Of a DNA stretch of 40,345 nt, positions 1 to 40,345 are shown piece after piece. A program made the position numbers and the translations under genes. The DNA is taken from the NCBI GenBank assembly GCA_015068925.1, contig SVJP01000004.1, forward strand, positions 1 to 40,345. The letters run 5' to 3'. Position 1 is the first letter of the stretch, and the number at the start of each line of letters is the position of its first letter. Origin of the DNA: Oscillospiraceae bacterium. Lineage in GTDB: Bacteria > Bacillota > Clostridia > HGM11514. The notes beneath the pieces are model-generated. The model did not search any database. It saw only the letters and a program-made list of their open reading frames with translations, and was not told where the DNA came from.

Positions 1-647
1 GTTGCATTTTCATTTAACTCAAGATTCGCTTGACCGACAGCGTTTTCCCATTGTTCTTGTGAACCTGCAAAATAGATGTCTTTCAGATATGGACCTGAAA
101 ACGCTTCGCTTTCTATCTTTGTTACACCGCTTGGAATAGTGATTATTTCAAATTTACAATATTTGAATGCTCCTTTTGCAATAGTTGTAACACTATCAGG
201 AATTGTATAAGAAGGTGCCGTTTTTCCTGTAGGGTATCGAATGATTGTAGTATTATTTTTATTAAATAAGTTCCCGTCAATAGAGGAAAAAGTCTGATTA
301 TTTGGATCTACCTCGATCTCTGTTAAATTCATACAACTATTAAAATTGCAATGTATTGTTGTAACAGTATCCGGAATAATTATTTTTTTAGTCATTGCAT
401 CAACAAAAAACAGTGAGTCTGCTAAAGTTGTTACGGGATATCCTTCTATTGAGGAAGGAATAACAGCAACACCATTAGAATCGGTAATATTACCATTTAT
501 AAGAGTTACTGTTTCGTTTTCGACTACATATACATAATCGGTGGTGTATGGGGTTCCCCCAATAGCGCCCCATTCATCATTAGCAGATGCTGAGATTGCA
601 GAACAAAGAAGTCCTATGCATAATACAATTAAGATTAATTTTTTCAA
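1..647 (-). CDS. Secreted BspA-like leucine-rich repeat protein, C-terminus truncated by the window edge (absent from ORF track)
   Basis: Minus-strand reading frame from TTG at 647 (SD GAAGGAAA just upstream): LKKLILIVLCIGLLCSAISASANDEWGAIGG...VTLINGNITDSNGVAVIPSSIEGYPVTTL...IIIPDTVTTIHCNFNSCMNLTEIEVDPNNQTFSSIDGNLFNKNNTTIIRYPTGK...; signal peptide plus BspA-type LRR; similar to the 29115 protein. Confidence 0.8.
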   Translation of the reverse strand, partial: MKKLILIVLCIGLLCSAISASANDEWGAIGGTPYTTDYVYVVENETVTLINGNITDSNGVAVIPSSIEGYPVTTLADSLFFVDAMTKKIIIPDTVTTIHCNFNSCMNLTEIEVDPNNQTFSSIDGNLFNKNNTTIIRYPTGKTAPSYTIPDSVTTIAKGAFKYCKFEIITIPSGVTKIESEAFSGPYLKDIYFAGSQEQWENAVGQANLELNENA

Positions 648-730
648 TTGAATTTCCTTCTTTCTATTTTTTTTATTATTCGGGCATTTTTAAGAAGCAA
701 ATCAGTTTATCCTCCTTTCTTTTTCAAAAT

Positions 731-759
731 AAAAAATGCGCCAGCCGAAGCCAACGCAT
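731..759 (-). terminator. Intrinsic terminator upstream of the LRR gene
   Basis: Minus-strand ATGCGTTGGC-TTCG-GCTGGCGCAT followed by TTTTTATTTTG; 10-bp stem with cUUCGg loop; G-U wobbles pair only in minus-strand RNA. Confidence 0.7.
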
Positions 760-782
760 GAAAAACGCAAGCTCCGATTGTC

Positions 783-901
783 GCCAAACAAATTTAATCA
801 CATCTTTTCCTTTTTAGCATGTGAAAATAGAGCCTGTATTTTTACCATAGGGCATAAAAATACACACTAAAAAGGAATAAAAAATATTAAATTTGTTTGG
901 C
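783..901 (-). ncRNA. Nested foldback element at the predicted 5' end of the LRR transcript
   Basis: Perfect 16-bp arms GCCAAACAAATTTAAT (783-798) / ATTAAATTTGTTTGGC (886-901); inner arms TTCCTTTTTAG (807-817) / CTAAAAAGGAA (867-877); innermost TGTATTTTTA (835-844) / TAAAAATACA (855-864). Confidence 0.55.
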
Positions 902-907
902 AAATTT

Positions 908-936
908 ATTATATCATAAAGCGGATTTTTTGTCCA
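908..936 (-). promoter_or_regulatory. Putative sigma-A promoter (TGGACA-17-TATAAT)
   Basis: Plus strand TGTCCA 931-936 and ATTATA 908-913, 17-nt spacer; predicted TSS about G901. Confidence 0.6.
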
Positions 937-954
937 GTATTTTAAAGAAAAAAA

Positions 955-983
955 TTGACCGTCATCAGAATCTATGTTATAAT
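955..983 (+). promoter_or_regulatory. Sigma-A type promoter for the 1118 gene
   Basis: TTGACC (955-960), 17 nt, TATAAT (978-983). Confidence 0.6.
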
Positions 984-1117
984 AGGTATGGTTTTGACGG
1001 GTAAAAAAATTTTTTATTTTTTTAAAACTTTTTGCAACCTTTTTCAGGGTTAAAAGGTATTATATACGGAAAGCCAAAAAGAAAAAATAAAAATATGTAC
1101 TTAAGGAGGTACTACAG

Positions 1118-2317
1118 ATGTTGAAAAAAGTAATTACAAGTGCAATGATTGCAGGAATGATTGGCTCCGCCCTTGCTTTTCCGGGATTTGCCAATGATGA
1201 ACCAGTGTTACCAATCACCGTAACGGGAATTGAACAGGAAGAAACTGATATGTTGCCTGTTCGTCAAATTGCAGAGCATTTCGGTTATGCGGTAGGTTGG
1301 CAAGCAGAAGGAAGCATTGTTTCCTTAACAAAGGGTGCCCAATACATTACCTTTGCTGCAGGACAGGATGCTTACACCTTTGCAAAAACTGCTCCCGAAT
1401 CTTTGGGCGCACCCTCCGTGATTGTAAAGGATACCACTCATGTTCCGGTATTATTCTTTACAAAGCTGTTGGGACTGAACTGTCATGAGGTGGCAGAAAA
1501 TGAGTACAAGGTTGTGCTCCCCTCCCGTGCAGAAATTACAGAAATTCAAGAAGATGGTCGTTTGTTGATTCAAGATGAATTTTTAGGTGAAGTGGTAGTA
1601 GCGATTACCGAAGAAACAAAGCTTGTGGCAAACGGCGAAGCAATCAGTGCTGATGTATTGGCACAGGGACAGGCTATTATGATTGAATACGGTGATGCTA
1701 TGGCACAAAGCCTGCCTCCTCAGGGCACGGCGGTGCAGATTACGGTTTTGAACCTGCCTGTTGAAGAAGAAACAGAAGAAAGTGTTATGGAAGAAGGCAT
1801 TGCTTTTGCAGGAACCATTCAGGCTGTGGAAGAAGGAATGGTAACAATAGTATCTGATGAAACAGGAGAAGAAGTTTGCCTGATGATTTCGGAAGAAACT
1901 CAAATCACCAAAGGTCTGGACAGAAGAATTTATAAAATTGATGATTTGGCAGAAGGAATGAGAATTTCCGGACTTCATTCCGAAGCAATAACTATGAGCT
2001 TGCCCCCTCAGACTTTGGCTTTGACCATTAACATTGAACCGGAAGAAGGAATTACCGAAGCCGTTAAAGTTCCCTTCAGCGGAGTCATTGAAGAAATTCC
2101 TCAGGAAGGAAGAGTTTTGATTTCTACCGAAACCGATCAGATTTTGTTGATGGTTTCTGAAGAAACAGTAATCAAAAGCGGAAACGACAAAAGAATTTAC
2201 GGATTTGATGATTTGACCGTAGGCACAAAAATTTCCGGTTTTCATGCAGAAGCAATGACCATGAGCCTGCCTCCCCAGACCCTGGCATTGGAAATTGATA
2301 TTCAGAAAGCAGAATAG
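1118..2317 (+). CDS. Secreted copper amine oxidase N-terminal (stalk) domain protein with tandem beta-rich repeats
   Basis: Signal peptide MLKKVITSAMIAGMIGSALAFPGFA; LPVRQIAEHFGYAVGWQAEGSIVSL stalk motif; three repeats ending in SLPPQ..A..I; SD AAGGAGG. Confidence 0.75.
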   Translation: MLKKVITSAMIAGMIGSALAFPGFANDEPVLPITVTGIEQEETDMLPVRQIAEHFGYAVGWQAEGSIVSLTKGAQYITFAAGQDAYTFAKTAPESLGAPSVIVKDTTHVPVLFFTKLLGLNCHEVAENEYKVVLPSRAEITEIQEDGRLLIQDEFLGEVVVAITEETKLVANGEAISADVLAQGQAIMIEYGDAMAQSLPPQGTAVQITVLNLPVEEETEESVMEEGIAFAGTIQAVEEGMVTIVSDETGEEVCLMISEETQITKGLDRRIYKIDDLAEGMRISGLHSEAITMSLPPQTLALTINIEPEEGITEAVKVPFSGVIEEIPQEGRVLISTETDQILLMVSEETVIKSGNDKRIYGFDDLTVGTKISGFHAEAMTMSLPPQTLALEIDIQKAE

Positions 2318-2338
2318 GGAGAATAAATTCAATATTGA

Positions 2339-2376
2339 TAAAGGCTGCAGCAAAATTATTTTGTTGCAGCCTTTTT
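2339..2376 (+). terminator. Intrinsic terminator
   Basis: AAAGGCTGCAGCAAAATTATTTTGTTGCAGCCTTTTT. Confidence 0.75.
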
Positions 2377-2461
2377 ATGAAAGGATAACCCCTTAATACA
2401 GAACAAATGCAATTTTTCTCTTAACATCTTAGATTATTTATATCATATCTGTAAAAATTGA

Positions 2462-2490
2462 TTGACTATTTATGATATGTAATATATAAT
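2462..2490 (+). promoter_or_regulatory. Sigma-A type promoter
   Basis: TTGACT (2462-2467), 17 nt, TATAAT (2485-2490). Confidence 0.65.
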
Positions 2491-2524
2491 AAAAGAAAAT
2501 ACTGTAAAAAAAGGAGTGACCAAA

Positions 2525-3502
2525 ATGAAAAATGTGATGAAAAGACATGAGGGAGTGGTATTTTCTCCCGGCAATGTACCTTATGATTCCGTTCTGACCT
2601 TTAATGCGGCGGTCATCAAACGAGGAAAAGAAGATTATGCCATGGTGTTTCGAAACGACTTTTTTGAACCGGGAACCAAGGATTTGACCAGAACCAACTT
2701 AGGCTTGGCATTTTCAAAAAACGGTCTTCAATGGAAGGTAGAAAAAGAGCCTCTGTTTGAGCTTCGTACCGACAAGATTCACAGAGCATACGACCCCAGA
2801 ATCACCGTAATTGACGGTACTATGTACCTTTGTTTCGCGATTGACTCGGTTTATGGTGTTCAAGGGGGAATTGCAAGATTGTCCGATGATTTTCAGGTGG
2901 ATGAAATTTTGACCATCAGCACACCTGATAACAGAAATATGGCGTTGTTCCCTGAAAAAATCAACGGAAAATATGTCAGATTGGAACGTCCCATGCCTGT
3001 TTACGGAAGATATGGCGCATTTGACGAAAAGTTTGATATCTGGATGTCCGAATCTCCCGATATGGTTCATTGGGGCAACGCGAAAGTGGTGTTGGAGGCG
3101 GATGACGTGGAATTTTCCAACTGCAAAATCGGTCCCGGTGCACCTCCCATTAAGACCAAAGATGGATGGTTGGTGGTATTCCATGCAGTGGATAACGACC
3201 CCTCCCGCGGGAAAAACGGTTGGGAAGAAAAATGGACCAAGAGATATACCATCGGTGTTATGTTGCTTGATTTGGAGGATCCTTCCAAGATTATCGGTGT
3301 GGCAAAGGAACCCCTGATGATTCCTGAAACAGAGGACGAGCTGACAGGCGGATTCCGTAACAACGCCCTCTTCCCCTGTGCAACCATTTTAGAGGAGGAC
3401 GATACCGTTCGTATCTATTACAGTGCAGGAGATATGTATGTGAAAACTGCCACTGCAAAATTGGATGATATTGTTGCTTTGTGTAAAGGAGAGCTTGCAT
3501 GA
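2525..3502 (+). CDS. Glycoside hydrolase family 130 protein (beta-mannoside phosphorylase/glycosidase-like)
   Basis: FSPGNVPYDSVLTFNAAVIKRGKEDYAMVFRNDF, YDPRITVIDGTMYL, IGPGAPPIKTKDGWLVVFHAVD, YYSAGD are GH130-type motifs. ATG 2525 preferred over GTG 2516, which lies in the SD. Confidence 0.8.
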   Translation: MKNVMKRHEGVVFSPGNVPYDSVLTFNAAVIKRGKEDYAMVFRNDFFEPGTKDLTRTNLGLAFSKNGLQWKVEKEPLFELRTDKIHRAYDPRITVIDGTMYLCFAIDSVYGVQGGIARLSDDFQVDEILTISTPDNRNMALFPEKINGKYVRLERPMPVYGRYGAFDEKFDIWMSESPDMVHWGNAKVVLEADDVEFSNCKIGPGAPPIKTKDGWLVVFHAVDNDPSRGKNGWEEKWTKRYTIGVMLLDLEDPSKIIGVAKEPLMIPETEDELTGGFRNNALFPCATILEEDDTVRIYYSAGDMYVKTATAKLDDIVALCKGELA

Positions 3503-4491
3503 TTATTTGCGATCAAGGGGTTATGTCAAAACAGGGATTGGAAATCGTAAACCGAATCGGAACAAGAGAAATTACCCATGTGTTTCACGATATTGACGGC
3601 ACCCATTCCTTAATCAGACAATGGCACCCTGTTATGAGTGTTACGTTGGAAACTACCATTTTGGAAGGATTGCCCGAGGGGTATGACAGCGAGGAAAACA
3701 CCCTTCGTTTGATTGAAAAAAGTGCCCAGCCTCATCTGGAAGAAATGGATCGTTTTTGTACCGAATCGGCAGGACTTAGTGCCCTGACCCAGATGGAATG
3801 GGCAATCAGACGCGCCATTGAAGAAAAAACGGTTGATTTGGGGCTGGATGAGCAAGCAATGAAAACCAATTCCCTGATCATCCAAAAAATCTGGCAAGGG
3901 GAAGAAACCTTTGATTCCATAGAAGAACCGGAGAATTTGAAGGCGTATCTGAAGGAAAACACCCCCCGCTTGTTCCGTTTGTATGAAAAGATTTTAAATG
4001 GTGCATGCCGTGATAAAAATTTGGCAATTGCCCTTCAAAATCCTGAATCCATGCGGGTCAAAGGCTCTTTGGAATTTATGAAACTGCTGAAAAAGCTGGG
4101 CGCAAAAAATTATTTTGTTACCGGTGCAGTCATTGATTATGACGAGAACGGAAATCCTTATGGAGGAATGTATGAAGAAGTGTTGGGCGTGGGATTTGAA
4201 ATTGGCGAAGGGAAGGATGTAGAAGCTCTTTACGGCTCCACATGGGATAAGAAAAAACCGAAAATTAATGTGATGTATGACATTTGCAAGGAACAAAATC
4301 TGGATTTGTCCAAGGTGTTGATTATCGGTGACGGACGAAGCGAAATTCATGCAGGAGTAGAAATGGGCGCTGTTACCATTTCCCGTTTGGATTTTGATGC
4401 GGAAAGACCCATTGAAATTCACAAGCAACTGGGAACCAACATCATTATAGAAGATTATAGTGATGAAGAATTTCTGAAGATGTTTTCGTAA
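3499..4491 (+). CDS. HAD-superfamily hydrolase
   Basis: DIDGTHSLI motif, KLGAKNYFVTGA, IIGDGRSEIHAGVEMGAVTI motif IV; ATGA overlap with the GH130 gene. Confidence 0.75.
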   Translation: MIICDQGVMSKQGLEIVNRIGTREITHVFHDIDGTHSLIRQWHPVMSVTLETTILEGLPEGYDSEENTLRLIEKSAQPHLEEMDRFCTESAGLSALTQMEWAIRRAIEEKTVDLGLDEQAMKTNSLIIQKIWQGEETFDSIEEPENLKAYLKENTPRLFRLYEKILNGACRDKNLAIALQNPESMRVKGSLEFMKLLKKLGAKNYFVTGAVIDYDENGNPYGGMYEEVLGVGFEIGEGKDVEALYGSTWDKKKPKINVMYDICKEQNLDLSKVLIIGDGRSEIHAGVEMGAVTISRLDFDAERPIEIHKQLGTNIIIEDYSDEEFLKMFS

Positions 4492-4627
4492 AAGTTGTCA
4501 AGAAAAGAATTTCTGTTAGAAGAAAAACTCTGAAACCGGTCTTTCTTTTACTTCTTTGCTGAATTTGCCGAGAAGCATCAATGAATTTTTAATTTCTTCT
4601 GATGATGCAGGCAGAGGAAGAACCGTG

Positions 4628-4900
4628 ATGAAAAATACAACTTTGGTAGTGTTTTATGATGGGCAACGATTTGAACGAAGATCGAGCTTGTTTGATGTCA
4701 GGAATATCACACGGAGAGTGTTATTTGAAGCGGAATTGGATTTTGAGGAAGACCCTTATGAGTTTTCCATTCCTTTTATTTTATATGAAACAAAAGAAAA
4801 ACCGGTAGGAAACAAAAGAGTTTTCCTACCGGTTGCTTGCTTTTTGTCAAACTATCTATTTCGTTTTTCAGGGCCTGCCCTTCCGATTTATTTTAATTGA
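4628..4900 (+). CDS. Small hypothetical ORF (uncertain)
   Basis: ATG 4628 preceded by GAGGAAG; the C-terminal part runs through a terminator hairpin. Confidence 0.2.
   Translation: MKNTTLVVFYDGQRFERRSSLFDVRNITRRVLFEAELDFEEDPYEFSIPFILYETKEKPVGNKRVFLPVACFLSNYLFRFSGPALPIYFN
4800..4833 (-). terminator. Intrinsic terminator for the acyl-CoA synthetase
   Basis: ACCGGTAGGAAA/TTTCCTACCGGT perfect stem; T-run on the minus strand. Confidence 0.7.
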
Positions 4901-6519
4901 CTTTCTACCAAGCTTTCTCCGCAATAAATTTCACGAAGCTTTGGTTTTTCAATTTTGCCGGTTGGGTTTCTGGGAACCTGAGCAAAGATAATCTTATGGG
5001 GACGTTTGTAACGAGGCATTCCTTTGCAGAAGGTCTGAATATCTTCTTCTGTACAGCTTTCCCCTTCTTTGATTTCAATAATTGCTGTTGCAATTTCACC
5101 AAGTCTGGCATCGGGAAGACCGATGACGGCAACATCCTTCACCGCACTGTGAGCACGGAGGAAATCTTCGATCTGAACGGGATACAAATTTTCACCACCG
5201 CTGATGATAACGTCTTTTTTGCGGTCAACTAAGTAGATAAAACCTTCTTCATCTTCTTTTGCCATATCTCCTGTGTACAACCAGCCATCATGAAGTACTT
5301 CTGCGGTGGCTTTGGGGTCATTGTAATAGCATTTCATAACTCCGGGACCGTATACTGCCAATTCCCCGACCTCTCCTTTGGGAACGGTATTTCCCTTTTC
5401 ATCAATGATTTTTACTTGCCAGCCATAGCCTGCAACACCGATGGCTCCAACCTTATGAATGTTTTCCATACCCAAATGTACACAACCGGGTCCAATGGAT
5501 TCGCTCAAACCATAGTTGGTATCATAATCGTGATGAGGAAAGAGAGTCTTCCACCGTTTGATCAAACTCGGGGGAACAGGCTGTGCACCAATGTGCATCA
5601 ATCTCCATGCAGATAAATCATAGTTGGATAAGTCAATTTCTCCCCGATCAATGGAATCTAAAATATCCTGTGCCCAGGGCACCAATAACCAAACGATACT
5701 ACATTTTTCGTTGGCAGCAGTTTCGATAATGGTAGAAGGACGAACGCCCTTTAACAATACTGCACGGCTTCCGGAGAGCAGGCTGCCAAACCAGTGCATT
5801 TTTGCCCCTGTGTGATACAAAGGAGGAATACAAAGGAACACATCGTCATGGGTTTGCTTGTGGTGATTTTGTTCTACTTTACAAGAATGCACCAGACTTT
5901 CATGGTCATGTAAAATCGCTTTGGGGAAGCCTGTAGTACCGGAAGAAAAGTAAATTGCCGCATCATCGGAGTTGGAAAGCTCCATTTCAGGCTTTGCACT
6001 GGAGAAGTTCGTTGCCAGGTGCAAATAGTTTTCTGCAAAGCTGGGACAATTATCTCCAATATAGAACAACAACTTTACATCCGGAATTTTATCGCAAATT
6101 TCTTCCATACGACCGATAAATTCAGGTCCAAAGAAAAGAGCATCTACTTCTGCCAGCTCCAGACAATACTTAATCTCATCCGAAGTATATCGATAATTTA
6201 AAGGGACTGCCAAAGCACCTGTTTTTAAAATTCCAAAATAAACAGGAAGCCATTCCAGACAGTTCATTAACAAAATAGCTACTTTATCTCCTTTTTTAAT
6301 TCCGCGGCTTAACAGGAGATTTGCGCAGCGGTTTGCTTTTTCTTCAAACACGCTCCAGGTGATTTCGCGGCGATAGGATTCTCCCTGCTTGGATTCAATC
6401 AGCTCATATTCCTTCCAGGTAACACGACGCACTTCCTTCACTTCAGGATTGATTTCCACAAGAGCGGTTTCTTCTCCGTATAAATTTGCGTTTCTTTCTA
6501 AAAATTCTGTTATCGGCAT
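4888..6519 (-). CDS. AMP-dependent acyl-CoA synthetase/ligase
   Basis: YFSSGTTGFPKAILHDHESL, NYGLSES, YTGDMAKEDEEGFIYLVDRKKDVIISGGENLYPVQIE, PRNPTGKIEK. Confidence 0.9.
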   Translation of the reverse strand: MPITEFLERNANLYGEETALVEINPEVKEVRRVTWKEYELIESKQGESYRREITWSVFEEKANRCANLLLSRGIKKGDKVAILLMNCLEWLPVYFGILKTGALAVPLNYRYTSDEIKYCLELAEVDALFFGPEFIGRMEEICDKIPDVKLLFYIGDNCPSFAENYLHLATNFSSAKPEMELSNSDDAAIYFSSGTTGFPKAILHDHESLVHSCKVEQNHHKQTHDDVFLCIPPLYHTGAKMHWFGSLLSGSRAVLLKGVRPSTIIETAANEKCSIVWLLVPWAQDILDSIDRGEIDLSNYDLSAWRLMHIGAQPVPPSLIKRWKTLFPHHDYDTNYGLSESIGPGCVHLGMENIHKVGAIGVAGYGWQVKIIDEKGNTVPKGEVGELAVYGPGVMKCYYNDPKATAEVLHDGWLYTGDMAKEDEEGFIYLVDRKKDVIISGGENLYPVQIEDFLRAHSAVKDVAVIGLPDARLGEIATAIIEIKEGESCTEEDIQTFCKGMPRYKRPHKIIFAQVPRNPTGKIEKPKLREIYCGESLVESQLK

Positions 6520-6536
6520 AGTAAAAATTCCCTTCT

Positions 6537-7457
6537 TTATAATTGAAATAGTAATATCATCAAAGGTATTGTAGCAATAGATAAAATGGTGGAAACGGAA
6601 ACAATTTCAGAGGAATAATCCGCATCCAAATGATATTTATGAGCAAATAAGGTGGAAACTGCAGCGGTAGGACAAGCGGTGCAAATCATCACAGCCTGTG
6701 CTACAATCTCATCTAACTGCAAAAGTTTTGCAATTCCGATGGAAATCAGGGGAATCACGAGTAACCGCATGGCACAAACAACGTATAATCCCTTCTTTTT
6801 AAATACCTGCTTCACATTCAGATTGGATAGGAAGGAGCCTAATACAATCATGGAAAGAGGGGTGTTTAGGTTGGATAAATGTTTAATGGGTTCCAACACA
6901 ATAAACGGCAACTTCACCTGACAGAAAAATAAAATCAAGCTAATTACAGTACTCACAACACCGGGGTTTAACAACGCTTTTTTCAAGGAAATTTCTTTTT
7001 TATCCCCGCCTGTGTATACATACACTCCGTGAGTCCAATAAAGAAGGGTGAACACGGCAAGATACGCCGAGCCGTAAAACACACCGTCTGATCCGAGTGC
7101 CGCAGACAAAAGCGGAATCGCCATATATCCACAGTTGGAATAAACGGAACAGAAAATATGAATCCGATAGTGTTTGGTGGGTTCCTTGCGAAACAGAAGA
7201 TGAGAGAGCAAAATCGCTGCTCCGTGGGACAAGACGGCAAAGATTGCTGCCATCAAAAGACCCGTTACCAATTCCATTTCCAGTTCTTTTTGATATGCAT
7301 TTATTAATACTGCAGGAGCAATAAACCATAACAGTAACGTTGTAAACTGATCAATTCCCTCTTGGGTTACCATCTTTTTCTTTTTTACGATTACACCCAC
7401 TAAAATCAGCAGAAAAACAACTGCCACCTGTCGCGCTACAATCAATGCAAGTTCCAT
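6537..7457 (-). CDS. AEC family transporter (auxin efflux carrier/malonate transporter-like)
   Basis: 10-TM hydrophobic protein; GVIVKKKKMVTQEGIDQFTTLLLWFIAPAVLI, YSNCGYMAIPLLSAALGSDG, CPTAAVSTLFAHKY. Confidence 0.85.
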   Translation of the reverse strand: MELALIVARQVAVVFLLILVGVIVKKKKMVTQEGIDQFTTLLLWFIAPAVLINAYQKELEMELVTGLLMAAIFAVLSHGAAILLSHLLFRKEPTKHYRIHIFCSVYSNCGYMAIPLLSAALGSDGVFYGSAYLAVFTLLYWTHGVYVYTGGDKKEISLKKALLNPGVVSTVISLILFFCQVKLPFIVLEPIKHLSNLNTPLSMIVLGSFLSNLNVKQVFKKKGLYVVCAMRLLVIPLISIGIAKLLQLDEIVAQAVMICTACPTAAVSTLFAHKYHLDADYSSEIVSVSTILSIATIPLMILLFQL

Positions 7458-7489
7458 CTAAACCGTCTCCTAATTACGCATATAAAATT

Positions 7490-7518
7490 ATTATATCACT
7501 TTTTTTCTCCTTTTGCAA
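7490..7518 (-). promoter_or_regulatory. Sigma-A type promoter for AEC/acyl-CoA synthetase
   Basis: Minus strand TTGCAA (7518-7513), 17 nt, TATAAT (7495-7490). Confidence 0.55.
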
Positions 7519-7677
7519 GAGAAAAGCTATTCTTTTTCCAAAATCCTTGTTTTTTCAGAGAAGGACTTATGATTAGTATACCAAAATGACAAGAAAACAG
7601 TCAATTAATTTTTAAAGATGAGAGAAAGGGTCTTTTTTTCTGCTTTTCAGCATACAGTAAAACCGGGAGGGATAAAC

Positions 7678-7932
7678 ATGAATGAATGGACGATCATCGT
7701 AGTTGGTATTTTATTATTGTTTGTTGGAATCCGGTTATTTTTAAAACCATTAAAATTATTGTTTCGTTTAGGAATTAACAGTATCGCAGGACTGATGACG
7801 CTTGTCTGTTTCAATTTTTTGCAGGGAATTACGGGAGTGACCATAGGAATCAATTTGTTCAGTGCCTTATTAACAGGGTTTTTAGGACTTCCCGGTGCAG
7901 CTCTTTTATTACTGTTAGGTAAATTTTTGTAA
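7678..7932 (+). CDS. BofA-like (pro-sigmaK processing inhibitor family) membrane protein
   Basis: MNEWTIIVVGILLLFVGIRLFLKPLKLLFRLGINSIAGLMTL...GITIGINLFSALLTGFLGLPGAALLLLL type sequence; SD GGGAGGG. Confidence 0.75.
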   Translation: MNEWTIIVVGILLLFVGIRLFLKPLKLLFRLGINSIAGLMTLVCFNFLQGITGVTIGINLFSALLTGFLGLPGAALLLLLGKFL

Positions 7933-7951
7933 TCAAAACTTCATTTTACAA

Positions 7952-7990
7952 ACGCCTCTGGTTATGATATACTATATCATGAAGAGGTGT
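7952..7990 (+). promoter_or_regulatory. Hairpin that would sequester the M20 gene ribosome-binding site
   Basis: ACGCCTCT-ggtt-ATGATATA-c-TATATCAT-ga-AGAGGTGT; 8 bp (one G-U) plus 8 bp; AGAGGTG is the SD for TTG 7997. Confidence 0.5.
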
Positions 7991-7996
7991 ATTTTA

Positions 7997-9130
7997 TTGG
8001 AAAAAAATGCGTTATTGGAAAAAATCATACCAATCAGAAGAATGTTACATCAATATCCTGAGCTGGAATTTGAAGAAGTAAAAACGGCTCAGATAATTTG
8101 TGATGTATTGACAAAATGGAGTGTGCCCTTCCAATTCGCTGTTGCAAAAACAGGAATTGTAGCGGAGATTGGCACAGGAGATCCTGTCATTTTGTTGCGT
8201 GCAGATATGGATGCATTGCCTGTGACAGAAGCAACAAATCTGCCCTTTACTTCAAAGCATGAAGGAAAAATGCATGCCTGCGGTCACGATATTCATATGT
8301 CTTGTTTGCTTGGTTGCATTGCTCTCTTTTGTGAAAATCCTCCCGAAAACGGAAGGGTGCGATTTGTATTTCAACCTGCGGAAGAAGGCGCGGGAGGAGC
8401 AGAACCCATGATTGCAGAAGGAGCGGCAAAGGGGATTTCTGCAGCGGCGGCACTTCATGTAAAACCGGGTCTGGCAGTGGGAAAAATTGCTTGTAAACCG
8501 AAGCATTATTATGCATCACCCGACGAATTTTCCATAACGGTAACGGGAAAAGGCGGTCATGGCGGATATCCTCATATGGCATTGAATCCTTTGCCCATTG
8601 CATCAGAGATTGTATCAGTGATTCAAGCATTGGGACAAGCAATGAAGGATGAGCTATGTGTTGTCAGTGTTTGTGCGATAAACGGCGGAACGTCCTTTAA
8701 TATAATACCGGAAACGGTAACGATTTTGGGAACGGTTCGCACCTTTACTCCGGAATTACGATTAAAAATGGAAGAAGAAATTGGCATTTTAGCAAAGGAA
8801 ATATGCAAAAAATATGAAGCAAAATGTGATTATCAATTCCGAAAGCTATATCCGCCTGTATACAATGAGCCGAATTTAACCGAGTTATTGTTTGAGACAG
8901 GCGTTGAAGTGTTAGGAAAAGAAAATGTAGAACGAGAAACCGCACCCTTTATGGGAGGCGAGGATTTTGCATATTTTGCAAAGGAAGTTCCCGGTGTGTT
9001 GTTCCATTTGGGAAGCGGAGGATGTGCGCCCCTGCATTCTCCTGAATTTTTGGCAGAAGAGGAATGTATCTGGTATGGGGCAAAAACGTTAGAAGGTTTC
9101 GCAAGGAACTATCTGAAAGGAGAGAAGTAA
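7997..9130 (+). CDS. M20 family amidohydrolase (N-acyl-amino acid/hippurate hydrolase-like)
   Basis: [54 protein letters not shown] 7997 chosen from SD spacing; track start is 7964. Confidence 0.88.
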
Positions 9131-9131
9131 A

Positions 9132-11483
9132 TTGGCGCAGAAAAAGAAAACAAAAATAACCTCAAAACCGTCAAATCCTAAATCCGGCAAGACAAATAAA
9201 AAAAATCTGCCTGCCAAACGGGAGCCATTTGCCTATCGTACAGAATTGAACTTGGTTCTTTATACAGTTGCAGCGATTTTATCCGCTTTGGCAATCTACT
9301 CGGAGGACTCCGGGATTATCGGAAATTTATTTCGTAAGCTTTGCGGTGGTTTGATTGGACAGGCTGCCTTATTGTTCCCTGTGTTTTTTGCAGGTTTGGT
9401 GGTGTTGACATTCTTAAGCCGAGAAAATCAAAAAGTGTGGAAATATTATGTTTCCGCAGGTGTTCTGTTGTTATTTGGTATGTTGTTTGAAATGACGGAA
9501 TATGCCGATTTGGAAAGAGGATTTGTGTTAGATGAATTCTGGATGGCAGGAATTGATTTAGATGGAGGCGGTGTGATTTGCGGCAGTCTTTATTGGGCAA
9601 TCAGTAATTTGGTTGGAGGGATTGGTTCTGCTATTATCATTGTTGCAGGAATCCTTATCTTCCTTTTGCTGTTGTTTGAAAAATCATTATTTACAATAAT
9701 CAAAAATATATATTTGTGGGTCAAGGATATGATTCCGCAAGAAGAAAAAATGCCGGAGCCAAAATCGGAAAAGAAGAAAAAATTGGAACCAAAAGAACCG
9801 AAACCTTCTATTTTGGAGGATTTGGAGGAACCTCCCTTTGATCCTGATATTCCTATTTTTAATTTGCCCGAAGATGAGCTTCAAACAGATAAACAAATAG
9901 AATTGCCGGAAGCGGAGACAAAGGATGTGGATGAATCAGAGCATGAATTTGATGTGGAGCTGGTTCAGGAACAAATTGAGTATATTATTCCTCCTGTTAC
10001 TTTATTAAAGGAAGGAGAGGATGATCGTCACAGCGAGAAATTTGTACGTGAATTGAAGGATACGGCAGGAAAATTGATTGAAACCTTCAAAAGCTTTGGT
10101 GTTACTGCAAAGGTGATTAATGTGCAATCCGGTCCCAGCGTAACCCGTTACGAAATTGAAGCGGTGATGGGAACAAAGCTTAGTAAAATCACAGGCTTGG
10201 CAGATGATTTGGCGTTGCAGTTGGGTGTTTCGGGGATTCGAATTGCTCCCGTTCCGGGAAAAAGTGCGGTGGGAATTGAGGTTCCGAATAAAACCCGGTC
10301 ATCAGTGATGATGAGAAACTGTCTGGAAAGCTCAGAATTTGTTTCCAGTGAATCTAAAATTGCTTTTGCTTTGGGAAAAGATATTACAGGAAAAACCATA
10401 ATTGCCGATATCGGAAAAATGCCTCACTTGTTGATTGCAGGTGCTACGGGTTCGGGTAAGAGTGTATGTATCAATACCATTATTACAAGTTTGCTTTACA
10501 AGGCAAATCCCAATGAAGTGAAGCTTCTTATGGTTGACCCCAAGGTGGTAGAATTGGGAATCTATAACGGAATTCCTCATCTGGTATCTCCCGTTGTTAC
10601 GGAACCGAAAAAAGCGGCAAATGCGCTTAACTGGGCGGTCAGTGAAATGACCAGACGGTATAAAATGTTTGCAGACAATTCGGTTCGTGATATTCATGGC
10701 TATAATGAATTGGCTTTGGAAGAAGAGACCCTTCGTCCCATGGAACAAATCGTGATAATTATTGACGAGTTGGCGGACTTGATGATGGTTGCTCCCAACG
10801 AGGTGGAAGATGCTATCTGCCGTCTGGCACAGATGGCAAGAGCAGCGGGAATGCATCTGGTGATTGCAACTCAGCGTCCTTCCGTTGACGTTATTACGGG
10901 GATCATCAAGGCAAACATTCCATCCCGAATTGCTTTTACCGTATCCTCCCAGATTGACTCCCGTACGATTTTGGATTCTGCCGGTGCAGAAAAACTGTTG
11001 GGGAGAGGGGATATGCTTTATTATCCGATTGGTGTCAGCAAGCCTATCCGTGTGCAGGGTGCTTTTGTCAGCGATAAAGAAGTGGAATCGGTTGTGACTT
11101 TTGTTAAGGATAATTCCGGTCAGGCAGAATATAACGAAGAAGCCATGGAATTTATTAAACGTGCTCCTGAAACAAAAGGAAAGAAAAATGAAGATGAGGA
11201 AGAGGAAGAAGAGGATTTATGGGATCCATTGCTTCCCAAAGCCATTGAAATTGTGGTGGAAATGCAGCAGGCCTCTACCTCTATGCTTCAACGGAAAATG
11301 CGGGTAGGATATGCCCGGGCTGCCAGATTAGTTGACCAATTGGAGGAACAAGGGGTGGTAGGACCCTTTGAAGGCAGTAAGCCAAGAGCGGTGCTGATGA
11401 ATCGTCAGCAGTATTTGGAAATGGTGGCACGAAACGGTCAGCCTGAGCAAACAACCATAGATGAAACGTCGGATGAATTTTAA
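9132..11483 (+). CDS. ftsK: DNA translocase FtsK/SpoIIIE
   Basis: N-terminal TM segments, [50 protein letters not shown]-terminal gamma domain [25 protein letters not shown] start with SD GGAGAG. Confidence 0.95.
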
Positions 11484-11499
11484 TTTTTTTTAAAAACAG

Positions 11500-11528
11500 T
11501 TGCTTCATAGCGAAATTTATGATACAAT
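11500..11528 (+). promoter_or_regulatory. Putative promoter for the SGNH hydrolase
   Basis: TTGCTT, 17 nt, TACAAT. Confidence 0.5.
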
Positions 11529-11616
11529 AGAACTGGAAAAATAAAGAGGTGCTGTTCTGATTTTGACTAACTTGATACAAGTTAATATAAAAATAAAAAG
11601 AAGAGGAGAATGTAGT

Positions 11617-13590
11617 ATGAAAACAGTAAAAAAAGTACTTTTGCTGGCTTTGGTAACGGCAATGTGTGTTACTTTGCTGGCACCCGCAGTCTTTGCAAAA
11701 GACACCACCAAGCTTCCCGAGAAGCAGACCTACGGATTGGATAACCTGAACAATGAAGCAGGAAATCTGTATGTTGCTTATCTTGGCGGGTCTATCACCG
11801 CAGGAAGCGGCGGTTCCGGAAGCATTACCTATAAGGATAATGCAGGAAAGGGGCATGCAAGATGGTCTTCCCAGTTGACCAAGCGCTATTTCCAAAAAGA
11901 ATTTCCCAACAAAAAGGTGATTGAAGTCAATGCAGGTGTTGGCGGAACTCCTTCAGACTTAGGGTTGTTCCGTATGCATAAAGATGTGGTTGCTCCTTGC
12001 GGAACAGAAGGACCCGACGTTGTATTTGTTGAATTTGCGGTAAACGATATGTGGACCAGCATTTCCAACCCCAATCTGGTTCATCAGAGAATGGAAGGGA
12101 TTGTCCGCCAGTTGGCACGTCTTCCCAAGCAGCCTGTGGTTATTTTCGTTTATACCGCAGCATGGAAGGATGATACCGGTTTTAATAATTATATCAAGAG
12201 TGCTCAGGTGCATCAACAGGTAGCAGATTATTATAACATTCCCTCTATCAACCTTTGCGAATATGTGGCAGGGGGCGTTGACTTAAATGGCAACTCCATT
12301 ATTTGGAAATCGGGTGAATCCGGAACCTGGACGAATGACAATACCCATCCCAACGATACGGGATACACTGCTTATACTGATTATATTATGAAACAATTTA
12401 AAGATTCTCCCAAGTCTTATTTTAAGAAGTTGACCTGGCAGGAAATTCCCATGAGCGGATATGAATTCGGAAAACCCAACGCCATTCGTTTTGATCAGGC
12501 AGGTGCGGTTTACACCGGAACATGGGCAACTCAAACTCTGGTAGGAACCTTAGGTGCTTCCACTACTACTACAACTGCAGATGCAACCGTTACCTTGAAG
12601 TTCAAAGGCCGTGCTTACGGTGTTTATGCAGCACGCGGGAAAAACGGTGCAGATGTTCAGTATAGGCTTGATAACTCCCCACCCCAATCCTTTGGAAACT
12701 ACTATAATTCCGGTTGGATGGCAGTGGCAACCTTGCTGAAATGGGATAGTCAACCCGGGGAGCACACCATTACTTACACCGTAAAACCCTCCGGAGAGAA
12801 AACCACCTTTGGGTTTGGCTATTTCTTTATGGATGAAGAAACTCCCGACCCCATTGCATATGATGTAGCAATCAAGGCAGGAAACAAGGAAGTTTCTGAA
12901 GCAGAAGTTGGTCAGACCTTAACAGGCGATTATCGCTTTATCAATAGTACAACAGAAGAAGAAGGAACCACTTGGGAATGGTTGTTTAGTGATACCAAAA
13001 ACGGAACTTACATTGTTATAAGCACCTCTAAAAGCCTCACTCCTCCTGCCAACATGGCGGGGAAATATATAAAGTTCCGTGTCATTCCCAAAAATATAGA
13101 AGGAACGATAGGAAAAACTGTGGAATCTGCTCCTGTTCAGATTATCCGACCCAAAGCAAAAACTTGTTTTACTGTAAATAATGTTGTTTATTATAAAGGA
13201 GATAGTGCTGTAGGAAATCTGACAGATGGTGAAGTAACTGCAAAAACAACGGTTACCAATAAGCTGGCAGGCTCTAAATTCTCAATATCTGTGATTACGG
13301 TAGAATATGTTGTTTCAGGAAATGGTGTAAAAATGCCGGTACAAGTTAAAAAAACAACCAGAGAAATTTCTGGCGGTTCTTCTGCTGATTTCGCAAACAC
13401 TCTGACTGTGACTGCAGGAGATGACCGAATGGTACAGACAATCATCGTTGCCGATGACTACTTAGAACCTATCGGCACTATTGCTCAGCTGTTACCCGGA
13501 GCAACAGAAAAAGTCGTTTATGTCGGAAATGAAAGTGCAGAGGAAGCAGAGATTTCTGTTTATCAAATCAATTCATTTTTAGACAAATAA
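11617..13590 (+). CDS. Secreted SGNH/GDSL-family hydrolase with C-terminal beta-sandwich-like region
   Basis: Signal peptide MKTVKKVLLLALVTAMCVTLLAPAVFA; YLGGSITAGSG, NAGVGGTPS, FAVNDMW, NDNTHPNDTGY. Confidence 0.85.
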   Translation: MKTVKKVLLLALVTAMCVTLLAPAVFAKDTTKLPEKQTYGLDNLNNEAGNLYVAYLGGSITAGSGGSGSITYKDNAGKGHARWSSQLTKRYFQKEFPNKKVIEVNAGVGGTPSDLGLFRMHKDVVAPCGTEGPDVVFVEFAVNDMWTSISNPNLVHQRMEGIVRQLARLPKQPVVIFVYTAAWKDDTGFNNYIKSAQVHQQVADYYNIPSINLCEYVAGGVDLNGNSIIWKSGESGTWTNDNTHPNDTGYTAYTDYIMKQFKDSPKSYFKKLTWQEIPMSGYEFGKPNAIRFDQAGAVYTGTWATQTLVGTLGASTTTTTADATVTLKFKGRAYGVYAARGKNGADVQYRLDNSPPQSFGNYYNSGWMAVATLLKWDSQPGEHTITYTVKPSGEKTTFGFGYFFMDEETPDPIAYDVAIKAGNKEVSEAEVGQTLTGDYRFINSTTEEEGTTWEWLFSDTKNGTYIVISTSKSLTPPANMAGKYIKFRVIPKNIEGTIGKTVESAPVQIIRPKAKTCFTVNNVVYYKGDSAVGNLTDGEVTAKTTVTNKLAGSKFSISVITVEYVVSGNGVKMPVQVKKTTREISGGSSADFANTLTVTAGDDRMVQTIIVADDYLEPIGTIAQLLPGATEKVVYVGNESAEEAEISVYQINSFLDK

Positions 13591-13598
13591 GAAAAAGA

Positions 13599-13634
13599 AA
13601 GGGGCTCTCAAAAAGAGGAGAACCCCTTTTTCTA
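13599..13634 (+). terminator. Intrinsic terminator
   Basis: AGGGGCTCTCAAAAAGAGGAGAACCCCTTTTTCT. Confidence 0.7.
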
Positions 13635-13685
13635 TTAAACGAAACAAAGTTTTTGCAAGAAAATAAAGAAAATTTCAAAAAAAGC

Positions 13686-13714
13686 TTGACTTTTTTGAAG
13701 ATTTGTATTATAAT
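13686..13714 (+). promoter_or_regulatory. Sigma-A promoter for tRNA-Leu
   Basis: TTGACT (13686-13691), 17 nt, TATAAT (13709-13714). Confidence 0.75.
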
Positions 13715-13733
13715 AATTTAGTAATCTGGATAT

Positions 13734-13820
13734 GCCGCTGTGATGGAATTGGCAGACGTAGCGGACTCAAAATCCGCCGGTAGCGATACCGTGCCGGTTC
13801 GACTCCGGCCAGCGGCACCA
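13734..13820 (+). tRNA. tRNA-Leu (anticodon CAA), CCA encoded
   Basis: Acceptor GCCGCTG/CAGCGGC, anticodon stem-loop GCGGA-CTCAAAA-TCCGC, T-loop GGTTCGACTCC, long variable arm, 3' ACCA. Confidence 0.95.
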
Positions 13821-13853
13821 AAAATCCTCGTTCGTAAGAGCGGGGATTTTTAC
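13821..13853 (+). terminator. tRNA terminator
   Basis: AAAATCCTCGTTCGTAAGAGCGGGGATTTTTA. Confidence 0.75.
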
Positions 13854-13919
13854 TTATTTGTCAAAATGAATCGAAGACAATATAGGGGAACGACAAGTAT
13901 TTATTTTGATAAAAAGTAA

Positions 13920-13963
13920 ACAACCGTCAGGAAATCTTGATCGTTTCCTGACGGTTGTTCTCT
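13920..13963. terminator. Terminator for the NSS transporter (minus strand)
   Basis: CAACCGTCAGGAAA-tcttgatcg-TTTCCTGACGGTTG, 14-bp perfect stem. Confidence 0.7.
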
Positions 13964-13968
13964 TATTT

Positions 13969-15387
13969 TTATAAGACAGGAAGATATGCTGACAGCCAAA
14001 CAATTAAAATGATGAGGGGAAGAATATATTTTACATATACTCTCATCCAGGAAGGGAATTTGGGACCTTTATCCCCTGTGTTTGCTTCGGTGATAAAGTT
14101 CGACCAACCCCAGCCAATTTTATTGTAGGAACAAAAAACAATATAAGCCAGAGCACCCAGAGGAAGCAGATTATTGCTGATGATAAAATCTTCTAAATCC
14201 ATAATTCCTTTGCCACCGATTTGCACAAAATCCCAAACAGAGAATCCCAAAATAGCAGGCAGGGTGAGAAGAATCATCAGAACTATATTGACTGCCGCAA
14301 TGGTTTTTCGGTTCATTTTGGTCAGCTCCAGCCAAAAGCTTGTAATGTTTTCAAAAACGGCAATGACCGTTGAAAAAGCGGCAAATATCATAAAGAGGAA
14401 AAACAGAGTGCCAATAATTCTGCCAAAGGGCATGGCATTAAAAATACCAGAAAGAGTGGTAAACAGGAAGCTTGCGCCAACGCTTCCTGCATCTGCAGTT
14501 TGTCCTCCGTTAAAGGTGAAGCAAGCAGGAAAAACGATAAAACCGGATAACAGAGCAACGGAGGTATCCAAGCTGATAATGGTAGCTGCTTCTCCCAGCA
14601 AACGACGGTCTTTGTTAATATAGCTTCCAAAAATTGCAATGGAACCGATTCCCACACTTAAGGTAAAGAACGCCTGACCCATAGCGGCAGAAACGACTGT
14701 TCCGATACCGGCTTCTTTCAGCTTTGTCAAAGAAGGAACAAGGTAAAATCGAATTCCGTCCAGCGCACCGTCAAGAGTACAGCAGTAGATACCCAAAGCC
14801 AGCATGAGGGCAAAAAGAACGACCATCATTATTTTTGTAATTTTTTCAACGCCCTGTTGCAATCCCAGCGAACAAATGCCAAAGCAAATCACAATAACTG
14901 CCAAAGTGGTGCAGAAAACCAAAGGAAGATTGGTGACAATACTTCCGAAATGGGCACTCAATTGTTCTGCGGCAACTGCGGTGTCGGTGATTCCTGTTGT
15001 AACATCAAAAATCGAGCCCGTCAGATATTGAATGAAATAAATTATCATCCATCCTGAAATAATGGTGTAAAACATCATCAGCAGGTAGTTACCCGAAATT
15101 CCCAAATATTTCATCCAATGCCATTTTTGACCCGGTTTTTCCAACGCTTCAAAGGAAGAAGCAATACTTCTTTGGCTTGCCCTTCCTACTGAAAGTTCTG
15201 CCGTCATTGCAGGAAGTCCCAGCAAAATCAAAAACAGTAAGTAAATCAAAACAAAAAATCCTCCGCCGTAGGTTCCTGTGATAATCGGGAAACGATACAC
15301 GTTACCCAATCCGATGGCGCAACCTGCCGAAATCAGCAAAAACCCCAATCGTGATCCGAATTTTTCTCTTTGCATTTTTATTTCCAC
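13969..15387 (-). CDS. Neurotransmitter:sodium symporter (NSS/SNF) family transporter
   Basis: REKFGSRLGFLLISAGCAIGLGNVYRFPIITGTYGGGFFVLIYLLFLILLGLPAMTAELSVGR is the canonical N-terminus. Confidence 0.93.
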   Translation of the reverse strand: MEIKMQREKFGSRLGFLLISAGCAIGLGNVYRFPIITGTYGGGFFVLIYLLFLILLGLPAMTAELSVGRASQRSIASSFEALEKPGQKWHWMKYLGISGNYLLMMFYTIISGWMIIYFIQYLTGSIFDVTTGITDTAVAAEQLSAHFGSIVTNLPLVFCTTLAVIVICFGICSLGLQQGVEKITKIMMVVLFALMLALGIYCCTLDGALDGIRFYLVPSLTKLKEAGIGTVVSAAMGQAFFTLSVGIGSIAIFGSYINKDRRLLGEAATIISLDTSVALLSGFIVFPACFTFNGGQTADAGSVGASFLFTTLSGIFNAMPFGRIIGTLFFLFMIFAAFSTVIAVFENITSFWLELTKMNRKTIAAVNIVLMILLTLPAILGFSVWDFVQIGGKGIMDLEDFIISNNLLPLGALAYIVFCSYNKIGWGWSNFITEANTGDKGPKFPSWMRVYVKYILPLIILIVWLSAYLPVL

Positions 15388-15422
15388 CTTCCAATCATAC
15401 TTATTTTTCCAAAACTAACGAT

Positions 15423-15451
15423 ATTATATTATAAATTCATACATTTGTCAA
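15423..15451 (-). promoter_or_regulatory. Sigma-A promoter for the NSS transporter
   Basis: Minus strand TTGACA, 17 nt, TATAAT. Confidence 0.65.
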
Positions 15452-15537
15452 TTATTTTAAAAGAAAAAGGGAAAGTTGTTGACGGAAATGGAAAAAAGTG
15501 ATAGAATAAAATTATCATATTTTACAGGAGGAAGACC

Positions 15538-16491
15538 ATGAAAAAGATTACACTTGGATTTTTGTTTGGAATTTTTTTTGCACTGCTTGCCGTCACAGCG
15601 GTACACGCAGGTGACCCTGTTTATGCCACTACCACAAGAGCATATATTGACGGGGAATGTCTGCCCTGCTATGTATATCAAGGCTATCCCTATATTGTGG
15701 CAGAGGATTTGGGCGGTTACGGCTTTGACGTGAAATGGGACGCCTATACCGATATTTTGGATATTCAGTATAATCCTGAAAAGAAATTTTATCCTTATGG
15801 TTATTTGAATGTCAGCACCAATTATACAGGTGAAAAAGTAGCGGAAGTGGTACAAAACCCAACAAAGGTTCGGTTGAAAAATGATTTTATTACCGGCTAC
15901 AGTTTAGACGGCAGAATGTTGATTAGTTTAGATGATTTATATCGGTACGGTAATGTAAATTACTATCCGGAATCTGATTCTATCAGCTTTACCAGTCATA
16001 AATTTATGGAACAAAATCCCGATTGGGCAGTTTTGATGCCTGCTTATGAAATGTTACTTAATATTGATTATGCGGTAAATGCCTGTGAAACCATTTTCCG
16101 TACGGTAGTACCATATAGCCTATATAATCCATATTGGGATGATCCGTATACCAAACTTCAGGTAAATCCGACTTATATAAAAAGATTGCAAGCGATTAAA
16201 GGTTATTTGCAAAAGCGATTAACTCTGACGGAACAAAATCAAGCTTTTTATTATAAAGGGAAATTTTATCACTTTATTTATTCAGCTACATTAGAACCTC
16301 AAGATTGTATTGATATATTAAGCGACTATTATCCTTTTAGCGGATTTTACCAAGGGCATGGAAGATATGATTTATGTGAGTTTCATCCTGATTACATGGC
16401 ACAATATGATGAGCTTTGGAAATTAATTGTTCCTTATTTGAATTTGCATTCTAAACCGGAGCTTTACAACTTTGTAAATCCGTATGCGTAA
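15538..16491 (+). CDS. Secreted protein with degenerate stalk-like domain, otherwise hypothetical
   Basis: Signal peptide MKKITLGFLFGIFFALLAVTAVHAG; IDGECLPCYVYQGYPYIVAEDLGGYGFDVKWDAYTDILDIQ resembles the copper amine oxidase N fold; SD AGGAGG; TTGACG-17-TAGAAT at 15479-15507. Confidence 0.7.
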   Translation: MKKITLGFLFGIFFALLAVTAVHAGDPVYATTTRAYIDGECLPCYVYQGYPYIVAEDLGGYGFDVKWDAYTDILDIQYNPEKKFYPYGYLNVSTNYTGEKVAEVVQNPTKVRLKNDFITGYSLDGRMLISLDDLYRYGNVNYYPESDSISFTSHKFMEQNPDWAVLMPAYEMLLNIDYAVNACETIFRTVVPYSLYNPYWDDPYTKLQVNPTYIKRLQAIKGYLQKRLTLTEQNQAFYYKGKFYHFIYSATLEPQDCIDILSDYYPFSGFYQGHGRYDLCEFHPDYMAQYDELWKLIVPYLNLHSKPELYNFVNPYA

Positions 16492-16509
16492 AGTGAAATA
16501 TTGAAATAG

Positions 16510-16555
16510 AAAAAACTGCGGAAAACGATACCTTTTGTTTTCCGCAGTTTTTGTT
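16510..16555. terminator. Bidirectional terminator between convergent genes
   Basis: AAAAACTGCGGAAAA-cgataccttttg-TTTTCCGCAGTTTTT. Confidence 0.8.
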
Positions 16556-19134
16556 TATTTCGTATCAATGATGATCAATTGCCTATCCTTGTCAAAAGAA
16601 TATTCATATCCCAAATTTTCTATGAGAAAACGGAGGGGAATCATGGTTCCATGTTGATTCAGATAAACGGGTGTGTTTAACTGAATTTGTTTTTCGTCTG
16701 CTTGTGCGGTATTTTCTCCTACTTGAAGGAGAATGGTATGTTGGTTACCGCTGATGGTCAGTGTTTCGTTTTTGGCAGACCATGTAACGTCCAAACCTGT
16801 TTGTCTGAAAAAGGATTGGGCAGAAACGAAGATGTCATCCTCCTGCATTTCAGAGTAAATTTCATAGGTTGGGACTGTTCCGTTTAAAATCATGCGAAGG
16901 TTCTGTTTCGGTTGATATTCCAATACAATGGTTTGAAACCGGCCGTCAATATAAATTTTTCCGTTTAAATACAGCACTTTTTTCAATTCTAAAAATGTAT
17001 TGGGTAAGGTAAAGTCAGTCCAATGGAGCCCGTCAGCAGAAACGGATAAAATATTTTCTGTTTCCAAATCGGAAAAATAGGTTTTCCATGATTTTTTGGA
17101 ATAGAACAATCCTCCCGTTGCTTTGATTTCACGGGGTGTTTTTCCCGATTCGTAGGCAATGGGATATTCTGTTCCCTGTTCCAAAACAGAGGTTATGTTT
17201 CCTCTTCTAATCAGTGTAAAAATACCGTTGTTTTCAGGAAAGCTGTGATTTCCCTCAGATTCGGAAACCGTGATTCCGTCTGATGTTTCCATCATTTTGT
17301 CCGATTGAATCCATATTCGGTCCCCTGATGAACCAAGTTTGTAGTTATACGAATTGGAAGAATGTTCTGCAGTTAAATTAAAATTTTTATCAAAGAAATA
17401 AATTTTATTCTGGAGGGGATTGTTGGCAATGTACCAATCCAGTCCGTTATCCCAACCGCAGAATCGTGCGGCGTAGCCTTGGTTGTATTTCACAATTTCA
17501 AAATTTTGACTTCGGTGCTGTAATAATTCTTGGGTTTGCATTGGTAAAGAGATTCGTTTCCACACACCTTCTGACAAGCGGTATAAGCTTCCTTTTTCCC
17601 ACCGCATATATTCTTCTCCGTTGAAAAATACTTGCTTCAAGGGAAATTCATTCAAGTGGTCAGAAAATGCATTTCCTGCAACGGGCATCAATTGTTTTCT
17701 GGAGGTTACAGTTAATTCATTGACCATACCGCCATAGCAATTGGTGGGTAAAATCACATCTAAAATATATTCTGCGGTTTCTCCTGCAGGAATTTCTGCA
17801 CTGAACATACAGGAATTGACTTTTACTTGATTGATTCCCTTACATAATGCAAAGGCATTTTCCGGTTTTAACGTATAGGGATTGAGCATGGTGCCCTCTT
17901 TATCCCGAACAATCACAATATTACTGGATTTTGCAGTTTCTAAGAAATAATTCAAATTTCGCGGATGGTTATCTGTGTTCTGAATTTTCAGATGATACCG
18001 ATTGGTAACACCAAAGTTTCCCAAGTTAAACTCCCATTGAGGGTCGGGAAGCTTATTAATATCCAAGGTTTTTGAGGTGTATTGATTGGGAATGTGTTTT
18101 TTCTCGCTCCAAGGCATTCCTTCTTCATAAATGGTGGTATCATGATGATAAATATCAAATGTCCATACATTGTTTTTTTGCCGTGGCGGTACCTTTTCTC
18201 CATAGTAGTCAAATTTGCTGTTATCCTTGAATTGAAAGGACAGCATATCCGAACCCACCGCAACCCCTTTACTGTACAAATATTCATCACGGCTTGGGTT
18301 AATATTGGTCATCCAATGAGGAACGGTATTGCCGTCGTTATAATATTGATTAAAAATCCGTACGGGCAAGGCGGTGCCGTTTTTGGTTTCGGCAGAAATG
18401 GTAATATCCAGGTTTGCTTCTACCATAGGAAGAGAGTCCGTTTCGATTCCCTTAATGGAAGTATCACGGTGGTATTTTCCGGGAAGTGCTTTTTCATTAT
18501 GATAACTGCGGTCGCCTACCGTTCCGTAATGCTTCAATGCAGCAAAATTGGCGTCAATTTCTCCGGACAACACGGTAAATTTCACCAGCATTAAAAATGT
18601 CATTTTTGGTGGAACGGGCTGATAATTATAAGCATATCGGCTGAACCAGTCCACATCTCCTTTTTCCAACGAAAGAGTTTGGGGAAGAGAGGACCCCTGA
18701 TAAGGAACATATTGCTGATAGCCGTTTAAGGTTCTGATGTTGATGTTCAAAAAATCCGCCCAGGCACCGATGCAATCCCAAAACTCGTCTCCTGTTGGCA
18801 AACAGTAAGCAATGGAATCAATGCGCACCCTTGCTCCTGTTTCGGTTTTAAATTCAATATCCGGCTCCACATCAAAATCCGTCCAGTTATAAAAACAAAA
18901 AAAGACGGAATAAGTGTTGGGCTTAAGGTTCTCGCATTTCATCATGTAAGTAGCATTTTCATTTTCAATGGTGGATAAGTCGTTTTCGGTTACATATTCC
19001 GGATTGTTACAATATAAATATTGTCCTCCGCCCGCTTTCTTAAATTGAACGGGAATGGGTTCTGTTTCCGCAAAACAAGAAAAAGTAAAAGACAGACCGA
19101 ATAACAGAAAGAGAACAGAAATCAGTTTTTTCAT
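16555..19134 (-). CDS. Large secreted protein with C-terminal copper amine oxidase N (stalk) domain
   Basis: Signal peptide from ATG 19134 (MKKLISVLFLLFGLSFTFSCFAE); C-terminus VYLNQHGTMIPLRFLIENLGYEYSFDKDRQLIIIDTK. The 19350 start in the track overlaps holA and is unlikely. Confidence 0.75.
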   Translation of the reverse strand: MKKLISVLFLLFGLSFTFSCFAETEPIPVQFKKAGGGQYLYCNNPEYVTENDLSTIENENATYMMKCENLKPNTYSVFFCFYNWTDFDVEPDIEFKTETGARVRIDSIAYCLPTGDEFWDCIGAWADFLNINIRTLNGYQQYVPYQGSSLPQTLSLEKGDVDWFSRYAYNYQPVPPKMTFLMLVKFTVLSGEIDANFAALKHYGTVGDRSYHNEKALPGKYHRDTSIKGIETDSLPMVEANLDITISAETKNGTALPVRIFNQYYNDGNTVPHWMTNINPSRDEYLYSKGVAVGSDMLSFQFKDNSKFDYYGEKVPPRQKNNVWTFDIYHHDTTIYEEGMPWSEKKHIPNQYTSKTLDINKLPDPQWEFNLGNFGVTNRYHLKIQNTDNHPRNLNYFLETAKSSNIVIVRDKEGTMLNPYTLKPENAFALCKGINQVKVNSCMFSAEIPAGETAEYILDVILPTNCYGGMVNELTVTSRKQLMPVAGNAFSDHLNEFPLKQVFFNGEEYMRWEKGSLYRLSEGVWKRISLPMQTQELLQHRSQNFEIVKYNQGYAARFCGWDNGLDWYIANNPLQNKIYFFDKNFNLTAEHSSNSYNYKLGSSGDRIWIQSDKMMETSDGITVSESEGNHSFPENNGIFTLIRRGNITSVLEQGTEYPIAYESGKTPREIKATGGLFYSKKSWKTYFSDLETENILSVSADGLHWTDFTLPNTFLELKKVLYLNGKIYIDGRFQTIVLEYQPKQNLRMILNGTVPTYEIYSEMQEDDIFVSAQSFFRQTGLDVTWSAKNETLTISGNQHTILLQVGENTAQADEKQIQLNTPVYLNQHGTMIPLRFLIENLGYEYSFDKDRQLIIIDTK

Positions 19135-20117
19135 AAAGAAGCTCCTTTCGATACATCCAAACAAGCAGCAATACAGGTTTCCAAAACAGTCCAATCCGTA
19201 ACTGCTGACGATTTTAATGCAGTATCGCACTCTGCCGCCAGAGAAATCAGAGAAGTCAGTGTTTGTGCCGATAGTTTTCTTGCCGTAGCCGTATGCAGCT
19301 TGACAACGTAAGGATGCAAGCCTGTTCCTTGAGGTGTGGGATTGGGGCATTGCTTAATTTTGTAAATATCACAAAAAGATTTGGATAAAAATCCGATGAT
19401 TTTAATCGGACTTTCTCTGAGAATTTTTAAATCCGTCAAAATAGAAAAAGCGGTTTTGTTTTGTTGGTTTAAAACGGCATTGCTCAAATCAAAAATACGG
19501 TTTTCCACAGATTTGACAACAATTTTATCAATTTGTTCTGTTGTAATCACATCCTCTTCGGTACAGCTGCAAAGCTTATTGATTTCATGTTCCAGGTGGA
19601 ACATAGCCGAACCGCAACAGGAAATCAGATGTTCTATTGTTTTCACGGTAATTTTTTTCTTTTGCCGTTGCACCAAAATGGTAATCCATGTTTTCAATTG
19701 TGCTTCCGTCATTTGATTGCATTCTACCGTTTCTGCAAGAGCGAGCAGTTTTTTCTGTTTTTTGTCAATGGTTTGTTCTGCAAATACAATGCAGGCATAG
19801 TCAGGAACATCTGCCAAAATTGTTTGAAGAAAATCCTTATCAGCAGCTTTCGGATTTTTAAATACACCCGTATCTTTGAATAACAGAAGCTTCTTTTCTG
19901 CAAAAACAGGCGGCGTTTGCAAAAATTGTTCTATTTTTTCTTGCTCAATTTTATCTGTACGGTAGTAATTAAAATCCCGAAAAGAGTCTTCTGTAATAAT
20001 CAAATCTGTAATCTGACGGCAGTATTGCTGAATCAGATATGGTTCATCACCGTACAACAAATAGACGGGCCGCGTCATTCCTTGATTCAGCTCTTGTTTT
20101 AATTCTTCCGGTTTCAT
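19131..20117 (-). CDS. holA: DNA polymerase III subunit delta
   Basis: MTRPVYLLYGDEPYLIQQYCRQI...FRDFNYYRTD...TPPVFAEKKLLLFKD...EHEINKLCSC; HolA-like length and arrangement. Confidence 0.9.
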   Translation of the reverse strand: MKPEELKQELNQGMTRPVYLLYGDEPYLIQQYCRQITDLIITEDSFRDFNYYRTDKIEQEKIEQFLQTPPVFAEKKLLLFKDTGVFKNPKAADKDFLQTILADVPDYACIVFAEQTIDKKQKKLLALAETVECNQMTEAQLKTWITILVQRQKKKITVKTIEHLISCCGSAMFHLEHEINKLCSCTEEDVITTEQIDKIVVKSVENRIFDLSNAVLNQQNKTAFSILTDLKILRESPIKIIGFLSKSFCDIYKIKQCPNPTPQGTGLHPYVVKLHTATARKLSAQTLTSLISLAAECDTALKSSAVTDWTVLETCIAACLDVSKGASL

Positions 20118-22219
20118 GGGAGTCCCCCCTGTTCGTATGTAGTTTCAAGCAATAATTGCTCAACAATTCCCTTTTTGATTAAAAATCGGAGAGTGCCTTG
20201 TTCCTGATTGGAATAGGTGCGTCCGTATATTGCTACCTCCCCTGTTCCGATTTTTCCGTTTATCAATGCTTTTTGATTTAACTCCTTGCCGATGTCGGCT
20301 GTCATGGTATCTTGATAATACCAAAGCAAGGTTCCGTTGGGATAAAAATGACAGCGATTGTCCCCGGAAAGAGAAATGGAAAACGGTTGTGTAAAATCAG
20401 TCAGCTTCACTTGGTTATTTTTTGCAATTCGTTCGATTTCCGAAGCCAAAGACTGTTGAGGAGGCAGCAGGCTTTGCCCGATGGTTCTGTCTTTTCCCAA
20501 ATCCCGAAACAAAGCAACTGTACTTTTATTATAATTCATAAAACAAAAAACATCAATGGTTTTTATGTTATTTTTTTTGAAATAATCTAAAAAATCCTGA
20601 TAATCGTAAAAATAGGAAGTAGAATTTCCCGATACTCCTGCAAACAAAAGGGTGTTTCCTTCTTTGGTTTGTATCAATACGTTTTGAATGCATCCTGCAT
20701 TGATCACAGACAAGGAGTCATATCGGGAAAACCGATATTGCTGTATACTGCCTGCAATCAGACAAAGAACAAAGCAAAATAAAATCATAAAATTTTTTCT
20801 TCTGAGGGTGAGAAAATAACAGAAAACCAAAAAGAAACAATAAGCAGCAACAAAAAACCGATTAGGAATCGCCAGCTCGATGGTTGGTATTTTGGAAAGC
20901 CAAGTCAAAGGACCAAAAATCAATTCTGACATAAAATCAAGAAGAGTTGCTTCTAATGGAGCCAGTTGCGGAACAAGTGCCGTTGTAATCGCAAATAAAA
21001 ACACCGCGGATAACAATACGGAAAATAAGGGCACAACAATTAAATTGGCAATCAAGGAAATCATGGGAAATTGATGGTAAAAGGACAGCAGCACCATGAG
21101 CGATGTAATATAGGAAGAAAGTGTGACAGAAATCAGATTCAATACTCGACTTTTCGGAAAAATCTTTTCTGCTCCTTTTTGAATCATATCAGAAAAAGCC
21201 AAAATTCCCAGGGTGCAGGAAAAGGAAAGCAAAAATCCTGCTTGGAACAATTGCGTGGGTTGTGCCAGTAAGAGGAGCAATGCAGCTAAGAATAAAGAGT
21301 TGACCGAGTCTGATTCCGTCCATAAGCATTCTCCCAACAGAAAAAGGAAGCCCATAATACATGCGCGAAGGACAGGTGCTTGTCCGCCCATGAACAGTGC
21401 TAAAAACACAGGGACAGGCAAACAAATCCAACGGCTTGCAGGATATGGAACCCGAAAAAATTCTAAAAGTGCCAAAAGGGTCATTAATAAAATCGTAACG
21501 TGAAGTCCCGATACCGAAAGAACATGAGAAGTTCCTGTTTTGGAAAATTGTGTTTGTTGTACGCTGGTGATTTGAGAGCGGTCACCTGTGGAAATAGCAA
21601 TTAAGATTCCTTTCCACGGATATTCCAGATGTTTGTCTAACAATGCAATCATTTTCATCCGAATTCGTAAGGGTGCATAACGGACTTTACTCCATTTGGA
21701 AAGAGGAAGGGAGGATAGCTTTGGTTCTGAGCAATAAAGAGAGATCCCCTGTCGAATCAGATAGGCACCGAAGCCTTTTTCCTCTTGCTTCATCATTTTA
21801 GAAGAAGAAAGTGTTCCCGTTCCTGAAATAACATCTCCGGCATTTAATTTTTGTTGTGTTGATATCCATAATTTGAGAAAACTATGTGTTTCGTTTAATG
21901 AGGTTAAAGAAACCTGATAGGAATAACGACCGTTATTATTTTCCGAAGCTTGGATGATGGTTCCTTCAAAGCTCCCTTCCGTTAAATGCAAAGAGGCAGG
22001 TCGATCAATGAGAATGGTTTGGTGCGCGGACAAAAGAACGGAACCCAATCCAAAAAAGAAAATCATAAACAAAAAACCAAACGACCGCTTTAAAATGAAT
22101 AAGCCAAAACACAAAAGCGCAAACAAAATACCGCAAAACAAAAGCTGCTTTGCGGCGTATGCACAACAATAAATCCCTGCCATCAAAGACAGGCAAAACC
22201 AGATAATCGGACGCTTCAT
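20114..22219 (-). CDS. comEC: ComEC/Rec2-family competence membrane protein with degenerate C-terminal MBL region
   Basis: HVLSVSGLHVTILLMTLLALLEFFRVP, ALFMGGQAPVLRACIMGFLFLLG competence-domain motifs; expected HxHxDH motif not found in the C-terminus. Confidence 0.85.
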   Translation of the reverse strand: MKRPIIWFCLSLMAGIYCCAYAAKQLLFCGILFALLCFGLFILKRSFGFLFMIFFFGLGSVLLSAHQTILIDRPASLHLTEGSFEGTIIQASENNNGRYSYQVSLTSLNETHSFLKLWISTQQKLNAGDVISGTGTLSSSKMMKQEEKGFGAYLIRQGISLYCSEPKLSSLPLSKWSKVRYAPLRIRMKMIALLDKHLEYPWKGILIAISTGDRSQITSVQQTQFSKTGTSHVLSVSGLHVTILLMTLLALLEFFRVPYPASRWICLPVPVFLALFMGGQAPVLRACIMGFLFLLGECLWTESDSVNSLFLAALLLLLAQPTQLFQAGFLLSFSCTLGILAFSDMIQKGAEKIFPKSRVLNLISVTLSSYITSLMVLLSFYHQFPMISLIANLIVVPLFSVLLSAVFLFAITTALVPQLAPLEATLLDFMSELIFGPLTWLSKIPTIELAIPNRFFVAAYCFFLVFCYFLTLRRKNFMILFCFVLCLIAGSIQQYRFSRYDSLSVINAGCIQNVLIQTKEGNTLLFAGVSGNSTSYFYDYQDFLDYFKKNNIKTIDVFCFMNYNKSTVALFRDLGKDRTIGQSLLPPQQSLASEIERIAKNNQVKLTDFTQPFSISLSGDNRCHFYPNGTLLWYYQDTMTADIGKELNQKALINGKIGTGEVAIYGRTYSNQEQGTLRFLIKKGIVEQLLLETTYEQGGLP

Positions 22220-22542
22220 TCTTCTGTATCGTCCTCAAGAGCATTTTCTAACCAAACCTCTGCCAAATCCAGTGCGCGATATAATCCTTCACGGTTTACC
22301 TTATTTAATACTTTTTCTTTTCCGCTTCCGGAATTTGTCTGCAATGTTACGGTAATATCGGTTGCAACCTGCAAATCCTGTATTGCCTCTGTTTGATTCA
22401 CCGTCATCATAATAATGTATTTATCTTCCGGATTTCCGTAGTATAAAATTTTGCCGTTTCTGATTAACGGTTTTCCGTGATAGAAGAGAAACTCCTGTTT
22501 CTTTTTCTTTTCAGCCAAATCGGTAACCTCCTCAAATAACAT
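22216..22542 (-). CDS. Hypothetical protein upstream of comEC
   Basis: Coding-like 108-aa ORF with SD (GAGGAGGT upstream region) and ATGA overlap with comEC. Confidence 0.65.
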   Translation of the reverse strand: MLFEEVTDLAEKKKKQEFLFYHGKPLIRNGKILYYGNPEDKYIIMMTVNQTEAIQDLQVATDITVTLQTNSGSGKEKVLNKVNREGLYRALDLAEVWLENALEDDTEE

Positions 22543-22631
22543 AAATTACCTTTATTATACCATGAAATAAGCAAAAGGTAAAGAATTTTTTCAAATTTTC
22601 GAAAAAAAATAAAAAAATTTTCAAAAAAAGC

Positions 22632-22660
22632 TTGCAAGATGAAAAAATTAGTGTTATAAT
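22632..22660 (+). promoter_or_regulatory. Distal promoter P1 of the S-layer gene
   Basis: TTGCAA (22632-22637), 17 nt, TATAAT (22655-22660). Confidence 0.5.
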
Positions 22661-22726
22661 GGTAATAAGTCAAAGTGGAGACTTGTCTTTTCTTTGACAA
22701 ATGCTATTTTACAGCGGTTTTTCGTT

Positions 22727-22766
22727 TGTAACAGCTGTAACGCGGTTTGTTTACAGTTTTGTTACA
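22727..22766 (+). promoter_or_regulatory. Nested inverted repeat upstream of S-layer promoter P2
   Basis: TGTAAC(22727)-ag-CTGTAA...TTACAG-tttt-GTTACA(22766). Confidence 0.5.
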
Positions 22767-22780
22767 AGTGAAAAATACCA

Positions 22781-22809
22781 TTGACTTTACCAAAAAGCAA
22801 TGGTATAAT
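22781..22809 (+). promoter_or_regulatory. Main promoter P2 of the S-layer gene
   Basis: TTGACT (22781-22786), 17 nt, TATAAT (22804-22809). Confidence 0.75.
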
Positions 22810-22840
22810 CGTTTCAGACGATGGTGTAAGAGGCAAGACA

Positions 22841-22913
22841 TGCAGCAACCTGTATTGGCGTACATATTGCTGCAAAAGGCAGTCGGAAGATAGAAAGGAA
22901 GAGATATCTTTCG
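22841..22913 (+). promoter_or_regulatory. Structured 5' UTR of the S-layer gene (two hairpins)
   Basis: TGCAGCAA(22841)/TTGCTGCA(22874) with inner TGTA/TACA; CGGAAGATA(22884)/TATCTTTCG(22913). Confidence 0.5.
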
Positions 22914-22975
22914 GCTTTGGCAAACAGAAGCTCTTCCAAAAAAACAATCTTTAAGAACAAGGGAGGATTTGAGGT

Positions 22976-25732
22976 ATGAAAAATCTCAAAAAAGTAATGG
23001 CATTGGTAATCGTGCTGTCCATGGTTGTTAGCATGTTTACCGTAATGACCGCTTCCGCAGCTGATTTCGAAGACGTTATCGGCACACCTTATGAGGAAGC
23101 AGTTCTGACACTGGCTCCTATGGGAGTTATTGCTGGTTACGAAGAATCTGGCGTTATTTCCTTTAAGCCCGACCAGGTTGTAACCAGAGCTGAAATGGCT
23201 GCATTTATCGTTAGACAGTTAGGTCTGTCTGCAGCAAAGACTGTAACTGAGTTTACAGATGTTCCTCAGGATCACTGGGGTTCCGGAGCGATTAACATCG
23301 CTAACAAGAAATCCATCGTTGTTGGTTATGGTGATGATACTTTCCATCCCGACGAACAGGTAAGCTTTGAAGCTGCTGTTAAGATGCTGGTTTGCGCTTT
23401 AGGTTATGGCGTAGATGCTGAAGACAATGGCGGATGGCCTGCAGGTTATATCGCATATGGCGATAAGCTGGGTCTGTTAGACGGCGTTGAAGAACTGTTG
23501 GCTGATACTACTGCTGGTTGCACCAGAGGTACTGTAGCTCTGTTGCTGTACAATGCATTGGATATCAACATGCAGGAAGTTTCCTATTACAATGGTCAGG
23601 TTCTGTCTAAGACTATTTTAGAAGATACCATGACTTCTGAAATGGGTTATGAAAAGTGGGAAGATGTAATCGTTGCTGCAACTGATACAGCTGCTGTAAG
23701 CGGTTCTCTGCAAGACAAAGGCTATGTTGCTTTCGAAGGTTATAGCGAAGACGTTGTTGCCGGCGAATGGGATATGAATGCATATCTGGGACGTCCTGTA
23801 ACTGTTTATGTAAAATACAATAAGAAAGCAAATGAATACACCATCATTTCTGTAGTTGGAACTTCCTACAACAGCGAAGTTGTAACTTTGGATGCTGCTG
23901 ATATCTATGGTATGGATGACACTGATCTGGTATACTATGTAGATAAAGCTTCTTCCAGCAAAACTGCTGAATATACTCTGGCTGACCTCGCTATCGACGG
24001 TGGCGACCTGACCATGGTATACAATAACAAAGCTGTAGATCAGGCTGATCAGGATTATGAACTGATTACTGCTGCTACAAACGGTACTATCACTTTGATT
24101 GACTCTGCTGATGACGGTGTTTTCGAAAGAGTTATCATCGAAACCTATCAGAACTACCAGGTTGTAGAAACTGATGTTGAAGAAAACATGCTGTATCTGG
24201 AAAGCACAGTTGACGAAACTGAAGTTGAACTGGACGACAGCAAAGAAACCAACAGACCTAAGTTCTCCATCGTTGATTGTGAAGGTGCTGCTCTGACTTT
24301 GGCTGATTTGGCTGAAGATGACGTTCTGTCCATCTACTCTGATGTATATCCTACCTCCGGTAAGGACTACGTTAAAGATGCAGATGCTCTGAAGATCGTT
24401 GCTTGCAACCACACCATCGAAGGTGCTGTAACTTCTATCGCTAACAAGAAAGTTTACATCGACGGCGAAGCTTATGAAACTGACGGTGTTCTGTCCGTTA
24501 ATTCTTTCGCTATCGAAGATGAAGGTATCTTCTTCTTAGACTTCAACGGTGACATTGCTTTCTCTGACACCGCTGCAGTTCTGGATAACTTTGAATTCGT
24601 ATACGATGGTATCGTAGAAGGCAGAGACATCACTCTGTACACCTTGAATTCTAATGGCGACCAGGTTGAATATAAGATGGCTACTACCGTAAGAGTAGAT
24701 GGTTCTTCTTACAACATGAGCCAGGCTGCTGACAGAAACGCTCTGGCAACTGCTCTGAAGATCAATGGTTCTGAAGGTTTGACCGATGAATACATTGTAT
24801 CTCTGAAGACCAACGATGCTGGTAAGATCACCAGAATCACCAAGTTGGATGGAACAAAAGAACGTGGCTACCTGACTCACAGCGATAAGCTGATCGGAAG
24901 CTACTCCTTGAACGCTGACACTGTTGTATTTACTCTGCCTGCAAACGAAGACTTCGACGAAGACAATCTGAAGGCTACTAAGTACACCAGCCTGAGCAAC
25001 AACACTTCTTACAACTTCAAGGTTTGTGATGTTGATAAGAACGGTATTGTAACTTGTATGATCGTTTACACCACTGATGGTAAAGTTGACCTGGAAAGCA
25101 ACATCGCAGTAATCCAGAGCGTAGCTACCACTAAGGTTGATGACGAAATCGTACTGAGCCTGACCATGATTCAGGAAGGTAAGACCGTTACTAAGACCAC
25201 TAAGACTGATGATATCTTCTTCATCAATGATACTTATGAAACCATGTATGGTGAATCCGCTGCTATCGCTTACGGCGCATATCCCGGACAGATCATCATG
25301 TATGCTACTGATACAGCTGGTGCAATCTCCAGTGTTGACAGAGTATATCCCAGACCTTGCCTGGCTGAAGAATACGAAGATGGTTACTATCTCGTAGACG
25401 AATTCCAGACATGGGATAACACCTTCAGAAGAAACGACTATGCTCGTCTGTTCTTGGGTACTGGTTTCGTAGTTGAAAAGAACACTAACACTAAGGTTAT
25501 GACTGTTGATTCCGCTATCGAAGATACTGATGCTTCCTTCGTAGCTAACTATGGCTCTGCTCGTATCGTAGTTGTTGATACTAACATGGCAAGTGATGAA
25601 TTGGCTGTTAAGACCGGTAGCGCTGCTGACATTAAGGCTGGCGACTTCGTAGTAGTTCGTAAGTACAAAGGTACTGTTAGAGATATCGTTGTTTACAAGA
25701 ACTTCGATGCAGTTCCTGCGTTCTACAAATAA
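22976..25732 (+). CDS. S-layer homology (SLH) domain surface protein
   Basis: Signal peptide; SLH motifs FEDVIGTPYEEAVLTLAPMGVIAGYEESGVISFKPDQVVTRAEMAAFIVR, FTDVPQDHWGSGAINIANKKSIVVGYGDDTFHPDEQVSFEAAVKMLVCALGY, and a third degenerate copy. Codon usage differs from neighbours. Confidence 0.92.
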   Translation: MKNLKKVMALVIVLSMVVSMFTVMTASAADFEDVIGTPYEEAVLTLAPMGVIAGYEESGVISFKPDQVVTRAEMAAFIVRQLGLSAAKTVTEFTDVPQDHWGSGAINIANKKSIVVGYGDDTFHPDEQVSFEAAVKMLVCALGYGVDAEDNGGWPAGYIAYGDKLGLLDGVEELLADTTAGCTRGTVALLLYNALDINMQEVSYYNGQVLSKTILEDTMTSEMGYEKWEDVIVAATDTAAVSGSLQDKGYVAFEGYSEDVVAGEWDMNAYLGRPVTVYVKYNKKANEYTIISVVGTSYNSEVVTLDAADIYGMDDTDLVYYVDKASSSKTAEYTLADLAIDGGDLTMVYNNKAVDQADQDYELITAATNGTITLIDSADDGVFERVIIETYQNYQVVETDVEENMLYLESTVDETEVELDDSKETNRPKFSIVDCEGAALTLADLAEDDVLSIYSDVYPTSGKDYVKDADALKIVACNHTIEGAVTSIANKKVYIDGEAYETDGVLSVNSFAIEDEGIFFLDFNGDIAFSDTAAVLDNFEFVYDGIVEGRDITLYTLNSNGDQVEYKMATTVRVDGSSYNMSQAADRNALATALKINGSEGLTDEYIVSLKTNDAGKITRITKLDGTKERGYLTHSDKLIGSYSLNADTVVFTLPANEDFDEDNLKATKYTSLSNNTSYNFKVCDVDKNGIVTCMIVYTTDGKVDLESNIAVIQSVATTKVDDEIVLSLTMIQEGKTVTKTTKTDDIFFINDTYETMYGESAAIAYGAYPGQIIMYATDTAGAISSVDRVYPRPCLAEEYEDGYYLVDEFQTWDNTFRRNDYARLFLGTGFVVEKNTNTKVMTVDSAIEDTDASFVANYGSARIVVVDTNMASDELAVKTGSAADIKAGDFVVVRKYKGTVRDIVVYKNFDAVPAFYK

Positions 25733-25760
25733 GAATTACAAGCTGAATAATCAGCTAATT

Positions 25761-25792
25761 AGAACCGATGCTTTTGCGTCGGTTCTTTTTTA
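25761..25792 (+). terminator. Intrinsic terminator of the S-layer gene
   Basis: AGAACCGA-tgcttttgcg-TCGGTTCTTTTTT. Confidence 0.8.
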
Positions 25793-25795
25793 TGC

Positions 25796-26068
25796 AGAAA
25801 AGCCTATGCCTCGAATAGGGAGAGCAAGCCGTAAGTAAGGCTTTCTCAAACCAAGAAAATAGATTTTAATTTTCTGTTTGAGAACCGGCGAACTGCTTAG
25901 TCGATCGGCTATGGGAGGTTGGAGACTGGACACAGAAAAGCCCATGCCCCGAGCAAGTGAGTAACTGTGTTACGAGCAACGAAACTTTAAGCTGCAAGCA
26001 ACAGAGCAACTTTGTTGCGACCAAAGCAAAAAACCAAGAAAAGTCTATGCCACGGACCAGGGAGTAGG
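25796..26068. repeat. Three imperfect direct repeats, consensus about AGAAAAGYCYATGCCNCG
   Basis: Copies at about 25797 (agaaaagcctatgcctcgaataggga), 25934 (agaaaagcccatgccccgagcaagtga) and 26037 (agaaaagtctatgccacggaccaggga). Confidence 0.6.
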
Positions 26069-26230
26069 CGTATCGATTTCGGCACGTCGTGTAAATTCTT
26101 CTGTAATGATGAATGATAGTTTTGGTAAATATGGGGAATTACTCTTAGGAAAAAATTTATAACACTTCTTTCAAGATTAATTTGCAACTCAATCTTCTCC
26201 AAGGAGAGAGGCAAGTGAAGAGTAAGTCGA

Positions 26231-26251
26231 GAGAATGATGTTCTCTTTTTC
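26231..26251 (+). terminator. Possible intrinsic terminator in the S-layer/rny intergenic region
   Basis: AGAGAA-tgatg-TTCTCTTTTTC. Confidence 0.4.
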
Positions 26252-26314
26252 AATCGAAATGATAGCAGATTAAATAAATTTTATGTTAAAAGTAAATTAC
26301 ATCTGCAAAACCTC

Positions 26315-26343
26315 TTGACAGAAAGGGATTTTTGTATTACAAT
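26315..26343 (+). promoter_or_regulatory. Promoter of rny
   Basis: TTGACA (26315-26320), 17 nt, TACAAT (26338-26343). Confidence 0.65.
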
Positions 26344-26660
26344 AGTATTGTATTCTTATATATTATGGTGGCGCTCTTGTGGTTGGGAGCGATATGATAG
26401 AAGAAAGCCGTTGCTTTCGGTAAAAGAATCTATACGAAAATATTTTCGATTGAGTGATATTTATTGAAAATACAATAATCATTTGTTGAGAAACAGGTGA
26501 AATATAGTATAAGCGCTTTTGGATGTTGACCGCCATTGAAATCGGTAAATTTACCGATCTCGGGATACTATCAAGGTATTATGGGATAAACAGCGGTTTC
26601 CGAAGCGTTTTTTTGATGCTTACGGGAGCCCGAAACAACGAGTAAGGAGGTGTTTGGTTG

Positions 26661-28214
26661 ATGAGTCAAATGGGAATCCTTATTGGTGCAGTTGTAGCAG
26701 CGGTTGTGTTGTTTATTGTTGGTTTCCGGTTGGGAATTACATATCGCAAAAAAGTAGCTGAAGCAGAATTGGGAAGTGCAGAAGAACAAGCAAAGACTGT
26801 TTTAAATGATGCATATAAATCTGCTGAAAGCAAAAAGCGAGAGGTATTGCTGGAAGCAAAAGAAGAAAGTCACAGACTGCGCAATGAATGTGATAAGGAA
26901 ATTAAAGAACGGCGAAACGAAATTACTCGCCAGGAAAGACGAATTCAACAAAAGGAAGAGCAGCTGGACAAGAAAACTGAGACAATGGAGAAAAAAGAAG
27001 CCGCCATTGCTCAGAAGGAAAAAGAAGTAGAAGAATTAAAGGGTAAGACTCAAGCACTTTATGAAAAAGAGTTGGCTGAATTGGAAAAGGTTGCAGGCAT
27101 GTCCGTTCAGGAAGCAAAAGATTTGCTGTTGAAGAATGCAGAAAATGAAGTGAAGCATGAAATGGCAATCATGATTAAGGACGTGGAAATGCGTGCCAAG
27201 GATGAGGCAGAAAAGAAAGCAAAAAATATCATTGGTATGGCAATTCAGAAGTGTGCTGCAGATCATGTAACAGAAACTACCGTGTCGGTGGTGCCTCTGC
27301 CCAATGACGAAATGAAGGGCAGAATTATCGGTCGTGAAGGAAGAAACATTCGTTCTCTGGAAACCTTGACCGGTATCGATTTGATTATTGATGACACTCC
27401 GGAAGCAGTCATTCTGTCCGGTTTTGATCCGGTTCGCAGGGAAACTGCCCGGATTGCCCTTGAAAAACTGATTTCTGACGGCAGAATTCATCCTGCAAGA
27501 ATTGAAGAATCGGTAGAACGTGCGAAGAGAGAAGTTGAAACCAAAATTAAAAATGAGGGTGAACAGGCAACCTTTGAAACAGGAGTGCATGGTCTTCATC
27601 CTGAATTGGTCAGATTGCTGGGTAAAATGTGTTTCAGAACCAGTTATGGTCAGAATGTGTTGAAGCATTCTATCGAAGTTGCTCATTTGGCTGCGATTAT
27701 GGCAGGAGAATTGGGTGCGGATGTAGCCCAGGCGAAGCGTGCAGGTTTGCTTCATGATATTGGAAAATCTGTTGACCATGAAATTGAAGGATCTCACGTT
27801 ACAATTGGTGCAGATTTGGCTAAGAAGTACGGAGAAAGCAAAGAAATTATTCATGCTATTATGGCGCATCATGGCGATGTCGAAGCAACCACATTGGTCG
27901 CATGCCTGGTTCAGGCAGCAGACGCCATCTCAGCGGCAAGACCCGGTGCGCGGCGTGAAAACTTAGAAACCTATATCAAACGGTTAGAACAGTTGGAAGA
28001 AATCGCAAACTCCTTCAACGGAGTAGAACGGTCTTTTGCCATTCAGGCAGGACGTGAAATCAGAATCATGGTAAAACCCGATGATGTAAACGATGAAAAA
28101 ATGGTAGTCATTGCCCGTGACATTGTAAAAGAAATTGAACGGACAATGGAATATCCGGGTCAGATTAAGGTAAATGTGATTCGTGAAACCAGAGCGATTG
28201 ATTATGCAAAATAA
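26661..28214 (+). CDS. rny: Ribonuclease Y
   Basis: N-terminal TM, coiled coil, KH domain [50 protein letters not shown] domain [18 protein letters not shown]. Confidence 0.96.
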
Positions 28215-28235
28215 TAGAGCGAATAAGAATGTGAC

Positions 28236-28257
28236 CGGGCGGCAGTAATGCCGCCCG
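28236..28257 (+). other. Perfect 9-bp intercistronic hairpin between rny and ymdB
   Basis: CGGGCGGCA-gtaa-TGCCGCCCG, no T-tract. Confidence 0.6.
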
Positions 28258-28290
28258 TGATGTTTCATAGGGCTTGGAAGGGGGCTTAAA

Positions 28291-29061
28291 ATGAAAATTC
28301 TTGCAATAGGTGATGTGGTAGCCAAACCGGGAAGAGAGTGCATTGAGCGGCATCTGAGGCAGTTAAAACGGGAAACGGAGGCTGACCTTTGTATTGTAAA
28401 CGGTGAAAATGCCGCAGGAGGGAACGGTATCCGTCGTTCCGATTATGATTTACTGATGGCAAACGGCGCAGATATTATTACTACGGGAAATCATGTTTGG
28501 GGAAATCGGGATATTGTCAGTATGTTTGATGATGGTTTGTCCATTATCCGTCCGGGGAATTATCCGCCTTCGGCTTACGGAACAGGTTCTATGATTGTTG
28601 ATTTGGGTCGGTATCAGGTCGGTGTCATCAATCTGATGGGTCGGGTTGGCTTGGAGCCTCTTGATTGTCCCTTCCGCGTGGGAGAGCAGTTGGTCAAGGA
28701 ATTGAAAAAAGAATGCAACATTATCGTTGTGGATTTTCATGCAGAAGCCACCAGCGAAAAGCTGGCGTTGGCAAATTATCTGGATGGGTCTGTCAGCGTG
28801 GTGTTTGGCACTCATACTCATATTCAGACAGCGGACGAACGGATTTTGCCCGGCGGAACGGGATATCTTACCGATATCGGCATGACGGGTGTGGTTCATT
28901 CTGTTTTGGGAATGGATGTGAATGTTGCGGTGGAGCGGTTTGTGAATCGGATGAATCACCGCTATGTGGAGGCACAAGGAGAAACAGAACTCAGAGGTGC
29001 CCTCTTTACTGTCGACCCTGCCACGGGAAAAACCATTGCTGTGGAGAGGATTGTGCGGTAA
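28291..29061 (+). CDS. ymdB: YmdB family metallophosphoesterase
   Basis: MKILAIGDVVAKPGRECIERHL, VNGENAAGGNGI, TTGNHVWGNRDI, DFHAEATSEKLALANYLDGSVSVVFGTHTHIQTADE, GTGYLTDIGMTG. Confidence 0.93.
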   Translation: MKILAIGDVVAKPGRECIERHLRQLKRETEADLCIVNGENAAGGNGIRRSDYDLLMANGADIITTGNHVWGNRDIVSMFDDGLSIIRPGNYPPSAYGTGSMIVDLGRYQVGVINLMGRVGLEPLDCPFRVGEQLVKELKKECNIIVVDFHAEATSEKLALANYLDGSVSVVFGTHTHIQTADERILPGGTGYLTDIGMTGVVHSVLGMDVNVAVERFVNRMNHRYVEAQGETELRGALFTVDPATGKTIAVERIVR

Positions 29062-29064
29062 ATC

Positions 29065-29094
29065 TTGACACAAGGAGAAAATATGTGGTACAAT
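29065..29094 (+). promoter_or_regulatory. Promoter of the LRR/stalk gene
   Basis: TTGACA, 18 nt, TACAAT. Confidence 0.5.
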
Positions 29095-29114
29095 GAAGGT
29101 GAGGAGGGATCGAT

Positions 29115-30332
29115 ATGAAAAAAATAATTGGTCTTTTATCTGTTGTATTACTATTTTTTGCTTTGTCAGCAGCAGGCAGTGCATCAACCGAACAAACGGA
29201 AGGGCTTTTTACCTATACTATTTTCAACGACCGTGCAATCATCATAAAGTGTGACGAATCTGCAAGCGGAACGATTACAATTCCGTCTGAATTGGGCGGA
29301 TATCCGGTGACATCGATAAGTGAAAGTTTCGATATTATTAGTAGTTCTGAAGCTTTCTCCGGCTGTTCTGATATAACAGAAATAGTGATTCCCGACAGCG
29401 TGACATGGATTGAAGAGGCTGCATTTTCCGGTTGTTCCGGTTTGGTAAAATTTACGGTAGCAGAAAACAATCCGAGTTATTGCGCTGTTGACGGAAATTT
29501 GTTTAATAAGGATAAAACCGGTCTGATTCGATATTCAATAGGCAAAACCGATTCTACTTACGAGGTTCCTGACGGTGTAACTTTCATTGGTAATGAGGCT
29601 TTTATTGGTTGCAAAAGCTTAACTGATATTATTCTTCCTCCAAGCATAAACTCTATTGAAACGGATGCTTTTTGCTATTGCGAAAACTTAACAAATATTA
29701 ACCTGCCAAATGGTATTACGTCCATTAGTGTAGGAACTTTTTTCGGTTGTGAAAATTTAAAAAATATTATTATTCCGGAGCATGTAACTATCATTGACGA
29801 AGATGCTTTTTATAATTGTGAAAGCTTAACAAGCATAACCATTCCGGATAGTGTAACTTTTATCGGAAAAAATGCATTTTATCAATGCAATGACTTAACA
29901 GATGTTTATTATTCCGGTACACAAAATCAGTGGAAAAAAATTTTCGGTAATACCGAGTTGGGGACGATACCAGTCCAATACAGAAATTATGTTCTGGTTT
30001 TTCTAAATCAGAAAAAAATAGAATTTGACCAGATACCTATTATTGAAAACGACAGAACTTTGGTTCCTTTACGTGCGATATTTGAAGCGTTGGGAGCAAC
30101 AGTAGAATGGAATGAGGAAACAGAAACCGTGACATCAAGCCGTGGAGCTATTACTGTTTCTTTCCAGATTGGAAGCAATCAACTTTATAAAAATGGTCAG
30201 GAAATTATGATAGATGTTCCTGCACAAATAATGGACGGAAAAACTATGGTTCCTCTCAGAGCGGTTGCAGAAAGTTTTGATTGTTTGGTGGAATGGGAGG
30301 AAAATACCCAAACTGTATGGATTACAGAGTAA
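29115..30332 (+). CDS. Secreted BspA-like LRR protein with C-terminal copper amine oxidase N (stalk) domain
   Basis: Signal peptide; repeats such as LTSITIPDSVTFIGKNAFYQCNDLTDVYYSGTQNQWKKI; C-terminus NDRTLVPLRAIFEALGATVEWNEETETVT...KTMVPLRAVAESFDCLVEWEENTQTVWI. Confidence 0.88.
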   Translation: MKKIIGLLSVVLLFFALSAAGSASTEQTEGLFTYTIFNDRAIIIKCDESASGTITIPSELGGYPVTSISESFDIISSSEAFSGCSDITEIVIPDSVTWIEEAAFSGCSGLVKFTVAENNPSYCAVDGNLFNKDKTGLIRYSIGKTDSTYEVPDGVTFIGNEAFIGCKSLTDIILPPSINSIETDAFCYCENLTNINLPNGITSISVGTFFGCENLKNIIIPEHVTIIDEDAFYNCESLTSITIPDSVTFIGKNAFYQCNDLTDVYYSGTQNQWKKIFGNTELGTIPVQYRNYVLVFLNQKKIEFDQIPIIENDRTLVPLRAIFEALGATVEWNEETETVTSSRGAITVSFQIGSNQLYKNGQEIMIDVPAQIMDGKTMVPLRAVAESFDCLVEWEENTQTVWITE

Positions 30333-30378
30333 AAAATATAGTTGCAGACAGAATTAACAAAATAATATGATTGGAAAA

Positions 30379-30405
30379 ACGGAGCGCCAACAGGGGCGCT
30401 CCTAT
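30379..30405. terminator. Hairpin between convergent genes
   Basis: GGAGCGCC-aacagg-GGCGCTCC followed by TATTTTAAATT. Confidence 0.55.
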
Positions 30406-30406
30406 T

Positions 30407-30913
30407 TTAAATTGTAGTAAAAAATCTCCAAGGCCGTTCTCGGTCTTTTGGTTCGGCATAGTCAATGCCGATTCGCTTGCCTGTTTGGTATTGGAGAAGG
30501 GTACCGTCATCTTCCAACCAAAACCGCTTGGAGGAACACAAATCCTCTCCGTTCCAATCCTTGGTGATGCCCATGGCTTTGGTGGCTCTGCCGGGGCCCG
30601 GGAACTGTTCTACTCCCCGAATCAGCACCGCTTGGGGAACATCTTTTTCTCCTGTGACAATATTGAGCAGATGATGCATCCCGTAGCAAAGGTAAATATA
30701 AGCATATCCACCTTCCCGATACATGATTTCGGTGCGAGGGGTTTTTCCTTTATGGGCGTGACAGGCGGTGTCATCCTCTCCCTGATAACATTCTGTTTCT
30801 GTAATTCTATAACGAAACACCTCCGACCCCTTTTGTACACAAATCAATTTTCCTAACAAGAGAGGGGCGAGAGTTTCAGCAGATTGCAAATAAAATTCTT
30901 TTGGTAATCTCAT
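30407..30913 (-). CDS. DNA-3-methyladenine glycosylase (AAG/MPG family)
   Basis: LAPLLLGKLICVQKGSEVFRYRITETECYQGEDDTACHAHKGKTPRTEIMYREGGYAYIYLCYGMHHLLNIVTG, QAVLIRGVE, GPGRATKAMGI. Confidence 0.93.
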   Translation of the reverse strand: MRLPKEFYLQSAETLAPLLLGKLICVQKGSEVFRYRITETECYQGEDDTACHAHKGKTPRTEIMYREGGYAYIYLCYGMHHLLNIVTGEKDVPQAVLIRGVEQFPGPGRATKAMGITKDWNGEDLCSSKRFWLEDDGTLLQYQTGKRIGIDYAEPKDRERPWRFFTTI

Positions 30914-30941
30914 GGTTGTTTTCCTTTAAAAATATAGGTTG

Positions 30942-30990
30942 AGGACTCCCTCAGTCAACTATGCTGACAGCTACCTCGAAGAGGGAGCCT
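30942..30990. repeat. Palindromic intergenic element, possibly a dispersed repeat
   Basis: GACTCCCTC-A-GTCAactatgcTGAC-agctacctcgaa-GAGGGAGCC. Confidence 0.5.
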
Positions 30991-30997
30991 TATTTCG

Positions 30998-32188
30998 TCA
31001 GGAGTGAAGTTTTTGATACAAATCAGGAAAAGGTTCTAAGCTTCTGGACAAAATCCCCTTCATATAAGCAATGGCAATGCCGTAGTTGGTAATGGGAATT
31101 TGCTCATCCTTTGCGGATTTCTGGCGGTATTTCATTTCCCGTGCATTGAGCATACATCCACCGCAATGAATCACCATCTTATATTGGGATAACTCTTCGG
31201 GAAATTCCGTTCCGCTGCAGAAAACAAACTCGGGGTTTACCCCTGTGTATTCCCGAATCCAATTGGGCAGCTTCACCGTTCCAATATCCTCGCATTGGCG
31301 GTGATGGGTGCATCCTTCCGCAATCAAAATCTTATCTCCATCCTTCACAGTATCCAATGCCTTGACCCCTTGGACGGTCAATTCCAAGTCTCCTTTTTGC
31401 CGTGCCATTAAAATAGAAAAGGATGTTAAGGGTGCGACCCCTTTTGTCAATTTTGCAACCATCCCGAATACCTGACTGTCGGTAATTACAAGTTTGGGAT
31501 TGGGGTATTTTTTTAATGTTTCTTCCAGCATAGTTTCTTTTACCACGATTGCCGCCGCATCTGCATCCAACAGAGCACGGATGGTTTGTTGCTGAGGTAA
31601 AATCAACCGACCCTTGGGAGCAGAAGCGTCGATGGGTGTGACCAAAATCGCCGTATCTCCCGATTCTACCAACCCCTCTATCGGAGAGGGAAGTTGTTGG
31701 GGTTTTGCCAAATGCACAAGGGTGTTTTTCAAAGCTTCTATTCCTTCTCCCGTTACAGCGCTGACCGATAGTGCACCCTCGGGTGCCTTTGCCAAATCTA
31801 TTTTGTTATAAACGGTCACATAGGGAATTTTTTTCTCTTCAAAGAGGGAAATCCATCGTTGCTCCATTTGGGAAATGCCCCGTGATGCATCTACCACCAA
31901 AACCGCTACATCGGTTTTATTCAAAACCTGCTTTGTTTTTTTGACGCGAAGAGCACCCAATTCTCCCTGATTATCGTCCATTCCTGCGGTGTCAATCATC
32001 ATGACAGGGCCGATGGGAAGAAGCTCCATGGTTTTATAGACAGGGTCGGTGGTGGTTCCCGCCACGTCAGAAACAAGAGCAATATTTTGAGCAGTAACGG
32101 CATTCATAATGCTGGATTTTCCTGCGTTTCGCTTTCCGAAAAAAGCAATATGCACCCTGTTTGCGGATGCAGTATCATTCAAGCTCAT
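30998..32188 (-). CDS. hydF: [FeFe]-hydrogenase H-cluster maturation GTPase HydF
   Basis: FFGKRNAGKSSIMNAV P-loop, DTAGMDD, YNKIDLA; C-terminal CTHHRQC...HCGGC cluster ligands. Confidence 0.94.
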   Translation of the reverse strand: MSLNDTASANRVHIAFFGKRNAGKSSIMNAVTAQNIALVSDVAGTTTDPVYKTMELLPIGPVMMIDTAGMDDNQGELGALRVKKTKQVLNKTDVAVLVVDASRGISQMEQRWISLFEEKKIPYVTVYNKIDLAKAPEGALSVSAVTGEGIEALKNTLVHLAKPQQLPSPIEGLVESGDTAILVTPIDASAPKGRLILPQQQTIRALLDADAAAIVVKETMLEETLKKYPNPKLVITDSQVFGMVAKLTKGVAPLTSFSILMARQKGDLELTVQGVKALDTVKDGDKILIAEGCTHHRQCEDIGTVKLPNWIREYTGVNPEFVFCSGTEFPEELSQYKMVIHCGGCMLNAREMKYRQKSAKDEQIPITNYGIAIAYMKGILSRSLEPFPDLYQKLHS

Positions 32189-32200
32189 ACCCGTTCCTCC

Positions 32201-33619
32201 TTACAGGCGAAAATCACGCTTTCCTTCGCCGATGGCTTTCAGCTTTTCCTTAACCAGTTCTTTGACTTTGGGATTGGGAACCCGTTCAATTTCTCTTTCA
32301 ATCAGCTCATAACCGATTTTTTTGGTGGGTTCGGTTGCATAATCCTCTAAATATTCTTTTAAGGTCATCAACGCATTGGGATGACAACAATTCAGAATTT
32401 GTCCGTTTTTGCAAAGGGTCATAAAACGATCTCCCGTTCTTCCTTCCCGATAGCAAGCGGTACAGAAGGAGGGGATATCCCCCATTTCCATGAGCCAACG
32501 AACCACCTCATCTAAAGTACGATTATCGCTGATGTCAAATTGTGCGGAGTTTTCTTCCTCCGGTTCCTCTTCTGCATAACCGCCTACGCTGGTGCGGGAA
32601 GCACCGCTGATTTGCGAAACTCCTAAATGCAATACTTTTTCACGGCATTCCTTGGATTCGCGGGTGGAAATAATCATGCCCGTATAAGGAACCGCAATAC
32701 GGATACAAGCAATCAGTTTTGCAAAAATATCATCATTAATGCCGTTGTCGAATACATCGGGGTCGATATCATCCGCCCGTTTGATACGAGGAACGCTGAT
32801 GGTATGGGGTCCGACCCCAAACGTTGCTTCCAGATGTTCCGCGTGCATTAAAAGTGCAGCAAATTCATAGCGGTAAAGCTCCAATCCGAACAGTACGCCC
32901 AAGCCCACATCGTCAATGCCCCCTTCCATAGCTCTGTCCATGGCTTCTGTGTGGTAAGCATAATTGTGCTTGGGACCTGTGGGATGCAGCTTTTCATAGC
33001 TTTCTTTGTGATAGGTTTCCTGAAATAAAATATATGTGCCGATGCCTGCCTCTTTCAGCTTGCGGTAATTTTCTACCGTGGTGGCGGCAATGTTTACGTT
33101 CACTCTGCGGATTGCACCGTTTTTATGCTGAATGCTGTAAATGGTTTTGATGCTTTCCAAAATGTATTCAATGGGATTGTTTACAGGGTCCTCCCCTGCT
33201 TCCAACGCCAAACGCTTGTGACCCATGTCCTGAAGAGCAATGACTTCCTTTTTAATTTCTTCTTGAGTCAGTTTTTTTCTCGGAATGGTTTTGTTTTGTG
33301 CATGATAGGGGCAGTAAACGCAACCGTTGACGCAATAGTTGGACAAATAAAGAGGAGCAAACATCACAATACGGTTACCATAAAAATCCTGCTTGATTTT
33401 TGCCGCCAGTTCTTCAATTTCCTTATTTTTTTCAGGAATGTCACAATCCAGCAATACCGCTGCTTCTCTGTGAGAAAGACCTTTGTATTCTCTTGCTTTT
33501 TGTAAAATTTCATCAATCAATGCCTCATTATGCTTGTTTGCCTCTGCATATTGAAGAGTGTCAAGCACTTCCTGATGATCAATAAATTCTTCTGCTTTTT
33601 TGGATTTTGGATTATACAT
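32201..33619 (-). CDS. hydG: [FeFe]-hydrogenase maturation radical SAM enzyme HydG
   Basis: NYCVNGCVYCPYH (CX3CX2C), ThiH-like body, C-terminal CTACYREGRTGDRFMTLCKNGQILNCC (CX2CX22C). ATG 33619 preferred over the track start 33808. Confidence 0.95.
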   Translation of the reverse strand: MYNPKSKKAEEFIDHQEVLDTLQYAEANKHNEALIDEILQKAREYKGLSHREAAVLLDCDIPEKNKEIEELAAKIKQDFYGNRIVMFAPLYLSNYCVNGCVYCPYHAQNKTIPRKKLTQEEIKKEVIALQDMGHKRLALEAGEDPVNNPIEYILESIKTIYSIQHKNGAIRRVNVNIAATTVENYRKLKEAGIGTYILFQETYHKESYEKLHPTGPKHNYAYHTEAMDRAMEGGIDDVGLGVLFGLELYRYEFAALLMHAEHLEATFGVGPHTISVPRIKRADDIDPDVFDNGINDDIFAKLIACIRIAVPYTGMIISTRESKECREKVLHLGVSQISGASRTSVGGYAEEEPEEENSAQFDISDNRTLDEVVRWLMEMGDIPSFCTACYREGRTGDRFMTLCKNGQILNCCHPNALMTLKEYLEDYATEPTKKIGYELIEREIERVPNPKVKELVKEKLKAIGEGKRDFRL

Positions 33620-33884
33620 TTTCTTCTCGTCCTTTCTGTGTTGTTTTGGAATAAACCGCCTTTGCGCTGACTCCCGGTAACCGTCCGATTTTTCCCGAAA
33701 GTGCGCTGATTTCTTCAACGGTGGAGTCAACTGCGATGCTGATGATGGAAATTTCTTTTTCCCGATAGGGAAGCCCCATTCGTCCGATAATGATTGAGCT
33801 GTAATCATGCAAAATGCGATTCAATTGGGTCACCGAGTCGGGGTTTTCTACAATAATGCCGATAATGGCAACTCTTGCTTCCAT
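33612..33884 (-). CDS. TM1266-family putative iron-only hydrogenase system regulator
   Basis: MEARVAIIGIIVENPDSVTQLNRILHDYSSIIIGRMGLPYREKEISIISIAVDSTVEEISALSGKIGRLPGVSAKAVYSK; about 8-nt overlap with hydG. Confidence 0.85.
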   Translation of the reverse strand: MEARVAIIGIIVENPDSVTQLNRILHDYSSIIIGRMGLPYREKEISIISIAVDSTVEEISALSGKIGRLPGVSAKAVYSKTTQKGREENV

Positions 33885-34025
33885 TTTGTTCTTCCTTTCA
33901 AAAAAATATACACCCCTGCCTGAGGGGTGCAAAAAACATGGGTTGTTTTCTTATGCCTCAGACAGTTCTTCAGCGTCAGTTTTGAGCAATCTTTCGGCAA
34001 GGAAATATCCCGACCGTCAGATGGT
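33885..34025 (-). promoter_or_regulatory. Attenuator/riboswitch-like leader of the hyd maturation operon
   Basis: Mutually exclusive pairings: P1 GACGGT(34018-34013)/ACTGTC(33966-33961); antiterminator CTGTCTGAGG(33965-33956)/CCTCAGGCAG(33925-33916); terminator at 33929-33911. Confidence 0.5.
33901..33930 (-). terminator. Terminator-like hairpin inside the 5' leader of TM1266-hydG-hydF
   Basis: Minus strand CACCCCT-CAGGC-AGGGGTG-TATATTTTTTTG. Confidence 0.65.
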
Positions 34026-34031
34026 ACTTTA

Positions 34032-34060
34032 ATTATAAATCATTGTGATTCAATTGTCAA
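34032..34060 (-). promoter_or_regulatory. Consensus promoter of TM1266-hydG-hydF
   Basis: Minus strand TTGACA (34060-34055), 17 nt, TATAAT (34037-34032). Confidence 0.8.
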
Positions 34061-34096
34061 TCTGTTTTTGCAAAAAAGAAAAACTTTTTGAAACGG

Positions 34097-34125
34097 TTGA
34101 CGAAAATACTGCAAGATGCTATAAT
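34097..34125 (+). promoter_or_regulatory. Promoter of the ECF S-component gene
   Basis: TTGACG, 17 nt, TATAAT. Confidence 0.7.
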
Positions 34126-34143
34126 AAAAGAGAGGTGGTATCA

Positions 34144-34617
34144 ATGAAAATTAAAAAATTAGTGATGGCGGCGGTGTTTGCCGCCTTGACCTTTGTGGGA
34201 ACTTCGATAATTAAAATTCCTACTATTAATGGATACATTCATCCGGGAGACGGATTTGTGCTGTTGGCAGGCTTTTTGTTGGGCCCGATCTATGGAGCAT
34301 GCTCCGCAGGAATCGGGTCTGCCCTGGCGGATTTATTGGGCGGATACGGTGTATATGTTCCGGGAACATTTGTCATCAAAGGAATTACCGCTTTGGCGGC
34401 GGCATTGATTTATCAAAGAAAAAAATCCTTTCCCCTTGCATTGTCGGGAGCAATCGTCGGAGAGCTTTTGATGGCGTTGGGATATTTGATTTATGAAACT
34501 CTGATTTTTGGCGAGGGTGCTTGGGCTTCCGTTCCCGGGAATCTGGTGCAGGGAGCCGGCGGTGTAGTCATTTCTTTGCTGTTACTTCCTATTATTAAAG
34601 GAATTTTTAAATCCTGA
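34144..34617 (+). CDS. ECF transporter S component (substrate unknown)
   Basis: MKIKKLVMAAVFAALTFVGTSIIKIP...GYIHPGDGFVLLAGFLLGPIYGACSAGIGSALADLLGGYGVYVPGTFVIKGITALAAA; SD GAGGTGG. Confidence 0.85.
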   Translation: MKIKKLVMAAVFAALTFVGTSIIKIPTINGYIHPGDGFVLLAGFLLGPIYGACSAGIGSALADLLGGYGVYVPGTFVIKGITALAAALIYQRKKSFPLALSGAIVGELLMALGYLIYETLIFGEGAWASVPGNLVQGAGGVVISLLLLPIIKGIFKS

Positions 34618-34638
34618 CCAAAATTTTTTAAAAAAAGA

Positions 34639-34667
34639 TTGACATAGACTCCAATTTATGCTATAAT
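34639..34667 (+). promoter_or_regulatory. Promoter of the 34721 gene
   Basis: TTGACA, 17 nt, TATAAT. Confidence 0.75.
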
Positions 34668-34720
34668 ATAACTAAGCTTGTGAAAATTTACAAAAAATAA
34701 AAAAAGAAAGGAAGATTTTC

Positions 34721-37700
34721 ATGAAAAAGGCTTTAGTACTTATGACTTGCCTGTGCATGCTTGTAAGCATGATGACAGGAATCACCGTAGGTGCAGCTTG
34801 GGACCTGATGTACTATCCGGTTGAAACGGAAAGTGTTATAGCAACCAGCTGGAAGACTGCAATTGACAACGGAAAGTATACTGCAGAAGATGGAACTCAA
34901 AAAACTTACGACCTGAACGGAGTTGCAGATGCAACTCTTCGTTACATCACTCCCGGTGCAAACGGCACAGCGGGTGCAATTGAGTTGGCTATGGTACCCA
35001 ACGAGACTGTTGAAGATAAGAAGAGTGACGGAACAACCGTAACCCGCGGACCCGACTACAGACCTCGTATTCTGACAAATCATATGATTACTTTGAAAAC
35101 AGGAAATACTTATAAGATTTCCGTGTATGTAAAAGGTAACCTTTCCGGTACAAACGATGTAAACTTATGGTTGAACTCTGGCGATAAGGTAACTTTTGAC
35201 ACAGATTCTTCTACTCCACCTGCATACCGTGATGTATTTAAAGTTAGAGTAACAGACCAATGGCAGTATGTAGAAAAAGAATTTAAAGTAAAAGAAATTA
35301 CAGATGGTTCCGGAAATGTGAAGGATTCTTCCTCCTTGACTTTGGGTATGAGACCTATGACCAACTTCCCCAGTGGTTCTTTCCAGGTGGACGAATTGAA
35401 GGTTGAGCTGACCAATAAAGTAGCTTCTGCAACCAATACTGTATTTACAAACGGAATCGGTGACGGGTCTGTAATTGATCCTTATGAAATCACCACAGTT
35501 GCCGATATCAAGAAGATGGCAGAACTTGTGAAAGAAGGCTATGGTTATCAGACAGCACACTATATTTTGATGAATGATATCGACATGAGTGGTGTCGAAG
35601 ACTTTGTTGGTATTGCTACCGGCACTGATACCAGAAATGCATTCAAAGGTACCTTTGACGGAAACTATCATGTGATTAAAAATATGTCAATCACCGACTC
35701 AACAAATGCCCGCGGATTTTTCTTTGCAATGTATGGTGCTACTATTAAAAACTTAGGTTTTGAAAATGCTTACATAGAAGGTTCTGCCAAGATTGGTGTT
35801 CTGGCAGCGGCAGAAGGCGGTTCTACCATTACCAACTGTTATGTAAGAAAGGCTACCTTGAAGCAAGTATATGGCGGTACCTGGGCAGACAATAACATGG
35901 CTGCATTTGTAGGTTGTTCTGTAGATATGGGTAACCGCGGTGGCTTGATTACCGACCATACTGTTTTTAACAATTGTTATTCTACTGATATTACTACCAT
36001 TGGGTATAACGGTACAGAAGTGACGGTCGGCGGTGGTTTTAAGGGTACCGGGTATATGAATACCATGCCTTACACTACCTTAAATAATTGTTACACCGAT
36101 TGCGGTCAGTTCTCCTCTAAAGGATATCAGAGCAAAGCAGAAGACCCCAAATATTATACTGATGATGAAAAAATCGCAGCAGGTGTTCTGGTAGTGAATA
36201 ACAGTTATAAGTCTGCAACTGTTGCAGATGTAACTGCAAGTAAGTTAAGTGATGCATTCATTGACAGTAAAGCTACCTATAATTATGGCTTGCCTGTTTT
36301 AGCATGGGAAAAAGACAAACTGGATGCCGCTCCCGATAATACGATTTTCACAAATGGTATGGGAAATGGTACTGAAAATCGTCCTTATCAAATCACCAAT
36401 GTGGCAGACTTGAAGAAGATGGCTGAACTTGTGGTAGAAAACTCATCATATCAGACTGCACACTATAAATTGATGAACGATATCGATATGACCGGTGTGA
36501 CTGACTTTATGGGTATCGCAACCGGTCCCGATACAAGAAATGCATTTAAGGGAACCTTTGATGGGAACAATCATGTGATTAAAAACATGAGAATTGAAGA
36601 AACCACAACAAATACCCGTGGCTTTTTCTACGCAATGTATGGCGCAACCATCAAAAACCTCGGATTTGAAAATGCTTATGTATCCGGTTTTAAAACAGGT
36701 GTTTTAGCAGGTTCAGATGGTGGTTCTACCATTGAAAACTGTTTTGTAAGAAATGCAACCCTAAAAAATCTGTATCAGCATACAGACGGTTATATGGGTG
36801 CTTTCGTAGGTTGTGTTACTGATATGGGTAGTAGTCGCGGAGGTTTGATTACTGACCACACTGTATTTACCAACTGTTATGCTACCGGCATTAAAACCAT
36901 CGGTTATAAAGATACTGAGGTGGCAGTAGGCGGTGCCTTTAAGGGCGGAAGAATATGGCACACCGAAACTTATGTCACTCTGAATAACTGTTATACCGAT
37001 TACGGTCAGTTTGCAGCCACAGGTTACAAAAATGCCAACGATGATACACCTACCGATTATCCTACAGACGATGAAAAAATTGCAGCAGGAACTTTGGTAG
37101 TAAACAACAGTTACAAATCTGCAACACCTTCTACCGTAACTGCTTCTGCTTTAGGTTCTGCATTCATTGCAAACAAGACCGAGTACAACAACGGATTGCC
37201 CGTATTGGCTTGGGAAGCAGACAGACTGCCCGAAGTGGAAGAACCCACCATGTATACCGTTAGTGTAACAGTAGGAGAAAACGGTTCTGTTACAAAGGAT
37301 GGAGAACCGGTTCCTGCCTCCTTCGAAGTAGAGGAAGGCTCAGCCGTTACTCTGACTTTGGTTCCCGATGACAAATATGTTGCAAAGGCAAAGGTAAACG
37401 GAGCTGATTATACTGTAACAAACAATCAGATTACATTGACTGTTACAGAAGCTACCATCGTTGCAGTAACCTTCGAACGGATTCCCGATGTTACTCCCGG
37501 ATTTGCAGGAGACAGCACATCTTACAGCTGGTTTAAGACAGTAGACGGAAAAGCAACCATCTTCACGTATCATAAGCTGGCTGACTTTAACACAGGGGAA
37601 ACCGATTTGGAATATGGTGTAAAATTGTGGAATAATGCAAAACCAGAGGATAAAGTAACCTTGCCTGCTTATGATTCTGCAACAGAGCAACCGGCAAAAG

Positions 37701-37825
37701 CAGTTCCCGGTGCAATGTTTGCAATCAGAGTGTACGGAAGTGCAATCACCGCAGACCAAACTTATACCATCTTGCCTTATATCGGCACCGAAACGGGAAG
37801 CGAAACGACTCCTGATTATGAATAA
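34721..37825 (+). CDS. Large secreted protein: CBM-like N-terminus, two about 300-aa GLUG/beta-helix-like repeats, C-terminal cassette
   Basis: Signal peptide MKKALVLMTCLCMLVSMMTGITVGAA; repeated TxFTNGxGxG...LMNDIDM.GV.DF.GIATG.DTRNAFKGTFDGN.HVIKNM. Confidence 0.85.
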   Translation: MKKALVLMTCLCMLVSMMTGITVGAAWDLMYYPVETESVIATSWKTAIDNGKYTAEDGTQKTYDLNGVADATLRYITPGANGTAGAIELAMVPNETVEDKKSDGTTVTRGPDYRPRILTNHMITLKTGNTYKISVYVKGNLSGTNDVNLWLNSGDKVTFDTDSSTPPAYRDVFKVRVTDQWQYVEKEFKVKEITDGSGNVKDSSSLTLGMRPMTNFPSGSFQVDELKVELTNKVASATNTVFTNGIGDGSVIDPYEITTVADIKKMAELVKEGYGYQTAHYILMNDIDMSGVEDFVGIATGTDTRNAFKGTFDGNYHVIKNMSITDSTNARGFFFAMYGATIKNLGFENAYIEGSAKIGVLAAAEGGSTITNCYVRKATLKQVYGGTWADNNMAAFVGCSVDMGNRGGLITDHTVFNNCYSTDITTIGYNGTEVTVGGGFKGTGYMNTMPYTTLNNCYTDCGQFSSKGYQSKAEDPKYYTDDEKIAAGVLVVNNSYKSATVADVTASKLSDAFIDSKATYNYGLPVLAWEKDKLDAAPDNTIFTNGMGNGTENRPYQITNVADLKKMAELVVENSSYQTAHYKLMNDIDMTGVTDFMGIATGPDTRNAFKGTFDGNNHVIKNMRIEETTTNTRGFFYAMYGATIKNLGFENAYVSGFKTGVLAGSDGGSTIENCFVRNATLKNLYQHTDGYMGAFVGCVTDMGSSRGGLITDHTVFTNCYATGIKTIGYKDTEVAVGGAFKGGRIWHTETYVTLNNCYTDYGQFAATGYKNANDDTPTDYPTDDEKIAAGTLVVNNSYKSATPSTVTASALGSAFIANKTEYNNGLPVLAWEADRLPEVEEPTMYTVSVTVGENGSVTKDGEPVPASFEVEEGSAVTLTLVPDDKYVAKAKVNGADYTVTNNQITLTVTEATIVAVTFERIPDVTPGFAGDSTSYSWFKTVDGKATIFTYHKLADFNTGETDLEYGVKLWNNAKPEDKVTLPAYDSATEQPAKAVPGAMFAIRVYGSAITADQTYTILPYIGTETGSETTPDYE
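35438..37240 (+). repeat. Two tandem copies of an approximately 301-codon repeat
   Basis: Copy 1 starts TVFTNGIGDGS at 35438; copy 2 starts TIFTNGMGNGT at 36341; each ends YN.GLPVLAWE.D.L. Confidence 0.85.
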
Positions 37826-37837
37826 TTCATAGAATTC

Positions 37838-37870
37838 AAAACCGCAAGGATTCGTCCTTGCGGTTTTGTT
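37838..37870 (+). terminator. Intrinsic terminator
   Basis: AAAACCGCAAGGA-ttcg-TCCTTGCGGTTTTGTTT. Confidence 0.85.
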
Positions 37871-37906
37871 TGCCTGAAATCTGAAGTTTTATGACAGAAT
37901 ATATGA

Positions 37907-37935
37907 TTGACTTTCTTGAATCCTTTTTATATAAT
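37907..37935 (+). promoter_or_regulatory. Promoter of the 37978-region gene
   Basis: TTGACT, 17 nt, TATAAT. Confidence 0.7.
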
Positions 37936-37986
37936 TAAACTATACTTTTAGTAGTATAAATAAGGAATCAGAAAGGATTGAATCAA

Positions 37987-39108
37987 ATGAAAAAAATGAT
38001 TTTATTGGCATTGTGCCTTGCAATGCTGGCAGGAATGATGACCACTGTAGGTGCGGCAACTACTACTGTTTTGAATGATAACGGTGAAGGAACAGGAAAC
38101 TGGTATTTGCGTGACAACACAGCAGGTACGGATAGTTTATCAAATGTTTCTCCCGGCGCAGACGGAACAGGAAAATGTCTGAAGCTTGTGAATCCTAACG
38201 GAAGAGTGTTATTGGTTGCAAGAAACAGTGCTGCAATCAAATATAAAAAAGGATATACCTATACCATTAACTGGAAGATGAAAGCGGATGACAATGAAAC
38301 AGTATATCTTGCTTTCTTTAATGGTAACATGACTACGACTCCTGCTGTCGTTACCCATGCGCAATTAAATAGTAATACAGGAAAATACAGTGCAACTACT
38401 GCTTGGCAGAATTATTCTTGCACCTTTACTGTAAATTCAATTTCAGGTGGAGCGACTACTTCCAGTCAGCCTTTGATGTTCAGAATCACCAGTGGCGGAA
38501 ACATGTACCTGGATGACATTGTAATCACAGAAACTCCTTGCTATACCGTAAGCGTAACTGCAGGGGAAAACGGAACGGTAACCAAAGATGGTGTAGCAAT
38601 TACCTCTGATTTTTATGTAACAGAAGGAAATTCTATCACATTGAATCTGACTCCTGATGAAAATTATCTTCCCAAAGTGAAGGTAAACGGTGCAGATTAT
38701 GTAGTAAGTAATAATCAGGTTACTTTAACCGTAAATCAGGCAACTACTGTGGAAGTGAGTTTTGAACAGATTCCCGAAGTAACTCCCGGAATTGTTGAAG
38801 ATGCATCTTACAATTGGTTTAAAGAAGAAAATGGGACTCCCACGATTTTCTCTTATCATAAGTTAAGCTCCTTTAATACAGGGGAAACATATTTGGAATA
38901 TGGTGTGAAATTGTGGAACACTGCAAAGCCAGAGGATACTGTAACTTTGGCAGCTTGTAACCCCAACGGAGAACCAGCTACCGCAGTTCCCGATGCACAG
39001 TTTGCGATTCGGGCATACGGAAAAGCCATAACTGCAGAAAACTCATATACAGTTCAACCCTATGTTGGGGAAGATTTGGGAGAAAGCGAAGTATTGTCTT
39101 ACAAATAA
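37987..39108 (+). CDS. Secreted protein with CBM-like N-terminus and the same C-terminal cassette as the 34721 protein
   Basis: Signal peptide MKKMILLALCLAMLAGMMTTVGAA (ATG 37987 preferred; track start 37978); C-terminus YTVSVTAGENGTVTKDG...NWFKEENGTPTIFSYHKLSSFNTGETYLEYGVKLWNTAKPEDTVTL. Confidence 0.82.
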   Translation: MKKMILLALCLAMLAGMMTTVGAATTTVLNDNGEGTGNWYLRDNTAGTDSLSNVSPGADGTGKCLKLVNPNGRVLLVARNSAAIKYKKGYTYTINWKMKADDNETVYLAFFNGNMTTTPAVVTHAQLNSNTGKYSATTAWQNYSCTFTVNSISGGATTSSQPLMFRITSGGNMYLDDIVITETPCYTVSVTAGENGTVTKDGVAITSDFYVTEGNSITLNLTPDENYLPKVKVNGADYVVSNNQVTLTVNQATTVEVSFEQIPEVTPGIVEDASYNWFKEENGTPTIFSYHKLSSFNTGETYLEYGVKLWNTAKPEDTVTLAACNPNGEPATAVPDAQFAIRAYGKAITAENSYTVQPYVGEDLGESEVLSYK

Positions 39109-39124
39109 TAAAAATAATTAAAAT

Positions 39125-39153
39125 GGGAAAAGCTGCTAATGAGCAGCTTTTTT
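39125..39153 (+). terminator. Intrinsic terminator
   Basis: AAAAGCTGCT-aatg-AGCAGCTTTTTT. Confidence 0.8.
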
Positions 39154-39179
39154 CGGCTATCAGAAAAAGGGGGATCAAG

Positions 39180-40091
39180 ATGCAAAAACGAGGAATGCTT
39201 GGAGCCAGGGTATTAGAAAATATTGATTTGGAGCTTTTGATCAATCATGCGGATTTTTATATTTACGAGCACCAGTATGTGGAATTTACCGATTATTATA
39301 AGGTGCCTCATATTAATCGTGTGCGGGATAATGCCAATATCGTTTATTACATCATAGAAGGCGGAGGCTATATTGAAACCAAGCAAGGAAATACCCCCAT
39401 TGAAGCAGGATATATTTATGTTTATCCATGCATTAAGGAAGAAGAATTTCAATCCCATTTTTATCCCGGAACGAAAAAAATCAGTTTGTATTTTTATTTT
39501 GATTTATTCAGTTGTGATGATATTTTTTCTGTGTTGCGGGGATTTCGTTACTATAAGGATGAAGAAGGAATTATTGAAAGAATTAGGGATACGGTATTAT
39601 CGGAATCCATTGCAAACCAGTTATTATTGCCCGGATTGGTGATGCAAAGTCTGACTCCGTTGTTGAAAGAGGTGGAGGATTACATGAAAGAACGGTTATT
39701 GTTGGGAAAACGGTATCATTTTTTATTCGATTATCTGGAAAAAAATTTGTCTCATTCATTGACGTTGGAGGAAATTTCGCAAAAGGTGGGAATGTCTTAT
39801 TCCACATTAACTCATACCATTCCGAAAAAATTTGGATTTAATATTAAACAGTATCTTCAAAAGAAAATTTTAAGAGCAGCCAGCTTTGATTTGGAATATA
39901 CGGATTTGAGAATTAAGGATATTGCAGAAAAATATGGATTTTCTTCCGAGGTTTATTTTTCCGATTGGTTTTATAAAATGTGCAAAAGCAGACCCAGGAA
40001 ATATCGGAGCTATTTTTGTGCCCGTAAACAAGAAGATTATTGTTTATATCTCAATGATGAAAAAACAGAAGGGGATGTAAATTTATTATAA
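39180..40091 (+). CDS. AraC family transcriptional regulator
   Basis: C-terminal double HTH: HSLTLEEISQKVGMSYSTLTHTIPKKFGFNIKQYLQKKILRAASFDLEYTDLRIKDIAEKYGFSSEVYFSDWFYKMCKSRPRKYR; ATG 39180 after SD GGGGGAT. Confidence 0.9.
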   Translation: MQKRGMLGARVLENIDLELLINHADFYIYEHQYVEFTDYYKVPHINRVRDNANIVYYIIEGGGYIETKQGNTPIEAGYIYVYPCIKEEEFQSHFYPGTKKISLYFYFDLFSCDDIFSVLRGFRYYKDEEGIIERIRDTVLSESIANQLLLPGLVMQSLTPLLKEVEDYMKERLLLGKRYHFLFDYLEKNLSHSLTLEEISQKVGMSYSTLTHTIPKKFGFNIKQYLQKKILRAASFDLEYTDLRIKDIAEKYGFSSEVYFSDWFYKMCKSRPRKYRSYFCARKQEDYCLYLNDEKTEGDVNLL

Positions 40092-40241
40092 CATTTTCTT
40101 AGTAGGGGAATAGAAAAAAATGTTCAGAACGAAAAAACTGAGCAAAAGCAAGTGGTTTTCTTGTTTTTGGTTACCCGAAGTCGTACAAGGATACGACGAG
40201 AGGCGGTTGTTTTTGTAGCAAAAAGGTTGTAAAACAAAGAA

Positions 40242-40264
40242 AAATCCCATTTTTTATGGGATTT
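40242..40264 (+). terminator. Hairpin with T-rich loop downstream of the AraC gene
   Basis: AAATCCCAT-ttttt-ATGGGATTT. Confidence 0.5.
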
Positions 40265-40294
40265 CAGCCTGTCGATAAACCTATCGACAGGCTG
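40265..40294. repeat. Perfect 13-bp inverted repeat with 4-nt loop
   Basis: CAGCCTGTCGATA-aacc-TATCGACAGGCTG. Confidence 0.8.
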
Positions 40295-40329
40295 GCAGAC
40301 CAAGAAAAAGGAAGGGATATTTTATCAAA

Positions 40330-40345
40330 ATGAATGCCAGACAGT
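40330..40345 (+). CDS. Possible start of the next gene (MNARQ...), truncated
   Basis: ATG after AAGGAAGGGATATTTTATCAAA at the window edge. Confidence 0.3.

Follow-up and report, generated by a model that had tools for sequence, protein, structure and literature searches.

A very likely transcription attenuator from a widespread RNA hairpin family precedes TM1266 and [FeFe]-hydrogenase maturation genes in Clostridia

The leader of the TM1266–hydG–hydF operon in the 40,345-nt stretch of DNA analysed here (the window) is very likely a transcription attenuator belonging to a widespread family of RNA elements that is absent from Rfam 15. On the evidence of sequence and comparison, four properties characterize the element: a small hairpin module, covariation within it, a position before H-cluster maturation genes, and complementarity between the module 3′ strand and the terminator. 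The best reading is that of an unclassified OFF-type attenuator family, the sign of the control being deduced from the anatomy. As judged by sequence matches, the same hairpin is found ahead of H-cluster maturation genes in numerous bacteria from gut and soil. The features of the leader and operon are as follows.

34032–34060, minus strand: sigma-A type promoter, TTGACA-17-TATAAT, 12 of 12 consensus matches
33988–34022, minus strand: 5′ module AUCUGACGGUCGGGAUAUUUCCUUGCCGAAAGAUU, outer half-site intact (CUGA/AAAG), inner half-site degenerate
33947–33981, minus strand: 3′ module AACUGACGCUGAAGAACUGUCUGAGGCAUAAGAAA, the putative switching copy, inner half-site intact (GAA/UGA)
33956–33965, minus strand: antiterminator 5′ strand CUGUCUGAGG, overlapping the loop, inner UGA and P1′ of the 3′ module
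33931–33951, minus strand: A/U hairpin AGAAAACA-ACCCA-UGUUUUUU, a spacer internal to the antiterminator, seen in the leader folds
33916–33925, minus strand: antiterminator 3′ strand CCUCAGGCAG, overlapping the terminator 5′ arm and loop
33902–33929, minus strand: intrinsic terminator CACCCCU-CAGGC-AGGGGUG and U-tract, stem 33929–33911
33615–33884, minus strand: TM1266-family gene, first of the operon (TIGR03959, 3.7e-33; PF21699; homologue of PDB 2NZC)
32201–33619, minus strand: hydG, overlapping the TM1266 stop (TIGR03955, 6e-285)
30998–32188, minus strand: hydF (TIGR03918, 7e-162)

A preliminary description of this DNA had proposed a perfect promoter and a leader under riboswitch or attenuator control ahead of hydrogenase maturation genes. 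The promoter does match the consensus at all 12 positions, and a leader of ∼140 nt follows it on the minus strand, ahead of TM1266–hydG–hydF. By motif count over the whole window, there are three perfect TTGACA-17-TATAAT promoters in 40 kb, compared with 0.06 expected; the others lie at 15423–15451 (minus strand) and 34639–34667 (plus strand). The maturation context holds as well, since NCBIfam supports the identities of TM1266, HydG and HydF. The operon (30998–33884) consists of these three genes, without hydE. A divergent gene for an ECF transporter S component (PF07155; 34129–34617, plus strand) directly faces the leader, and in related operons of other genomes an ECF S gene lies downstream of TM1266.

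The minimum free energy fold of the full leader (−41.5 kcal/mol, fold z-score −2.9) contains the 10-bp antiterminator that had been proposed, 33965–33956 with 33925–33916, and the proposed terminator, CACCCCU/AGGGGUG at 33929–33911 with a U-rich run, is also present. When the terminator is forced, the leader folds at −39.0 kcal/mol. The two states are mutually exclusive and of similar stability, as expected of an attenuator, and the predicted gap of only 2.5 kcal/mol would suit a switch well. The sensor differs from the one first drawn. The long-range P1 (GACGGU/ACUGUC, 34018–34013 with 33966–33961) has a pairing probability of 0.0, and forcing it costs about 9 kcal/mol; those bases are taken up by two local hairpins whose motif is conserved in other genomes. 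Folded without the terminator, the leader gives exactly two tandem hairpin modules. What survives of the initial proposal is therefore a candidate regulatory leader with terminator/antiterminator logic, in which the folded sensor goes with the terminator; the sensor anatomy has had to be redrawn.

The conserved sensor is a 35-nt hairpin with the consensus C-UGA-P1(4)-RAA-P2-loop-P2′-UGA-P1′-GAA-G, present in two copies in the window leader (33988–34022 and 33947–33981, minus strand). Each strand reads 5′-CUGA-NNNN-RAAG-3′, which makes the module a pseudo-two-fold symmetric duplex: a half-site at each end, CUGA/RAAG, comprises a C–G pair, a U–A pair and two tandem G·A pairs, and between the half-sites lies a 4-bp stem of variable sequence. 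The loop is free, and no conserved loop or junction is found, loop length and sequence varying among copies. Both window copies are degenerate, with one clean half-site apiece; in the 3′ module, AUAAG replaces GAAG at the outer half-site. The 5′ module folds on its own at −14.3 kcal/mol. Tandem modules with 5–18-nt linkers recur in other genomes. Clostridium-type leaders (L035, L049, L055, L149, L152, L157, L168, L172 and L187) carry a variant, UGAnnnCAC-GAGGG..CCC-RAGUG-RNAAGGCGG, that scores weakly with both covariance models used here, R1 and R2, and with these variants the family probably extends beyond the copies counted here.

The module was first spotted by eye in the TM1266 leaders of many Clostridia and then scanned for; in this initial scan, 25% of real leaders scored at least 26, compared with 1.7% of shuffled leaders. 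An alignment, A1, and the model R1 were then built from 30 module copies, none of them from the window. With filters off, the best R1 match in the 40-kb window was 33947–33981 on the minus strand (21.2 bits, E 7e-4), and in the 2.2-Mb genome of the organism this was the sole match at E ≤ 0.5 (E 0.04). The 5′ module at 33988–34022 (minus strand) ranked third in the window with R1 (13.2 bits) and second with R2 (14.5 bits). Across 93 modules, 94.4% of cells were paired compared with 67.8% after shuffling, and double changes numbered 227, whereas shuffled controls had 61 and slid controls no more than 74, as for a conserved, structured sensor of riboswitch type. Because the A1 copies were selected for P1 pairing, the support for the module that does not depend on this selection is its gene association.

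Conservation of the leader at other TM1266–hydG loci had been named as the test that could refute the proposal, and the hairpin module is found there; where covariation of the pairings in TM1266/hydG leaders had been suggested as a check, it is the local module stems that covary strongly, in place of the long-range P1. The preliminary description had also matched the leader to no known riboswitch class, and the Rfam search it called for agrees: with Rfam 15, no family scored above its gathering threshold in the leaders of the window and 20 related loci, and permissive scans of the window, L050 and L131 leaders gave sub-threshold matches only. Because no other genome of the same order belongs to the collection, direct comparison of leader DNA across 99 genomes gave nothing beyond chance-level matches. 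A literature search, which did not cover subscription papers, found no description of a hyd or TM1266 leader RNA, and Rfam and the papers searched contained none of RNA-level control of hydE, hydF or hydG; hydrogenase genes are absent from the main text of the recent surveys of bacterial structured RNAs that were consulted.

The distribution of the element was surveyed in 392 Clostridia genomes, with matches placed against gene positions or by inspection. There were 61 R1 matches of at least 28 bits, up to about 25 of which are training copies. All but three precede TM1266, hydE, hydG, hydF or an aspA–hydF operon; the exceptions lie inside coding sequence (G011 and G116) or in a FecCD leader (G378). 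Matches within coding sequence (G011, G116, G166, G313, G295 and G076) were counted as false positives. The aspA–hydF arrangement, in which the element is followed by an aspartate ammonia-lyase-like gene and then hydF, occurs at L285 (G296) and L299 (G089). The element is also found in operons without hyd genes. It stands upstream of TM1266 with an ECF S component (G055, G110 and G133), and upstream of NMT1/TauT-type ABC importer operons (L357 in G183, L358 in G089, L359 in G233 and L364 in G467), with TM1266 present in L358 and L359 and the importer alone in G183 and G467. Together with a terminator it precedes FecCD-type ABC permease genes (L361/L366 in G499 and L295/L322 in G378); in G499, TM1266 lies just upstream of the FecCD importer, with a separate element ahead of each. 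The gene neighbourhoods of the FecCD-linked elements suggest a connection to iron or cobalamin-type import. At eight loci of one family (L317, L320, L321, L323, L324, L326, L328 and L331; genomes G425, G150, G426, G395, G428, G432 and G431) the layout is nested and antisense, so that a transcript initiated at the element crosses TM1266 in antisense and runs on into hydG.

Two expression platforms occur in the family: in one the module works with a terminator, and in the other it lies directly over the ribosome-binding site of hydG or hydF. Thirteen module copies end 5–16 nt upstream of the hydG start, over the Shine–Dalgarno sequence (SD), and L240 has an SD-covering module at hydF. For 103 modules followed by a terminator-like hairpin, the duplex of the module 3′ strand with its own terminator arm averaged −13.6 kcal/mol, compared with −10.2 kcal/mol (sd 0.24) for permuted partners; the fit of sensor strand to terminator is better within a locus than between loci, as attenuation demands. 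The module 3′ strand is thus shared between the two structures, so that module folding and antiterminator would exclude each other. In the proposed mechanism, an effector would stabilize the 3′ hairpin and make the P2′-UGA-P1′ strand unavailable for the antiterminator; the terminator would then form and TM1266–hydG–hydF would be off. Melting of the 3′ hairpin would allow antitermination, and transcription would pass through. In the SD-type copies, the folded module would hide the SD and the outcome would again be off. Such a leader resembles the OFF-type terminating riboswitches of Firmicutes (such as SAM-I, TPP and FMN), in which the 3′ strand of the sensor is likewise shared with the antiterminator and the folded sensor leads to termination, and which also have an SD-blocking platform; it differs in that the hairpin has no Rfam class, is tiny and two-fold symmetric, and is often doubled. 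The element would behave like an attenuator or a riboswitch, the latter label requiring protein-free ligand binding.

The presence of the element appears to follow TM1266 rather than hydG. Using R2 at a threshold of at least 28 bits and leaving out recognized false positives, we found it in 73 of 194 genomes with both TM1266 and hydG (38%) and in 11 of 42 with TM1266 alone (26%), compared with 3 of 54 with hydG alone (6%) and 1 of 102 with neither (1%). These counts may miss divergent elements, and some genomes are incomplete. The association with TM1266 holds independently of hydG (Fisher p = 1.4e-6 among hydG+ and 4.3e-6 among hydG− genomes, kinship ignored), and may be biased by the choice of TM1266 leaders as seeds for the models. 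All three hydG+ genomes with the element and no TM1266 match are incomplete: the G013 contig stops just past hydG, and G130 and G193 are 65% and 93% complete. At the same threshold no element was detected in many TM1266+ genomes, and no sequence difference was seen between TM1266 proteins with and without the element. TM1266 is a small putative regulator resembling the C-terminal domain of NikR (PRK01002 match; solved homologue PDB 2NZC), but without the ribbon-helix-helix DNA-binding part; R35 is invariant, and the basic residues R4 and K75 are conserved in at least 96% of sequences.

A symmetric site with a free middle and loop, and its tandem doubling, would suit an oligomeric protein, and together with the co-occurrence this two-fold symmetry points somewhat toward TM1266. 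We infer that the most likely effector is TM1266 itself, as an RNA-binding oligomer that controls its own expression, at slightly less than an even chance. Our fuller proposal, that TM1266 recognizes the two-fold symmetric tandem-GA duplex and thereby controls, by attenuation and SD occlusion, its own gene, the [FeFe]-hydrogenase maturases and a few importers, is put forward tentatively. TRAP, HutP and PyrR offer a parallel, as a metabolite-sensing protein would fix the leader in either of two conformations, and such proteins often control their own operon; their RNA signals are different, however, they have no known kinship to TM1266, and the TM1266–RNA interaction is a postulated one.

The main rival, a serious contender that we nevertheless place below even, keeps the same attenuator and makes the hairpin a riboswitch for a small molecule or metal ion (iron, an H-cluster precursor or another nutrient), whose ligand would shut off maturases and importers, TM1266 being merely one of the regulated genes. 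The riboswitch-like anatomy with two expression platforms fits this, and the few copies that lie ahead of ABC importers of the FecCD and NMT1 types or of ECF S components suggest a common solute. Tandem G·A pairs often bind metal ions, and the tandem layout is like that of cooperative aptamers. The guanidine-II (mini-ykkC) riboswitch likewise consists of two small hairpins in tandem, but its loops are conserved (ACGR), whereas here the conserved bases lie in the helix, the loops vary in length and sequence, and Rfam gives no match. The lack of a conserved loop or junction argues against a ligand-binding RNA, a symmetric protein is the better match for two equivalent half-sites round a stem of variable sequence, and few hydG+ genomes that lack TM1266 carry the element (3 of 54). 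An RNA-binding protein other than TM1266, whether ANTAR, LicT-like or unknown, is an improbable effector. The layout, a pair of hairpins of which the second overlaps the terminator, does recall ANTAR targets, but those are defined by two hairpins with hexaloops, A at position 1 and G at position 4; the variable module loops led us to reject that reading, and the regulon here comprises H-cluster genes rather than nitrogen or sugar genes and is presumably off when the hairpin is folded. That the leader is long, holds an ordinary terminator and folds by chance with no switch is very improbable: AT-rich leaders often form alternative hairpins, and one window module is weak (13–15 bits), but independent model matches, covariation, gene association and the permutation test all contradict it.

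The control of H-cluster assembly in bacteria is largely unknown, and the element offers a candidate for control at the RNA level. It is common to many Clostridia and a candidate protein partner is encoded right behind it, which makes the question testable. If TM1266 is the effector, a putative regulator without a DNA-binding domain would acquire a function and its pairing with the RNA would be a new protein–RNA control system; the element would provide a control point for hydrogen production.
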